Source: Hyphomicrobiales bacterium (GTDB lineage: Bacteria > Pseudomonadota > Alphaproteobacteria > Rhizobiales > Rhizobiaceae). From it: a stretch of DNA of 64,000 nt. Position 1 is the first letter of the stretch. Every line of letters starts with the position of its first letter. The notes under the pieces are model-generated. The model was not told the DNA's origin, searched no databases, and was given only the letters and a program-made list of their open reading frames with translations. Location: NCBI GenBank assembly GCA_900467685.1, contig UBQX01000007.1, positions 62,001 to 126,000 on the forward strand. Reading direction: 5' to 3'. The position numbers were made by a program, and so were the translations under genes. Of this stretch, positions 1-64,000 are shown piece after piece.

Positions 1-58
1 ACGGCACTGCAGCAATGGCGGACGCGGCAACGAAAGCGCTGAGTAGAAGCACACGCAT
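1..58 (-). CDS. Exported protein, N-terminus only (cut by window edge)
   Basis: Only the first 19 codons are present. Read on the minus strand from an ATG at 58 they encode a short basic start (MRV) followed by a hydrophobic run of Leu/Ala/Val ending in small residues, which is a typical Sec signal peptide. An in-frame ATG at 67 is possible, but an AGGGGA sequence gives better ribosome-binding spacing to the ATG at 58. The palindrome at 134-145 lies about 80 bp upstream and resembles the operators of the neighbouring MFS gene and oxygenase operon, so this gene is probably in the same regulon. A transporter binding protein is a reasonable guess, but nothing in the visible part proves it. Confidence 0.55.
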   Translation of the reverse strand, partial: MRVLLLSAFVAASAIAAVP

Positions 59-133
59 ATCTGACATTCCCCTGTTGGATGCCCCGCTTTTCCGGGGTCG
101 TGATCGTATCTCCGTCGCAACGGGACGGCTTTA

Positions 134-145
134 ATGTACGTACAT
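134..145. promoter_or_regulatory. Operator-like palindrome, site 1
   Basis: A perfect 12-bp palindrome, ATGTACGTACAT, in the 284-bp gap between the edge gene and the MFS gene. The 16-mer at 132-147 matches the site at 1612-1627 (read on the minus strand) at 12 of 16 bases, including the block ACGTACATAT. It lies upstream of the minus-strand gene at the left edge. The likely ligand is the GntR protein encoded at 1734; that assignment is inference. Confidence 0.6.
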
Positions 146-292
146 ATTCAAGGGTTCGTCAACGGTTTTGCAAGATTTTTTTGCAGTGCAAAATATTAAG
201 GCAAATGCCGAACATGTTCGGGATAACTGCAATAATCTTATTCATTTTCAGCGATTTCCGCTGAAGTAACGTTACGCAAGCAGAGACGTAAA

Positions 293-319
293 CGGGGCCG
301 CAGTCACGCTGAGGCCCCG
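293..319 (-). terminator. Stem-loop after the MFS gene
   Basis: A 7-bp perfect stem (CGGGGCC at 293-299 with GGCCCCG at 313-319) and 13-nt loop, 33 bp past the stop codon of the minus-strand MFS gene. In that direction it is followed by TTTACG, so the U-tract is weak. Possible terminator. Confidence 0.5.
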
Positions 320-351
320 CAGTGTCATTTAATATGTCAGTACTTTATGGA

Positions 352-1584
352 TCAGATTCGGGCAGAGCGATGTGAGCGCCACGCTGCGACCATCCCGAAG
401 AATCCCAGGAGGGAGAAGACAAGAAAGCTCGCGCCGTAATGTCCTGTCACCATATAGAGACTTGCGAAGCTGGACGGTCCCACGATGACGCCGATGAAGG
501 TGTAGACGAGTACGCCTCCGGTAATTGCGCCGATCCGGCCCTCCGGCGCATTATGCGCCACCTCGGCCAGGAGAACACCGTTCCAACCGATTGTGGTCAT
601 GCCCAGTACGATCAGGACACCCACCTGAACATAGGCTGGCATGTCCACCACGAAGAAGAGAGATGCAAAGCCGAGTCCGATCAGCAGACCGAGCAGCGCC
701 AGAGTCTTGAACCCGCCGCCCAACTTGTCGGCCACGACACCCCAGAAGATACGCCCGAAGGCGCCGAAAAACTGCATGACAGCTGCAACCGAACCGGCGG
801 CCAGCAGCGACCAGCCGCCATCGTGGACCAGCGTCACCACCGCAAAGGCCGACAGCGACAGCTGCGTCGCCGAATAGGCAAATCCAAGAAAGCTCAGCGT
901 CCGGAGCCTGGGGTTCTTCCAGATGATGCTTTGCTCATCGCGGAATCCCTTCATCATCGAAGCCATGGGCACCGTGCGATCGATCGGCTCGGTCACATGC
1001 GTGGCCGCCAGCAGCACCATGGTCGCCAAAGGTGCAGCCGCCCCGATCAGCAGCGCATATTGCCAGTCCATCTGCCGCGACAGGAAGGGAAAGGCGAAGC
1101 TCGCCAGGATGCCGCCCAGCGGCACACCGGACTGCTTGATCGAAAATACGATGTTTCGCTTGCCATGGGGCGTGATGCGCCCGAGCATTTCCGAGGAGGC
1201 CGGGTTGTTCAGCCCATAGCCGATGCCTATGAGAAGCGAGGCAATGATGATCGGCAGGACATGCGCCAAGGCGATCCCCACGAAACCGAGCAGGAAGCAG
1301 ACCAGCGCCAGTTGCTCGACCCGCACGGGACCAAACCGCTTGACCAGCGTGCCGGCAACAGCCGAGGAAAACATACCCGAGGCGTAGATCAGGCTGATCT
1401 GATAGCCGATCAGATAGGCGCCGATTCCGAGGTCTGACGCCACGGTGGGCGCAATTGCAGTCAGCGCCAGCACGCTGGCCGTCGCCACGATCTGGATCAG
1501 CGTGGCAGCACCCAGTGTGACTATAAGCGAATGGGATTTGCGCGCGCCCGAACCGGAGGCATCTTCGACGGTGATGTCTGACAT
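352..1584 (-). CDS. MFS transporter of the cyclic-amide catabolic cluster
   Basis: An integral membrane protein of about 410 residues with roughly twelve hydrophobic segments, typical of major facilitator superfamily permeases. The loop after TM2 carries the degenerate MFS motif (AGTLVKRFGPVRVEQ), and a second one appears after the middle loop (WGVVADKLGG). The ATG at 1584 is preferred; a TTG at 1593 is in frame and would add three residues. The gene is divergent from the GntR regulator at 1734, and an operator-like site (1612-1627) sits about 30 bp before the start. It probably imports the substrate of the RutA/amidase genes at 2762-7377. Substrate unknown. Confidence 0.85.
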   Translation of the reverse strand: MSDITVEDASGSGARKSHSLIVTLGAATLIQIVATASVLALTAIAPTVASDLGIGAYLIGYQISLIYASGMFSSAVAGTLVKRFGPVRVEQLALVCFLLGFVGIALAHVLPIIIASLLIGIGYGLNNPASSEMLGRITPHGKRNIVFSIKQSGVPLGGILASFAFPFLSRQMDWQYALLIGAAAPLATMVLLAATHVTEPIDRTVPMASMMKGFRDEQSIIWKNPRLRTLSFLGFAYSATQLSLSAFAVVTLVHDGGWSLLAAGSVAAVMQFFGAFGRIFWGVVADKLGGGFKTLALLGLLIGLGFASLFFVVDMPAYVQVGVLIVLGMTTIGWNGVLLAEVAHNAPEGRIGAITGGVLVYTFIGVIVGPSSFASLYMVTGHYGASFLVFSLLGFFGMVAAWRSHRSARI

Positions 1585-1611
1585 GAAAGGCAACTGTCCT
1601 GCGATTATCGT

Positions 1612-1627
1612 ATATGTACGTACTAAT
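1612..1627 (-). promoter_or_regulatory. Operator-like site 2, before the MFS gene
   Basis: On the minus strand this reads ATTAGTACGTACATAT. It differs at one base of 16 from site 3 (2707-2722), which precedes the oxygenase operon, and shares its right half with site 1. It lies between the divergent MFS and GntR genes, so one bound repressor could control both. Confidence 0.7.
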
Positions 1628-1733
1628 TGATTTCGAAATCAAGCGCAAGGACGGGGTGCGAAATTGCATCCGCGCTGAAATCTGTTTGCTTTTACGAGAA
1701 AAAACATATTGATGAGCCGGGAGGCCGAAACAC

Positions 1734-2531
1734 ATGGGCAATGCGATTTCCGAGGAAATGAACAGCAGCACGCAGGAAATCAAGAACGGCTGGAAGCCGG
1801 AGATTGCGACCGCGCCGCTCTATATGCAGGTGGCACACCACCTGGAATCGCGCATTTCCAACGGTGATTTTGCCGTGGGCTCCCTCCTCCCCACCGAGAA
1901 CGAACTGGCCGAAGCCCTCGGCGTGAGCCGTCAGACGGTTCGGCAGGCGATCGCACTCCTGCGCAACAAGGGACGACTTTCAGCCCGCAAGGGCGTTGGC
2001 ACGCGCGTGGAGGCAATCGAGGCGACGAGTGGCAGCACACGCTTCATTGCCCATTCGCGGTCCGAACTTTTCGAGATTGCAGCCGAGACGGAGTTCGTCA
2101 TCGGCTTCCGCGAAATGGTCTCCGCGCAGGGCAAGCTCGCAGTGGATCTCGGATGCCGGCCAGGCCGCAAGTTCCTGCACATTACCGGCGTGCGGTATCC
2201 TGCCAATCGCGGCAAGGCCTTTTCCTGGAACGAGGTCTATATCGATTCCCGCGTGGCTGCGGCCGTCAAGGATGTCACCGTCGCCCGGCGTGCCATCTTT
2301 CATTACATCGAAGAATTCACCGGCGAAAAGATCCATGAAATCCAGCAGGATGTCCGCCCGATCGCCATGGACGAAGACATTGCCGAAAAGGTCGGCTGCA
2401 AGGGCGGCGACCTCGCTTTGATCGTCAACCGCCGCTACTACGGCTCCGGCCGTCGACTCCTGGAATACGCTTTCCAGATTCTCCCCGCAGATCGCTTCAC
2501 CTACACGACGACGCTGCGCGCAGAGACCTGA
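1734..2531 (+). CDS. GntR-family (HutC subfamily) transcriptional regulator
   Basis: A 265-residue regulator. Residues about 28-95 form the GntR winged helix (PLYMQVAHHLESRI, LLPTENELAEALGVSRQTVRQAI), and the remainder has the length and pattern of a UTRA effector-binding domain, which places it in the HutC subfamily. The ATG at 1734 is preceded by GGGAGG at 9-nt spacing. The gene lies between the MFS gene (divergent) and the oxygenase operon (downstream, same strand). Three related palindromic sites flank it, at 134-145, 1612-1627 and 2707-2722, which makes it the obvious local repressor. HutC-type UTRA domains usually bind a small molecule such as a pathway intermediate; the ligand cannot be read from sequence. 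Confidence 0.9.
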   Translation: MGNAISEEMNSSTQEIKNGWKPEIATAPLYMQVAHHLESRISNGDFAVGSLLPTENELAEALGVSRQTVRQAIALLRNKGRLSARKGVGTRVEAIEATSGSTRFIAHSRSELFEIAAETEFVIGFREMVSAQGKLAVDLGCRPGRKFLHITGVRYPANRGKAFSWNEVYIDSRVAAAVKDVTVARRAIFHYIEEFTGEKIHEIQQDVRPIAMDEDIAEKVGCKGGDLALIVNRRYYGSGRRLLEYAFQILPADRFTYTTTLRAET

Positions 2532-2706
2532 AACCTCTCCACGAGCGTCCATAGGGCCCATCCCGCACTGCACAATCCTGCTGCAGAGCGCGCCTTGACG
2601 CGCCCAATTCCACATCATCTTCGCCTCAGATCGCAAAGAAATGCACCTATTTTATGCACGCCTAATTGTGCGGCATTTTTGGCTGGACAGCCTTCGGAAT
2701 ATTTGC

Positions 2707-2722
2707 ATTAGTTCGTACATAT
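2707..2722 (+). promoter_or_regulatory. Operator-like site 3, before the RutA-like operon
   Basis: Reads ATTAGTTCGTACATAT, 15 of 16 identical to site 2 on the opposite strand. It ends 39 bp before the ATG of the RutA-like gene, where a repressor would block the promoter or early elongation. The rest of the 230-bp gap after the regulator shows no gene. Confidence 0.7.
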
Positions 2723-2761
2723 TACATTTCTTCCCAAGCATACCGACCATAGGAGCACATC

Positions 2762-3844
<1,083 letters not shown>

Positions 3845-5389
3845 ATGATGAACGTGCTCCAGCCCCTCCCCCACATGGACGTACTGGAGCCGACCTCCTT
3901 CATCGATCCGGGTCATGCGGACGCGCGGCTTTCCGCGCGCCCGTCACCAACGTCAGAAGCTGAGCAACTTGTTGCGATGCCGATCACCGGCGACACGACG
4001 GGCGATGTTTCGCAGGTCGGCATCGGCGGTCTGCTCTCGGCATATGCTCACGGATATCTCGATCCCGTTGTCGTTTTGAACAATCTCACGCATTCGATTG
4101 GTGCCACGCGCGCGGGCGGCGAGGCCGTGCTGCGCTTGGTGTCGGGTGCGACGGACTCCGCCAAAGAAAGCGCAGCCCGATGGGCCGCAGGTACGCCGCG
4201 TCCGCTTGAGGGGGTTCCTTTTGGCGTCAAGGACATCATTGATGTCGCCGGGACGGAAGTCACCAGCGGGTCGCATTTCACCGGACATCGCGTTGCCCCT
4301 GCCGACGCGCATGTCGTCGCACGCCTCAAGGCAGCCGGCGCCATCCCCTTCGCCATGACCGCCACCAGCGAATTTGCCTGCGGCGGCCCGCATAATCCGC
4401 GCTATGGTGCGGTCACCAACCCGTGGGACGTAACACGCTGGACCGGCGGCTCGTCGACCGGCTCAGGCGCAGCGCTTGCAGCGCGCCTCATGCCGCTGGC
4501 ACTCGGCACCGATACCGGCGGCTCGATCCGCGTGCCCTCCTGCTGGTGCGGAACGACGGGCCTGAAGCCCACGCGCGAGAAGGTCTCACGCCATGGCGTG
4601 GCCGCTCTGTCCTGGACGCTCGACCACATTGGGCCGATGGCCCGCTCCGCGCAGGATATCGCCCGCGTCCTGCCTTTCATGACGGCATCGCCAGATCCTC
4701 AACTCGCCAAGGACTGCGCCACCCTTTCCGGAGACCTCGACCTTTCCGGACTGAGGATCGGCGTCGCCACCGGCTGGTTCACCGAGAATGTGGACCAAGC
4801 CGTATTAGCGAATTGGACTGCAGCACTGGAAACGCTGGAAAATCTGGGCTGCGTGCTGATTGACCTGCCGCCCATCGATGTACGCCCTTTCCACGAGGCT
4901 GGCTGGGTCATTCTTCAGAGCGAGCTCGCAGCACTCCACGCCGACAGGGCCGATCGCGCCGATCTCATGGACCCCGGCATGCTCGGCCGTCTGCGCAAGG
5001 GCATGGCCTTCAGCGCCTCTGACTATACGCGCGCACTTCAGGCGCGGGTGACGGCTCAGGACAGCTTCCTTCGTGCGATGGAAAACGTCGATCTCATCAT
5101 CACGCCGGGCATTGGCGGCGAAGCCGGTTCGCTTGAGACGCTTACCGTGGATGTGAACGGCAAGCCTATGAGCTTCCAGGACCTCATTTCGCGAAACACC
5201 ATGATTTTCGATTTCACCGGTTTCCCGGCCCTCATGCTGCCAACGGGCCTGGGCCGCTCAGGCCTGCCCACAGGCATGCAGATTGTCGGACGGCCGCACG
5301 CAGAGGCGCTTTGCCTTTTAGCGGGCGCTGCCTTTCAAGCCGTGACAGCCTATCATTGCCTGGTTCCGCCGGGCGCAGCCTCACCATGA
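3845..5389 (+). CDS. Amidase-signature hydrolase 1
   Basis: 514 residues of the amidase signature family (GatA/AtzF-like). The Ser-cisSer-Lys triad can be placed at Lys129 (FGVKDIID), Ser203 (GGSSTGSG) and Ser227 (GTDTGGSIR). The start follows the oxygenase stop codon directly, with GGAG overlapping that stop; a second ATG at 3848 is equally possible. The first 45 residues have no family match that I recognise. It probably hydrolyses an amide, ureide or carboxamide produced from the oxygenase product. Family members act on many amides, so the exact bond is unknown. Confidence 0.88.
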   Translation: MMNVLQPLPHMDVLEPTSFIDPGHADARLSARPSPTSEAEQLVAMPITGDTTGDVSQVGIGGLLSAYAHGYLDPVVVLNNLTHSIGATRAGGEAVLRLVSGATDSAKESAARWAAGTPRPLEGVPFGVKDIIDVAGTEVTSGSHFTGHRVAPADAHVVARLKAAGAIPFAMTATSEFACGGPHNPRYGAVTNPWDVTRWTGGSSTGSGAALAARLMPLALGTDTGGSIRVPSCWCGTTGLKPTREKVSRHGVAALSWTLDHIGPMARSAQDIARVLPFMTASPDPQLAKDCATLSGDLDLSGLRIGVATGWFTENVDQAVLANWTAALETLENLGCVLIDLPPIDVRPFHEAGWVILQSELAALHADRADRADLMDPGMLGRLRKGMAFSASDYTRALQARVTAQDSFLRAMENVDLIITPGIGGEAGSLETLTVDVNGKPMSFQDLISRNTMIFDFTGFPALMLPTGLGRSGLPTGMQIVGRPHAEALCLLAGAAFQAVTAYHCLVPPGAASP

Positions 5390-5399
5390 AGGCAAAGCC

Positions 5400-6740
5400 A
5401 TGAACCTGCAAGCGCCACAAGACTTCGCCCCCCAATCCGCAGTCGCGCCGAACCGGCTAACTGCGACGCATGCGCTTGAGGCACTGAAAACAGGCCGCCT
5501 CACCGCGACCGATCTCGTGAAGGCCTGCCTGCAGCGGATAGAGGAACGCGACGACGACGTTCGCGCGTGGCTCCATATCAACGCGCATGCGCTGGAGCAG
5601 GCGGCAAAACTCGACGCGTTCCCCCACAATCAGCGTGGCAAGCTGCATGGCCTGCCGATCGGCATCAAGGATGTCTTCGAAACGAAAGATATGCCGACGA
5701 CCTTCAACTCGCCGAATTTCGAAGGCCACCAGCCCGGCCAGGATGCCGCCGTCGTTGATCTTCTGCGCGCTGAAGGCGCCATCATTCTCGGCAAGACGGA
5801 CACGACGGAATTTGCGGCTGCCGGCCGCAACGCCGCCACCGGCAATCCGCATGACACACGCTTCTCCTCCGGTGGTTCCTCTGCCGGTTCCGCTGCCTCC
5901 GTCGCCGACTTCCACGTTCCGCTCTCGATCGGCACCCAGACCGGCGGCTCGACGATCCGCCCGGCCTCCTTCTGCGGTGTCTACGCCTTCAAGCCCACCT
6001 TCGGCATGGTTAGCCGCGAGGGTTTCAAGATCTATGCAAACACGCTCGACACCGTCGGCTGGTATGGCCGCTCGGTTGCGGATCTGGCCCTTCTTGCGGA
6101 CGTCTTCGGCCTGAAGGAATCCATCAAACCGGCGCCAGGCGCTGCCACATTGCGCATCGCTATGAGCTTGGGGCCCTACGGCGACCGTCTCCAGCCTGAG
6201 TCCGTTCACGCCATGGAAGTCGCCGCCGATCGTCTCCGAAAAAACGGACATGAGGTCACGCAACTCGAACTGCACCCGGAATTCTCTGCGCTGGATCACC
6301 ACCACCGCACCATCCTGCATCGCGAGGGGGCCGCAGCCTTCCGCAATCTCGCCCGCCGCTTCGGCAGCGACCTGCATGACGATTTCCATCACCGGGTCGA
6401 AAACCGAGACGGGCGCAGTCTGCCTGACCTTCGCGATGCCTATGATGCCGCTGCGAAGGCCCGCGTGCAGTTCGACAGGCTCGCAGCTCAGTTCGACGCC
6501 CTTCTTGTGCCGAGCGCTCCGGGCTATGCACCGGAAGGCCGTCATCCGGGCGATCCGGTTTTCAATGCGATGTGGACGCTTCTCGGCGTCCCCTGCATCA
6601 ACGTACCGGTCTCAATGCCGGACGCATCACTGCCCATCGGAGTGACGCTGACCGGCCCGCGCTTCAGCGACCCCAGCCTCCTCGCCGCAGCCGAGCGCCT
6701 CGCGCCGCTGATCGACCGCGCGCCCAGTCCAGATGCATGA
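5400..6740 (+). CDS. Amidase-signature hydrolase 2
   Basis: 446 residues, a second and distinct amidase-signature enzyme. Triad candidates are Lys90 (IGIKDVFE), Ser160 (SGGSSAGS) and Ser184 (TQTGGSTIRP), with the usual 24-residue Ser-Ser spacing. It starts 10 bp after amidase 1 and overlaps the next gene's region, so all four genes from 2762 are one transcription unit. The two amidases are clearly different paralogues, which suggests two successive hydrolytic steps or two substrates. The specific reaction is not deducible. Confidence 0.88.
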   Translation: MNLQAPQDFAPQSAVAPNRLTATHALEALKTGRLTATDLVKACLQRIEERDDDVRAWLHINAHALEQAAKLDAFPHNQRGKLHGLPIGIKDVFETKDMPTTFNSPNFEGHQPGQDAAVVDLLRAEGAIILGKTDTTEFAAAGRNAATGNPHDTRFSSGGSSAGSAASVADFHVPLSIGTQTGGSTIRPASFCGVYAFKPTFGMVSREGFKIYANTLDTVGWYGRSVADLALLADVFGLKESIKPAPGAATLRIAMSLGPYGDRLQPESVHAMEVAADRLRKNGHEVTQLELHPEFSALDHHHRTILHREGAAAFRNLARRFGSDLHDDFHHRVENRDGRSLPDLRDAYDAAAKARVQFDRLAAQFDALLVPSAPGYAPEGRHPGDPVFNAMWTLLGVPCINVPVSMPDASLPIGVTLTGPRFSDPSLLAAAERLAPLIDRAPSPDA

Positions 6741-6750
6741 AGAGGATCAG

Positions 6751-7377
6751 ATGACCGACACCGACCTGAAAGCCAACTACGCCGCCGCCTATAACAACAG
6801 GATTGGCTTTGGCAAAAAACCGGCGCTCATCCTCATCGATTTCGTGCAAGCCTATTTCGAGCCCTCAAGCCCGCTCTATGCCGGGGTCGATGCGGCGCTC
6901 GCCTCGGCGCTCCGAATCCGTTCTGCCGCGCAGGCAAAGGCCATGCCTGTCATCCTGACCGGCGTGGTGCTCCACCGGTCAGGCCTGGATGGTGGCCGCT
7001 TCTTCCAGAAGGCCAAGCCGCTCGCCTGCTTCACCGCCGGAAACCCGCTGGGCGCATGGCCGGAAGGTCTGGCGCCTTGTCCGGATGAGTTCGTGGTGAC
7101 GAAACAATATCCCAGCGCCTTTTTCGGCACGTCACTCGCGCCGCTGCTGGTCAGCATGGGTGTGGACAATGTCATCCTGACAGGTCTGACGACCAGCGGC
7201 TGCGTGCGCGCGAGTTGCGTCGATGCCATGTCGCACGGCTTCATCACAACGGTTGTCAGCGACGCCTGCGGCGACCGTCACCCGGCGCCGCACGAGGCTA
7301 ATCTGTTCGACATGAACGCCAAATATGCCGACGTGGTCACCGAAGCCGAAATCCTCGACTTCATCGCCAGCCTGTAA
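6751..7377 (+). CDS. Isochorismatase-family cysteine hydrolase
   Basis: About 208 residues of the isochorismatase-like hydrolase fold, resembling N-carbamoylsarcosine amidase and maleamate amidohydrolase. Counted from the in-frame ATG at 6733, the catalytic triad is Asp36 (LIDFVQAY), Lys124 (VVTKQYPSAFFGT) and Cys157 (LTTSGCVRAS). I prefer the ATG at 6751 because GAAGAGG lies just upstream; the 6733 start would overlap the preceding gene. RutB in the classical pyrimidine pathway belongs to the same superfamily, so this may do the RutB-type step here, releasing ammonia or carbamate from an acyclic amide. It ends 3 bp from the stop codon of the convergent enoyl-CoA hydratase gene. Confidence 0.87.
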   Translation: MTDTDLKANYAAAYNNRIGFGKKPALILIDFVQAYFEPSSPLYAGVDAALASALRIRSAAQAKAMPVILTGVVLHRSGLDGGRFFQKAKPLACFTAGNPLGAWPEGLAPCPDEFVVTKQYPSAFFGTSLAPLLVSMGVDNVILTGLTTSGCVRASCVDAMSHGFITTVVSDACGDRHPAPHEANLFDMNAKYADVVTEAEILDFIASL

Positions 7378-7380
7378 GCC

Positions 7381-8154
7381 TCAACGATGCTTGAAGTCCG
7401 GCGGGCGCTTTTCGGTAAAGGCGGCCATGCCTTCCTTCTGGTCTTCCGTCGCAAAGAGCGGATAGAACACGCGCTGCTCGTAATGCAGACCCTCTGCCAG
7501 CGTCGTTTCGAAGGCGCGATTGACCGCCTCCTTCGCCGTCACAACCGTCGGCCGCGAATAGGACGCGATGGCTTCAGCAGCAGCAAGCGCGGTTTCCAGC
7601 AGCTTGTCTGCCGACACGACGCGGGCGACGAGACCGGAGCGCTCCGCCTCCTGCGCATCCATCATGCGGCCAGTCAACACGAGGTCCATCGCCTTCGACT
7701 TGCCAACCGCGCGCGTCAGGCGCTGCGTCCCGCCCATGCCAGGGATAACGCCCAGCTTGATCTCCGGCTGGCCGAATTTCGCCGTTTCCGACGCAATGAT
7801 GAAATCGCAGATCATGGCCAGCTCGCAGCCGCCGCCGAGCGCAAAGCCGGACACGGCCGCAATCATCGGCAGCTTGGTGTCCTTCAGCGCATTGAAACGC
7901 CGACCGAAATGGTCGGCATTCTTCATCTCGATATAGGTCTTGTCCGACATTTCCTTGATGTCGGCACCGGCGGCAAAGGCCTTCTCCGAACCGGTGATCA
8001 CAACGCAGCCGACGCTCTCATCCTCGCTCAGCGCGTCGAGATGCGCGCAGAGCGTTGTCAACAGCTCCGAATTCAGCGCGTTCAGCGCCTGCGGGCGGTT
8101 CAGGGTCAGAAGGGCCACACGGCCCTTGCGCTCCAGGAGAACGGTGTCACTCAT
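7381..8154 (-). CDS. Enoyl-CoA hydratase (crotonase family)
   Basis: 257 residues of the crotonase fold. The catalytic glutamates are Glu111 ([12 protein letters not shown]) and Glu131 ([19 protein letters not shown]), and the oxyanion-hole motif [11 protein letters not shown] is intact, as in short-chain enoyl-CoA hydratases. The ATG at 8154 has GGAGGA at 7-nt spacing; the longer TTG-initiated reading from 8169 would include that ribosome site and is rejected. It is the last gene of the long minus-strand operon that begins with the M20 deacylase at 16873, 77 bp after the SDR gene. It presumably hydrates an unsaturated acyl-CoA derived from the operon's substrate. Confidence 0.9.
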
Positions 8155-8231
8155 CGGCAATTCCTCCAACTCGGTTCAAGTTTGAACAGAGTGCTAGCAC
8201 GGTCGCGCCGCGCCGAAAAGCCGTCCGAAAG

Positions 8232-8978
8232 TCAGATGCAGCGTCCGCCATCCACTTCCATGGCAACACCCGTAATCATCGAAGCCTCATCCGAGCAGAG
8301 GAAGCAGGCGGCATTGCCCATGTCCTCCGGCGTCGAGAAACGGCCGATCGGGATCGAGGCGAGGAACTTGGCGCGGATATCAGGCGTATCCTCGCCCATG
8401 AAGCTCTTGAGCAATGGCGTTTCACCTGCGACGGGGTTTATGGCATTGACACGCACGCCCACAGGCGCGAGCTCGATCGCCATACCCCGTGTCGCCGTGA
8501 TCATCCACCCCTTGGAAGCATTGTACCAGGAGAGCCGCGGGCGCGGGCTAACCCCGCCAGTGGAGGCGACGTTGAGGATCGCGCCCTTCCCTCGCGCCTT
8601 CATATGAGGCACAAGATGCTTTGCCGTCAGATAAACAGATTTTACGTTTACCGAAATAACCCGATCAAAGTCGGACTCGGACACATCTTCCATCGCAGCA
8701 GGCAGATGCGTAACGCCGGCATTGTTCACGAGAATGTCCACCTGACCGAAGGCCTGCAGCGCAGCCTTCGCCATCGCCGCAACACTTTCGTCTTTCGAAA
8801 CATCGACCTGATGGCCAATCGCGCTGTCGCCGAGTTCCTTTGCGAACGCCTCGGCCGCCGCGTCATTGATGTCGGCGATCATGACCCTGGCGCCCTCGGC
8901 GATAAATTTGCGCACGATGCCCGCGCCGAAACCCGATGCCCCGCCCGTGACGATGGCCGCCTTGCCTTCCAAACGCAT
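8232..8978 (-). CDS. Short-chain dehydrogenase/reductase
   Basis: A 248-residue classical SDR. The NAD(P)-binding motif TGGASGFG is at 11-18, NNAG at 85-88, and the Ser139/Tyr152/Lys156 catalytic residues are present (the last two in YNASK). Asp36 after the second strand suggests NAD(H) preference. The ATG at 8978 is chosen because AAGGAG sits 6 nt upstream; an upstream GTG-type extension is unlikely. It begins 10 bp after the aldehyde dehydrogenase stop, inside the same operon. It probably oxidises a secondary alcohol or 3-hydroxyacyl intermediate between the dehydrogenase and hydratase steps; substrate unknown. Confidence 0.88.
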   Translation of the reverse strand: MRLEGKAAIVTGGASGFGAGIVRKFIAEGARVMIADINDAAAEAFAKELGDSAIGHQVDVSKDESVAAMAKAALQAFGQVDILVNNAGVTHLPAAMEDVSESDFDRVISVNVKSVYLTAKHLVPHMKARGKGAILNVASTGGVSPRPRLSWYNASKGWMITATRGMAIELAPVGVRVNAINPVAGETPLLKSFMGEDTPDIRAKFLASIPIGRFSTPEDMGNAACFLCSDEASMITGVAMEVDGGRCI

Positions 8979-8988
8979 GATTGTCTCC

Positions 8989-10437
8989 TTACCCATGCAG
9001 CGCGGCCACGGTCTTCAGGACCGAAAAGCCATAGAGCGCCTCGAAACCCTTTTCCCGGCCATGGCCGGACTTGCCCGTGCCACCGAAGGGAAGCTCGACA
9101 CCGCCACCAGCGCCGTAATTGTTGATGAAGACCTGGCCGGCGCGCAGCGCCTTGGCCAATCGCATCTGCCGCGCCCCTTCGCGCGTCCAGACACCGGCGA
9201 CGAGACCGTAATCCGTGCCATTGGCGATGCGCACCGCGTCCTCTTCCGTGTCGAACGGAATGACAGCCTGGACAGGTCCGAAGATCTCGTCCTGCGCCAG
9301 CCGGTGCGAAGGATCGAGCCCGGCAATAAGCCTGGGGGCAACATAATTGCCGCCCTTCGGCGCATCTGCCACGATCACGCCACTGGCCGCCACACTCGCC
9401 TCTTCGGCCAGCGCGACAAATCCCTCTACAATCTCCTTCTGGCGCGCAGAAATCAGCGGGCCAACGTCCAGATCGGCGATGGCCGGGCCCACCTTCAGCG
9501 CCCGATAGCGCTCGGCCATGCGGGCAACGACGTCCTTGTAGACATCCTTCTGAACGAGGATGCGCGAGGCAGCCGAGCAGGTCTGGCCGGCATTCTGGAT
9601 GCCGGCATTGACGAGGAACGGAAGCGCGGCATCGAGGTCGGCATCGGCAAATACGACCTGCGGCGATTTCCCGCCCAGTTCCAGCGTCACCGGCACGACG
9701 TTGCGCGAGGCGGCGGCCTGGATCTTGATGCCCACGCCGACAGAACCGGTGAAGGAGATATGGTTGATGCCGGGATGCCCCGAAAGGGCCGCTCCCGCCT
9801 CTTCCCCGAGGCCGGGAACAACATTCAACGCCCCCTTCGGCAAGCCCGCCTCATGGCAGATATCAGCAAAGGCTAGCGCCGTCAGGCAGGCTTCTTCGGC
9901 CGGCTTGAGAACCGCCGCGTTCCCCATGGCCAGGGCGGCACCCACCGAGCGTCCGAGGATCTGCATCGGGTAGTTCCAAGGAATGATATGGCCGGTCACG
10001 CCATGCGGCTCGCGCAACGTGTAGACAGTGTAACCATTTAAATATGGAATAGTTTCACCATGGAACTTATCGCAGGCGCCGCCGTAGAATTCCAGATAAC
10101 GTGCCAGCGCCACCGCATCCGCGCGTGCCTGCTTCAAAGGCTTGCCGACATCGGCGGCTTCAAGCCTGGCAAGTTCATCGACTTTTTCGAGCACGGCTCT
10201 GCCAACCTTGGCCAAAAGCCTGCCACGTTCAAATGCCGGCATGCGTCCCCATTCGCCATCGAGTGAACGGCGCGCGGCCTCCACGGCAAGATCGACATCG
10301 GCCGCACCACCGCGAGCAATCGCGCCGATAACGGCACCGTCAGAGGGATTTTCCAGTGGCAATGTATCCTTGCTCTGAGGCGCCACCCAGGCGCCGTCGA
10401 TGAAGCACTTGTCCGTTGGGAACCACGGCGAAATCAT
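8989..10437 (-). CDS. NAD(P)-dependent aldehyde dehydrogenase
   Basis: 482 residues, full length for the aldehyde dehydrogenase superfamily. Key residues are Asn155 (PWNYP), Glu253 (LELGGKSP) and the nucleophile Cys287 (NAGQTCSAASR). Cofactor-binding FTGSVGVG is at 229-236. AAGGAG precedes the ATG by 8 nt. It lies 21 bp downstream of the dipeptide-type transporter ATPase and just upstream of the SDR, so it probably oxidises an aldehyde released from the imported compound to a carboxylate. Overall it resembles betaine-aldehyde or 4-aminobutyraldehyde-type enzymes, but the substrate is not certain. Confidence 0.9.
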   Translation of the reverse strand: MISPWFPTDKCFIDGAWVAPQSKDTLPLENPSDGAVIGAIARGGAADVDLAVEAARRSLDGEWGRMPAFERGRLLAKVGRAVLEKVDELARLEAADVGKPLKQARADAVALARYLEFYGGACDKFHGETIPYLNGYTVYTLREPHGVTGHIIPWNYPMQILGRSVGAALAMGNAAVLKPAEEACLTALAFADICHEAGLPKGALNVVPGLGEEAGAALSGHPGINHISFTGSVGVGIKIQAAASRNVVPVTLELGGKSPQVVFADADLDAALPFLVNAGIQNAGQTCSAASRILVQKDVYKDVVARMAERYRALKVGPAIADLDVGPLISARQKEIVEGFVALAEEASVAASGVIVADAPKGGNYVAPRLIAGLDPSHRLAQDEIFGPVQAVIPFDTEEDAVRIANGTDYGLVAGVWTREGARQMRLAKALRAGQVFINNYGAGGGVELPFGGTGKSGHGREKGFEALYGFSVLKTVAALHG

Positions 10438-10458
10438 GAGGAAGTCTCCTTGATGCGA

Positions 10459-12077
<1,619 letters not shown>

Positions 12078-12081
<4 letters not shown>

Positions 12082-12947
12082 GAACGGCTCCTCCGGAGCT
12101 TCGGGTCAAACAGATCCCGAAGACCGTCGCCCATCAGGTTCAGTCCCAACACGGTGAGCACAATCGCCGCCCCGGGAAACAGGGCCATATGCGGCGCGAG
12201 ACTGATCATCGTCTGGGCATCGGCCAGCATGCGACCCCAGCTTGGGGTTGGCGGCTGAGCGCCGAGGCCGACATAGGAGAGCGCGGCATCGGCCAAGATG
12301 CCCAGCGAAAACTGGATCGTTCCCTGCACGATCAGCAGGTTCATGATGTTGGGCAGGATGTGCTCCGCAGAAATGCGGACGGCCCCCTTCCCCGCAACAC
12401 GCGCCGCAAAGATGTATTCGCGCGTCCACAGCGTCAACGCAGCGCCGCGCGCCAGCCTCGCAAAGACCGGGATGTTGAAGATGCCAATCGCGATGATGGC
12501 ATTGATCGCGCTCGGACCGAACACGGCGGTAATCAGGATCGCGATCAACAGCGCGGGGAATGCAAAAACAAGGTCGTTGGCGCGCATGATAATCTCATCG
12601 ACCAGCGATCCCTGCTTCGCGGCGGCCCAAAGCCCGAGGGGGACGCCGGCTGCTATGCCGATGCCGACTGCAACGAAAGCAACCGCAATGGAGGTGCGCG
12701 CGCCGACCATGATCATGGAGAAGATGTCCCGTCCGAAATGGTCCGTGCCGAACCAATGTAGACCGGACGGAGCCTTCAGCTTGTCGGAAACAGCAAGCGC
12801 TGTCGCGTCATAGGGCGTCCAGATGAGAGACAGAAGCGCCGCGAGAATAAAGACGGCCGTCACGGCAAAACCCAGTGCGAAACTCTTCGACTGGAACGCG
12901 GCGCCGACAAGTCCACGCTTCACCTCAGGCAGGGTACCCACACTCAT
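12078..12947 (-). CDS. Dipeptide-type ABC permease (DppC-like)
   Basis: A 289-residue inner-membrane permease with a cytoplasmic N-terminus, one early transmembrane helix, the DppC-type motif WFGTDHFGRDIFS, and five further helices. The EAA-type loop (ARVAGKGAVRISAEHILPN) contacts the ATPase. It overlaps both neighbours by 1-4 bp, which implies translational coupling. It forms a heterodimer with the DppB-like permease. Confidence 0.93.
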
Positions 12948-13894
12948 CAGGCGCGGCTCCTCAAACGGGGATCGACCAGCGCATAGGCCATGTCCACGAG
13001 GAATGTGATAATGATGACCGCGAAGACCAGCAGCATGACGACCGACTGCACGACAATGAGATCTCGCTGCGTAATCCCTTGAAAAACGAGCCTTCCGAGG
13101 CCCGGGAGATAGAAGACATTCTCGATGATGATGGCACCGGCGAGAAGGAAGGAGAACTGCAGGCCGATGATGGTCAGAACGGGGATCAGGGCATTGCGAA
13201 CCGCGTGGCGCACCAGTGTCTGCCCCCGCGTCAGCCCCTTGGCTCGCGCCGTTCTGATGTAGTCTTCGGACAGCGTATCAAGCAGCGAGGAGCGCATGAC
13301 GCGTGCCAGGATCGAGGCTTGCGGCAAGGCGAGCGCGACCGCCGGCAAGGTCAAGGCTTTCAGCGCGACAAAGAATCCGGCATTCCAGCCCGGAAATCCG
13401 CCTGCCGAGAACCACCGAAGGGTGATCGAAAAGAGGAGAACCAGCAGCATGGCGAACCAGAAATTGGGAACCGCGATGCCCAACTGCGTTACGCCCATGA
13501 TGCCGTAATCGGCTGCCGAATTCCTCTTCGCAGCAGAAATGATGCCAATTGGCAATGCAAGAACAGTGGACAGCAGAAGGGCGTAGAGAGCGAGAGGGAG
13601 AGATACCCAAAGGCGCTGCGCGATCAGTTCGCCAGTGGGAACCTTATAGGTGTAGCTCACGCCGAAATCACCATGGGCGAGGCCGACAACCCAGGTCAGG
13701 TAGCGCCAGACGAGAGGCTCATTAAGACCCATCTGCTGGCGCAATGCCTCGACTGTTTCAGGCTGGGCATTCATGCCCAGCATGTAGGAGGCTGGGTCCC
13801 CAGGAACGACCTGAAGCACCAGAAAGATCACGACGCTGGCGGCCAGAAGGCTCAGCACAAGCGAGATCAGACGTTTCAGGAGATAGGGGGCCAT
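12947..13894 (-). CDS. Dipeptide-type ABC permease (DppB-like)
   Basis: A 315-residue DppB-type permease. The N-terminus has the standard LLKRLISLVLSLLAASVVIF helix and the VPGDPASYMLG periplasmic motif, and the ABC-contact loop reads YIRTARAKGLTRGQTLVRHAVRNAL. It follows the binding-protein gene after a 54-bp gap containing a hairpin (13914-13940). Confidence 0.93.
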   Translation of the reverse strand: MAPYLLKRLISLVLSLLAASVVIFLVLQVVPGDPASYMLGMNAQPETVEALRQQMGLNEPLVWRYLTWVVGLAHGDFGVSYTYKVPTGELIAQRLWVSLPLALYALLLSTVLALPIGIISAAKRNSAADYGIMGVTQLGIAVPNFWFAMLLVLLFSITLRWFSAGGFPGWNAGFFVALKALTLPAVALALPQASILARVMRSSLLDTLSEDYIRTARAKGLTRGQTLVRHAVRNALIPVLTIIGLQFSFLLAGAIIIENVFYLPGLGRLVFQGITQRDLIVVQSVVMLLVFAVIIITFLVDMAYALVDPRLRSRA

Positions 13895-13913
13895 GGCTTC
13901 AAGCGATCGGGAA

Positions 13914-13940
13914 GGCCGAAAGCGGCAAGCGCTTCCGGCC
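13914..13940 (-). terminator. Intra-operon hairpin after the binding-protein gene
   Basis: Two 5-bp helices separated by one mismatch (GGCCG and AAGCG pairing with CGCTT and CGGCC) around a GCAAG loop. It sits 9 bp past the binding-protein stop and before the permease start. There is no U-tract, so it more likely protects the upstream mRNA than terminates fully. Confidence 0.45.
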
Positions 13941-13948
13941 CACGCGGA

Positions 13949-15436
13949 TCAATCCTTCCAGTAGACTTCGGACATGTCGTTCGACGGGGTCGGCTGGTTT
14001 TTCCAGAGCCCGACGATCTTCGCGTTGGCAACACCCAGCTTCGGCAGTTCGAAGAGGAAAGCGTTGACATAGTCATCCGCGATACGCTTCTGCGCTGCCT
14101 TGAGCAGCTCGCTGCGCTTTGCCGGATCGGTCGTGCCGGACAGGTCCGTCATTATCTTCTTGAAGGCGTCGCTCTTGTAGTTGAAGTAATAGTTGTCGCG
14201 GCCGTAGATATCGATGTCCATCGGTTCGGTATGCGACACGATGGTAAGGTCGTAATCCTTGCCCTTGAACACCTGCTCCAGCCACTGCGCCCATTCGACA
14301 TTGGTGATTTCTGCCTTGATGCCGACCTTGGCCAGCTGGGCCGCGATGATTTCACCGCCTCGACGCGCGTAAGGCGGCGGGGGCAGCTTGAGCGACACCG
14401 TGAACCCATCCGGATAGCCGGCTTCCTTGAGCAAGGCCTTGGACTTTTCGGGGTCATAGTTCGACTGCGCGGTCAGATCGACATAGTCCGGGTTATGCGG
14501 CGCGAAATGCGTGCCGATCGGCGTGCCGTAACCGAACATGGCGCCGTCGATGATCTCCTTGCGGTTGATGGCATGTGCCACCGCCTCGCGGACCTTGATG
14601 TTGTCGAACGGCTTCTTTCCGTTGTTCATGGCCAGAAGGGTTTCACCTTCAGTATTGCCGGAAATCACCTCGAAGCGCGGGTCCGCCTTGAACTGCTCCA
14701 GCGTCTCCGCCGCGGGGAAAAGCGGGAAGGCATCGACGTCCCCCGCCATCATCGCCGCGAATGCGGCCGACGGATCGGAAATGAACTTGAACGTCACCTT
14801 GTCGAGCTTGGGTGCAGCTCCCCAATAGCCTTCAAACTTTGCCAGTTCGACGCGGTCGCCCTTGACCCAGTTCACGAACTTGAACGGGCCTGTGCCAACA
14901 GGGTTTGTCGCTTCGGTCGCAATGCTCTTCGGCGAAAGAATGACGGCATCGCCCCAGGCCATGTTGAAAAGGAAGCTGCCATTTGGCTTTTTCAGCGTCA
15001 CTTTTACCGTGGCGGGATCGACAACGTCCACCGATGCGATATCGGCGAACAGCCCCTTCTGGGCATTGGTCGAGTCCGGTGCGCGGGCGCGATCCAGCGA
15101 GAATTTCACATCGTCGGCGCTGAACGGCGAGCCATCGTGGAACTTGACGCCGGTGGCCAGGTGGAATGTGTAGGTCAGGCCATCGGCCGAAATATCCCAG
15201 CTCTTGGCAAGATCGGGTACGATGGCGCCGTTCGCGTCGAAACGCGTCAACCCTTGGAAAATATTGGCGTAGGTGACTTCGCGGATCGCCGCGGCGGCAC
15301 CCGAGGTCGGATCGAGGTTCGGCGGCTCCAGAACCATGCCGACCGTGATGGCGGTGTTGGCCGCAAAGGCGGGCGTCAGCGCGCTTGTGGCAACCAGAAT
15401 GGCCGCCGTGGTCATCAGTTTCATCAGGCTGTTCAT
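13949..15436 (-). CDS. Family 5 extracellular solute-binding protein (peptide/nickel type)
   Basis: About 495 residues. The ATG at 15436, with AAGGAAG just upstream, begins a clear Sec signal peptide (MNSLMKLMTT, hydrophobic core, cleavage after AFA). The mature protein has DppA/OppA-type features: PPNLDPTSGAAAAIREVTYANIFQGL near the start, LAKSWDISADGLTYTFHL, and KFHDGSPFSADDVKFSLDRA. The reading extends 30 codons further upstream without a plausible ribosome site. It is the substrate-recognition component of the transporter at 10459-13894. Downstream of the M20 deacylase, it likely binds an N-acyl amino acid or short peptide-like amide. Confidence 0.92.
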   Translation of the reverse strand: MNSLMKLMTTAAILVATSALTPAFAANTAITVGMVLEPPNLDPTSGAAAAIREVTYANIFQGLTRFDANGAIVPDLAKSWDISADGLTYTFHLATGVKFHDGSPFSADDVKFSLDRARAPDSTNAQKGLFADIASVDVVDPATVKVTLKKPNGSFLFNMAWGDAVILSPKSIATEATNPVGTGPFKFVNWVKGDRVELAKFEGYWGAAPKLDKVTFKFISDPSAAFAAMMAGDVDAFPLFPAAETLEQFKADPRFEVISGNTEGETLLAMNNGKKPFDNIKVREAVAHAINRKEIIDGAMFGYGTPIGTHFAPHNPDYVDLTAQSNYDPEKSKALLKEAGYPDGFTVSLKLPPPPYARRGGEIIAAQLAKVGIKAEITNVEWAQWLEQVFKGKDYDLTIVSHTEPMDIDIYGRDNYYFNYKSDAFKKIMTDLSGTTDPAKRSELLKAAQKRIADDYVNAFLFELPKLGVANAKIVGLWKNQPTPSNDMSEVYWKD

Positions 15437-15532
15437 TGTCTTCCTTCCCCTCGATAAGCGTTTATCGTGCCGCGTATCCGCCGACCCATTACCCCTAACC
15501 GGCAAATCGTCATTCCTCAAGGCCATTGGGCC

Positions 15533-16873
15533 TCAAGCTGGTTCAGCCGGCATGAGCAGTTGCAGCAAGGACAAGGCCATGACCTTGGCGCTATCAACCA
15601 TGTCGTCAATGCCAACATATTCATCCGGCTGGTGGGCGAGATCGAGAATGCCGGGGCCGTAGGCGATGCAGTTGTACATCTTGCCGATGCGGGCAATGTG
15701 CTTCTGGTCGTAAGTGCCCGGAGAGGCAACATATTCCGGCTCGCGGTCAAAGACCGCCTGGATGGCACTCGCCACAGTTCTCACCACCGGCGCGTCACGC
15801 TCGGTCATCGTCGGCGTGACACCCCAGAGTTCCTTCAGCTCGTAGTCGAAGCTCGGCCGCTGCGCTTTCACCCGCTCCAGCAATGCGACAATTTCGCCCT
15901 TCACCCCTTCCGGGCTTTCCTCGATCAGATAGCGCCGGTCGAGCACCATGCGCGCGCTGTCGGGAACAAGCGGCGACGGGAAGCCGGAGAATCCGTCCTT
16001 CGGTTCATCAAGCCCGCCATGGAAGGAATTGATATTCAGCGTCGAGCGCCGCGCCGGCGGCGGGACGACCGGCATATCGGTCTGACGCGCGGCAAGCGCC
16101 GGAAACAGGCTCTTCTCCATTTCCGCGACGACTGCACCCATATGGCGCACCGCGCAATCGCCGAGGAATGGCATGGAGCCGTGTGCGATGTGGCCAAAGG
16201 CCTCAATCTCACCCCACCAGACGCCGCGATGGCCCAGACAGATGCGGTCCTTGTTCAGCGGTTCAGGGATGATGACATGCTGGACGCGTGAGGGCGAGAA
16301 ATAACCCTTTTCGGCGAGATAGGCGACACCGCCGAAGCCGCCGGTCTCCTCATCAGCTGTCCCGGAAATCTCCACCGCGCCGGCAAAGTCCGGGAAAAGC
16401 GCCACGAAGGCTTCTGCCGCAACGATGGACGCGGCCAAGCCACCCTTCATGTCGCAGGCGCCCCGGCCATAGACCTTGCCGTCCTTGACTTCACCGCCAA
16501 AGGGGTCGAGCGTCCACCCCCTGCCCGGCTCCACGACATCGGTATGCGAGTTGAAGTGGACGCACTCGCCAGAGTAACGGCCCTCGCGCCGCGCAATCAC
16601 GTTCCATCGCGGATAGCGGTCGCTGTCGCCTGGGGCGTCAATGGCGCGGATCATCTCAATGGCAAAGCCCTGCGGCTCCAGGCGGCGTTTCAAATATTCG
16701 CAGATTTCAAGATAGGCTTCGCCCGGCGGGTTCAGCGTCGGAATGCGAATGAGTTCCGAGGTCAGCGTGACAAGATCGTCGCGCCGCGCTTCAATTTCCC
16801 GCAACAGCTTCGCCGAAGCTGTATCGCCTGGAAATTTCCTTGATTTACCAATAGTTTCGCTATCTATTTGCAT
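15533..16873 (-). CDS. M20-family metallohydrolase (ArgE/DapE-like deacylase)
   Basis: 446 residues of the M20 di-zinc family. Ligands are recognisable: His110 and Asp112 (NSHTDVV), Asp141 (GRGACDMKGG), the Glu175/Glu176 pair with the catalytic base (TADEETGG), Glu204 and a C-terminal His in TYDQKHIARIG. Start at the ATG at 16873, where an alpha-helical N-terminus begins; a much longer in-frame extension to 17530 runs antisense through the LuxR gene and is discarded. It is first in the minus-strand operon and 70 bp from the divergent PAS-LuxR gene. Probable role: removing an acyl or carbamoyl group from the imported compound in the cytoplasm. Confidence 0.9.
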   Translation of the reverse strand: MQIDSETIGKSRKFPGDTASAKLLREIEARRDDLVTLTSELIRIPTLNPPGEAYLEICEYLKRRLEPQGFAIEMIRAIDAPGDSDRYPRWNVIARREGRYSGECVHFNSHTDVVEPGRGWTLDPFGGEVKDGKVYGRGACDMKGGLAASIVAAEAFVALFPDFAGAVEISGTADEETGGFGGVAYLAEKGYFSPSRVQHVIIPEPLNKDRICLGHRGVWWGEIEAFGHIAHGSMPFLGDCAVRHMGAVVAEMEKSLFPALAARQTDMPVVPPPARRSTLNINSFHGGLDEPKDGFSGFPSPLVPDSARMVLDRRYLIEESPEGVKGEIVALLERVKAQRPSFDYELKELWGVTPTMTERDAPVVRTVASAIQAVFDREPEYVASPGTYDQKHIARIGKMYNCIAYGPGILDLAHQPDEYVGIDDMVDSAKVMALSLLQLLMPAEPA

Positions 16874-16942
16874 AATTCCAGCTTCACGAAAGAACGGAGC
16901 TGACACAATTCTGTAAAAATACGGGTCTGTAGAACTACGGGA

Positions 16943-17521
16943 ATGAGCATGAACATGGCGGGGGCCTTGAACGACACCGACGATCTCGAAAAGCTGGCGT
17001 TTGAATTCGCGCCAATCGGGATCGTGCTGACAGAAGACCGGGTGATCCGGCAATGCAATCGGCAATTCGCCAGCATGTTCGGCTATCAGCGCGACGAGCT
17101 GACCGGGCATTCCTTCCGCATGCTCTATGCGTCGAACCGCGAATTCGAGGCCATTCGGGACGTCGGCTTCAAGGCGCTGAAAGAAGCCGGCCGCTATATG
17201 GACGAGCGGCTGATGCCACGCCGCGATGGCTCGATCTTCTGGTGCCGCGTCCGCGTCTTCACCTTCGATGCGGAGGCGCCGCTGGCGCGGACGATTCTCA
17301 CCTTTGCCGATATCTCCGACACCAGACCGGCAATCTCCATGACCAACCGGGAGCGCCAGGTGGTCAAATGTCTCGCAAAGGGGATGACGAGCAAAGAGAC
17401 CGCGCGCGAACTCGATCTGTCGCCGCGCACGGTTGAAGATTACCGCGCGCGGCTGATCAAGAAGTTTGAAGTCAGGAACTTTTCCGGCCTGATGGCGAGA
17501 CTGGCTGGATTTTCGATCTAG
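16943..17521 (+). CDS. PAS-LuxR transcriptional regulator
   Basis: 192 residues in two domains. Residues about 15-125 form a PAS sensor (FAPIGIVLTEDRVIRQCNRQF, FGYQRDELTGHSFRMLY, RRDGSIFWCRV, DISD). Residues about 130-190 form a LuxR helix-turn-helix (LTNRE-type TNRERQVVKCLAKGMTSKETARELDLSPRTVEDYRARLIKKF). There is no receiver domain, so activity probably responds directly to a ligand or cofactor in the PAS pocket. It is divergent from the M20/dipeptide-transporter operon with a 70-bp intergenic region, which makes that operon its likely target. Confidence 0.9.
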   Translation: MSMNMAGALNDTDDLEKLAFEFAPIGIVLTEDRVIRQCNRQFASMFGYQRDELTGHSFRMLYASNREFEAIRDVGFKALKEAGRYMDERLMPRRDGSIFWCRVRVFTFDAEAPLARTILTFADISDTRPAISMTNRERQVVKCLAKGMTSKETARELDLSPRTVEDYRARLIKKFEVRNFSGLMARLAGFSI

Positions 17522-17539
17522 ATCAAACACTTAATTAGT

Positions 17540-17563
17540 CTTAGTCCAATAAAATCGACTAAG
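17540..17563. terminator. Bidirectional stem-loop between convergent regulators
   Basis: CTTAGTC (17540-17546) pairs with GACTAAG (17557-17563) around a 10-nt AT-rich loop, midway between the convergent PAS-LuxR and GntR genes. No clear U-tract. Confidence 0.45.
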
Positions 17564-17574
17564 CTGCCAGCTCG

Positions 17575-18288
17575 TCAGAGATTGAGTGCTTCCTTCAGTG
17601 TCAGGCTCTCCCCGGTGCGCAGATCGAGATCGGCCTCGATGTGACCGATGTGATGCAGCATCATCTCGGTGGCCCGATCGACGTCGCCAGTCTGCAATGC
17701 CTCCAGGATCAGCGCATGGTCATCGTGACCACAGCTTGAGACACCGGAGCGACCATAGAGCGCGATGACAAGCGACGAACGCGCGACGAGTTCGTCCATG
17801 AACTTCTCAAGAATGGCGTTGCCCGCCACACGCGCCAGCATGATGTGGAAGTCGCCGGACGCCTTGATTTCCGCACGGCGCGCTTCGGGCCCTCTGCTCG
17901 CCTTGTGGCGGTCCTCCTCCTCCAGATGCCGCCGGAAGGCCGCGACATCGGCCTTTGTCAGCCTGCGGGCTGCCTCGGCAACGATTCCCGTCTCGATCAG
18001 GCGGCGTGACGCGAAGACCTGTCGCGCATCTTCAGGGGACGGATTGGATACAAAAGCACCCCTGTTTCGTTCACTATATACAAGCCCTTCGAATGCCAAC
18101 ATCTGCAGGGCGTAGCGGACAACCGTGCGGCTGACGTCGAATAGAGCGCCTACCTCCGCCTCTGAAAGCTTGGTACCAGGCGCAAGTCGCCTGTCCACAA
18201 TGGCGTCGCGCAACGCATCGCGAATGGCCTGCGCCCGATCTTCCTGATTTGCATCCATGGTCAAGGCCGATTTGCTGGAGAGTTTCAT
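17575..18288 (-). CDS. GntR-family (FCD) transcriptional regulator
   Basis: 237 residues. An N-terminal winged helix (RDALRDAIVDRRLAPGTKLSEAEVGALFDVSRTVVRYALQ) is followed by an FCD ligand domain with the expected metal-binding acidic/His pattern (SGDFHIMLARVAGN, HDDHALILEAL, MMLHHIGHIE). The ATG at 18288 has AGGAGG at 7-nt spacing. It is divergent from the polyamine-type ABC operon; the 266-bp gap contains the nested palindrome array (18374-18454) and a sigma-54 promoter. Probably a repressor of that transporter, released by a small carboxylate. Confidence 0.9.
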   Translation of the reverse strand: MKLSSKSALTMDANQEDRAQAIRDALRDAIVDRRLAPGTKLSEAEVGALFDVSRTVVRYALQMLAFEGLVYSERNRGAFVSNPSPEDARQVFASRRLIETGIVAEAARRLTKADVAAFRRHLEEEDRHKASRGPEARRAEIKASGDFHIMLARVAGNAILEKFMDELVARSSLVIALYGRSGVSSCGHDDHALILEALQTGDVDRATEMMLHHIGHIEADLDLRTGESLTLKEALNL

Positions 18289-18373
18289 GATCAGGCCTCC
18301 TGTCAAATCCCGTTGTAGCGCTTGCCTCCTGGAAAGGAAATAGGGTCACGCCGTGAGCCGCCTCGAAATTTCG

Positions 18374-18454
18374 TGCACAAAATTGCGCTCATATTGCATA
18401 CATAAGCTCAAAGTTTGAGCATGGGTGAAATATGTGCAGCTCCTATTTTGTGCA
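18374..18454. promoter_or_regulatory. Nested symmetric operator array
   Basis: A 15-bp palindrome GCTCAAAGTTTGAGC (18406-18420) sits at the exact centre of a perfect 10-bp inverted repeat, TGCACAAAAT (18374-18383) and ATTTTGTGCA (18445-18454). Its midpoint is 18413 and that of the pair is 18414. The whole lies between the divergent FCD GntR gene and the ABC operon, upstream of the sigma-54 promoter. Likely regulator binding sites; the protein assignment is inference. Confidence 0.6.
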
Positions 18455-18506
18455 TCGCAAAATAAACCTCAACAAATCCAGTCTCTTATGACAGGCCCAC
18501 GGAAAC

Positions 18507-18522
18507 TGGCACGGCCCGTGCA
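18507..18522 (+). promoter_or_regulatory. Sigma-54 (-24/-12) promoter
   Basis: TGGCACGGCCCGTGCA matches the sigma-54 consensus TGGCACG-N4-TTGCW at 11 of 12 defined positions, with correct spacing between the GG and GC elements. It lies 32 bp before the ABC ATPase start codon and implies transcription start near 18534. This predicts dependence on RpoN and an enhancer-binding protein, such as NtrC under nitrogen limitation. Confidence 0.72.
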
Positions 18523-18554
18523 TTGAAATGCCCATCCACGAACGAGGATGATGC

Positions 18555-19643
18555 ATGTCCCAAGCCGCCGAAATTGAGCTCGCTTCCGTTTCCAAGATCT
18601 ATGGATCGACCCGAGCCGTGCACGCCATCAGCCTCAAGATTCCGGCGGGCAGCTATTGCTGCTTCCTGGGCCCCTCCGGCTGCGGGAAGACCTCGACCTT
18701 GCGCATGATTGCCGGTCACGAAACGGTGTCCGAAGGCGACATCCTGCTCGGAAACACGATCGTCAACGATCTGCCGCCGGCAAAGCGCGGCACGGCCATG
18801 ATGTTCCAGTCCTATGCGCTCTTTCCTCATCTCGACCTCGTCGACAACGTGGCTTTCAGCCTCAAGATGCAGGGCATCGAGAAGGCGGAGCGCCGCAACA
18901 CCGCGCTTGAAATGCTGAAGCGCATGCAGCTGGAGCCCTATGCGAGCCGCCGCCCGGCGCAGTTGTCCGGCGGCCAGCAGCAGCGCGTCGCCCTTGCCCG
19001 CGCGCTGATCACCCGCCCGCAGGCGCTGCTGCTTGACGAGCCGCTCTCAGCGCTCGATCCGTTCCTGAAGATCCGCATGCGTGCCGAACTCAAGAGCCTG
19101 CAGACCTCGCTCGGAATGACCTTCGTCCACGTAACGCACAGCCAGGATGAGGCCATGGCGCTGGCGGACCTGATTGTCGTTATGAATGACGGTCGTATTG
19201 AACAGGCAGCTACCCCCCGCACGGTCTTCGAGCGGCCCGCGACGGCCTTCGTTGCGCAGTTCATGGGCAATCACAATGTCATTTCCGGCCGCGTAGTCGA
19301 GCGCACGGGAGAGATGACGACGATCGAGGTCAACGGCGGCGGTCGCTTCACGGCCCTTGGCTCGCCCACGCATGACGATCCGCAGGCCGATTTCGCGCTG
19401 CGCACCGACCATATCCGCCTCGCCACCACCGACGAGCCGGGCTTCGGCTTCACGGCAGTCGTGCAGAACGTCGAAGATCTGGGCGCCAGCGTGAAGCTGA
19501 GCGTGGCAGGTGCCGGCGTGGAGGACTTCACCGTCGTCCTCAGCGACGCCGACTACTATCGCAACCCGGTCAAGGCGGGCGATGCGGTACCGCTGTCCTG
19601 GGCGACGAACGACGCGATCATTCTGGGCCGCGTTGCCCGGTAA
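18555..19643 (+). CDS. Polyamine-type ABC transporter ATPase (PotA-like)
   Basis: 362 residues. The nucleotide-binding domain has Walker A at 39-46 (GPSGCGKT), a Q-loop MFQSYALFPH, signature LSGGQQQRVALARAL and Walker B LLLDEPLSALD. A C-terminal TOBE-type region follows from about residue 240. First gene of the operon ATPase, binding protein, two permeases, racemase, acetyltransferase. The ATG has a GAGG element about 10 nt upstream and follows the sigma-54 promoter. It energises import of a spermidine/putrescine-class or other nitrogen compound. Confidence 0.93.
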   Translation: MSQAAEIELASVSKIYGSTRAVHAISLKIPAGSYCCFLGPSGCGKTSTLRMIAGHETVSEGDILLGNTIVNDLPPAKRGTAMMFQSYALFPHLDLVDNVAFSLKMQGIEKAERRNTALEMLKRMQLEPYASRRPAQLSGGQQQRVALARALITRPQALLLDEPLSALDPFLKIRMRAELKSLQTSLGMTFVHVTHSQDEAMALADLIVVMNDGRIEQAATPRTVFERPATAFVAQFMGNHNVISGRVVERTGEMTTIEVNGGGRFTALGSPTHDDPQADFALRTDHIRLATTDEPGFGFTAVVQNVEDLGASVKLSVAGAGVEDFTVVLSDADYYRNPVKAGDAVPLSWATNDAIILGRVAR

Positions 19644-19713
19644 CAGCCCGAAAGCAACAACAAGAAAATGATTGAAAATCATACACAAACAAACCTCTGA
19701 AGGAGAACTGAGC

Positions 19714-20994
19714 ATGACCACGAAGTCTCAAGGTATCACGCGCCGCACGCTTCTGAAGGCAGGCGCCGCCGCCGCAGGTGCCGCCGCCGGCACCGGCGTC
19801 ATCACCGGCTTCCCGACCATCTGGGCGAAGAACCCGATCACGCTGCGCCAGATCGGCACCGGCGTCTCGAACATCAATGCCATCGCCGAAAAGTGCAAGG
19901 CGGACCTTGGCATCACGCTGGAAATGACGGCTCTCGATTCCGACGCGGCCGCCCAGCGCACGGTCACCCAGCCGAACTCCTACGACATCGCCGACGTCGA
20001 ATACTGGATTCTGAAGAAGGTCTTCCCGGCCGGTGTGATCCAGCCGATGAACACCAACAAGCTGAAATATTTCGACAAGATCGTTCCGCTCTTCATCACC
20101 GGCAAGCTGAAGCCGGATAGCGTGATTGCGCAGGGCACCGCGCCGCACACCGTCGGCTTCGTTGAAAAGCCCGGCGACAAGAAGTTCGCCAAGGCACCGA
20201 CCGAATGGTTCACGATGGTCCCGACCATCTACAATGCCGACACGCTCGGCATTCGTCCCGACCTCGTCGGCCGCGAAATCTCGTCCTGGGCCGACATTCT
20301 CGATCCGGCCTTCAAGGGCAAGACATCGATCCTCAACATCCCGTCCATCGGCATCATGGATGCGGCGATGATCATGGAAGCCACGGGCAAGATCAAATAT
20401 GCAGACAAGGGCAACATGACGAAGGCCGAAATCGACAAGACGATCGACTTCCTCATCGAAACCAAGAAGGCCGGCCAGTTCCGCGCATTCTGGAAGTCCT
20501 TCGACGAATCCGTCAACCTCATGGCCTCCGGCGAAGTCGTCATCCAGTCCATGTGGTCGCCGGCGGTCGCCGCCGTGCGCTCCAAGGGCATCGCCTGCAA
20601 GTATCAGCCGCTCAAGGAAGGCTACCGCTCGTGGGGCGGCGGTCTGGGTCTGGCCGCCCACCTCAAGGGCGCCGAACTCGATGCGGCCTATGAATATATC
20701 AACTGGTACACGTCCGGCTGGGTCGGCGGCTATCTCAACCGCCAGGGCTACTATTCGGCCTGCATGGAAACCGCCAAGCAGTTCATGTCCGAAGACGAAT
20801 GGGGCTACTGGATCGAAGGCAAGCCGGCCAAGGGCGACATCATGTCTCCGGAAGGCAAGGTCATGGAAAAGGCCGGCGCCGTGCGCGACGGCGGCTCGTT
20901 CGACGACCGCATGGGCAAGGTCGCCTGCTGGAACTCGGTCATGGACGAAGACCGCTACATGGTGAAGCGCTGGAACGAGTTCATCGCTGCCTGA
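19714..20994 (+). CDS. Polyamine-class solute-binding protein with Tat signal
   Basis: 426 residues. The ATG at 19714 has AAGGAG 8 nt upstream; a reading from 19672 is discarded. The N-terminus has a twin-arginine signal (TRRTLLKAG at about 9-17 followed by an Ala/Gly-rich hydrophobic stretch), so it is probably exported folded through Tat. The mature part resembles PotD/PotF-type type 2 periplasmic proteins (SYDIADVEYWIL, SWADILDPAFKGKTSILN, INWYTSGWVGGYLNRQGYYS). It delivers substrate to the permeases at 21067 and 21976. A ligand related to hydantoin or another nitrogen source is suggested only by the downstream racemase. Confidence 0.92.
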   Translation: MTTKSQGITRRTLLKAGAAAAGAAAGTGVITGFPTIWAKNPITLRQIGTGVSNINAIAEKCKADLGITLEMTALDSDAAAQRTVTQPNSYDIADVEYWILKKVFPAGVIQPMNTNKLKYFDKIVPLFITGKLKPDSVIAQGTAPHTVGFVEKPGDKKFAKAPTEWFTMVPTIYNADTLGIRPDLVGREISSWADILDPAFKGKTSILNIPSIGIMDAAMIMEATGKIKYADKGNMTKAEIDKTIDFLIETKKAGQFRAFWKSFDESVNLMASGEVVIQSMWSPAVAAVRSKGIACKYQPLKEGYRSWGGGLGLAAHLKGAELDAAYEYINWYTSGWVGGYLNRQGYYSACMETAKQFMSEDEWGYWIEGKPAKGDIMSPEGKVMEKAGAVRDGGSFDDRMGKVACWNSVMDEDRYMVKRWNEFIAA

Positions 20995-21001
20995 TGCCAT
21001 C

Positions 21002-21031
21002 TGCGTCGCCCTTCCCGCGAAGGGCGGCGCA
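21002..21031 (+). terminator. Hairpin after the binding-protein gene
   Basis: A 13-bp stem with one G-T wobble and CCGC loop (TGCGTCGCCCTTC with GAAGGGCGGCGCA) starting 7 bp past the binding-protein stop codon and before the first permease. Followed by a pyrimidine-rich stretch without a full U-tract. It likely stabilises the binding-protein message or partly terminates. Confidence 0.6.
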
Positions 21032-21066
21032 TCCATTTCTTTTGAGATAAAGGCGGAGTCCGGACC

Positions 21067-21972
21067 ATGGTGACTGTGAGGCTGATCGGCGCAGGCGACG
21101 GCAAGCCGAAACGCGAGTTTCGCCTGCCCGGCTGGCTGCCGCCCTATCTGCAGGCCACGCCGCTGGCGCTGATCCTCGGCGGATTCCTGCTCCTGCCGAT
21201 CCTGATGATCGTGACGGTCAGTTTCTGGGACTACGACTTTGCCCAGATGTATCCCGACTTCGTTTCGATGAACTATGTGGATACGCTGGGCTCCTGGGTG
21301 ACCTGGAAGACCTATCTGAACACGCTCAAGTTCGCCGCGATCGTCTGGGTGCTGACCCTGGTCATCGGATTCTGGGTCGCCTATTTTCTCGCCTTCCATG
21401 TGCGAACCGCCGCGATGCAGATGGTTCTCTTCCTCGTCTGCACCGTCCCCTTCATGACCTCGAACATCATCCGCATGATTTCGTGGATCCCCGTTCTCGG
21501 TCGAAACGGCCTCGTCAACACCGCGCTCGTCAAGGCGGGCATCGTGCCGGAACCGATCGAATGGCTTCTCTATTCCGATTTCGCCGTCGTGCTCGCTATG
21601 GTGCATCTCTACACGCTCTTCATGGTGACACCCATCTTCAACACCTTGATGCGCATCGATAGATCGCTGATCGAGGCAGCCCGTGACGGAGGCGCGTCTG
21701 CCTGGCAGACACTGACAAATGTCATCATCCCCCTCGCAAAACCCGGAATGGCAATCGGCACCATCTTCGTCGTGACGCTGGTCATGGCCGATTTCTCGAC
21801 TGTTCAGGTCATGTCCGGCGGCCAGAGTGCATCGGTGGCTCTGATGATGAAGAACCAGATGTCTCTGCTGCAATATCCGGCGGCTGCCGCCAATGCCGTG
21901 GTGCTGCTGGTCGTCGTGCTGCTGATGGTCGCGGCCATCCTGCGCGTCGTCGACATTCGCAAGGAGCTTTGA
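21067..21972 (+). CDS. Polyamine-type ABC permease (PotB-like)
   Basis: A 301-residue inner-membrane permease with about six transmembrane helices and the EAA contact loop IEAARDGGASAWQTLTNVIIPLAKPG. A short cytoplasmic N-terminus precedes the first helix. It ends 3 bp before the partner permease. It forms the membrane channel with the PotC-like subunit. Confidence 0.93.
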   Translation: MVTVRLIGAGDGKPKREFRLPGWLPPYLQATPLALILGGFLLLPILMIVTVSFWDYDFAQMYPDFVSMNYVDTLGSWVTWKTYLNTLKFAAIVWVLTLVIGFWVAYFLAFHVRTAAMQMVLFLVCTVPFMTSNIIRMISWIPVLGRNGLVNTALVKAGIVPEPIEWLLYSDFAVVLAMVHLYTLFMVTPIFNTLMRIDRSLIEAARDGGASAWQTLTNVIIPLAKPGMAIGTIFVVTLVMADFSTVQVMSGGQSASVALMMKNQMSLLQYPAAAANAVVLLVVVLLMVAAILRVVDIRKEL

Positions 21973-21975
21973 ACC

Positions 21976-22794
21976 ATGTACACCGAAAAGCGCCCCCGCG
22001 AATTCTACATCCTCGCCGCCTTCTTCATCCTTTTTGTGCTGTTTCTCTATGGCCCGATGTCGGCGATCTTCATCCTGTCGTTTCAGGGGCCGAATGGCGG
22101 CCTGACTTTCCCGATGAACGGCGCCTCGCTTCATTGGTTCGGCAACCTGTTCGAGACACAGGCGGTGGGCGATTTCGGCGGCGCGTTTCAGCGCTCGTTC
22201 GCGCTGAGCTTCATGGTGATGATCGTGACGGTCGTCGTCTCGCTTCTGGCCGGCCTGGCCTTCCGGCGGAAGTTCTATGGCGCGACGGCGCTTTTCTATC
22301 TCGCCGTAGCAAGCCTCGTCGTGCCCTCGATCATCATCAGCCTCGGGATCGGCGTGCTTTTCCAGCAGTTGGGATTCTCACCCGCCTGGTACTCATCCGG
22401 CTTCGGCGCGCATCTGACCTGGACGCTGCCCTTCGGCGTGCTGATCATGTTCGCGATCTTCAATCGCTTCTCGCCCTCTTACGAGGAGGCCGCACGGGAC
22501 CTGGGCGCCACCCCGTGGCAGACGTTCCGCTTCGTGGTCCTGCCCATGATCCTCCCAAGTCTCATCGGCGTCGGGTTGTTCGGCTTCACCCTCTCCTATG
22601 ATGAGTTTGCCCGCACGCTGATGACGGCAGGGACCTATAATACGCTGCCGCTCGAAATCTACGGCATGACGACCAATGTGACGACGCCGGTTCTCTATGC
22701 GCTCGGAACGCTGACCACGCTCTTTTCCTTCATCATTATAGCCAGCGCGCTCGGCATCATCGTGGTCATGAACCGCCGACGCGGCAAGGCATGA
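21976..22794 (+). CDS. Polyamine-type ABC permease (PotC-like)
   Basis: A 272-residue permease with six predicted membrane helices and the EAA loop YEEAARDLGATPWQTFRFVVLPMILPS. The sequence LSYDEFARTLMTAG after the loop is typical of PotC-like subunits. It is followed after 10 bp by the racemase gene. Confidence 0.93.
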   Translation: MYTEKRPREFYILAAFFILFVLFLYGPMSAIFILSFQGPNGGLTFPMNGASLHWFGNLFETQAVGDFGGAFQRSFALSFMVMIVTVVVSLLAGLAFRRKFYGATALFYLAVASLVVPSIIISLGIGVLFQQLGFSPAWYSSGFGAHLTWTLPFGVLIMFAIFNRFSPSYEEAARDLGATPWQTFRFVVLPMILPSLIGVGLFGFTLSYDEFARTLMTAGTYNTLPLEIYGMTTNVTTPVLYALGTLTTLFSFIIIASALGIIVVMNRRRGKA

Positions 22795-22804
22795 CAGGCA
22801 AGCC

Positions 22805-23551
22805 ATGAAACTCCTCGTCGTCAACCCGAACACAACGGCTTCCATGACGGAGAAGATCGCGGATGCGGCCAACCGCGTTCGCAACGCGTCCACCGACATC
22901 CTCGCGGTCACCTCCAGCATGGGCCCCGCCTCGATCGAAGGCTATTATGACGAGGCTCTGGCACTTCCCGGCCTGATGCTGGAAGTCGCGAGAGGCGAAA
23001 AGGCCGGCGCCAGCGCTGCGATCATCGCCTGTTTCGACGATACAGGTCTCGACGCCGCCCGCGCGCTCGCCCACATTCCGGTTCTGGGTATCTGCGAAGC
23101 TGCCCTTTCAGCGACTGCCTTTATTGCGCAGCGCTTCACCATCGTGACGACCATGGAACGCTCCCGCCTGCCGCTGGAGGGGTTGGTTCACCGCTACGGT
23201 ATGGCCGGCCGTTGCAACGTCCGCGCCGCCGACATTCCTGTTCTTTCACTCGAGGACCCGCAATCGAACGCCCGCGACCGCTTGCGCAACGAGATCGCCG
23301 CTGCCCTTCGCGAAGACAAGTCGGAAGCCATCGTCCTCGGCTGCGCCGGCATGGCGGACCTCACAATGGATCTGCGCCACGAGTTTGGCATACCGGTTAT
23401 CGATGGTGTTGCCGCAGCCGTGAAGCAGGCTGAAGGCTTGGTCACTCTCGGCCTCAGCACCGCCAAGCGCGGCGCTTACGCCACCCCCGTGCACAAGCCC
23501 TATGCGGGCGCCCTCGCCGCTTTTGCGCCGCAGGATCTTCTTGCCGGATGA
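22805..23551 (+). CDS. hyuE: Hydantoin racemase-like Asp/Glu racemase
   Basis: 248 residues of the Asp/Glu/hydantoin racemase superfamily. The two acid/base cysteines are Cys76 (IIACFDDTGLDAAR) and Cys180 (LGCAGM), matching the two-cysteine arrangement described for the Sinorhizobium meliloti hydantoin racemase, and the start KLLVVNPNTTASMT is typical. It interconverts D- and L-5-substituted hydantoins, or possibly allantoin, without cofactor. It overlaps the next gene by 4 bp. No hydantoinase or carbamoylase is in the window, so the hydrolytic steps would have to be encoded elsewhere. Confidence 0.85.
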   Translation: MKLLVVNPNTTASMTEKIADAANRVRNASTDILAVTSSMGPASIEGYYDEALALPGLMLEVARGEKAGASAAIIACFDDTGLDAARALAHIPVLGICEAALSATAFIAQRFTIVTTMERSRLPLEGLVHRYGMAGRCNVRAADIPVLSLEDPQSNARDRLRNEIAAALREDKSEAIVLGCAGMADLTMDLRHEFGIPVIDGVAAAVKQAEGLVTLGLSTAKRGAYATPVHKPYAGALAAFAPQDLLAG

Positions 23552-24387
23552 GCCCGCACACTGAAATCAGAAATCTGACGCTGCAGGAAACTGCAAAACT
23601 GGTCGAATGGGCCGGACATGAAGGCTGGAACCCATCACCCGATGACGCCCCGGCTTTCTTTGCGGCTGATCGCCAAGGGTTCATCGGCTGTTTCATCAAT
23701 GGCGAGCTCGCCTCCGGCATATCGGCCGTCGCCTATGGCGAAACGTTCGGCTTTATCGGTCTTTATATCACGCGCCCGGATTTCCGCGGCAAAGGCTATG
23801 GCCTCAAGGTCTGGAACGCGGCCATTTCCCGTCTCATGGGCAGGACCATCGGCCTCGATGGCGTCCCGGCACAACAGGCAAACTACGAGACGATGGGTTT
23901 TCGACGTAGCTACGGCAGCACACGCTGGAGCGGCAGCGTCCAGGATGTCTCGACAGTTGGCAACGCTACTGCGGCAATCTCGCAGGATTATGACGAAATA
24001 TTGTCATTTGACAGAGCTTGCTTTCCGGAAGAACGCGTATCTTTCCTCAGGGTCTGGCTCGCGGCACCCAGGAAGGCATTCGTCGCGCGCCAGGATGGTC
24101 GCATCGTGGGCTATGCCGTCGTCAGGAAATGCCGGGCCGGATACAAGGTCGGCCCCATTTTCGCGCATAACGACCTGATCGCTCGCGACCTGCTGAAGGC
24201 CTGCGGCAGAACCGCCGGAGCAGCAACCCTCCATCTGGATGTACCGGACTCGCAACTGGAATTTGGAAAACACCTCAAGACGCTGGGCTTTCAGCCTGGC
24301 TTCGAAACTGCGCGGATGTATCTGGGGAAGCCGCCCGAGATTGGCATCTCGAGTGTCTTCGCCGTCACCACACTCGAACTCGGCTGA
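23548..24387 (+). CDS. GNAT-family N-acetyltransferase, two-part
   Basis: 279 residues. The N-terminal half is a GNAT domain with the acetyl-CoA loop TRPDFRGKGYGLKVWNAA (about 75-92). The C-terminal half (from about 145) resembles the second domain of YitH/HolE-type acetyltransferases (FLRVWLAAPRKAFVARQDGRIVGYAVVRKC, YKVGPIFAHNDLIA). It overlaps the racemase gene by 4 bp and closes the operon. It may acetylate an amine derived from the imported substrate; substrate unknown. Its stop codon directly abuts that of the convergent hydroxyacid dehydrogenase gene. Confidence 0.85.
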   Translation: MSPHTEIRNLTLQETAKLVEWAGHEGWNPSPDDAPAFFAADRQGFIGCFINGELASGISAVAYGETFGFIGLYITRPDFRGKGYGLKVWNAAISRLMGRTIGLDGVPAQQANYETMGFRRSYGSTRWSGSVQDVSTVGNATAAISQDYDEILSFDRACFPEERVSFLRVWLAAPRKAFVARQDGRIVGYAVVRKCRAGYKVGPIFAHNDLIARDLLKACGRTAGAATLHLDVPDSQLEFGKHLKTLGFQPGFETARMYLGKPPEIGISSVFAVTTLELG

Positions 24388-25404
24388 TCAGGTTCTATCG
24401 ATCGGCTTGCTGCGCATGCGCATGACAGTCTCGCGCTCAGCGCGCCGGCACGCGACAGGGGGAAGACCGCGCCCGATCAGTTCCAAATCGTCCAGCACGC
24501 GCTTGCCTATTTCCTGCAGCGCCGATGTCAGCGCGCCAGCGCGATGCGGCGAAAACAGAACGTTTGGCAGCGAGCGGATCGGATCGCCAGCCGCAACCGG
24601 CTCCTCCGGAAAAACATCCGTCGCGAAACGAATGCGTCCGGCCGAAACGAGATCGGTCAGTGCATCGAAATCCAGAACCGCAGCGCGGCTGAGAAGAATG
24701 AGCGAGGCGCGTTCCTGCATCAGCTTCAAATTGTTCTCGTTGAGCAGATGCCGGTTTTCCGTCGTGATCGAGGCAACGACGAACACGAAACGGCTCTCCG
24801 CCAGCACCTCCTCCAGGGATGCCGGCTGGACGCCAAGCCGTTCAAGATGACCGTTTGGCAGCCAGGGATCAAAGACTCGAACTGCCTTCGGACGGAAGCC
24901 CGGCAGCAGAGCATGAAGCGCGCGACCCAGATCGCCAAAGCCGACAAAGCCAAAGCTCGATCCGGTCAGAAGCTCGGCATGGAGATTTCCCTCCAGCCCG
25001 TAGCGTTCGTTTCCCTGCAGGAAGCGGGAATGCTCGCTGTGAATTCCTCTGGCCAGACTGATCGCCATGCCTAACCCCATTTCAGCAACAGCCAGTGCAA
25101 AAACGCCGCTGGGCGCGAGCACATGGATGCCGCGCTGGAAGCAGGTCTCGTAATCGATGTTCGGCAGGAAATTCGTCTCGACGTTGAAGATCGCCCGGAG
25201 CTTGGGAGCCTTGGCAAGGCGCGCGGAGTCCATCGGCTGCTGACTCATCAGGATCTCGCAGTCGGGCAGGTGGAGATCATAAAAGGCATTCCGGTCGCCA
25301 CCGTCGAAGACGGCAACATCATGAGCTTCAACAAAAGCCGCATAGTCTTGGCGGTCGAACATCTCTTCAGACGTGCGTGGTGCCGGATCGAAAATGATCT
25401 TCAA
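24388..25404 (-). CDS. D-isomer-specific 2-hydroxyacid dehydrogenase
   Basis: About 338 residues. The Rossmann motif GFVGFGDLGRALHALLPG and the catalytic triad Arg (LLSRAAVLD), Glu (DVFPEEPVA) and His (FSPHRAGAL) define the NAD-dependent D-2-hydroxyacid dehydrogenase family. There is no suitable ATG; a TTG at 25404 with GGGAGA 7 nt upstream is the best start, and another TTG at 25419 is in frame. It lies about 90 bp downstream of the ROK repressor on the same strand and is convergent with the acetyltransferase gene with no spacer. Likely reduces a 2-keto acid or oxidises a D-2-hydroxy acid. Confidence 0.85.
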   Translation of the reverse strand: MKIIFDPAPRTSEEMFDRQDYAAFVEAHDVAVFDGGDRNAFYDLHLPDCEILMSQQPMDSARLAKAPKLRAIFNVETNFLPNIDYETCFQRGIHVLAPSGVFALAVAEMGLGMAISLARGIHSEHSRFLQGNERYGLEGNLHAELLTGSSFGFVGFGDLGRALHALLPGFRPKAVRVFDPWLPNGHLERLGVQPASLEEVLAESRFVFVVASITTENRHLLNENNLKLMQERASLILLSRAAVLDFDALTDLVSAGRIRFATDVFPEEPVAAGDPIRSLPNVLFSPHRAGALTSALQEIGKRVLDDLELIGRGLPPVACRRAERETVMRMRSKPIDRT

Positions 25405-25496
25405 AGCTATCTCTCCCAAATGTACCGAGGCGGGCTACTGCCATCTGGCATCAACGCCGAGCTTCAATGCCGATATGACTAAATTTTCCCGCCCCC

Positions 25497-26744
25497 TCAG
25501 GCGCGGCTCGCTGATACGGTTTCTTCGGGCGCCAGTTCATCCTGATCCGGCAGAGACATGTCGTACGCCGCCAACGCCTTGAGAACCGCACCCTGGCGCA
25601 TCAGCTTCGGCGCGTCCGGGTAGACGTCGACAATGTCGGGTTCCACCCGCCGACCGAAGCTCTGATTGGCAAAGGCCGCGCGGATTTCATCCATCATGAA
25701 TTCCAGCGCAATCGTCGATGCGCCGGCCATGATGAGCGGGACGCTGTCAAAGAGGGTGAAGAGATTGACGAGCCCGTTACCAAGCGCCCTGCCCGCCTCC
25801 TGCAATGCCTTCCGCTCGGGCCCATCCGCCCGCCGCGCCTTCTCGACGATATCTACCAGCGTATCGTTTTCCGGCACATCCTCGATCACCACATTCGGAT
25901 CGTCGCCAGCAACGGCACGCCGGATGGCGTATATGCCGGCATAGGCTTCGATGCATCCGCGGCGGCCACAACGACAGAGCGCTCCGTCCGGCCTATAGAT
26001 CATGTGGCCAAATTCCATGCCCGATGACTTGGGACCGGAGAGCATCTTGCCGTTGATGGCCAGCCCGAGACCCACCCCGTTGGACATGAGTAGCGCGGCA
26101 AAGTTCTCCCCGGAGGCTTCAGGCGCGGTCCATGTCAGCCCCTCCGCAACGGCATTGCAGTCATTCATGACTTCGGCGCTGGCGCCGAATTCTCCCTCCA
26201 GAAGGGAGGCTATGTCCATCTCGTGAACATCGGCAAAAGGCGTGCTCAGCAACAACCTGCCGGCGCTATCGACAATACCTTCCACGGCAACTGCAATCCG
26301 CACGATGGAGGAGCGGCTGCGTCCGGTTTCCTCACCCAGCCCGTCAATCAGTTCGACCATCAGCCTGATGATGCTATCCGGTGCGAGTGACAGCGTTCGC
26401 CGGCGCAATTCGCGGCGCCCGAGTTCGCGGCCCGCATAATCGAACAGCGTCGCCTCGACCAGACCGCGCGCCAGCCGAATTGTCGCGACGGTCGCATGCT
26501 TCCCATTGGGCGCGATCAGCACCTGCGGCCGGCCGCGCTTGTTGACGGTGGATGTCTCCGGCAGTCGGTCGGTCAGCACGCCGCGATCGATGAGGCTGTT
26601 GGTAATCACCGTCACGGTGGACGGAGAAAGGCCGGTCAGCGAACTGAGCGCCGTGCGTGACAGCGGCCCGTGCCGCCTGAGCGCGCGCAGAATTCCGAAT
26701 TGATTCAGCCGCCGGACGTCGTCCTGGCGCACAATGCTCGACAT
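25497..26744 (-). CDS. ROK-family transcriptional repressor (XylR/NagC-like)
   Basis: About 415 residues. An N-terminal winged helix (LNQFGILRALRRHGPLSRTALSSLTGLSPSTVTVITN) is followed by a ROK sugar-kinase-like domain with the zinc-binding signature CRCGRRGCIEAYAG. The ATG at 26744 has GGAGG 5 nt upstream; an in-frame ATG at 26807 is less likely. It is divergent from xylF, and as in many rhizobial sugar loci it probably represses the xylFHG transporter in the absence of sugar. Confidence 0.9.
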   Translation of the reverse strand: MSSIVRQDDVRRLNQFGILRALRRHGPLSRTALSSLTGLSPSTVTVITNSLIDRGVLTDRLPETSTVNKRGRPQVLIAPNGKHATVATIRLARGLVEATLFDYAGRELGRRELRRRTLSLAPDSIIRLMVELIDGLGEETGRSRSSIVRIAVAVEGIVDSAGRLLLSTPFADVHEMDIASLLEGEFGASAEVMNDCNAVAEGLTWTAPEASGENFAALLMSNGVGLGLAINGKMLSGPKSSGMEFGHMIYRPDGALCRCGRRGCIEAYAGIYAIRRAVAGDDPNVVIEDVPENDTLVDIVEKARRADGPERKALQEAGRALGNGLVNLFTLFDSVPLIMAGASTIALEFMMDEIRAAFANQSFGRRVEPDIVDVYPDAPKLMRQGAVLKALAAYDMSLPDQDELAPEETVSASRA

Positions 26745-26855
26745 GCGTTCCTCCGAAAGCAGCCCTTGCGGGCCACGCCTCCCCTTCAGCGCCGAAAGCT
26801 CCCGCATTGCAAAAGTCTATTGCATTGCAGCAACTTAGCGAAATGTGTTTTTATC

Positions 26856-26905
26856 TTGACATACACATACAAGCGTGTCACTTATTTTTTTGAGGCTAAA
26901 AAAAA
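26856..26905 (+). promoter_or_regulatory. Promoter region of xylF with AT-rich inverted arms
   Basis: A consensus -35 hexamer TTGACA at 26856-26861 is followed after 17 bp by CACTTA, a poor -10. Just downstream seven Ts (26885-26891) and eight As (26898-26905) flank GAGGCT and can pair. Possible ROK operator or leader hairpin. Confidence 0.4.
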
Positions 26906-26976
26906 GTCTCTGGGCCGGGGTCGGGAGTCCCTGTGCCGGTTTGCTTTTCATGCTTGAGAGCATTTGGGAGGACGTC

Positions 26977-28017
26977 ATGAAGAAGTTTGCTGCTGCGCTT
27001 GCAGGCGCAGTGTTTGTCATGTCTGCGGCAAGCCCGGTTTTTGCCGCTGGCAAGACCATTGCCGTGTCCTGGAAGATCTTCCAGGAAGAGCGCTGGAAGC
27101 GCGACGAAGCCGTCATCAAGAAGATCGTCGAAGCCGCTGGGGACAAGTACATCTCCGCCGACGCTCAAGGGTCCGCAGCCAAGCAGCTGACCGACATCGA
27201 GTCGCTCATCTCGCAGGGCGCCAACGTTCTGCTCGTTGTTCCGTGGGACTCGGAAGCCATCATGCCGGCCGTCCAGAAGGCCAAGGACGAAGGCATTCCG
27301 ACGATCGCTTATGACGTTCAGATCGAAGATCCGAGCGTTCTCTACATGACCTTCAACAACGTCGGCGTCGGCAAGATGATGGCCGAGGAAGTGATGAAGG
27401 TGAAGGATAAGGGCAACTTCGCCATCATCAAGGGCGACCAGGGTGACCCGAACTCTGCCTTCCTGCTCAAGGGCATGATGGAAGTCATCAAGCCGAAGGT
27501 TGATTCCGGTGCGATCAAGATCGTCGGCGAAGCTTCGTCCGACGGCTGGAAGCCGGAAAATGCCCAGAAGAACATGGAGCAGATCCTGACCGCCAACAAC
27601 AACAAGGTTGACGCCGTTCTCTCGCAGAACGACGGCATGGCCGGTGGTGTTGTGGCTGCCCTCTCCGCTCAGGGCCTCGCCGGCTCCGTTCCGGTCACGG
27701 GCCAGGACGGCGACGCAGCCGCCATCAACCGCGTGGCGCTCGGCACCCAGACCGTTTCGATCTGGAAGGACTCGCGCGAACTCGGCAAGGCCGCTGCAGA
27801 AGCCGCCCTCATGCTCGCTGACGGCAAGGACGCCTCGTCCGTTCCGAACGTGCAGAAGTTCAAGGATGGCGCACGCAAGGTCGAGATGAACGCCGTTCTT
27901 CTCAAGCCCTTCGCCGTCACCAAGGACACGCTCGGCGACGTCATCAAGGCTGGCTGGATCGACAAGGCAACCGCTTGTGCTGGCGTCAAGGCCGGCAGCG
28001 TCAAGGCTTGCGATTGA
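26977..28017 (+). CDS. xylF: D-xylose-type periplasmic binding protein
   Basis: 346 residues. The ATG at 26977 has GGGAGG 5 nt upstream and opens a Sec signal peptide ending at VFA-AGK. The mature protein is a type 1 periplasmic binding protein matching XylF in layout (LERW-like QEERWKRD, QLTDIESLISQGANVLLVVPWDSEAI, ANNNKVDAVLSQNDGMAGGVVAALSAQGL, GQDGDAAAINRVALGTQTVSIWKD). It captures a sugar, probably xylose or a related pentose, for XylH/XylG. A strong terminator-like hairpin separates it from xylH, so it should be expressed above the other subunits. Confidence 0.9.
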   Translation: MKKFAAALAGAVFVMSAASPVFAAGKTIAVSWKIFQEERWKRDEAVIKKIVEAAGDKYISADAQGSAAKQLTDIESLISQGANVLLVVPWDSEAIMPAVQKAKDEGIPTIAYDVQIEDPSVLYMTFNNVGVGKMMAEEVMKVKDKGNFAIIKGDQGDPNSAFLLKGMMEVIKPKVDSGAIKIVGEASSDGWKPENAQKNMEQILTANNNKVDAVLSQNDGMAGGVVAALSAQGLAGSVPVTGQDGDAAAINRVALGTQTVSIWKDSRELGKAAAEAALMLADGKDASSVPNVQKFKDGARKVEMNAVLLKPFAVTKDTLGDVIKAGWIDKATACAGVKAGSVKACD

Positions 28018-28043
28018 TCCCCTGAAACGATCCTCGAGATCGG

Positions 28044-28074
28044 AAACCGCGTCGCTCCAGCGACGCGGTTTTTT
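28044..28074 (+). terminator. Intrinsic terminator after xylF
   Basis: A 13-bp perfect GC-rich arm pair (28044-28056 with 28059-28071) ending in six Ts. The two-base loop means the inner pairs must open. It probably attenuates transcription into xylH. Confidence 0.85.
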
Positions 28075-28177
28075 CCAAGTCGCGGTTTTTAGCTGGCGGC
28101 CGCGCCAAATCCGGTCTTAGCGCCCGGATGCGACAGCAATGCAATCACAAAAACAATAAGCTTGAGAGGCAGGGGCA

Positions 28178-29506
28178 GTGACACAGACTCAGACCGCCGT
28201 AACACACCCGACACAAGACCGGGAAGGACCGATCACGGCCTTTCTGCGGGCCACCGAGATCGACGCGCGCATGCTGGGCATGTTCGGCGCGCTGGTCATG
28301 ATCTGGGTCGGTTTTCACGTCTATGGCATGATCTTCAACGGCAATGGCGCCTTTCTGACCTATCGAAACCTCTGGAACCTCTCGGTCCAGACGGCCTCGA
28401 TTGCGGTCATGGCGACGGGCATGGTGCTGATCATCGTCACACGCCACATCGACCTCTCGGTCGGCTCCGTTCTCGGCGTCACCGCCATGATCACGGGCGC
28501 GGCGCAGGTCTGGATTTTCCCGAAGGTTCTCGGGCTCGGGCTCGGCCATCCGCTCATCTGGATCCTGGCGGTCCTTGTCGCGCTCGTCGTTGCGACGGCC
28601 ATCGGCGCCTTTCAGGGCATGCTGGTCGCCTATCTGGAGATCCCCTCCTTCATCGTGACACTGGGCGGCATGCTCGTCTGGCGCGGCGCGGCCTGGTGGG
28701 TGACACGTGGCGAGACGATCTCCCCTGTGGATCCCAATTTCGCCCTCATCGGCGGCGGCCCTTACGGCTCGATCGGTGTGACGGCGAGTTGGATCGTGGC
28801 AATCGTCGTCTGCGTTCTGATCGTGCTTTCGCTGGCCTCGAGCCGCAAGCAGCGCAAGCGTTTCGGCTTCCCGCTTCGCCCGACCTGGGCCGAAGTTTTC
28901 ATCGGTGTTGTTGCATCCGCGCTGGTGCTGGGTGCGGCCTATGTTGCCAACAACTATCCCTGGCCCATCGGCATCGTGAAGCAATACGCGGCCGCGCATA
29001 ACATCACGATCCCTGAAGGCGGCCTCTTCATTGGTCACGGCTTCGCCATCCCGGTTCTGATTGCCGGGGCCGTGCTGATCGTCATGACCTTCATCGCCAA
29101 TCGCACCCGCTTCGGCCGCTACGTCTTTGCCATCGGCGGAAACCCGGAAGCCGCTGAACTCGCCGGCATCAACACCAAGCGCATGACTGTGATGGTCTTC
29201 GCACTGATGGGAACGCTGGTCGGCATCTCTGCCATCATCGCGTCAGCGCGCCTGAACTCCGCAACAGCCGACCTCGGCAAGATCGATGAGCTCTATGTCA
29301 TCGCGGCAGCCGTCATTGGGGGCACGTCACTGGCTGGCGGGTCGGGCACGATCTGGGGCGCTGTCCTCGGCGCACTTGTCATGCAGTCACTGCAATCCGG
29401 CATGGTTCTCATCGGCTTCGAGGCCGCCATGCAGCAGATGGTGGTTGGGGGCGTACTCGTCGTCGCCGTGTGGCTCGACACCGTCTATCGCCGCCGCATC
29501 AAGTAA
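28178..29506 (+). CDS. xylH: Xylose-type sugar ABC permease
   Basis: A 442-residue permease of the monosaccharide branch (RbsC/XylH type) with about ten to twelve hydrophobic segments and the conserved [13 protein letters not shown]-like segment ([14 protein letters not shown]). The C-terminal half has [22 protein letters not shown] and [21 protein letters not shown]. It begins with GTG at 28178, preceded by a GAGAGG/AGGGG purine stretch. The long N-terminus and the large central loop (GPYGSIGV to the [12 protein letters not shown] segment) are typical of XylH rather than RbsC. Confidence 0.92.
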
Positions 29507-29517
29507 GGAGGATGATC

Positions 29518-30318
29518 ATGAACGCCAACATCGGAAATCCTCACCCGGGCGCAACGCCGCTCGTCGAGATGCGCGATATCTCGATCGCTTTCGGCGGCAT
29601 CAAGGCCGTCGATCATGCCAGCGTCGACCTCTTTCCCGGCGAGGTCGTTGGACTTCTCGGCCATAATGGTGCGGGCAAGTCGACGCTGATCAAGATCCTC
29701 TCCGGCGCCTATCCCCGCGATAGCGGCGAGATCATGATCAATGGCGAGGCCGCACAGATCGGAAATCCGCGCGACGCCAAGGCCTATGGCATCGAAACGA
29801 TCTACCAGACGCTCGCCCTGGCGGACAATGTCGATGCTGCGGCCAACCTGTTCCTCGGTCGCGAATTGCTGACCAGCTGGGGCACGCTGGATGACGCGGC
29901 GATGGAAGCCGAGGCCCGCAAGGTCATGGGGCGCCTGAACCCCAACTTCCGGCGGTTCAAGGAGCCGGTGAAGGCGCTTTCCGGCGGTCAGCGCCAATCC
30001 GTCGCCATCGCCCGTGCCATTCTCTTCAACGCCCGCATCCTGATCATGGACGAACCGACCGCAGCACTCGGCCCGCATGAGACAGCCCAGGTCGGCGAAC
30101 TGATCAAGGAACTGAAGAAGGACGGAATTGGCATCTTCCTGATCAGCCACGACATTCACGACGTCTTCGACCTCGCGGACCGGGTCGCCGTGATGAAAAA
30201 CGGTCAGGTCGTCGGCTATGCGAAGACCAGCGACGTCACCAAGGATGAAGTGCTTGGCATGATCATCCTCGGCAAGTGCCCGCCGAACGCAATCCGCGGA
30301 CCGGGCGCTATAGACTGA
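29518..30318 (+). CDS. xylG: Sugar ABC transporter ATPase, single-domain
   Basis: 266 residues with one nucleotide-binding domain: Walker A GHNGAGKS, signature [16 protein letters not shown], Walker [14 protein letters not shown]-loop LISHDIHDV. The E. coli XylG has two fused domains; this single-domain form is like the rhizobial FrcA type and would act as a homodimer. AAGGAGG lies 6 nt before the ATG at 29518. It follows xylH by 11 bp. Confidence 0.92.
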
Positions 30319-30330
30319 ACTGAGGATAAC

Positions 30331-30363
30331 TGGTTAGATAATAATATCTTTATTATCTAACCA
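30331..30363. terminator. Bidirectional terminator between xylG and the mannosylfructose operon
   Basis: A perfect 14-bp stem (30331-30344 with 30350-30363) and 5-nt loop in the 54-bp gap between convergent genes. Unusually AT-rich for this genome; a short T-rich tail follows on the plus strand. Confidence 0.75.
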
Positions 30364-30372
30364 TTTTCGTGT

Positions 30373-31674
30373 TCAGGCCGCTGGGAAGGCAAGATCCTCT
30401 GCCTTGTAAGAGTCGTAGCGCCCGCGGAAGTGCTCGAAGAGATTGATGGTCCGGCGCGCAATGCCGGTCCATCCGAACGCCCGACGGGCAAAGCGGGCAC
30501 CTTCAACTGACAGCGTCTCCCGCATCCAGGGATATTGCAGCGGCATGTTCAGCATCGCCGCAAACTCTTCCGGTCGCTTTGGATCGGCAACGAGCGCATG
30601 ACGCCCGAACTCGATCTGTTCGTAGAGCCCGCCGTGAATGGTCATCACCGTCGGTGTCCCGCAGGCCATGGCTTCAACCGCCGTCATCCCAAAGGGCTCA
30701 TAGCGGGAAGGCAGGGCGAAGGCGCCCGGCGCACGGTAACAATCCGCCAGATCCTTGTCCTCAACATATCCGCGCCAGTCGATCCGGTCCTCGACGCCGA
30801 TTTCGGCGGCAATTGCCCGATACTGATCAAGAAGAGCGACATCACTGTCGGAGTTGGCACCCGCAGCCAGAACAAGCCGGGCGTCGGGTTGAAGGTTCTT
30901 CAGATGGGCCATGGAATGGATGGCGAGGTCATATCCCTTGTTCTCGGCCGCGCGGCCGACGATGTAGATGTCCTTTTCCGTCATCCCCAGACGGTCCCTT
31001 GCCCGCCGCACCATGTCAGGTGTCGCGGGCGTAAAGCGGCCCTCGTCAATGCCTGGCGGGATCATGGTGATGTGGTCGCGGGGAAGTTCGTACTGCTCGG
31101 CGATCAGATCGACCTGCTGCTCGCTGGTCGCGATGACATGATCGCAGCTGCGGTAAAGAACAAACTCGCGGCGAATTCGCTCGTCGAAACGATAGCCGGC
31201 GATCTCTTCCGGATCGGCCCCTGCCATGTCATGCCGCTTCCACCAGCCAAGGGAATGCGGCGTATGGATATGGGGAATCTGAAGTTCCTCGGCGATCTTC
31301 TGACCGCTGACGCCTGCATCCCAATAGTGAGAGTTGATCACGTCATATTGGAGCTTGCGCTTGCGGATATAGGCGAGTGCGTTGGTGACGAAATCGCCAT
31401 ACCAGTCGTGCATGTCCTCCTTGCGGATAAATTCGCGTCCACCGAAGGGAATGCGGATGATCTTCAGATTATCGTTGATTTCGTCCTCGGCGGGCTGGTC
31501 CTCAAACCGGCGCGTCATCACATCGACCTTGTATCCCAGCCGCGAAAAACGCTTGGCGAGTTCAAGGACGAAGACGACCTGGCCTCCCGTGTCCGGCTTC
31601 CCCAGCTCCGGTGAGCCCGCGACATAACCATGCAGCGAAATCATCAGAAGCGAACCGACATGTTGTTTGACCAT
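30373..31674 (-). CDS. mfpsA: Mannosylfructose-phosphate synthase-like glycosyltransferase
   Basis: A 433-residue GT4 glycosyltransferase of the sucrose-phosphate-synthase class. The N-terminal domain has LHGYVAGSPELGKPDTGGQVVFVLELAK and NSHYWDAGVSG; the C-terminal domain has GRAAENKGYDLAI and the E-x7-E motif YEPFGMTAVEAMACGTPTV. Agrobacterium MfpsA, which transfers mannose from GDP-mannose to fructose 6-phosphate, shares these features, and the adjacent phosphatase completes the pair. Last gene of a minus-strand operon; 79 bp after mfppB. A sucrose-phosphate synthase role cannot be excluded. The product would be a cytoplasmic compatible solute. Confidence 0.82.
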   Translation of the reverse strand: MVKQHVGSLLMISLHGYVAGSPELGKPDTGGQVVFVLELAKRFSRLGYKVDVMTRRFEDQPAEDEINDNLKIIRIPFGGREFIRKEDMHDWYGDFVTNALAYIRKRKLQYDVINSHYWDAGVSGQKIAEELQIPHIHTPHSLGWWKRHDMAGADPEEIAGYRFDERIRREFVLYRSCDHVIATSEQQVDLIAEQYELPRDHITMIPPGIDEGRFTPATPDMVRRARDRLGMTEKDIYIVGRAAENKGYDLAIHSMAHLKNLQPDARLVLAAGANSDSDVALLDQYRAIAAEIGVEDRIDWRGYVEDKDLADCYRAPGAFALPSRYEPFGMTAVEAMACGTPTVMTIHGGLYEQIEFGRHALVADPKRPEEFAAMLNMPLQYPWMRETLSVEGARFARRAFGWTGIARRTINLFEHFRGRYDSYKAEDLAFPAA

Positions 31675-31753
31675 GTTCGTTTTTTCCTCTTGTTCAACAG
31701 CTGTGATGTGAAGGGGTAACGTCTGTCAGATGGCAAGGTTCCCCGTGATGAGC

Positions 31754-32488
31754 TCAGGACGGCAATACGCCGTAAGCCTGCAGTCCTTCATGCACGCCGG
31801 CAGCGTGGGCGGCGCGCGCGAAATAGGTCTTGTAGCGCGGTGCGGCATGGCGAAGCTCCTGCCGGGCATTGCCAACGGCAATGGCATGATTCGCCGCCTC
31901 GAACATGGCGAGATCGTTGCCGGAATCACCTGCGGCAATCACCCTTCCCTCGGGCACGTGGAAATGCCGGGCAAGAAACTTCAAGGCTCTGTCCTTCCCC
32001 GCATCGGGAGCGATGAGGTCGAGGTCGCTTTCGCCCGTATAAAGGGCCTGCACGGGTAGACCTCGCGCCGACAGCGTCTCCAGAAGGATCTCTACGGCTT
32101 CAGCATCGGGTACGGCAAAGCTTGCCTTGCCAGGTGTCTGGAATTCATCCCGATGTGGCTGATGGCCGAAGCGCAGCACGAGATCGACGATCTCCTGTCG
32201 CGGCCATGTCTCGAACCGGCTGGCCCAGTCGGGCAGGAAAGCACCACCAATGCGGATTTCCGTACCCAGGCCTGTAATGATTGCATCGGGCGCGAATCCG
32301 GCTGGAAAGTAACTTCGGATCGTTTCATCGACGCTTGCGGCCGGCCTGCTCGAATTCAGCGCCAGGCGAACGCTCCCGCGCAAAGGCTGCAGAGCTGCCC
32401 AAAGCCGCTCCAGCGAATCCCTGTCACCTGTCAGAGTGTCGTCGATATCGCTGACGATCAGCCATTGATCCTGTTCCCGAGTCGACAT
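31754..32488 (-). CDS. mfppB: Mannosylfructose-phosphate phosphatase-like HAD enzyme
   Basis: 244 residues of the sucrose-phosphatase-like HAD family. The DxDxT nucleophile motif is SDIDDTLTGD at about 13-22, followed by LALNSSRP and, near the end, GDSGNDLAMFEAA. It would dephosphorylate the product of the neighbouring synthase. The start codon overlaps the stop of the glycoside-hydrolase-like gene (ATGA), so the two are translationally coupled. Confidence 0.85.
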   Translation of the reverse strand: MSTREQDQWLIVSDIDDTLTGDRDSLERLWAALQPLRGSVRLALNSSRPAASVDETIRSYFPAGFAPDAIITGLGTEIRIGGAFLPDWASRFETWPRQEIVDLVLRFGHQPHRDEFQTPGKASFAVPDAEAVEILLETLSARGLPVQALYTGESDLDLIAPDAGKDRALKFLARHFHVPEGRVIAAGDSGNDLAMFEAANHAIAVGNARQELRHAAPRYKTYFARAAHAAGVHEGLQAYGVLPS

Positions 32489-34062
32489 CAGCGCGCTGCC
32501 TCACGGTCGGAGTTGTCCGGTCGTGTCGCCGTATAAACCATCTCAGAGGCGTGTTCGGACACGGGTCTTGCAAGGCTCTCGATCTGCAGGTTTGTGATAC
32601 CCAGAGAAGCGGATTCCGCATAGAACCCCACAGCACCATCTGCGTAGGTTTCATCGACGAGGCTGAGGACCACATAGCCTCCGATGGAGACTTCAATATA
32701 CATCCCGTGCGCGACAACCTCGACCGACCAGCTCTCGCGTTGCTCCTCTTGAAAATGTGCATCCTGAAGCTGATCGTATCGGAACGAATGCTCGAAGACC
32801 GGCGTCGGATTGGCGCCCCAGGCGCGGATCTGGGCGACCCCCTTCACGAGGTCGAGTGCCAGATAATATCCATCGCCCTCATCGTTGGCGCGAAGAACGA
32901 GGCCGCACTTTCCGGAGCCATTCAGTGTGAGCACGCAGCGCAAACGGAAATCGGCGTGACGTCCCGGAAGGAGAACCGCTTCGTAGCCGCTTCGGCAGGC
33001 GAAGGTCAGGCCCCCTTCCATGTCCTCCAAGGTCGCGTGAGAGTTTCCATAAAGGAAACGACATTGCGACACCGCGGTGATCTTCTCGGATCCGATCACC
33101 AGATCATTGAAGGCATTGGTCGATTTTAATCGCAAACGTCCGCTGCGGCCCTGAACCAGCTCCTTGGGAGGAGGCAGGACCTTCTTGGTCACCTCGCGAC
33201 CGTTGATCATTTCCGTCCGCGCGAAGAAACAGAACAAGAGCGGGCGCCCGCCATTCTGGCACACCCGCCCGGCATAGTTGCCGAATGGCAGCAACACATT
33301 CTCGAAGAAGTTCTCGTATGGGCCTTCCAGCCGTTCCGAATACCAGTAGTGGATCTTGATATCCTCGCGGATGGATCCGATCAGATAATAGCGATCACCA
33401 AGCCAGAAAAGATTGGGCACTTCGACATCATCGTAGAGCCCAGGCTTATGAAGCGGCGAGAGAAATTCGAACCTGTCCGGCTCAATCTCGCGCGCCATTG
33501 CAACACAGCCGCGCCTGATGACGGGACCATTCTTGACGCGACCGGAAGCGAGCAACAGGCGAGCGCCGGTATTTTCATCGACAAAGAAAAACGGGTCGCG
33601 GAAGCTGACCCACTGCCGGCCCTCGTCGACACTGGACTCATAATAGGGACCGCGAATTTCAAGCGGATAGTCCGCGTCGGTGCAACGTTCCCAGTGATAC
33701 AGATCCTTGGAGCGGGCAAGGCCGACACGTTGAACGCGCCCGTATTCCGCCCTCGAGAGCCCCGTGTAGAACATGCGCCACTCGCCCGGCCGGTCCGGAT
33801 CAGGCGTGATGTGCATGGTCCAAAGCATGTCGTCGTCCCAGCTTCCGGGATCGCCGACAAACAGCGCATTCTTCACGCGCCGCCAGGACATGCCGTCTTT
33901 GCTGACGGCATGGGCAATAAAATCGTGGTTGGGGAGGACAAGGTGAAAGAGGTGATAGAGCCCGTCGTGAAAGATCACGTCGACGTCACCAATGTCCGAT
34001 CTCAGGAATCCGTGCGATGCGTACATGCCCCAAATTCTGCCCGCGAGAGCCAGGTGAGGCAA
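32488..34062 (-). CDS. Clan GH-J-like glycoside hydrolase of the mannosylfructose operon
   Basis: About 512-524 residues. The N-terminal half looks like a five-bladed propeller of the GH32/GH68 type: an acidic residue in the first blade (GDVDVIFHDGLYHLFHL, Asp26/Asp28), the RDP motif at 155-157 (SFRDPFFF) and a glutamate in place of the EC motif at 214 (DVEVPNLFW). The C-terminal part (about 340-505) resembles the GH32 beta-sandwich. Start uncertain: TTG at 34062 or ATG at 34026, neither with a strong ribosome site. No signal peptide, so it acts in the cytoplasm. Coupled to mfppB, it may cleave or transfer the fructosyl unit of mannosylfructose; this is inference. Confidence 0.75.
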   Translation of the reverse strand: MPHLALAGRIWGMYASHGFLRSDIGDVDVIFHDGLYHLFHLVLPNHDFIAHAVSKDGMSWRRVKNALFVGDPGSWDDDMLWTMHITPDPDRPGEWRMFYTGLSRAEYGRVQRVGLARSKDLYHWERCTDADYPLEIRGPYYESSVDEGRQWVSFRDPFFFVDENTGARLLLASGRVKNGPVIRRGCVAMAREIEPDRFEFLSPLHKPGLYDDVEVPNLFWLGDRYYLIGSIREDIKIHYWYSERLEGPYENFFENVLLPFGNYAGRVCQNGGRPLLFCFFARTEMINGREVTKKVLPPPKELVQGRSGRLRLKSTNAFNDLVIGSEKITAVSQCRFLYGNSHATLEDMEGGLTFACRSGYEAVLLPGRHADFRLRCVLTLNGSGKCGLVLRANDEGDGYYLALDLVKGVAQIRAWGANPTPVFEHSFRYDQLQDAHFQEEQRESWSVEVVAHGMYIEVSIGGYVVLSLVDETYADGAVGFYAESASLGITNLQIESLARPVSEHASEMVYTATRPDNSDREAAR

Positions 34063-34090
34063 GCACTATATTTTTTCCGCGTGACGGAAC

Positions 34091-34963
34091 TTATGCAAGC
34101 TTCAGGAGTTTGGCCGCATTGTCCTTCAGGATCAGCGGGCGCACTTCATCCTTGATATCGATCTTTTCGAAGTCCGCCAGCCAGCGCTCCGGGGAGATCA
34201 TCGGCCAGTCGGAACCGAACAACATCTTGTCCTTCAGCAAAGTATTGGCATAACGCACCAGAAGCGGCGGGAAATACTTCGGCGACCAGCCGGACATGTC
34301 GATATACACGTTAGGCTTATGCGTCGCCACGGCGAGTGCTTCTTCCTGCCAGGGGAAGGAAGGGTGCGCCATGACGATCGGCATATCCGGAAAATCGACC
34401 GCGACGTCGTCGAGGTGGATGGGGTTCGAGAACTTCAGACGCATGCCGTTGCCCCCGCGCATCCCGGAGCCCACGCCCGTCTGTCCGGTGTGGAACAGAG
34501 CGATCGCACCATGCTCGGCCAGAACCTCATAGAGCGGATAAGCCAGCCGATCGTTGGGGTAAAAGCCCTGATAAGTCGGGTGGAATTTGAAGCCCTTGAC
34601 GCCATAGTGCTCGATCATGCGGCGCGCCTCGCGCACGCCCATCTTGCCCTTGTGCGGATCGATGGAGGAGAAGGGGATCAGGATATCGCTATTTTCGGCC
34701 GCAATCTCTGCAACTTCCTCGTTGCTGTAGCGACGGTATCCTGTCTCGTGCTCGGCATCGACCGGAAAGATCACCGCAGCAACATTCTGCTTGCGATAAT
34801 GCTCGGCTGTTTCCGGCACTGTCGGCGGATGCTCCCAGGCGGCACGGAAATAGCGCGCCATCGTGCTCTGGAGTTCGTCATAGCCGTCATCAGCATGGCA
34901 ACCACATGCCTCTTCGGCATGCGTGTGGAAATCAATGGCGCGGATTTTGGCGAGATCGATCAT
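34091..34963 (-). CDS. Amidohydrolase-2 family metal-dependent hydrolase
   Basis: 290 residues. It has the DFHTHAEE metal-binding start (about 10-17), an internal KGFKFHPTYQGFYPNDR, FHTG, AHPSFPWQEEA, and the terminal LFGSDWPMI aspartate, all typical of the amidohydrolase-2 family (ACMSD/resorcylate decarboxylase relatives). The ATG at 34963 has GGGAGG 5 nt upstream. It is first in the minus-strand run that continues into the GH-like, mfppB and mfpsA genes, with 28-64 bp to the next start. Members decarboxylate aromatic acids or hydrolyse lactones; which applies here is unknown. Confidence 0.85.
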   Translation of the reverse strand: MIDLAKIRAIDFHTHAEEACGCHADDGYDELQSTMARYFRAAWEHPPTVPETAEHYRKQNVAAVIFPVDAEHETGYRRYSNEEVAEIAAENSDILIPFSSIDPHKGKMGVREARRMIEHYGVKGFKFHPTYQGFYPNDRLAYPLYEVLAEHGAIALFHTGQTGVGSGMRGGNGMRLKFSNPIHLDDVAVDFPDMPIVMAHPSFPWQEEALAVATHKPNVYIDMSGWSPKYFPPLLVRYANTLLKDKMLFGSDWPMISPERWLADFEKIDIKDEVRPLILKDNAAKLLKLA

Positions 34964-35000
34964 GGCATCCTCCCGAGTTCGACGCATCGGTTTTAGGAGG

Positions 35001-35029
35001 GAGAATAGTTATAGTCAATAACTATTCTC
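35001..35029. promoter_or_regulatory. Perfect palindrome upstream of the amidohydrolase operon
   Basis: GAGAATAGTTAT and ATAACTATTCTC form a perfect 12-bp inverted repeat with a 5-nt centre, 37 bp before the amidohydrolase start codon. It is AT-rich and lacks a U-tract on either side, so it looks more like an operator than a folD terminator. Confidence 0.55.
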
Positions 35030-35068
35030 AAGTCTTGCGCGTGAACGTGTCGCGGAGCGCGTCCTCTT

Positions 35069-35977
35069 TCAAAGAGCGCCGAAGTCCGGTGCAGCAAGGC
35101 CGGATTGCTGATAGGCCGCAGTGACCGTATTGGCCATCAGCATGGCGATCGTCATCAAGCCGACGCCACCTGGCACGGGTGTGATCGCGCCGGCAACTTC
35201 GGCCGCTTCAGGATAGTTGACGTCCCCCACGAGGCGGGTCCTGCCCTCCCCGCGCTCCGGCGCGTCGATCCGATTGATCCCGACATCGATAACGGTGGCA
35301 CCGGGCTTCACCCAATCACCCCGAACCATCTGCTGCCGTCCGACAGCCACCACGAGAATATCTGCCATTCGGCAGATCGATGCGAGGTCCTTGGTGCGCG
35401 AATGGGCCATGGTGACAGTGGCATTCGCGTTCAGGAGCAACTGCCCCATAGGCTTGCCAAAAAGATTCGAACGGCCCACGACCACCGCGTGAAGACCCGA
35501 AAGGTCCTGACCATGCACCATGCGCACCATGATCATGGCGCCGGCAGGCGTGCAGGAGATCAGGCCGGTCTTGAGGTCACCCGTGGCGAGCTTGCCCGCA
35601 TTGACGACGTGAAGGCCATCGACATCCTTCTCAGGGCGGATCGCCTGAATGATCGGCTCGGAGTCGAGCCCCTTGGGCAGGGGAAGCTGCACGAGAACAC
35701 CATGGATGGCCGGGTCGGCATTCAGCTTGTCAACGAGAGCCGCCAGGTCTTCCTGCGACGTCCCCTCGGGCAGCGAGTGCTGGACCGAGTGGAAGCCGCA
35801 TTCCTTCGCCGTGCGCGACTTCGAGGCGACATAGGTCTGGCTGGCGGGATCTTCGCCGACGATAACGACGGCAAGTCCTGGTTTGACGCCATGATCATGC
35901 TCAAGCCGTGCTGCTTCCGCCTTGACCTTGTCGATGACGGCGGCAGCCGTCGACTTTCCCTCGATCCGTCGAACCAT
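35069..35977 (-). CDS. folD: Methylenetetrahydrofolate dehydrogenase/cyclohydrolase
   Basis: 302 residues, full length for bifunctional FolD. The signature Tyr49/Lys53 ([14 protein letters not shown]), the QLPLPKGLD segment, the [11 protein letters not shown] motif and the C-terminal [11 protein letters not shown] are all present. It oxidises 5,10-methylene-THF to methenyl-THF with NADP and hydrolyses it to 10-formyl-THF in the cytoplasm. The ATG at 35977 lies 6 bp past the purU stop; an in-frame TTG at 35983 also exists. Forms a two-gene folate one-carbon operon with purU. Confidence 0.95.
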
Positions 35978-35983
35978 TTGCAA

Positions 35984-36868
35984 TCAGCCCATTCTCTCGG
36001 AGGCGTAGGACCCGGGGCTTGCCGGGAAAACGACCGTCCGGTTGCCGTTGATGAAGGTGCGGTGATGGATATGGGCGTGGATCGCCCGCGCCAGCACCTG
36101 GCTTTCCACATCGCGCCCCAGCGACACGTAATCATCGGCGCTCTGGGCATGCGTGATGCGGACAATGTCCTGTTCGATAATCGGGCCTTCGTCAAGATCG
36201 GCGGTCACATAGTGCGCTGTTGCGCCGATCAGCTTCACGCCGCGCTCGTAGGCCTGCTTATACGGGTTTGCACCCTTGAACGACGGCAGGAAGGAGTGGT
36301 GGATGTTGATGATCTTGCCGGACATCTTCTTGCAGAGATCGTCCGAGAGCACCTGCATGTAGCGAGCCAGCACGATCAGTTCTGTGCCAGACTGCTCAAC
36401 GACCTGCATCAGCTGGGCTTCCGCCTGCGGCTTGTTTTCCTTCGTCACCTTGATGTGGTGGAAGGGAATGTCGTGGTTGACCACGACCTTCTGATACTCG
36501 AAATGGTTAGAAACGACGCCGGCAATGTCAATTGGCAGCGCGCCGATCTTCCAGCGATACAGCAAATCGTTGAGGCAGTGCCCAAAACGGGAGACCATCA
36601 GCAGCACTTTCATGCGCTGTTCGGAGCCGTGAATCTCCCAGTCCATGGCGAACGTGTCTGCCACGGCCTTGAAGCCCTTGCGCAGCTCATCGCCGCTGAT
36701 CCCGCCTTCGGAGACGAAGGAGACGCGCATGAAAAACTTGCCGGTATCCAGTGCATCGAACTGGGAGCTGTCGACGATGTTGCATTCCTGCTCGGCCAGA
36801 TAGCCTGAAATCGCGGCGACAATGCCTCTGGTCGATTTGCACGAAACGGTGAGAACGTAATTGTTCAT
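35984..36868 (-). CDS. purU: Formyltetrahydrofolate deformylase
   Basis: 294 residues: an N-terminal ACT domain (about 1-80) and a formyltransferase-like catalytic domain with Asn188, His190 and Asp226 (IINIHHSFLPSF, ADLDEGPIIEQ). It hydrolyses 10-formyl-THF to formate and THF. AGAGGGG precedes the ATG by 9 nt. With folD just downstream, the pair converts methylene-THF to formate and free THF, a role often linked to demethylation pathways. No riboswitch or demethylase is evident next to it. Confidence 0.95.
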   Translation of the reverse strand: MNNYVLTVSCKSTRGIVAAISGYLAEQECNIVDSSQFDALDTGKFFMRVSFVSEGGISGDELRKGFKAVADTFAMDWEIHGSEQRMKVLLMVSRFGHCLNDLLYRWKIGALPIDIAGVVSNHFEYQKVVVNHDIPFHHIKVTKENKPQAEAQLMQVVEQSGTELIVLARYMQVLSDDLCKKMSGKIINIHHSFLPSFKGANPYKQAYERGVKLIGATAHYVTADLDEGPIIEQDIVRITHAQSADDYVSLGRDVESQVLARAIHAHIHHRTFINGNRTVVFPASPGSYASERMG

Positions 36869-37059
36869 GTCCGAAAGCCCCTCTTCTTCTCCGCCGATCC
36901 TTCTCTAGCCGGAAAGACGCAGACTGCAAGGTCTTTCGTCTCTCCGCTCGGCATGTACAATTGGTATCTCCACACGCACCGAACTGGCTCTTCCGCATCC
37001 GACACGGTTTGGCGCATTCGGAATGTCGCAAAAGAGACAATCGACCCCCGAAACGACAA

Positions 37060-37083
37060 AGGCGGGACGTCGCCGCCCCGCCT
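37060..37083 (-). terminator. Terminator of the sugar-acid operon
   Basis: AGGCGGG (37060-37066) pairs with CCCGCCT (37077-37083), 27 bp beyond the stop of the semialdehyde dehydrogenase gene. On the minus strand it continues as TTTGTCGTTT. The remaining gap up to purU (36869-37059) shows no gene. Confidence 0.65.
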
Positions 37084-37109
37084 CTGCAAACGCTTGTCGC
37101 TCGGTCAGA

Positions 37110-38615
37110 TCAGCGCAGATCTTCCGGCAGAAGCTCTGCCGGCATGTTCTGGTAGGACACCGGGCGCAGGAAACGGCGGATCGACAGCGTACCGACCGAG
37201 GTCGCACCGAAGTTCGTCGTCGCCGGGTAAGGCCCGCCGTGAACCATCGCATCACACACTTCGACGCCGGTCGGGTATCCGTTGACGAGAATGCGGCCTG
37301 CCTTGCGCTCCAGGATCGGCATCAGCTTCTGCGCGTCAGCCGTATCGGCAGCGTCCATGTGGATCGTCGCCGTGAGCTGGCCGGCAAAGCTGAGCGCGAG
37401 CTGACGCATTTCTTCGAGATCATTGACGACAACGACCATGCCGAGCGGCCCGAAGACCTCTTCGCTGAGGACATGGTTGCCGAGCCAGTCCTGACCCGTC
37501 GTGACGTAAAGATAGGGCGTTGCGTTACGCAGGTCGCAGACCGAGGTCATGACCTCGCGGACGCCTGCCGTTGCGCGGACCTTGTCGCGACCACGACGGA
37601 ATGCTTCGGCAATGCCGTCGGACAGCATGGTCTGCGCGCCAACCGGCTCAAGGCCCTTCACGGCGGCGTCGATATAGGTGTCGGCAGCCTCGCCCTTCAC
37701 CACGATCGAGATGCCGGGATTGGTGCAGAACTGCCCTGCCCCCATGGTGAGCGAACCCGCCCAGCCCTTGCCGATGGCTTCGGCGCGGGCCTGTGCGGCG
37801 TTCGGCATCACGAACATCGGGTTGACCGAGCCGAGTTCGCCGAAGAACGGGATCGGCTCCGGACGCGCCATGCAGAGATCGAACAGCGCCTTGCCGCCAC
37901 CAAGCGAGCCGGTGAAGCCGACTGCCTTGATCAGCGGGTGCTGAACGACGGCCGCACCAAGTTCGCGCGTCACGCCCTGGACGAGCGAGAAGACGCCGGG
38001 ATGAATGCCGCAGGCCTTGATGGCCGCATCGATCGCCTGCGCGATGATTTCGCCCGTCCCCGGATGAGCCTGATGACCCTTGACGACGACGGGGCAACCG
38101 GCTGCAAGAGCCGCTGCCGTGTCACCGCCGGCGGTCGAGAAGGCGAGCGGGAAGTTGGAGGCGCCGAAGACGGCGACCGGGCCGACCGGACGTTCGATCA
38201 GGCGGATATCCGGGCGCGGTAGCGGCTGACGGTCCGGCAGGGCCGGATCGTAGCGGCGGTCGAGATAATCGCCCTTTTCGATATGGCTGGCGAAAAGGCG
38301 CAGCTGGCCGGTCGTGCGGCCGCGTTCGCCCTGCAGGCGGGCTTCCGGCAGACCGGTTTCGGACGAACCGATTTCGGTGATCTGATCGGCGCGGGCTTCA
38401 ATTTCGTCGGCGATCTTGTTCAGGAAGGCTGCGCGCTCGGCGCGGGTCGAATAGCCGTAGGACCAGAAGGCCTCTTCCGCCGCCTGCACGGCACGGTCGA
38501 CTTCCTTGGCTCCGCCATCGGAATAGGCGCGGGATTCACCCTTGGCCGGGGCAGAATTGAAGGTCTTTTCAGAACTGACCCATTCGCCAGCGATCAGGTG
38601 TTTGCCAGTCAGCAT
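37110..38615 (-). CDS. 2-Ketoglutaric semialdehyde dehydrogenase
   Basis: 501 residues of the aldehyde dehydrogenase superfamily, in the group with FASNFPLAFSTAGGDTAAAL-type sequences that includes alpha-ketoglutaric semialdehyde dehydrogenases. Glu260 (FGELGS) and Cys297 (GAGQFCTNPG) are the catalytic residues. The ATG at 38615 has AAGGAG at 7-nt spacing. It oxidises 2-ketoglutarate semialdehyde to 2-ketoglutarate, the last step of the non-phosphorylative pentose route, and is the last gene of the operon beginning at chvE. Confidence 0.9.
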   Translation of the reverse strand: MLTGKHLIAGEWVSSEKTFNSAPAKGESRAYSDGGAKEVDRAVQAAEEAFWSYGYSTRAERAAFLNKIADEIEARADQITEIGSSETGLPEARLQGERGRTTGQLRLFASHIEKGDYLDRRYDPALPDRQPLPRPDIRLIERPVGPVAVFGASNFPLAFSTAGGDTAAALAAGCPVVVKGHQAHPGTGEIIAQAIDAAIKACGIHPGVFSLVQGVTRELGAAVVQHPLIKAVGFTGSLGGGKALFDLCMARPEPIPFFGELGSVNPMFVMPNAAQARAEAIGKGWAGSLTMGAGQFCTNPGISIVVKGEAADTYIDAAVKGLEPVGAQTMLSDGIAEAFRRGRDKVRATAGVREVMTSVCDLRNATPYLYVTTGQDWLGNHVLSEEVFGPLGMVVVVNDLEEMRQLALSFAGQLTATIHMDAADTADAQKLMPILERKAGRILVNGYPTGVEVCDAMVHGGPYPATTNFGATSVGTLSIRRFLRPVSYQNMPAELLPEDLR

Positions 38616-38658
38616 CGATTTGCTCCTTGCGGTCAAATGGAAAGGTGGTGAAATGGAA

Positions 38659-38718
38659 AGTGGCGAGCGGGCCGCTCGCCACTGAAGGTAAGAACTAGAA
38701 GCCGGAGTTCAACCGGCT
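38659..38718 (-). terminator. Two hairpins between the last two pathway genes
   Basis: A perfect 12-bp stem with a one-base centre (AGTGGCGAGCGG and CCGCTCGCCACT, 38659-38683) and a 6-bp stem (AGCCGG with CCGGCT, 38700-38718) touching the stop codon of the preceding gene. No U-tract. Probably mRNA processing or stability elements, or partial termination. Confidence 0.6.
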
Positions 38719-39635
38719 TACTTGCCCCATTTCAGAGCAAGCACATCAAGATCACGCGCCAGCGACAGGAGGCGCTGCTTGGTGCGATCCGACATCGGCT
38801 TCAGCGGATGGCGAACATAATCGCTCTTGATCACGCCGCCTTCCATCATCACTGTCTTGGCGGCGCGCAGGCCGCACTGACGGTTCTCATGGTTGACGAG
38901 CGGCAGGCAGCGCTGCCACTGGGCAAGCGCCGCATCGACCCGGCCGGCGCGATAGTCGATGACGATCGGACGGATCTTTTCCGGGAACATGGCCGAGGTC
39001 ATCGTGCCCGTTGCGCCGGCGTCGAGGTCCGCCAGCAGGGTCACTGCTTCCTCGCCGTCGAACGGGCCTACGATTTCCGGGCCGCCTGCTTCGATGAGCG
39101 CCGCCAGCTTGTCGGCTGCAAACGGCACTTCGATCTTGAAGTAGGAGACGTTCTCGATCTCCTTCGCCATCTTGACCAGCATGTCGACGGGGAGCGATGC
39201 ACCCGAAATCGGCGCGTCCTGAATCATGATCGGGATCGAGATCGCGTCCGAAACGGCCTTGAAATGCTCATAGATGCCAAGCGGGGCCGGCACGAGACCG
39301 ACCCCGTGGTAAGGCGGCATCATCATGACCATGGAGGCGCCAAGGCTCTGGGCATACTTGGCGCGCTCGACGACGATGTTCGTCGCGAAATGGCTGATCG
39401 TCACGATCACCGGAACGCGGCCGGCAACATGCTCTACAGATAACTTGGTCAGCAGCGCACGCTCTTCATCCGACAGCACGAACTGCTCGGAATAGTTGGC
39501 CAGAATGCAGATCGCATCGACGCCCTGGTCGATCATGCAATCGAGCACGCGGCGCATGCCCTCTTCATCAACGCGACCGTCAGCTGTGAACGGCGTCGGG
39601 GCAACAGGCAGAATGCCAGTCAAAACATGTTTCAT
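38718..39635 (-). CDS. DHDPS-family 2-keto-3-deoxy-pentonate dehydratase
   Basis: 305 residues, dihydrodipicolinate synthase/N-acetylneuraminate lyase family. The Schiff-base lysine is Lys167 (YFKIEVP). The usual Tyr of the YNVP-type motif is replaced (MIQDAP), as expected for dehydratases or other non-aldolase members of the family. In this operon it fits L-2-keto-3-deoxyarabonate dehydratase, giving 2-ketoglutarate semialdehyde. It lies 13 bp after the sugar 1-dehydrogenase gene. An aldolase activity on the same substrate is the alternative. Confidence 0.85.
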   Translation of the reverse strand: MKHVLTGILPVAPTPFTADGRVDEEGMRRVLDCMIDQGVDAICILANYSEQFVLSDEERALLTKLSVEHVAGRVPVIVTISHFATNIVVERAKYAQSLGASMVMMMPPYHGVGLVPAPLGIYEHFKAVSDAISIPIMIQDAPISGASLPVDMLVKMAKEIENVSYFKIEVPFAADKLAALIEAGGPEIVGPFDGEEAVTLLADLDAGATGTMTSAMFPEKIRPIVIDYRAGRVDAALAQWQRCLPLVNHENRQCGLRAAKTVMMEGGVIKSDYVRHPLKPMSDRTKQRLLSLARDLDVLALKWGK

Positions 39636-39647
39636 AATCGAAGCACC

Positions 39648-40586
39648 TTATTCGTAAAACGGTTCGACGGTCACGCGCTTGCCGAGCAGGAAGGCATCGG
39701 CAACATGCGCCATCGGCGAGATGTCCATGTGTATGGCACGGGCCTTCACCAGCGCCGCCATCTTGGCGTAGAGGCGCGGATATTCCCCTGACAGGGTCAA
39801 CCCGCCTTCGAGAGCGGCCTGCCGCGCGCCATTGATGAAGAGGTTGGCGCCGCCATCCGTCAGGCTGAGCGCGCCCTCTTCCGTCTCGACATCGATCGAC
39901 CAGGTCTGTTCGCCTTCCTGGCGGAAATCGAACACGGCCGAAACCTCCGCACCCTGCGGGTGGAAGAAGGCGAGCGATGCGGCAATCGGCGTTTCGCAAT
40001 TCGACGGGAACGACAGCTCAGCCGATTTCAGATGGATCGGCTCTGGCAGAATTTCTGTGACGATCGAAAGCGCGTTGATGCCGGGGTCGAACACACCGAG
40101 GCCACCGGCCTGCCAGATCCAGGCTTGCCCTGGATGCCAGCGGCGGACATCTTCCTTCCACGTCACTTTCAGCGATTTCAGTGCCTTGTCCTTCAGCCAG
40201 GACTTGGCCGCGGGAACACCTTCAGCTTCGCGCGAATGCCATGTCGCATAGATCGAAACGCCGGCCTTGCGGGCCAGTGCTTCAAGCGCATTGCATTCGG
40301 ACAAGGTCGCGCCGGGGGGCTTTTCCAGCATGACATGACGTCCTGCCTCTATGGCCGCCTTGGCATATTCAAAGCGCGGAACCGGCGGCAGGCAGAGCGA
40401 CACGGTCTCGATGTCCGGACGGGCGGCGAGCATCTTGTGGAAGTCATCGAATGCCTCGACGCCATCCACCGTTCCATGCCGCGACACGGTGGCTGCGAGC
40501 TCCCAGTCGTCCGACGCCTTCAGCGCCGGAACATGCTGGTCGACCGCGATCTTGCCGATCCCGACAAGGGCAAGTTTCATAGCCAT
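39648..40586 (-). CDS. D-galactose/L-arabinose 1-dehydrogenase (Gfo/Idh family)
   Basis: 312 residues. N-terminal Rossmann domain (LALVGIGKIAVDQHVPAL) and the Gfo/Idh EKP motif at 88-90 (VMLEKPPGA). The C-terminal domain includes HPGQAWIWQAGGLGVFDPGINALSI, typical of Gal-type NAD(P)-dependent galactose dehydrogenases. It oxidises L-arabinose or D-galactose to the 1,4- or 1,5-lactone in the cytoplasm. Overlaps the dehydratase stop by one base. Confidence 0.87.
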   Translation of the reverse strand: MAMKLALVGIGKIAVDQHVPALKASDDWELAATVSRHGTVDGVEAFDDFHKMLAARPDIETVSLCLPPVPRFEYAKAAIEAGRHVMLEKPPGATLSECNALEALARKAGVSIYATWHSREAEGVPAAKSWLKDKALKSLKVTWKEDVRRWHPGQAWIWQAGGLGVFDPGINALSIVTEILPEPIHLKSAELSFPSNCETPIAASLAFFHPQGAEVSAVFDFRQEGEQTWSIDVETEEGALSLTDGGANLFINGARQAALEGGLTLSGEYPRLYAKMAALVKARAIHMDISPMAHVADAFLLGKRVTVEPFYE

Positions 40587-42328
40587 CAGTGCGAATCCCT
40601 TCCGACCGGGGCGCCGCGGCAGCCCTTGAGGAAGTCGAGGTCGGCACCGGTATCAGCACCCATGACATGGGTCTGGTGCAGCCAGGCATAGCCCGACTCC
40701 GGCTGATCCGGCAGCGGCTTCCATTCGGCGAGACGTGCCTGCAGCTCGGCATCCGAGATGTCGAGATGGATGCGGCGTGCTTCGACGTCGAGCTCAATCA
40801 TATCGCCATTGCGGACTACGGCCAGCGGGCCGCCTGCAGCCGCTTCCGGCGAGGTATGCAGGACCACGGTGCCATAGGCAGTACCGGACATGCGCGCGTC
40901 CGAGATGCGAACCATATCGGTGATGCCCTTGCGGAGCACCTTCGGCGGCAGGCCCATGTTGCCGACTTCGGCCATGCCCGGATAGCCCTTCGGACCACAG
41001 TTCTTCATGACCATGACGCAGTTCTCGTCAATGTCGAGGTTCTCGTCGTTGATCTTGGCCTTGTAGTCGTCGATGTCTTCGAAGACCACGGCGCGGCCGC
41101 GATGCTTCATCAGATGCGGCGAGGCAGCGGACGGCTTGAGCACGGCGCCCTTCGGCGCGAGGTTGCCCTTGAGAACCGCGATGCCGCCATGGGCGGTCAG
41201 CGGCCTGTCAGCTGGCAGGATCACGTCTTCATTGTAATTGACGACGTCCTTCACCTCGTCCCAGATCGGGCCGCCGGACACGGTCAGCGCATCCTTGTGC
41301 AGAAGGCCAGCCTCGGCAAGACGCTTGATGACGACAGGCAGACCGCCGGCATAGAAGAACTCTTCCATCAGGTACTTGCCCGAGGGCATGAGGTTCACGA
41401 TGGTCGAGACCTCGCGACCACAGCGATCCCAGTCATCCAGCGTCAGGTCAATGCCGACGCGGCCGGCGATTGCCAGAAGATGGATCACCGCATTGGTCGA
41501 GCCGCCGATGGCACCATTGGTGCGGATGGCATTCTCGAAGTTTTCCTTCTTGAGGATGTCTGACGGCTTCAGGTCGTCCTTGACCATCTGCACGATGCGC
41601 ATGCCAGTCATGTGTGCCATCACGCGGCGGCGGCTGTCGACAGCGGGGATCGCGGCATTGCCGGAGAGCGTCATGCCGAGCGACTCCATCATCGAGGCCA
41701 TGGTGGAGGCCGTGCCCATCGTGTTGCACGAACCCGGCGAACGCGACATGGAGGCTTCGGCCTGTGCGAATTCGGCCTGCGTCATCTCGCCCGCCTTCAC
41801 GGCTTCGGAGAACTTCCACAGATGCGTGCCGGAACCGACGCGCTCGCCGCGGAAATAGCCGTTCAGCATCGGACCGCCGGAAACCATGATGGTCGGCAGG
41901 TCGCAGGATGCAGCGCCCATGAGCAGCGACGGCGTGGTCTTGTCGCAGCCGACGAGCAGCACGCAGCCATCCATCGGTTGGCCACGGATTGCTTCTTCCA
42001 CCGCGAGGGCTGCGAGGTTGCGGAACATCATGGCCGTCGGGCGGAACGCGCTTTCGGAGGCCGAGAAGACCGGCACTTCCACCGGGAAGCCGCCGGCCTC
42101 ATAGACGCCGTATTTCACCTTTTCGGCGAGGTCGCGCAGATGCGCGTTGCAGGGCGTCAGTTCCGACCAGGTATTGAGGATGCCGATGACCGGGCGGCCG
42201 TCGAACATGTGGTGCGGGAGACCTTGGTTCTTCATCCAGCCGCGGTGATAGATCTGGTCTCGCCCGTTACCGCCGAACCATTCTTGAGAACGCAGTTTTC
42301 TAGGCCATTGAGCAGGCTTGAAAGTCAT
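40586..42328 (-). CDS. L-arabonate-type dehydratase (IlvD/EDD family)
   Basis: 580 residues. [2Fe-2S] ligands Cys60 (LTPCNAH), Cys128 (GCDKTTPS) and Cys201 (SPGSCNTMGTAS), with Lys130 at the carbamylated-lysine position, correspond one for one to the Rhizobium leguminosarum sugar-acid dehydratase with a one-residue offset. It converts L-arabonate, and probably D-galactonate or D-fuconate, to the 2-keto-3-deoxy acid. AAGG lies 6 nt before the ATG, inside a small palindrome (42334-42346). Separated from gguB by four hairpins. Confidence 0.92.
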   Translation of the reverse strand: MTFKPAQWPRKLRSQEWFGGNGRDQIYHRGWMKNQGLPHHMFDGRPVIGILNTWSELTPCNAHLRDLAEKVKYGVYEAGGFPVEVPVFSASESAFRPTAMMFRNLAALAVEEAIRGQPMDGCVLLVGCDKTTPSLLMGAASCDLPTIMVSGGPMLNGYFRGERVGSGTHLWKFSEAVKAGEMTQAEFAQAEASMSRSPGSCNTMGTASTMASMMESLGMTLSGNAAIPAVDSRRRVMAHMTGMRIVQMVKDDLKPSDILKKENFENAIRTNGAIGGSTNAVIHLLAIAGRVGIDLTLDDWDRCGREVSTIVNLMPSGKYLMEEFFYAGGLPVVIKRLAEAGLLHKDALTVSGGPIWDEVKDVVNYNEDVILPADRPLTAHGGIAVLKGNLAPKGAVLKPSAASPHLMKHRGRAVVFEDIDDYKAKINDENLDIDENCVMVMKNCGPKGYPGMAEVGNMGLPPKVLRKGITDMVRISDARMSGTAYGTVVLHTSPEAAAGGPLAVVRNGDMIELDVEARRIHLDISDAELQARLAEWKPLPDQPESGYAWLHQTHVMGADTGADLDFLKGCRGAPVGRDSH

Positions 42329-42369
42329 AGGGCACCTTTGAAAGGTTATGTTGCGTAAGGATTGGCCGG

Positions 42370-42484
42370 AGTGTTTCGGCGAAATTGGAACCGCCGAAAC
42401 GCTGGGGCACTTTTCTCATTCACAAAAAGCGCAGCGCGCTTTTGACTGGAGTTTCCTCCAGGTCCGGGCTGAAAACTCAGCCCG
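42370..42484 (-). terminator. Four tandem hairpins between gguB and the dehydratase gene
   Basis: Going downstream of gguB on the minus strand: an 8-bp stem overlapping the gguB stop (42465-42472 with 42477-42484), a 6-bp stem (42446-42451 with 42456-42461), an 8-bp stem AAAAGCGC/GCGCTTTT with T5 tail (42425-42443) and a 12-bp stem with one wobble (42370-42381 with 42392-42403). The third resembles an intrinsic terminator. Together they should reduce or separate expression of enzyme genes relative to the transporter. Confidence 0.7.
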
Positions 42485-43682
42485 CCTTCTGCTTGTAGTA
42501 AACGTCCAGGAACACCGCGAGCATCAGCACGACGCCCTTGATGACCTGCTGCAAGTCAATACCGATACCCATGATCGACATGCCGTTGTTCATGACGCCC
42601 ATCAGGAACGCGCCGATGACTGCGCCGACAACCTTGCCGACGCCGCCGGTGGTAGCTGCGCCGCCGATGAAGCAGGCCGCGATCACGTCGAGCTCGAAGC
42701 CGAGACCCGCCTTCGGGGTCGCCACGTTCAGGCGGGCTGCGAAGATGAGGCCGGCGAGCCCGGCGAGCGCACCCATGATGGTGAAGGTGAGCAGGATCAG
42801 GCGCTCGGTGTTGATACCGGAAAGCTTGGCTGCCTTTTCGTTGCCGCCCAGCGCATAGATGCGGCGGCCGAAGGTCGTGCGCGTCGTGATGAAGGTGAAG
42901 AGCACGATAAGCGCGAACATCACGATCAGAACGTTCGGCAGACCGCGATAGCGCGCCATCAAGTAGGTGAAGCCGAGGAAGCCGATGGCAATCAGGATGT
43001 TGCGGCCGAGGAAGATCATGCTCGGCTCTTCAGCCATGGAATGCTGAAGCTGGTTGCTGCGTTCCTTGACGTTGGCGCGGATGATCAGCGCCGTCACGAT
43101 GACGCCGATCAGCATGGCCAAGACGTTGAAGGGCTGGCCGAAGAGCTGGACCGTCGTGAAATCCGGTACGTAGCCCGACGACAGGAGCTGGAATTCCTTC
43201 GGGAACGGACCAACCGAGGCGCCGCCGAGAACGGTGAGCGCCAGCCCCTTGAACACGAGCATGCCTGCAAGCGTCACGATGAACGCCGGGATGCGGTAGA
43301 AGGCCACGAAATAGCCCTGCAATGCGCCGATCAGGGCACCTAGCGCAAGGCAGATCACCACCGAGATGGCAGGATCCATCTTCCACTGCACCATGAACAC
43401 GGCCGCCACCGCGCCGATGAAGCCGGAGACCGAGCCGACCGACAGGTCGATGTGACCGGCCACGATGATCAGCAGCATGCCCAGCGCCATGATGACAATG
43501 TAGCTGTTCTGCAGGATGATGTTCGTCATATTGACCGGCATGAACAACGTGCCATTGGTCGAATACTGGAAATAGGCCATGATGATGAGAAGGGAGATCA
43601 ACAGCGCGTAGTCGCGGATGTTCGCCTTCACGAAGTGCAGAATATCGATCTTATCCCGCGATGTTTCCGTCGCCTGGGCCAT
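42477..43682 (-). CDS. gguB: Multiple-monosaccharide ABC permease
   Basis: A 401-residue permease of the GguB/XylH group with about ten membrane helices. The segments [20 protein letters not shown] and FGRRIYALGGNEKAAKLSGINTERLI are characteristic. AGGAGA is 5 nt upstream of the ATG. It forms the transmembrane part of the ChvE-GguAB system for galactose, glucose, arabinose, xylose and fucose in Agrobacterium. It follows gguA by 9 bp. No gguC is found after it. Confidence 0.93.
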   Translation of the reverse strand: MAQATETSRDKIDILHFVKANIRDYALLISLLIIMAYFQYSTNGTLFMPVNMTNIILQNSYIVIMALGMLLIIVAGHIDLSVGSVSGFIGAVAAVFMVQWKMDPAISVVICLALGALIGALQGYFVAFYRIPAFIVTLAGMLVFKGLALTVLGGASVGPFPKEFQLLSSGYVPDFTTVQLFGQPFNVLAMLIGVIVTALIIRANVKERSNQLQHSMAEEPSMIFLGRNILIAIGFLGFTYLMARYRGLPNVLIVMFALIVLFTFITTRTTFGRRIYALGGNEKAAKLSGINTERLILLTFTIMGALAGLAGLIFAARLNVATPKAGLGFELDVIAACFIGGAATTGGVGKVVGAVIGAFLMGVMNNGMSIMGIGIDLQQVIKGVVLMLAVFLDVYYKQKAG

Positions 43683-43691
43683 GTTTCTCTC

Positions 43692-45212
<1,521 letters not shown>

Positions 45213-45438
45213 TTCTCTCCCCCGGCGTATCGTAGCACATTTGCGAACATTGTCGCAGGCATGATGCGGGCGTTGTTATTTTTATAAGGTGCCGGTCACA
45301 TTCGCAGAGACCGCCGCACGCTTCCCTGCCCCTCTCGTATGGAAAACGGGCAAAGGCCACCATGTCATGGATAGCGGCAGGTATTCCAGGGTGAGGAAGC
45401 CCGGCTCGCGCCGGACCTCCCGATTTGCTCGACCAAGC

Positions 45439-46509
45439 TTACTTGGCGATCTGGTCCTTGGTGTAGTAACCCGAACCGACGAGAACCTTCTCGATGTCGT
45501 CCTTGTAGACAACATGCGGAGCGAGAAGCATGGAGGGAACAACCTTGACGCCATTGTTGTAGGTCTTGGTGTCGTTCACTTCCGGCGTCTTGCCCTGCAT
45601 CACGGCGTCAACCATCTTGGCGGTCGTTGCAGCGAGGTCGCGGGTGTCCTTGAAGATCGTCGAATACTGTTCGCCGGCTTCCATGCCCTTGACGGAAGCA
45701 AGTTCTGCGTCCTGACCGGTTACGATCGGGAATTCCTTGCCAGCCGGATCATAGCCAACGCCCTTGAGCGAGGAGATGATACCGCGCGACAGACCGTCAT
45801 AGGGAGACAGAACGCCGTTGACCTTCTTTGAGGTGTAGTTAGCCGAAAGCAGGTTGTCCATGCGAGCCTGCGCAACAGCGCCGTCCCAACGGAGCGTACC
45901 GACCTTGTCCATGCCCATCTGACCGGAAACAACGGCGATTTCGCCCTTGTCGATCATCGGCTTCAGGACGCTCATGGCGCCATCATAGAAGAAGAAGGCG
46001 TTGTTGTCGTCCGGCGAGCCGCCGAAGAGTTCGACGTTCCAGGGCTTCACGTTCGGGAAGCGTTCCTTCAGGCCCTTCACGAGGGATTCAGCCTGCAGCA
46101 CGCCAACCTTGAAGTTGTCGAACGTTGCATAGTAGTCGACATTGCCCGAGTCACGGATCAGGCGGTCGTATGCGAAGACCTTCACGCCAGCCTGGTTGGC
46201 CTTGGCGAGAATGTCCGACAGCGTCGTGCCATCGATGGCGCCGATGACGAGAACCTTGGCACCCTTGGTGACCATGTTTTCGATCTGGGCCAGCTGGTTC
46301 GGGATATCGTCTTCTGCGAACTGCAGGTCAGCCGTGTAGCCGAGATCCTTGAAGCTCTTGACCATGCTCTCGCCGTCGGAGATCCAGCGCGTGGACGACT
46401 TCGTCGGCATCGAGATGCCAACCATGCCCTTGTCGGCAGAGAAGGCAGGAGCGGTCATCAGGCCGGCGCCGAGTGCAATCGACGCCAGAGCGGAAATTAG
46501 TTTTCTCAT
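45439..46509 (-). CDS. chvE: Sugar-binding protein ChvE
   Basis: 356 residues. ATG at 46509 with GGGAGG 5 nt upstream, then a Sec signal peptide ending AFSA-DKG. The mature part matches Agrobacterium ChvE block for block ([84 protein letters not shown]). It binds galactose, glucose and arabinose for GguAB; in Agrobacterium it also signals to VirA, but no vir genes are here. Regulated by the divergent gbpR. Confidence 0.95.
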
Positions 46510-46665
46510 TAAATCCTCCCGGATTGATACGACATCGTCATGATCGCTTTCAAAACAATACGATGACGAGTCCCTTGAGACCCCATTTGATCCCGCCCCA
46601 ATTAGAAAAGTCGCAACTTGACTTTCAATTGCATTTGCTGACAATCTGCATAACAATTTTGGTAA

Positions 46666-47616
46666 GTGATCGTCTTGCAAGTTCTCCAGAACCGACTCCA
46701 GCTCAAAGATTTTCGTCTCATCCGCGCCATTTATGAGACCGGCCAATTGGCGATTGCCGCAGAGCGCATGTCACTGACGCAGCCGGCTGCATCGCGCATG
46801 CTCGCCAGCATCGAGCGGATGGTGGGCATGACCTTGTTCGTGCGCCATCCGAAGGGCATGACCGCCACGCCCGCCGGCGAGATCCTCGCACGCAATGCGG
46901 CGGGTCTCCTGAATGGCCTTGAACAGACGCTTCAGGAGGTGACTGCCGTCACGTCGGGCAAATCCGGCAGTGTGCGCGTCGGCTCGGTGACCGGCGGCGC
47001 CGTCGCCTTTGTGGTGCCTGCCATCCAGAAATTGAAGGCCAATGCGGGCTCAGCGGACATTTATGTGGACGTCGCCCCCAGCGATGTCCTGATCCAGGGG
47101 CTGATCGACGGGGAATACGACTTTGTCCTCTCCCGCCTACCCCCCGGAACCGATTCCCGGCAGTTCAACATCCTGACGGGACGCGTTGAAATCATTCGCT
47201 TTCTCGTCCGCGAAGGGCATCCGCTCGCAAACGAGAAGAAACTCCGTCTCGGCGATCTCTCAGACTATGAGTGGCTCATGCAGGCGCCGCGAACGCCGCT
47301 TCGCCACGCAATCGAGGAAGCCTTTTTGAGCCAGGGCCTGCCCTCCCCGCAGGAGACCGTCAACACGACGTCGCTGCTCGTCATGATATCCTATCTGACG
47401 ACCTCGGATGCCATTGCGCCGATCACGCAGGAGGTCGTTGAACTGCTTGGTCCCAAGGTCTTCGGCGGCCGGGTTGCAGCCCTCGACGTCGCTGATTCCG
47501 TCGTTGTGACGCCCTATCACCTCATCTCGCGCAAGCATCAGTTGATGAGCCCTCTGGCCACCCGATTGCGCGAGTTGGTCTTTGCAGGCCTTGCCAGCGG
47601 ACGCCACCGCGACTAG
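46666..47616 (+). CDS. gbpR: LysR-type regulator of the sugar-binding protein operon
   Basis: About 316 residues. An N-terminal LysR helix-turn-helix ([42 protein letters not shown]) and a type 2 periplasmic-like effector domain. GbpR of Agrobacterium, which activates chvE in response to galactose or arabinose, has this position and type. The start is uncertain: GTG at 46666 or TTG at 46675, neither with a clear ribosome site. The 156-bp gap to chvE should contain the LysR operator. Confidence 0.88.
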
Positions 47617-47809
47617 CGATACACGCTCCTGAAGTCGCCGAGAACAAGCTGGATCGTGCAAGTCAGAACAGGTTGCGCGCTGGTCCGAAGCCTGAATTTT
47701 GCAGTTTAATCCTCTATCCACGGCGGGGCGGTTGCCAAACGGGACAGTTTTGAATATGGTTAACCCATTGTGAAGTTTATGCAATGACGAGAGTGACGGA
47801 GCGAGTTCT

Positions 47810-48049
47810 TTGGCCATCCAACCGGAAAAGCCTGAAAATGGATCGAAAATCGACGATGTCGATGCGTCGATCAATGCGCGTCTTACACGTCACCTGATGG
47901 ACAATGCCGCGCGTCCCGGTGACGCAGTGCAGGCACAAGCTCCTGCTATGAAAATGAACGAACGTCTCCTGGTCGCTGGTGGCACGGCTTTCCTGATGGC
48001 CGTCCTCGGACTTTTCTCCCTGCTGGACATTCGCAAGCGTTTTCTCTGA
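47810..48049 (+). CDS. Small single-pass membrane protein
   Basis: 79 residues, not recognised. The first 50 residues are polar and charged (PEKPENGSKIDDVDASINARLTRHLMDN); residues about 53-72 form one hydrophobic helix (LLVAGGTAFLMAVLGLFSLL) followed by a basic tail DIRKRFL. The only possible start is TTG at 47810, with GGAG 8 nt upstream; an in-frame stop lies at 47771. A TTAACCCATT stretch around 47760 could belong to the promoter. It is followed by a hairpin (48072-48100). Codon use looks genuine. Function unknown. Confidence 0.6.
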   Translation: MAIQPEKPENGSKIDDVDASINARLTRHLMDNAARPGDAVQAQAPAMKMNERLLVAGGTAFLMAVLGLFSLLDIRKRFL

Positions 48050-48071
48050 AATCACCTCTACGAACGCTGCA

Positions 48072-48100
48072 TTAGGGCGCCGTGAGGCAGCACGGCCTAA
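48072..48100 (+). terminator. Stem-loop after the small membrane protein gene
   Basis: TTAGG (48072-48076) and CCGTG (48080-48084) pair with CACGG (48091-48095) and CCTAA (48096-48100) with a three-base bulge. No U-tract follows, so only a weak terminator. Confidence 0.4.
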
Positions 48101-48269
48101 GCTTCACGCGGCCGATCCGAGATGCGATTGCCCAAATCGATCCCGAATCTGAACACGATTGGCGACATTTCGCTGTTTCATTCAAATCCTCCATAGGCGT
48201 TCAAGCATTTCGAAAGCCTTCGTGTCTATAAGGCATATCTAATGTCGAATACGACACGCTCAAGGTCAT

Positions 48270-49424
48270 GTGAAGGCACATTTGGTGGACGCAATCAGCA
48301 GCGAGTTCGGCTCGGAGGATGTCAGGAGGGCTCAACTTCAGAGCGCGCTTTCCAACATCACGGTGACGCTGATTGCCAATTCCTTCATTGCCAGTTCGGC
48401 AGCCCTGCTGATCTATGACGAGCGCGGCACCAGTTTCATTTTTGTCTGGCTTGCCGGCATCTTCGGCCTGAACGCGGTGCGCCTTGCCCACGGCCTGAGG
48501 CTGCTCCGCGCTGACGCCTCTCATCAGGACCCCGAGAAAGCGCTGAAGTCATTGACAAGGCTCGCCTTCGTGGCCGGACTTTGCTGGAGCCCGCTGCCGA
48601 TCGCCTTCCTCGACTCCATTGACAGTCGCACAGCCGCCTATATCGTTTTCATCATGGCGGGGATCACCACGGGCTCGATCATCCAGAGCCTTGCCTATTG
48701 GCGTATCTCGGTGGCCTTCAGCAGTCCCATTCTGGCCGCGACGATCGCGAAGCTGCTGCTTCAGCAGAACACGGTCGATCTGGTCGTCGCGACCAACATG
48801 GCTCTGCTGATGGCCATGCTGATCCGCAGCGCCGTGATCAGTCAGCAGAAGTTCTGCGTCAGCCATGCCGCGACGCACCAGGCCACTGAGCTCGCAACAT
48901 CCCTCCGCCTTGCACATGCGGAGGTTCAGGAGGCAAACGAGACGCTGAAGCGGCTCGCCACCACCGATCCGCTGACAGGCCTGCCGAACCGCTCCGTGTT
49001 CAACCAGACGCTGGCGAGCCTCATCCATGAACAGACACCCGTCTCCCTGGCCTTGATAGACATCGACAATTTCAAGACGGTGAATGACACGATGGGTCAT
49101 GCCGCCGGCGATGAGATTTTGTGCACGCTGGCGCTTTTCATGATGGACAAGGCAGGCGACGACATCACACCGATCCGGCTGGGCGGCGACGAATTCGCCG
49201 TTATCGCCTCGGGATCAGATTCAGCCGCGCGCCTCATGGACTATGTGCTGATGTTGCAGCAAAACATGAAAGACCAGTCTGGCGGCCTCCATAATGTGAC
49301 GTTGTCCGTGGGGCTTTGCCCCCAGGACGGCAAGCAGCGCTCTGCCTCTGAACTGTTTGCCGCAACGGACCGCGCCCTCTATGCCGCCAAGTCGGCCGGC
49401 AGAGACTGTATTCGGTCCGCCTGA
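48270..49424 (+). CDS. Membrane-bound diguanylate cyclase (GGDEF)
   Basis: 384 residues. Residues about 25-190 contain some five to six hydrophobic helices, followed by a short coiled coil (about 205-230) and a GGDEF domain with an intact GGDEF at 305-309 and TDPLTGLPNR at 232-241. No RxxD inhibitory site is seen before the motif. It should make cyclic di-GMP in response to an unknown membrane signal. Start GTG at 48270 with AAGG close upstream; the first residues are therefore tentative. It stands alone. Confidence 0.88.
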   Translation: MKAHLVDAISSEFGSEDVRRAQLQSALSNITVTLIANSFIASSAALLIYDERGTSFIFVWLAGIFGLNAVRLAHGLRLLRADASHQDPEKALKSLTRLAFVAGLCWSPLPIAFLDSIDSRTAAYIVFIMAGITTGSIIQSLAYWRISVAFSSPILAATIAKLLLQQNTVDLVVATNMALLMAMLIRSAVISQQKFCVSHAATHQATELATSLRLAHAEVQEANETLKRLATTDPLTGLPNRSVFNQTLASLIHEQTPVSLALIDIDNFKTVNDTMGHAAGDEILCTLALFMMDKAGDDITPIRLGGDEFAVIASGSDSAARLMDYVLMLQQNMKDQSGGLHNVTLSVGLCPQDGKQRSASELFAATDRALYAAKSAGRDCIRSA

Positions 49425-49456
49425 CAAAGTTCGAGAGCAGCTTGGCCACCACCGCC

Positions 49457-50020
49457 TCAGCAACTCCAATGTGCGCCGAGGCAGGCAACGTCCTTCCAGA
49501 CCCCCTGCGCATGCGCCTTAGCCTTCATTAGGGCCGGCTCAAGCTCGCCGTTCTCGGCATTTGGAAACGCAAATCCCCGCGCAATGATCTCGGAGGGAAT
49601 GTCGAGACGGTTGTTACGGCATCGGGAAAGCAGGACCTTTCCCGGCTGCCGCTCCACCTTGCAGATCAGGGTCCGCCCACGAAAGAGGTTGCCAACGAAG
49701 GCACGGGCCTCCGAGCCGCAGGACCAACGCATGCCCGTCTCAGACCTGCACAGACGATTTGCCGCGAGACCCTTGAGATCCTTCAATATGAACTCCGCGC
49801 CATTTGCGGAGAAGCTGGCGCTGTCATGCATCTCGATCTTGATGGGAAACGAAACCGGCTCGCCGCCTTCAACGCCCATGACCTTCTCGGGAAGACGCTC
49901 GAAATTCTGCCTGGCCGGATCGACGCGCACAGGCTTGCTGGTCCAGATCGAATCCTCCCCGAGCCCAGCCGTCACAAAGACAGATTGCAAGATCAAGGCC
50001 AGCACGGCAGTCCGCTTCAT
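49457..50020 (-). CDS. Exported SNase-fold (thermonuclease-like) protein, degenerate
   Basis: 187 residues with a signal peptide (MKRTAVLALILQSVFVTAG). Positions about 75-175 follow the thermonuclease-like pattern: a CGSEARAFVGNLFRGRTLICKVE segment, RC before RLDIPSEIIARGFAFP, and KAKAHAQGVWK. The active-site block that normally reads RLxGIDAPE is replaced (LKDLKGLAANRLC), so the Asp and Glu of staphylococcal nuclease are missing. Cysteine pairs suggest disulfides in the periplasm. Probably a non-catalytic or altered member. It is convergent with the GGDEF gene. Confidence 0.7.
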   Translation of the reverse strand: MKRTAVLALILQSVFVTAGLGEDSIWTSKPVRVDPARQNFERLPEKVMGVEGGEPVSFPIKIEMHDSASFSANGAEFILKDLKGLAANRLCRSETGMRWSCGSEARAFVGNLFRGRTLICKVERQPGKVLLSRCRNNRLDIPSEIIARGFAFPNAENGELEPALMKAKAHAQGVWKDVACLGAHWSC

Positions 50021-50172
50021 GTCAGATGGCCTTTCCCATTCCAGCGTCGCACGCAGGCAGCATTTCTGCCGATGTCACAGGTGCGGCGGCTCCCGCCACG
50101 GAGCAGGCGTTGCGACTCCAGAATCCTACCCGCAGTCACTTTACCTGACAAACCCGGCACCCACCGCTGATC

Positions 50173-50220
50173 GCTGATCTTGCCTTGTCGGCGTAAAGGC
50201 GCATAGGCCGAAAGATCAGC
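50173..50220. other. Nested inverted repeats in intergenic region
   Basis: Perfect 9-bp arms GCTGATCTT (50173-50181) and AAGATCAGC (50212-50220) enclose a smaller GCCTT/AAGGC pair. They lie between the SNase-like and cysteine-protease-like genes, which are divergent. Could be an operator, a leader structure or a small RNA element; nothing decides between these. Confidence 0.4.
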
Positions 50221-50314
50221 AGAATACGTATTGCCTAGAATTCGAATTAATTTCCAAAACGAATATCAAGAGGCCACGGATATCGTCCTCCCGTCTGGAA
50301 CGGGTTGTGTAACG

Positions 50315-50911
50315 ATGTCCAAAATCAGAAGAAGCGTAGCATTCTGCGGTATCGGCCTGGCATTCGCCTTGATGAACACGTCGGCTCATGCCGGCCCCGG
50401 CGCTCTCGTTCGCCCCCTGAAGAACGCGACGGAAGCTGCCTTCATCGGTCAGGGTCCAAGGACCGTTGCGCCCTTTGCACATGTCCGCTTCTGCGTTGCA
50501 TCGCCCAGCGAGTGTGTTGGAGGAAGCGGTCCTGACAGCGTCGAACTGACGAAAGAGAAGCTCGACCTGTTGAAGAGCGTCAACGCCCGCGTCAACAGCT
50601 CCATCGAACCTTTCATGCCCGAGGGCCTGGAAACCTGGCAGGTCAATCCCGACCGCGGGAACTGCCATGATTATGCCGTGAGCAAACGTCACGAACTCAT
50701 TCGCGCCGGTTGGCCGTCAGCGAGCCTGAGACTTGCAATCGCCTACACGCGCGGCGGCGTTGGGCATCTGGTGGTGATCGTGCGCACAACAGACGGCGAT
50801 CTCGTCCTCGACAATCTGACCAACCGTATCGTCAATTGGCGCAAATCCGGCCTGCGTTTCGTTTCGATGGATGGTGGCGACCAGCCGCGTGTCTGGTACG
50901 CGATCCGTTAG
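50315..50911 (+). CDS. Bacterial transglutaminase-like cysteine proteinase (BTLCP family)
   Basis: 198 residues. The ATG at 50315 opens a Sec signal peptide (cleavage near SAHAG). The family's catalytic triad is clear: Cys117 (NPDRGNCHDYAVSKRHEL), His151 (VGHLVVIV) and Asp166 (LVLDNLT). BTLCP proteins are periplasmic cysteine proteinases of alphaproteobacteria, sometimes paired with c-di-GMP-linked adhesion systems (LapG relatives); no LapD or large adhesin is present here. Ribosome site weak. Confidence 0.85.
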   Translation: MSKIRRSVAFCGIGLAFALMNTSAHAGPGALVRPLKNATEAAFIGQGPRTVAPFAHVRFCVASPSECVGGSGPDSVELTKEKLDLLKSVNARVNSSIEPFMPEGLETWQVNPDRGNCHDYAVSKRHELIRAGWPSASLRLAIAYTRGGVGHLVVIVRTTDGDLVLDNLTNRIVNWRKSGLRFVSMDGGDQPRVWYAIR

Positions 50912-50959
50912 TCCACGTGGACATCGCCTCGAACGATATTTGCCGACCCAAGGGCCAGT

Positions 50960-52126
50960 TCATCCCTTTTCCGGAGCGAAACCCATTTCGGCTCTGATTT
51001 CGGAATCATGCTCCCCGCGCTTCGGTGCGCGGCGCGAAGTATCGAGTTTGGCGTCCGAAAACATCAATGGCGAACGGATGCCTGGAACGCCTTGCGGGTC
51101 AATCCGCATGCCGCGATGCTGAAACTGCGGATCTGCAAAAACATCCGCTACGGTGTTGATCGGACCAGCCGGCACCGACTTCGCCTCCAGCAATCCCAGC
51201 AGTTCGTCTCGCCCGTACATGCGCGTCTTCGCCTCGATCATTCGGGTGACCTCGCTGCGGTTTTCGACGCGCGCGCGGTTCGTGGAAAATCGCTCGTCTG
51301 ATGCCACACCATCCAGGCCCAAAATGTCGCAAATGGCAGCAAACTGCCGGTCGTTACCACAGGCAATGATGATATGGCCGTCGCTGACCGCAAAGGTCTG
51401 GTAGGGCACGATATTCGGATGCGCGTTGCCAAGTCGCCGAGGTGCAACGCCGGAGGCGAGGAAATTCATCGCCTGATTGGCAAGCACACCGCTCATCGTA
51501 TCGAAGAGCGCCATGTCGACGTGCTGCCCCCTGCCCGTCACCTGCCGCTGCGCAAGTGCCGCCTGAATGGCGATCGTGCCGTAAAGGCCTGTGATGATAT
51601 CGGCAAGCGCCACGCCGATCTTTTCCGGCGGGCCATCAGGCTCGCCCGTCAGGTCCATGAAGCCGCTCATGCCCTGGATCATGAAGTCATAGCCGGCGCG
51701 AGCAGCATAGGGACCCGTCTGGCCGAAACCGGTGACCGAGCAATAGATGAGACGCGGATTGATCCCCTTCAGGCTTTCATAGTCGAGGCCGAATTTCTTC
51801 AGACCACCGACCTTGAAGTTCTCGACGACGACATCGGCGTCCTTGATAAGCGCGAGCACGAAGTCGCGATCTTCCGGCTTACCGAAATCGGCAAGGACCG
51901 AGCGCTTGCCGCGATTGCAGGCGTGGAAATAGGCCGCCGATTTTTCGCCGTCGATGTCAATGAAGGGCGGCCCCCAGCCGCGCGTGTCGTCACCTTCCGG
52001 GCTTTCCACCTTGATGACATCGGCACCGAGATCGGCCAGTGTCTGGCCGATCCAGGGACCGGCCAGAATACGAGCAAGCTCGATGACCTTGAGGCCGGCA
52101 AGCGGCGCGGACTGGGGGGCTTGCAT
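50960..52126 (-). CDS. CaiB/BaiF family CoA-transferase
   Basis: 388 residues of the family III CoA-transferases. The N-terminal LAGLKVIELARILAGPWIGQTLADLGADVIKVE is typical, and the Asp that carries the acyl-aspartyl intermediate is Asp176 (ALADIITGLYG). It probably moves CoA from succinyl-CoA to glutarate or a similar dicarboxylate, making the substrate of the glutaryl-CoA dehydrogenase whose stop codon overlaps its start. This pairing resembles the SUGCT-GCDH pair known in animals. Confidence 0.9.
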   Translation of the reverse strand: MQAPQSAPLAGLKVIELARILAGPWIGQTLADLGADVIKVESPEGDDTRGWGPPFIDIDGEKSAAYFHACNRGKRSVLADFGKPEDRDFVLALIKDADVVVENFKVGGLKKFGLDYESLKGINPRLIYCSVTGFGQTGPYAARAGYDFMIQGMSGFMDLTGEPDGPPEKIGVALADIITGLYGTIAIQAALAQRQVTGRGQHVDMALFDTMSGVLANQAMNFLASGVAPRRLGNAHPNIVPYQTFAVSDGHIIIACGNDRQFAAICDILGLDGVASDERFSTNRARVENRSEVTRMIEAKTRMYGRDELLGLLEAKSVPAGPINTVADVFADPQFQHRGMRIDPQGVPGIRSPLMFSDAKLDTSRRAPKRGEHDSEIRAEMGFAPEKG

Positions 52127-53307
52127 CAGAAGAACGCCTGAATGCCGGTCTGGGCGCGGCCGAGGATCAGCGCGTGAACGTCATGCGTCCCCTCATACGT
52201 GTTGACCGTTTCGAGGTTCTGCGCGTGGCGCATGATGTGATATTCGATCTGGATGCCGTTGCCGCCATGCATGTCACGGGCCTGGCGCGCGATATCAAGC
52301 GCCTTGCCGCAATTGTTGCGCTTGATGATGGAGATCATTTCCGGAGCGAACTTGTGCTCGTCCATCAGACGGCCGACGCGCAAGGAGGCCTGAAGGCCAA
52401 GCGCAATTTCGGTCTGCATGTCGGCGAGCTTCTTCTGGAAAAGCTGCGTGCCGGCGAGCGGCTTGCCGAACTGATGACGGTCAAGGCCATACTGGCGGGC
52501 GCGGAGCCAGCAATCTTCCGCAGCGCCCATAGCGCCCCAGGAAATGCCGTAGCGGGCACGATTGAGGCAACCGAACGGACCCTTCAGGCCCGAAACATTC
52601 GGCAGAAGCGCGTCTTCGCCGACCTCGACGCCGTCGAGAACGATCTCACCCGTGGTCGAGGCACGCAGCGACAGCTTGCCCTTGATCGCCGGCGCTGACA
52701 GGCCCTTCATGCCCTTTTCAAGGATGAAGCCGCGGATCTCCCCGCCATGCGCTTCCGACTTCGCCCAGACGACGAAAACGTCGGCAAACGGCGAATTCGA
52801 AATCCACATCTTCGCGCCCTTGAGGCGATAACCGCCCGAGATCTTCTCGGCGCGTGTCTTCATTCCCGCAGGGTCCGAACCTGCATCCGGCTCGGTGAGG
52901 CCGAAGCAGCCGATCAGCTCGCCGGACACCAGACCCGGCAGATACTTGTCCTTCTGCTCTTCGGAGCCATAGGCATTGATCGGGTGGATGACGAGCGAGG
53001 ACTGCACGCTCATCATGGAGCGATAGCCGCTGTCGATGCGCTCGACCTCGCGGGCGACGAGACCGTAGGACACGTAATTGGCGTCCGCCGCACCATATTT
53101 CTCCGGCAGCGTGACGCCAAGAAGGCCGGCCTTGCCCATCAGGGGAAACAGTTCCGGTGCCGGGGTCTCGTGGAGATAGGCCTCATTGACCCGCGGCAGA
53201 AGCTCGGCTTCGGCAAAGGCGGCCGCGCTGTCGCGGATCATGCGCTCTTCATCAGAGAGCTGTTCGTCCAGAAGGAAAGGGTCGTTCCAGGAAAAAGTCG
53301 ATGACAT
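52126..53307 (-). CDS. gcdH: Glutaryl-CoA dehydrogenase
   Basis: 393 residues of the acyl-CoA dehydrogenase fold, glutaryl-CoA branch. The catalytic base is Glu372 ([17 protein letters not shown]), and the GcdH-type [20 protein letters not shown] and [18 protein letters not shown] segments are intact. It oxidises and decarboxylates glutaryl-CoA to crotonyl-CoA using FAD. Divergent from the LysR gene at 53407. The ATG at 53307 has a GAGGAG about 12 nt upstream, longer than ideal. Confidence 0.93.
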
Positions 53308-53406
53308 CGTAATGCGGCTCCTCGATTGTTGCGCCGAGTTTCGTCGGATTCACGGCCTTTCGCAAATCATATTTACTTTCGTTGCCTTGAGCTTTAGTCA
53401 AAGCAG

Positions 53407-54312
53407 ATGGAACCGACACAACGCCGCCTTCTGCCTTCCACCGCCGCCCTCTCGGCCTTCGACGCCGTCGCGCGTCTTGGTAGCATGAGCGCTGCGGCGG
53501 CGGCGCTCAACCTGACGCCGGGCGCCATCAGTCGACATGTCGCCCTGCTGGAAGAGCAGTTGGGCGTCGCGCTCATCATCCGCACGAACCGGGGCGTCGA
53601 ACTGACCGACAAGGGCCGCCGCTATGCCGAGGGCGCCGACGCGCTCCTGCGCAGCCTGCGTCTTCTGTCGCTCGAGGCAATGTCGGACAATGCCTCTGCC
53701 GTCTTCGGGCTGGCAATCCTGCCGACCTTCGGCACCCGTTGGCTGATGCCGCGCATGCCCGCCTTCCTCAAGCAGAATTCCGGTTTGACAGTGAATTTTG
53801 CGACCCGCATCGGGCGCGTGGATTTCGATCAGGAGAGGCTCGATGCCGCGATCCATGTCGGCAAGCCGGATTGGCCGGACAGCCACTTCCGCTTCCTGAT
53901 GCGCGAACATGTCGTGCCGGTCTGCAGCCCGCAATTCCTGAAGGAGAATCCTGTAAGGTCGCCGGAGGCGCTGATTTCCATGCCCCTACTCGAAATGGCG
54001 TCACGTCCCGAAGCCTGGCAGCATTGGTTCTCGACGCTCGGCGTCAAGCGATCGCATCGAGAAGGCATGCGCTTCGAGCAGTTCATGCATGTTTCGCAGG
54101 CCTGCATCGCGGGCCTCGGCGTTGCCCTGATGCCGCTTTTCCTCATCCAGGCCGAACTGCAGGAGGGAACGCTGGTCAAGGCAATCGACCGCGCCATCGA
54201 GAGCCGCAGCAGCTATTATTTCGTCACTCCCGCCAACCGCCAGCCCCACCCGGCTGCCGCACGGCTGTCGGATTGGCTGAGCGCGGAGATCGAGGCTGCT
54301 GGCTTGGCCTAA
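53407..54312 (+). CDS. LysR-family regulator (GcvA-type) next to gcdH
   Basis: 301 residues. The helix-turn-helix is at about 12-70 (LSAFDAVARLGSMSAAAAALNLTPGAISRHVALLEEQLG), with a GcvA-like effector domain after it. Divergent from gcdH with a 99-bp gap, so it probably activates the gcdH-CoA-transferase operon when glutarate or glutaryl-CoA is present. Ligand inferred from context only. Confidence 0.9.
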   Translation: MEPTQRRLLPSTAALSAFDAVARLGSMSAAAAALNLTPGAISRHVALLEEQLGVALIIRTNRGVELTDKGRRYAEGADALLRSLRLLSLEAMSDNASAVFGLAILPTFGTRWLMPRMPAFLKQNSGLTVNFATRIGRVDFDQERLDAAIHVGKPDWPDSHFRFLMREHVVPVCSPQFLKENPVRSPEALISMPLLEMASRPEAWQHWFSTLGVKRSHREGMRFEQFMHVSQACIAGLGVALMPLFLIQAELQEGTLVKAIDRAIESRSSYYFVTPANRQPHPAAARLSDWLSAEIEAAGLA

Positions 54313-54325
54313 AGGTCGTGCACGC

Positions 54326-54730
54326 TTATGGAAACGTCACGAGATCGCTTGCTCTCAATAGCCTGTCAGTTGTCAGCATGGGTGCTCCGACTTGCTTTGC
54401 AAAGGCATAGTGGAAGCAATCAAAGTTGCTGAGATGGCGTTTGCCAATTCCCTGCTGTTCGGCAACGCGAACGGCCTCATGAAGTATTTGGCGTGGATCA
54501 CCAGCCTCTCGCATGGAAATGCCCGTTGCCGAGAGCCATTCTACCACGACCTGTTCCGACTGACTGAAGCGGCAGTTCAGCTGGTCCGGACGAGACAACA
54601 CAATGATCGCTTCCCAGGCGGCCAAGGCCGAGGTGAAGGGGGCTACAGCTGCCTGTAAAGCCTGCTCGTAATCCGCGCTGTCGTCCTCTCCTGCGATCAG
54701 AGAGACAATTGCACAGGCGTCAACGAACAT
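54326..54730 (-). CDS. vapC: VapC-like PIN-domain toxin
   Basis: 134 residues. PIN-domain acidic residues are visible: Asp4 (MFVDACAIVSLI), a Glu in AAWEAIIVLSRP, Asp in NFDCFHYAFAKQ and Asp in LTTDRLLR. VapC toxins are Mg-dependent ribonucleases that cut tRNA or rRNA. The ATG at 54730 has AGGGG at 7-nt spacing and overlaps the antitoxin gene by 11 bp; longer in-frame ATGs to 54763 lie inside vapB and are less likely. Confidence 0.87.
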   Translation of the reverse strand: MFVDACAIVSLIAGEDDSADYEQALQAAVAPFTSALAAWEAIIVLSRPDQLNCRFSQSEQVVVEWLSATGISMREAGDPRQILHEAVRVAEQQGIGKRHLSNFDCFHYAFAKQVGAPMLTTDRLLRASDLVTFP

Positions 54731-54983
54731 CACGCTTCCCCTGAAGGTCATGATCGAGTTCATGGTAAGCGGAGGCGGGAACCGGTTTGCGACCCCGCTG
54801 AAATGCCAGACCGTGTTTCTCTAGGATTTTGGAAGCGGCCTGACGCGGAGTGTCTGATTTCGCCCGACGTTCGATCGCCTCCCTCAGGGCGACGACCACC
54901 GCCTCCGTCAGCCCCGTCTGGTCCATCTGCGCCAGTTGTCGCGCCAGCCGGTCGGCTTCTCTGTTGCGGATGTTCAGGACCAT
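54720..54983 (-). CDS. vapB: VapB-like antitoxin
   Basis: 87 residues. The N-terminal VLNIRNREADRLARQLAQMDQTGLTEAVVVALREAI is a typical VapB DNA-binding segment; the C-terminal part (HGLAFQRGRKPVPASAYHELDH) would wrap the toxin. AAGGAG sits 6 nt before the ATG. It neutralises VapC and represses its own promoter, probably at the palindrome 54993-55007. Confidence 0.85.
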   Translation of the reverse strand: MVLNIRNREADRLARQLAQMDQTGLTEAVVVALREAIERRAKSDTPRQAASKILEKHGLAFQRGRKPVPASAYHELDHDLQGKRDVR

Positions 54984-54992
54984 CGCGATCTC

Positions 54993-55007
54993 CTTGTGTA
55001 GTACAAG
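54993..55007. promoter_or_regulatory. vapBC autoregulatory palindrome
   Basis: CTTGTGTAGTACAAG: 5-bp arms CTTGT and ACAAG around a 5-bp centre, starting 10 bp before the vapB ATG and overlapping its ribosome site. Position and form fit a VapBC operator. Confidence 0.55.
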
Positions 55008-55076
55008 ATAATCGAATGTGTAGCCTAAAACAACCTAGGAGCTCGCTGGGCCGAGCGCCCTCGGCGAGACCGCTCC

Positions 55077-55856
55077 TCACCCCGAAGCGGACATCCCGCC
55101 ATCGACGGCGAGCCATTGGCCCGTCATGTGACCGGCAGCCTTCGAGCAGAACATCAGCGCCGGTGCCTTCAGGTCTTCTGGGCCGCCGAACCGGCCATTG
55201 GGAACCGAAGGCAGCAATGCAGCGCCCATCTGGTCCATGAGCCCTTTGGCCATCTTGGTCGGAAAGAAGCCGGGGCAAAGCGCATTGACGGTGATGCCGT
55301 GATGGCCCCATTCGATGGCGAGCGTCTTGGTGAAGTTGATGACCGCACCCTTGGACGTGTTATATGCAATCGTCTTCATGTTGAGGTCGGCCCGATTGCC
55401 GCCGAGACCGGCAACGGAGGCGATATTCAGGATGCGGCCGTATCTCGCCGGAATCATCGCAAGTCGACCGATTTCGCGGCTCAGCATGAAGATCGATGTG
55501 ACATTGAGGTTCATGACCTTGTGCCAGGAGTCCAGTGGATAATCCTCTGCGGGCGCGCCCCATGTGGCACCCGCATTGTTGACCAGGATCTGGACACCCG
55601 ATCCACTGGCCTCAATAACCTTTGCGGCGAAATCCGGAATCTCCTCGATCTTCGACAGGTCGCCAGCGATCCCGAGCGCCTTGCCGCCGCGCTCCGTGAT
55701 ATGGGCAACGGCCTCGTCAAGCTCCGCTTGTTTGCGCGCGGTCAGGATAACCTTCGCGCCGTGCTCGGAAAGCACTTCAGCAATCTGCAGGCCAAGCCCG
55801 CGCGAGCCACCGGTGATGAGGGCCGTCTGGCCAGACAGGTCGAACAGGTCAGTCAT
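55077..55856 (-). CDS. Short-chain dehydrogenase (gluconate 5-dehydrogenase-like)
   Basis: 259 residues of the classical SDR family: TGGSRGLG near residues 15-22, NNAGATWG, and the catalytic Ser/Tyr/Lys (NIASVAG, AYNTSKGA). The sequence TDLFDLSGQTALITGGSRGLGLQIAEVL is close to the gluconate 5-dehydrogenase and KduD-like groups. The ATG at 55856 has GGGAGAG upstream. It is divergent from the 2-keto-3-deoxygluconate kinase-like gene with a 239-bp gap that shows no gene, so a role in sugar-acid metabolism is plausible. Confidence 0.85.
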   Translation of the reverse strand: MTDLFDLSGQTALITGGSRGLGLQIAEVLSEHGAKVILTARKQAELDEAVAHITERGGKALGIAGDLSKIEEIPDFAAKVIEASGSGVQILVNNAGATWGAPAEDYPLDSWHKVMNLNVTSIFMLSREIGRLAMIPARYGRILNIASVAGLGGNRADLNMKTIAYNTSKGAVINFTKTLAIEWGHHGITVNALCPGFFPTKMAKGLMDQMGAALLPSVPNGRFGGPEDLKAPALMFCSKAAGHMTGQWLAVDGGMSASG

Positions 55857-56095
55857 TGTCGTCTCTCTCCCAAACCGGCATCCTCGTTCCGGCAATCCCT
55901 CGCGAAGCTCGCGAAATCAGTTCAATGCTGAACAGAGTTTATCAACCGGCGGCAAAACTGCAATGGCCGCCCGCGACTTTCAGATGGCGGAAGCACGGTT
56001 TTATCCTTGTAACTCTCCGCATGCCCCGCAAGGCATCCTTGCACCGATGCCGGCCCTGTGCGAGACGACAGCAAGGCCATCAGGAGGACGAGAGA

Positions 56096-57013
56096 ATGGA
56101 CCGGAAGACATTTCTTTCCGTAGGCGAGTGCATGATCGAAATGGCGTCGCTGGGCGGCGCAGATTTCCGCCTCGGCTTTGCGGGCGACACGATGAACACC
56201 GCCTGGTATGCCCGCACCTGCCTGCCGAAAGAGACCTGGAATGTTTCCTATTTCACGCGTCTCGGCGAAGATCCCTACTCGAAGAAGATGCTGGCATTCT
56301 TCGAACAGAACGGCATCGACACAAGCCTGATCGGCCAGGATCCCACCCGCCGCCCCGGTCTTTACATGATCGAGATCACCGACGGTGAACGCAGCTTCAC
56401 CTATTGGCGCGAACAGTCCGCTGCCAAGACCCTGGCAGATGACAGGGCAGTCCTCTCGAAGGCTTTTGCGGCGGCGGATACGATCTATTTTTCGGGCATT
56501 ACCATGGCCATTCTGCCTGGAACCGGTCGCGTCCATCTTCTTGAGGAACTCCGCGCCGCACGTGCGACGGGCAAGACGATTGTCTTCGATCCGAATCTGC
56601 GCCCTCGCCTCTGGTCCTCGGCAGAGGAAATGCGAGACGTGACCATGCAGGCGGCCGGCGTCTCCGACATCCTGCTCCCGAGCTTCGACGACGAGGCGAC
56701 AACGTTTGGCGATGCCGATCTCGATGCCTGCGCCGATCGCTATCTTGCCGCGGGGGCCAAGACGGTTCTGGTCAAGAATGGTGGCGGACCGATGCTTTTT
56801 GCCGAGCTGCATGACCGTCATCACACGAGCGCTATCGAGCGCGTGCAGCCGGTCGACACGACCGGCGCTGGCGACAGCTTCAACGGCGGTTTTCTTTCCG
56901 CATTGCTGAACGGCGCCAACCCCGATGAAGCCATCGCCAGGGGGCACGCGGTTTCGCTGCAGGTGATCATGCATCGCGGCGCCCTGATCCCCATGGCTGA
57001 TCTTGCTCTATAG
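56096..57013 (+). CDS. kdgK: 2-Keto-3-deoxygluconate kinase (PfkB family)
   Basis: 305 residues. The PfkB C-terminal signature with the catalytic Asp is DTTGAGDSFNGGFLSALL; the N-terminal GECMIEMA and GFAGDTMNTAWYAR are typical of KdgK. AGGAGG is 8 nt upstream of the ATG at 56096; the reading extends to 55856 but has no start there. It phosphorylates 2-keto-3-deoxygluconate, or the galactonate analogue, for Entner-Doudoroff cleavage. First in a run with the cupin and AGE-family genes. Confidence 0.9.
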   Translation: MDRKTFLSVGECMIEMASLGGADFRLGFAGDTMNTAWYARTCLPKETWNVSYFTRLGEDPYSKKMLAFFEQNGIDTSLIGQDPTRRPGLYMIEITDGERSFTYWREQSAAKTLADDRAVLSKAFAAADTIYFSGITMAILPGTGRVHLLEELRAARATGKTIVFDPNLRPRLWSSAEEMRDVTMQAAGVSDILLPSFDDEATTFGDADLDACADRYLAAGAKTVLVKNGGGPMLFAELHDRHHTSAIERVQPVDTTGAGDSFNGGFLSALLNGANPDEAIARGHAVSLQVIMHRGALIPMADLAL

Positions 57014-57070
57014 CTGCGTGGTTGCTCCGGCGGGCCGAACGGTGCAATAACCAGTAGCGTCAGGAGATCT

Positions 57071-57472
57071 ATGATGAAAATCAACCGCCTCGAACAGCGA
57101 CACTCCAATCCCGGACCTGAAGACTGGTTTACCGGCCGGGTCCGAATGGAGCCTCTCATCCAGACGGAGTCCCCTGCCCGTGTTGCGGGCGCCTCCGTGA
57201 CATTTGAGCCCGGTGCACGCACGGCCTGGCACACGCATCCACTCGGGCAGACGCTCATTGTCACGGCGGGTGTCGGCAGAGTTCAGCGTGAAGGTGGCCC
57301 GGTTGAAGAAATCCGTGCCGGCGACGTTGTCTGGTTCGAGCCAGGCGAGCGGCATTGGCACGGCGCCTCGCCCACCCTTGCCATGACCCATATTGCCATC
57401 CAGGAAGCGCTCGACGGCAAGACCGTTGATTGGTTCGATCATGTGACCGACACGCAATACTCCGGCGGCTGA
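57071..57472 (+). CDS. Cupin of the hydroxynitrile-lyase (GtHNL/AcHNL) type
   Basis: 133 residues, a single-domain cupin. Metal ligands are His54, His56, Gln60 and His95 ([21 protein letters not shown]), the same set and spacing as in the manganese-dependent cupin hydroxynitrile lyase of Granulicella tundricola, with a uniform offset of one residue; the surrounding sequence is also very similar ([43 protein letters not shown]). AGGAG precedes the ATG. The natural role of this group is unknown. It follows kdgK by 57 bp. Confidence 0.85.
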
Positions 57473-57596
57473 AGTCTTTTACCCTGATGCGCCGAAGCGC
57501 TTGACGAGCCAGGCCGCCCGCCTAGAAACTAGGGAACAGGGACAGTTTTCATTTGTTTACGCCTTATTCCATTCCATCAGGATTAGCCAAAGCTGT

Positions 57597-58787
57597 ATGT
57601 TGAACGCTGACACGAACCAACGCCTCACACAGGCGCTCGAAACGCTGAGAGACTGGCTGGAAGGCGCCGCACTGCCGCTCTGGAGCACCGCAGGGGTCGA
57701 GACCTCAACCGGCGGCTTTCATGAACGTATCGGTCAGGACGGCAGCCCGATGGTGGCAGACGACCGTCGGGCCCGTGTGCAGCCCCGGCAGCTTTATTGC
57801 TTCAGCGCCGCTCATCAATATGGATTGCCCGGCGACTGGGACACGCTCGTCAGAAATGGGCTCACCTATTTCGAGACCACGTTCCGCAAGCATGACGGCC
57901 TCTATGGCGCGCTTGCCAATGCGCAAGGCGCCCTGATCAAGCCGGATTACGATCTTTACAATCAGGCCTTCGCGCTTTTCTCCTTCTCGCAGATCGCAGC
58001 CGGTTTCCCGGACGCAAAAATGCGGATGGAGGAAAAGGCGACCGAACTGCTGCGGCTGCTCATCGCGCATCACAAGCATCCGATTGCCGGCTTCGAACAT
58101 GCCGATCCGCCGAGCCTGCCGCTGTGTTCCAACCCCCATATGCACCTTTTCGAGGCGGCACTCGCCTGGGAGGCACTCGCCGAGCGGCCGGAAGCTTGGA
58201 CCGCACTGGCCGATGAAATCGCAAACCTAGCGCTGACGAAGTTCATCGACCGAACATCGGGCGGTTTGCGGGAATTTTTCGATCACGACTGGAACCCGCA
58301 TCCGTCGGACAAGGGCCGGATCATGGAGCCTGGCCACCAGTTCGAATGGGGATGGCTGCTGGCGCGCTGGGGTGCACTGCGCGGCGATACAGCCGCCATT
58401 GCAAAGGCTGAAAGGCTGTTCGAGATCGGGATGTCTCACGGCATGTCCGAAGACGACAAGGTGGCGGTCATGAGCCTTTACGACGACTTCTCGGTTCATG
58501 ATCCGGTCGCGCGCATGTGGCCGCAGACCGAATGGCTGAAAGCCGCGACAAAGCTCGCGGTCGTTGGCAGTCCCGAAAAGCGGGGCGACTACATCGCATC
58601 TTCCGTCAAGGCGGCGGAGGCATTTTCGGTGTTCCTGTCAACGCCGGTTCGCGGCCTCTGGTATGACAAGAGGCTGCCCGATGGCAGCCTCGTCGATGAG
58701 CCGGCGCCTGCCAGCACGTTTTATCATATCCTCTGCGCCATCTATGAAGCCGCAGACAATCTGGAAGCGTTGAAGAGACTCCCGTAA
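57597..58787 (+). CDS. AGE-family sugar isomerase/epimerase
   Basis: 396 residues of the N-acylglucosamine 2-epimerase (AGE) family, an (alpha/alpha)6 barrel. Family positions are visible: RVQPRQLYCFSAAHQYG, NPHMHLFEAALAWEAL and EPGHQFEWGWLLARW, which carry the catalytic histidines. Members include mannose isomerase, aldose-ketose isomerase and renin-binding protein. The ATG at 57597 is preferred over an upstream in-frame start at 57501, whose first 30 residues look non-coding. Ribosome site weak (AGGA, 14 nt upstream). It probably isomerises mannose/fructose/glucose in the cytoplasm. Confidence 0.87.
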   Translation: MLNADTNQRLTQALETLRDWLEGAALPLWSTAGVETSTGGFHERIGQDGSPMVADDRRARVQPRQLYCFSAAHQYGLPGDWDTLVRNGLTYFETTFRKHDGLYGALANAQGALIKPDYDLYNQAFALFSFSQIAAGFPDAKMRMEEKATELLRLLIAHHKHPIAGFEHADPPSLPLCSNPHMHLFEAALAWEALAERPEAWTALADEIANLALTKFIDRTSGGLREFFDHDWNPHPSDKGRIMEPGHQFEWGWLLARWGALRGDTAAIAKAERLFEIGMSHGMSEDDKVAVMSLYDDFSVHDPVARMWPQTEWLKAATKLAVVGSPEKRGDYIASSVKAAEAFSVFLSTPVRGLWYDKRLPDGSLVDEPAPASTFYHILCAIYEAADNLEALKRLP

Positions 58788-58793
58788 AGTCTG

Positions 58794-59585
58794 TCAGGTG
58801 GCAGTCATGCCACCGTCGACATGGATCGTCTGACCTGTATAGAACGAGTTGGCAGGCGATGCGGCAAAGATCAGCGCTTCGATGATCTCCGAGACTTCCC
58901 CCAGTCGCTTGGCGGGGATGCCGCGCGTCAGATGCGCTTCGGCTTCCTCCTGCGTTGCCTGACCGCTGGCAACCTGCGCATCCAGCATTTTTGTCACCAT
59001 CGGCGTGCGGGCAAAGGACGGGCACAGCGCATTGATGCGCACCCCGCGCCGCACATATTCGAGCGCCGCGGACTTGGTCAGCCCGACAACACCATGCTTG
59101 GCGGCCGCGTAGACGCTGGCGGTCGGGGCGCCGGCCACGCCGGCAACAGACGCCACGTTGACGATGGCCGCCTTCCGTCCCCGCTCACGATATTGCTTCT
59201 CCATCACGGGCAACTGATGCTTGAGCGCATAGAAAACCCCCATCAGGTCGATATCGATCACGCGCCGGGCCATTTCGCTGTCGATCTGAGGCAGCTTCAG
59301 AAGCGGATGCGCGATGCCGGCATTGTTCACCGCCACATCCAGCGACCCGAACGTGTCGAGCGCCAGTTGCACCAGATCTTCCGACAGCTTCTCGTCTGCC
59401 ACGGAACCGGCAAGCGTGGCGATGCGTGCGGAATCAAAGCGACTGGCAATGCGGTCAACGCCCTCCTCGGTCAGGTCGGAGAGCACGAGATTGGCGCCTT
59501 CCCGATAGAAACGCTCCGCCGCCGCCTCGCCAAATCCACCTGTCGCTCCGGTAATCAGAACCGTCAGCCCCTCGAACTGCTTCAT
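58794..59585 (-). CDS. Short-chain dehydrogenase of the kinase/acyl-CoA dehydrogenase module
   Basis: 263 residues, classical SDR: TGATGGFG (about 12-19), NNAG, and Ser/Tyr/Lys (NVASVAG, VYAAAKHG). The ATG at 59585 has GGGAGA 6 nt upstream and lies 2 bp past the kinase stop, so the two are one unit. By comparison with the levulinate (lva) pathway, it could oxidise a 3-hydroxyacyl-CoA or hydroxyacid formed after phosphate elimination; substrate unproven. Confidence 0.87.
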   Translation of the reverse strand: MKQFEGLTVLITGATGGFGEAAAERFYREGANLVLSDLTEEGVDRIASRFDSARIATLAGSVADEKLSEDLVQLALDTFGSLDVAVNNAGIAHPLLKLPQIDSEMARRVIDIDLMGVFYALKHQLPVMEKQYRERGRKAAIVNVASVAGVAGAPTASVYAAAKHGVVGLTKSAALEYVRRGVRINALCPSFARTPMVTKMLDAQVASGQATQEEAEAHLTRGIPAKRLGEVSEIIEALIFAASPANSFYTGQTIHVDGGMTAT

Positions 59586-59587
59586 CG

Positions 59588-60646
59588 TCATTCTCCCTTG
59601 TTCACGAGATCGCGCGCCATGCGCGCCACAAGCGGCACGGCAGCAGCCAGTTGGCGGGCTTTTTCCGGATTAGACGCATTGCCGTCCAGCGCACGCTTGA
59701 CGACGCCCTGGATGATCGCGCCGATGCGGAAGAAGGAAAAGGCCAGCGCAAAGATCCAGTTCCGCGGCACATCGATGCCACGCCGCTCGCAATAAAGGCG
59801 CACGTAGTCCGCCTCCAACGGCAAGCCGAGCGCTTCACGATCAAGACCACCAATGCCGCGGAAATTGCCTTTGTTGGGCAATCGCCATTGCATGCATTGA
59901 TAGGCAAGATCGGCGAGCGGATGGCCGAGCGTCGAGAGCTCCCAGTCGAGCACGGCCAGCACCTGCGCACTTCCTTTCGAGAAAATCATGTTGTCGATGC
60001 GATAATCGCCATGAACGAGCGCCACCTGCCCGTCGTCGCCGGCGTCATGCTTCTCGAGCCAGTCGATCAGCCAGTCCATGTCTTCCAGCTTTTCGGTTTC
60101 GCTGGCACGATATTGCTTGGCCCAGCGGGTGATCTGGCGTTCGAAATAGCTGCCCGGCTTGCCGAAATCGCTCAAGCCGACCGCGTTCACGTCGATGCTG
60201 TGGAGTGCCGCCAGAACACGGTTCATCGCGTCATAGATCGCGCGCCGTCCTTCCACGGTCTCCTCTGGCAGCGCCGGATCCCACAAGATCCGACCGTCGA
60301 CATGGCTCATGACATAGAACATCCGCCCGATCGACGACTGTTCAGGCGACAGATACAGCGCTTCCGGCACCGGAACGGCACTGCCATGCAGCGCCTTCAA
60401 CACACGGAACTCCCGGTCCACCTGATGGGCGGAGGCCAGCAATTGACCGGGCGGTTTGGCGCGCAGAACGTAGCGATGGCCCCCCGCCGTCAGCAGATAG
60501 GTCGGATTGGACTGCCCGTCGGAGAATTTCGTTGCCGATTCCAGCGCGCCAAAGCCGGGAATGGCCTGCGCGAGCTCCTCCCCGAGCACCGCTAGATCGA
60601 GCGCGCCGCCTTTGGCTGCAGGCGGTTCCTGATGCTGTTCTGTCAT
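59588..60646 (-). CDS. APH-fold kinase, ACAD10/11- and LvaA-like
   Basis: 352 residues of the aminoglycoside-phosphotransferase-like kinase fold. Catalytic loop HGDYRIDN at 212-219 and the DWE metal motif at 234-236; glycine-rich SDGQSNPTYLL near 42-52 and RAKPPG nearby match the acyl-CoA-dehydrogenase-associated group (human ACAD10/11 N-terminal domain, Pseudomonas LvaA). Such kinases phosphorylate the 4-hydroxyl of 4-hydroxyacyl-CoA. The ATG at 60646 has GGAGG 7 nt upstream. Divergent from the acyl-CoA dehydrogenase gene. Antibiotic resistance is very unlikely. Confidence 0.87.
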   Translation of the reverse strand: MTEQHQEPPAAKGGALDLAVLGEELAQAIPGFGALESATKFSDGQSNPTYLLTAGGHRYVLRAKPPGQLLASAHQVDREFRVLKALHGSAVPVPEALYLSPEQSSIGRMFYVMSHVDGRILWDPALPEETVEGRRAIYDAMNRVLAALHSIDVNAVGLSDFGKPGSYFERQITRWAKQYRASETEKLEDMDWLIDWLEKHDAGDDGQVALVHGDYRIDNMIFSKGSAQVLAVLDWELSTLGHPLADLAYQCMQWRLPNKGNFRGIGGLDREALGLPLEADYVRLYCERRGIDVPRNWIFALAFSFFRIGAIIQGVVKRALDGNASNPEKARQLAAAVPLVARMARDLVNKGE

Positions 60647-60696
60647 GCGATTTCCTCCCACATGAATTATCAATGCCGCATTCGTCGGCGATTGAC

Positions 60697-60716
60697 AACA
60701 TACTCGGTAGTATGTT
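60697..60716. promoter_or_regulatory. TetR-type operator palindrome
   Basis: AACATACT and AGTATGTT, perfect 8-bp arms with a CGGT centre, midway between the divergent kinase and acyl-CoA dehydrogenase genes. A TTGACA hexamer (60692-60697) overlaps the left arm. Form typical of TetR-family regulators of fatty-acid-type catabolism; no TetR gene is in the window. Confidence 0.62.
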
Positions 60717-60800
60717 CACCTGTCCCAGCATTACAACCAGAATTTTTCCGTCCGATGGAGGCGGGGCTAGAGGCTCCGGTCGGGCGTAACGGAGGAAGCC

Positions 60801-62068
<1,268 letters not shown>

Positions 62069-62069
<1 letters not shown>

Positions 62070-63037
62070 TGAAGGCTATTCTCTGTAACGAATATGGCCC
62101 GATTGACGGCCTGACCTATGCCGACTTGGCCGAACCGGAAGCAACCGGCTCGAAGGTTGTGATCAAGGCGAAAGCGATCGGCGTCAACTATCCGGATGGC
62201 CTTCTGGTCCAGGGTCTCTATCAGGCAAAGCCCGAACTACCCTTCGTCCCCGGCATGGAAATGGCGGGCGTGATCGAAAGCGTCGGCCCCGATGCAAAAC
62301 ATCTCAAACCCGGCATGCGCGTCGTTGCAACATCCGGAACGGGCGCGTTTGCTGAGAAGGGTGTCTTTGCCGAAGCCCAATGTATTCCGCTGCCCGACGG
62401 CGTCGACGATGCCGACGCCTGCGCATTGATGTGCGGCTTCGGCACGTCGCATCATGCGCTGAAGCAGCGCGGACACCTCAAGCCAGGCGAAACGCTGGTG
62501 GTGGCGGGCGCTGCGGGCGCGACCGGTCTTGCCGCCGTGCAGATCGGCAAGGCCATGGGCGCGACCGTGATTGCCATTGCCTCGACGGATGAGAAGCGCG
62601 AGGCCGCCAGACAGGCCGGCGCCGATCACGTCATCGGCTATGAAAATCTGAAGGAGACGATGCGCGAACTCGCGGGCAAAAAGGGCGTCGACGTCATCTT
62701 CGACCCGGTCGGCGGCGACACGTTCGACACGCTGGTCCGCACCATGGGTCGCAACGGCCGCTACCTCGTCGTCGGCTTTGCCGCCGGCCGCATCCCGCAG
62801 CTTCCGGTCAATCTGGCGCTGGTCAAGGAATTCTCTCTCGTCGGCGTCTTCTGGGGCGCGTTCACGCAGCATGAACCGGCAGTCTATGCCGACAATGTCC
62901 GCGAACTTTTCGGCTGGTATCGCGAGGGCAAGGTGAAGCCGCTCATCAGCGCGCGTCATCCGCTGTCCGAAGCACCAGCCGTGCTGAAACAGTTGATGGA
63001 ACGCGGCGTTTCAGGCAAAATAGTCCTTGAGCCCTAG
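62069..63037 (+). CDS. NADPH:quinone oxidoreductase-like MDR protein
   Basis: 322 residues of the zinc-free medium-chain dehydrogenase group. The Rossmann loop is GAAGATGLAAVQIGKAMGATVIAIA, and the N-terminal GroES-like domain has IGVNYPDGLLVQGLYQ and PFVPGMEMAG. No catalytic-zinc Cys/His set is seen, as in quinone oxidoreductases and some enoyl reductases. Coupled to the acyl-CoA dehydrogenase; it may reduce an enone or enoyl product of the pathway. Confidence 0.88.
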
Positions 63038-63071
63038 CACCACCCGTTATGAGACTGGTGAGTAATGGGGA

Positions 63072-63097
63072 CGGCGGCTTGCGGCGAAAGTCCGCCG
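63072..63097 (+). terminator. Stem-loop between the quinone oxidoreductase gene and cysQ
   Basis: CGGCGG (63072-63077) pairs with CCGCCG (63092-63097) around a 14-nt loop, followed by ATAATATAT. Weak terminator candidate, 35 bp after the oxidoreductase stop. Confidence 0.35.
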
Positions 63098-63146
63098 ATA
63101 ATATATGCGCATGCGTCGGCAACGCCTTGTCGACGCGAGAACCGTG

Positions 63147-63947
63147 ATGACAACCAACGACCCCATGCTTGAAATTTTCACGGCTGCTGCCATTGAGGCC
63201 GGCGCCGTGATCATGACTGTGTTTCGCGCAGGCCCCGAAGTCCGCCTCAAATGCGACCAGTCCCCCGTCACCATTGCCGACGAGAAGGCAGAAGCGATCA
63301 TCGCCGGCATCCTGACGAAGGCCTATCCCGATATCCCGCTCGTCGCTGAAGAAGCCTGCGCCGCCGGACACATGCCGGCCACGGCATCGGGACGCTTCTT
63401 CCTGGTCGACCCGCTCGATGGGACGAAGGAATTCATCAACAAGAGCGAGGACTTCACGGTCAATATTGCATTGATCGTTGAAGGCCGACCCGTTGCCGGC
63501 GTGGTCTATGCGCCAGCCAAGGGCGTTCTTTACCGCGGCGATGCGACAGGCGCCGAAAAGCTCATCATCGGCGAAGGCGGCCGGCTTGTGTCCCGGCATC
63601 CGATCGGCGTCCGCGCCTGTCCGGAAAAGCCGGTTGCGGTCGCCAGCCGCTCGCATAACAGCCCGGAAACCGTCGCCTTTCTCGAAAAGGAAGGCGTGCA
63701 CGATTACCGCTCCGTCGGCTCGTCGCTGAAATTCTGCCTGATCGCCGAGGGCGAGGCTGACATCTATCCGCGCTTCGGGCGGACGATGGAGTGGGACACA
63801 GCCGCAGGTGACGCGGTTGTCCGCGCCGCTGGCGGGACCACGGTCGGGCCAGATGGCAATCCCCTGGCCTACGGCAAGCGCAATCAGCCGACAGACAGCG
63901 ATTTTGCCAATGCCGACTTCATTTGCTGGGGACGCAAGCAGGCTTAG
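63147..63947 (+). CDS. cysQ: 3'(2'),5'-bisphosphate nucleotidase
   Basis: 266 residues of the inositol-monophosphatase-like family. The metal-binding motifs are VAEEA, DPLDGTKEF and EWDTAAGDAV, all intact. CysQ removes the 3'-phosphate from PAP/PAPS, protecting sulfate assimilation from PAP. Of two in-frame ATGs (63105 and 63147), the second is preferred because MTTNDPMLEIFTAAAIEAG is the usual start; its ribosome site is weak. Unrelated to the upstream operon. The last 53 bases of the window after its stop show nothing. Confidence 0.9.
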   Translation: MTTNDPMLEIFTAAAIEAGAVIMTVFRAGPEVRLKCDQSPVTIADEKAEAIIAGILTKAYPDIPLVAEEACAAGHMPATASGRFFLVDPLDGTKEFINKSEDFTVNIALIVEGRPVAGVVYAPAKGVLYRGDATGAEKLIIGEGGRLVSRHPIGVRACPEKPVAVASRSHNSPETVAFLEKEGVHDYRSVGSSLKFCLIAEGEADIYPRFGRTMEWDTAAGDAVVRAAGGTTVGPDGNPLAYGKRNQPTDSDFANADFICWGRKQA

Positions 63948-64000
63948 GTTTGCGGCGATAGGCAAAGCCCCTTGAATCGCCTAATCTTTCGCGCATGTCC

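Follow-up and report, generated by a model that had tools for sequence, protein, structure and literature searches.

A predicted sigma-54 promoter with an NtrC-type activator site is conserved ahead of an ABC importer and racemase operon in Rhizobiales

Introduction

Does a short sequence resembling a sigma-54 promoter really control the genes behind it, and does it bring them into the response to nitrogen limitation? This question was raised by a 64-kb stretch of DNA from a bacterium of the Hyphomicrobiales (the window), in which the sequence TGGCACGGCCCGTGCA stands ahead of genes for an ABC importer and a racemase. A second question follows from the first, namely which compound the importer may take up. 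The following features are concerned:

18507..18522, plus strand: predicted sigma-54 (RpoN) -24/-12 promoter TGGCACGGCCCGTGCA (consensus match; conserved in 104/106 orthologous loci)
17575..18288, minus strand: divergent gntR, FCD-domain regulator of the GntR family (Pfam FCD 72.8 bits, GntR 61.4 bits)
18555..19643, plus strand: ABC importer ATP-binding subunit, first gene (Pfam ABC_tran, TOBE_2)
19714..20994, plus strand: solute-binding protein (Pfam SBP_bac_8) with a twin-arginine signal (RRTLLK) in the translation
21067..21972, plus strand: ABC importer permease 1 (Pfam BPD_transp_1)
21976..22794, plus strand: ABC importer permease 2 (Pfam BPD_transp_1)
22805..23551, plus strand: enzyme of the Asp/Glu/hydantoin racemase family (PF01177, 192 bits, cut-off 31)
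23548..24387, plus strand: two-domain GNAT acetyltransferase, last gene (Pfam)

Results

The operon and its neighbourhood

The ATPase gene has a Shine-Dalgarno sequence GAGG at 18544-18547; the start of gntR was taken at ATG 18288, which is preceded by GGAGG. Close named matches belong to species of Rhizobium, Neorhizobium, Agrobacterium and Mesorhizobium. Among 80 loci found with the racemase, homologs matching over at least half of the query length were present for gntR in 68, for each permease in 78, for the binding protein in 77 and for the GNAT protein in 60, and an orthologous ATPase (at least 45%, start in reach) was present in 77. The flanking dipeptide importer, M20 peptidase and dehydrogenase were not conserved together with the operon and therefore lie outside the unit.

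The dipeptide-type importer and the M20 peptidase adjoin the operon region on the minus strand (10459-17530). In its long version, the M20 frame overlaps a PAS-LuxR gene (16943-17521, plus strand), and M20 translation probably begins further in. In the Rhodobacterales loci L210, L211 and L212, the GNAT gene adjoins gntR instead of the operon end; thus, its link to the system survives rearrangement.

Conservation of the promoter element

TGGCACGGCCCGTGCA, read as TGGCACG-GCCC-GTGCA, agrees with the consensus TGGCACG-N4-TTGCW at 11 of 12 positions, the single mismatch being G for the first T of TTGC, and its GG and GC are separated by 10 bases, which is the canonical spacing. The element is intergenic and correctly placed, with ATG 18555 following 32 nt past its end. 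The initial annotation had given the site at 18507-18522 with 11 of 12 positions and 32 bp to the start codon, and all three values proved exact on re-check. Transcription is expected to start at the predicted position 18533/18534.

Strings of this kind were counted in the window and in the genome. With up to two mismatches, TGGCACG-N4-TTGCW matched 12 times in the 64-kb window as compared to 12.4 expected in shuffles, and the relaxed NTGCW form matched 50 times as compared to 45.9; neither is an excess. The 5.05-Mb genome contained 12 exact matches to the relaxed pattern, most of them inside long open frames, and 13 to the pattern read backwards, again no excess. TGGCACGGCCCGTGCA is the only exact relaxed match within the window. 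As the counts equal those of the controls, the string match by itself was rejected as evidence for a promoter; hence, the comparison of orthologues, and not the string, decides whether the promoter is real.

Orthologous loci comprised 77 from the racemase search in named genomes and 29 from a second set consisting of the best 30 matches. Left out were L054 (contig end), L100 and L108 (racemase in other context), none of which has an orthologous ATPase, and L041 (contig start) from the best-30 set. Five pairs among the 106 loci are identical over 200 bp, leaving 101 distinct ones. A site was accepted when GG and GC were present, the score was 10-12 and the distance to the ATPase start was within 80 bases. 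An element scoring at least 10 of 12 was found ahead of the first gene in 104 of the 106 Rhizobiales operons (score 12 in 2, 11 in 81 and 10 in 21), at 41-58 nt from the start of that gene; L033 and L035 had no element within 80 bases of the ATPase start. Controls taken from the same 106 loci, the reverse strand and two other windows, reached a maximum of 9 of 12, in 2 cases.

Eight bases were invariant in 104/104, T, G, G, C and A on the -24 side and T, G and C on the -12 side, and the four spacer bases varied freely. The first T of TTGC was replaced by A in 69 promoters, by C in 21 and by G in 6, and kept in 8. The mismatch in the window is therefore a family trait. The frequent A at this position is a conserved departure from the sigma-54 consensus; the glnK promoters of the relatives mostly have TTGA.

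Furthermore, the comparison was extended to the class, where the binding protein was detected at E < 1e-120 in 33 of 385 genomes. Outside the order's main set, 21 of 33 loci could be judged, 11 being without an ATPase match and L248 without a readable upstream region; L236 and L213 are the same record stretch. Fourteen of the 21 scored at least 10 and one scored 9. Four class-level genomes with a GAFTGA-bearing NtrC lack the promoter (L227, L230, L238, L245). On named plasmids, the element was present in both Azospirillum loci (score 10) and in all three of beta-Proteobacteria (10, 10, 11). The best score in three Rhodobacterales (L210-L212) was at most 7, despite conservation of the operon, gntR and a GntR-like box. 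A nucleotide search of the plasmid collection with the promoter region gave no match.

An NtrC-type site upstream of the promoter

Three further sites were assigned between gntR and the promoter:

18393..18404, plus strand: GntR-type operator box ATTGCATACATA, family form ATTGyATACAAT (motif search, per-locus positions)
18405..18421, centre 18413, plus strand: NtrC-type upstream activator site AGCTCAAAGTTTGAGCA, a 17-bp dyad (glnK-trained motif)
18475..18487, plus strand: weak IHF-like site AATCCAGTCTCTT, located between the dyad and the promoter (6/9 consensus positions)

A first alignment and motif search of the operon upstream regions yielded two elements, ATTGyATACAAT and the 17-bp dyad. 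A palindromic NtrC matrix was learned from glnK promoters alone, using 33 upstream regions (32 usable) limited to 140 bp. A conserved sequence 160-190 bp upstream of glnK, probably the last part of the adjacent coding sequence, was set aside as a motif. The resulting consensus, TGCctAaa.ttTagGCA, is of the NtrC type TGC-N11-GCA. Binding of S. meliloti NtrC to TGC-N11-GCA with an A/T-rich centre is reported in PMC10746234.

With the glnK matrix, 93 of the 104 operon loci scored higher than the 95th percentile of dinucleotide shuffles, and 69 scored higher than the 99th. No NtrC-type site above the 95th-percentile threshold was found in the remaining 11 (L024, L028, L039, L059, L068, L069, L077, L085, L089, L101, L113). 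The mean dyad score of 72 non-redundant loci was 12.2, which none of 500 column-permuted matrices reached (average 0.4, maximum 6.6); the loci are related, so that neither these shuffle figures nor the Rayleigh figures given below are true probabilities. In about 7 of the 72, the best NtrC match overlaps the GntR box and could be a cross-match.

The search for an NtrC site further upstream that the initial annotation had suggested thus led to AGCTCAAAGTTTGAGCA at 18405-18421, with position and helical phase conserved across Rhizobiales. Its centre lies 95 bp upstream of GG, at about -120 from the predicted start. The site scored 11.3 with the glnK-only motif, the 99th percentile of shuffles being 11.4, and differs from TGC-N11-GCA in its first base, A instead of T.

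Helical phasing of the upstream sites

Dyad centres cluster at about -73, -84, -95 and -105 from GG, that is in steps of about 11 bp. Such distance steps are expected of an activator that faces the polymerase through a short loop. Redundancy was reduced at three cut-offs, which left 62, 53 and 46 dyad-bearing loci and gave Rayleigh values of 0.72, 0.70 and 0.66; not one of 5000 jittered sets (shifts of up to 10 bp) attained the observed value at any of the three. The positions -95 and -105 are common to glnK dyads and operon dyads. The GntR box is also phased with the promoter; most loci have it at a distance of 13-15 or 36-38 bp from the dyad. AATCCAGTCTCTT is located 33 bp upstream of GG; within the family, 17 of 72 loci have an IHF-like site at 8 or 9 of 9 positions as compared to 1.9 expected in shuffles.

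The GntR box

Of the 72 non-redundant loci, 68 have the box with at least 8 of its 10 defined positions matched, and in the window ATTGCATACATA directly adjoins the NtrC-type dyad. Seven Agrobacterium-type loci (L066, L068, L072, L074, L077, L083, L084) gave no gntR match in 14.7 kb, yet the ATTGCATACAAT box and the dyad region are retained in all of them.

The GntR protein may sense the substrate, hinder NtrC and regulate its own gene, as the arrangement of sites suggests. The box kept without gntR in the seven loci and the partial match of the NtrC matrix to the box in some loci complicate the reading that GntR hinders NtrC.

Sigma-54 and NtrC in the genome

A single rpoN is present (one PF04552 match, 232 bits) together with eight strong PF00158 matches for enhancer-binding proteins. 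Among the regulators are NtrB and NtrC, the latter with the GAFTGA motif (L123 1063-2541). The glnK promoter of the same genome has an NtrC-type site, TGCCTATTTTTTATGCG, at -104. A glnII-like gene (L009), named from a reading of its protein start, is preceded by the same kind of exact-match promoter string and provides a useful positive control.

Two other exact sigma-54 strings were observed. One (L007, G000:C17:196826-196841) has an NtrC-type dyad (11.4) at -104, but in the 300 bases downstream no open frame of 100 codons begins with ATG or GTG; it may serve a small RNA or a short gene of the nitrogen regulon. The other (L003, G000:C17:45723-45738) has an NtrC-type site (13.7) at -129, and the product of the gene downstream begins with a twin-arginine-like signal.

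NtrC of Rhodobacterales is reported to be without the GAFTGA loop that contacts sigma-54 (PMC10274813). We found the promoter in 15 of 19 genomes with a GAFTGA-bearing NtrC (one with a score of only 9) and in neither of two genomes without it, NtrC assignment being uncertain in one of these two (Fisher p 0.07, not phylogeny-corrected). When three Rhodobacterales plasmids, on which NtrC was not seen, were added to the second group, it became 0 of 5 (p 0.003, likewise not phylogeny-corrected). In this small sample, the co-occurrence is suggestive and would agree with NtrC dependence.

Discussion

Control of the operon

The promoter and its conservation, the NtrC-type site found by an independently trained motif, the phasing, rpoN and the GAFTGA-bearing NtrC are all present in the data. 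On sequence grounds, TGGCACGGCCCGTGCA is to be regarded as a genuine, widely conserved switch of the sigma-54 and NtrC nitrogen-starvation type. The link to nitrogen limitation that the initial annotation had drawn from an 11 of 12 match, which such a match could not show, is now supported by conservation in 104/106 loci and by the dyad. We are confident that the operon has a sigma-54 promoter activated by NtrC, with the divergent GntR protein probably acting as a second, substrate-linked control.

We infer the following course of events. Upon nitrogen limitation, phosphorylated NtrC would bind the dyad at 18405-18421 and reach, through a loop that IHF may help to form, the sigma-54 RNA polymerase held at 18507-18522. 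Remodelling driven by ATP would then start transcription near 18533/18534, and the transcript would span five or six genes, for the ATPase, the binding protein, two permeases, the racemase and usually the GNAT protein. The GntR/FCD protein would bind ATTGCATACATA beside the NtrC site, probably gating this site according to substrate, and would also regulate its own gene. The operon would import a chiral nitrogen compound and interconvert its enantiomers, with allantoin or another cyclic ureide or hydantoin as the best guess.

The weak points of the NtrC model are the 11/104 loci with no dyad above the shuffle threshold, the moderate score of 11.3 in the window, the possible cross-matches to the GntR box, and the 2/106 loci and four class-level genomes with no promoter. 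We also count against it that NtrC action independent of RpoN has been reported for one Agrobacterium (PMC3293034).

The sigma-54 promoter could be real and yet respond to another of the enhancer-binding proteins, of which the genome has eight strong candidates; the dyad would then belong to that protein or to GntR, whose box it adjoins and, in some loci, overlaps. We consider this unlikely, because glnK, whose promoters served to train the motif, is a classical target of NtrC and lacks this gntR, and because in all three Rhodobacterales operons gntR and a GntR-like box are retained but the promoter and any dyad above 8.9 are missing. A mere chance resemblance, with the operon transcribed from a sigma-70 promoter under GntR alone, would fit the chance frequency of such strings and the Rhodobacterales, whose orthologous operon lacks the element and is presumably expressed all the same, but is highly improbable given an element at the same place in 104 of 106 loci with a freely varying spacer. 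A sigma-70 promoter may exist in addition to the NtrC-activated one.

Activation by NtrC with GntR as second control may go further. The spacings of 13-15 and 36-38 bp between box and dyad, the phasing of both with the promoter and their abutting in this genus led us to a tentative and rather doubtful reading, namely an AND gate at the resolution of the DNA helix, in which the substrate-sensing GntR acts as an anti-activator that blocks NtrC assembly until substrate is present. If true, nitrogen starvation and substrate would both be required, and the natural one-turn indels across Rhizobiales would provide a ready series on loop geometry.

The substrate

The substrate may be a cyclic ureide or hydantoin and is probably not a polyamine. 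We give slightly less than an even chance to allantoin, or a related cyclic ureide or hydantoin, as the substrate, the racemase then making both enantiomers usable. The closest PDB structures of the racemase are 3qvj (208 bits), named a putative hydantoin racemase, which we take to be K. pneumoniae HpxA, and the allantoin racemase 5lfd (156 bits); the two cysteines that were mutated in PDB 3qvk are conserved here as Cys76 and Cys180. Furthermore, a Polaromonas plasmid joins importer and racemase with a dihydropyrimidinase, a ureidoglycolate lyase and a cyanuric acid amidohydrolase, and a closely related racemase in L108 (74%) stands behind an open frame whose translation reads as amidohydrolase-like. 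Against this stands that the genes beside the operon in the window include no recognisable hydantoinase, allantoinase or carbamoylase and that PF01177 also includes racemases of other compounds. The polysaccharide-deacetylase neighbours scored 86 and 108 bits as compared to 425 for the allantoinase PuuE, and were rejected as PuuE-type enzymes.

The Polaromonas cluster (L216 1-10351), in which the cyanuric acid amidohydrolase was confirmed at 545 bits, hints at the substrate class.

The initial annotation had called the importer polyamine-type, which holds for the transporter family: ATPase and permeases are closest to the PotA, PotB and PotC models. It does not hold for the binding protein, which matches PotD and PotF weakly and reached 24.8 bits against PotD, far below the cut-off of 582. 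In this weak alignment (24 bits), Trp229 and Trp255 of PotD are kept, and Asp257 and Glu171 face Gly and Met; the numbering and the polyamine-contact roles of these four residues are those we assume for PotD. Two of the three acidic residues that contact polyamines thus seem to be missing from the binding protein. Polyamines are achiral, moreover, and a racemase would be senseless for them. A spermidine/putrescine importer switched on by nitrogen limitation is, on this evidence, improbable.

Significance

The findings would assign to the nitrogen-starvation regulon an importer and a racemase that are widespread among soil- and plant-associated bacteria but uncharacterised, and the substrate is then to be sought among nitrogen sources. 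In addition, about 100 natural variants of one NtrC/sigma-54 promoter have become available, in which the activator distance changes by whole helical turns beside a substrate-sensing regulator. The surprise is small, since the control logic is textbook and sigma-54 control of the gene classes had been predicted previously.

Comparison with known systems

That prediction (PMC12316311) lists exactly the gene classes of this operon as enriched for sigma-54 promoters; the passage concerned gives gene classes and not the operon as a unit, and it names no activator site or GntR box. Among the open-licence papers searched for hydantoin or allantoin racemases together with sigma-54, NtrC or rhizobia, no experimental study of the operon was found.

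In S. meliloti, a tolC mutant is reported to show strong downregulation of the ABC operon SMa0391-SMa0396 along with glnK and nrt genes (PMC2912261). This operon likewise encodes a PotA-type importer behaving with the nitrogen regulon. It differs in that its ATPase is 42% and its permeases are 29-31% identical, with binding protein and racemase unmatched in a 15-kb stretch. As the fetched stretch is not orthologous, the tolC data were rejected as direct support.

The enzyme resembles the allantoin racemase 5lfd and the putative hydantoin racemase 3qvj in its PF01177 domain and in both active-site cysteines; unlike allantoin racemases, it has no allantoinase partner in the window operon. The closest likeness in control is to the NtrC/sigma-54 promoters of glnK-amtB and glnII in Rhizobiaceae, which share the -24/-12 element, the TGC-N11-GCA dyad about 95-105 bp upstream of GG and the same phases. 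The operon differs from both in the GntR box beside the activator site, and from glnK in its -12 box, mostly ATGCA (A in 69/104, T in 8/104) as compared to mostly TTGA. Switches of this type are well known, and the import operon most likely adds one more member to the set under NtrC/sigma-54 control.
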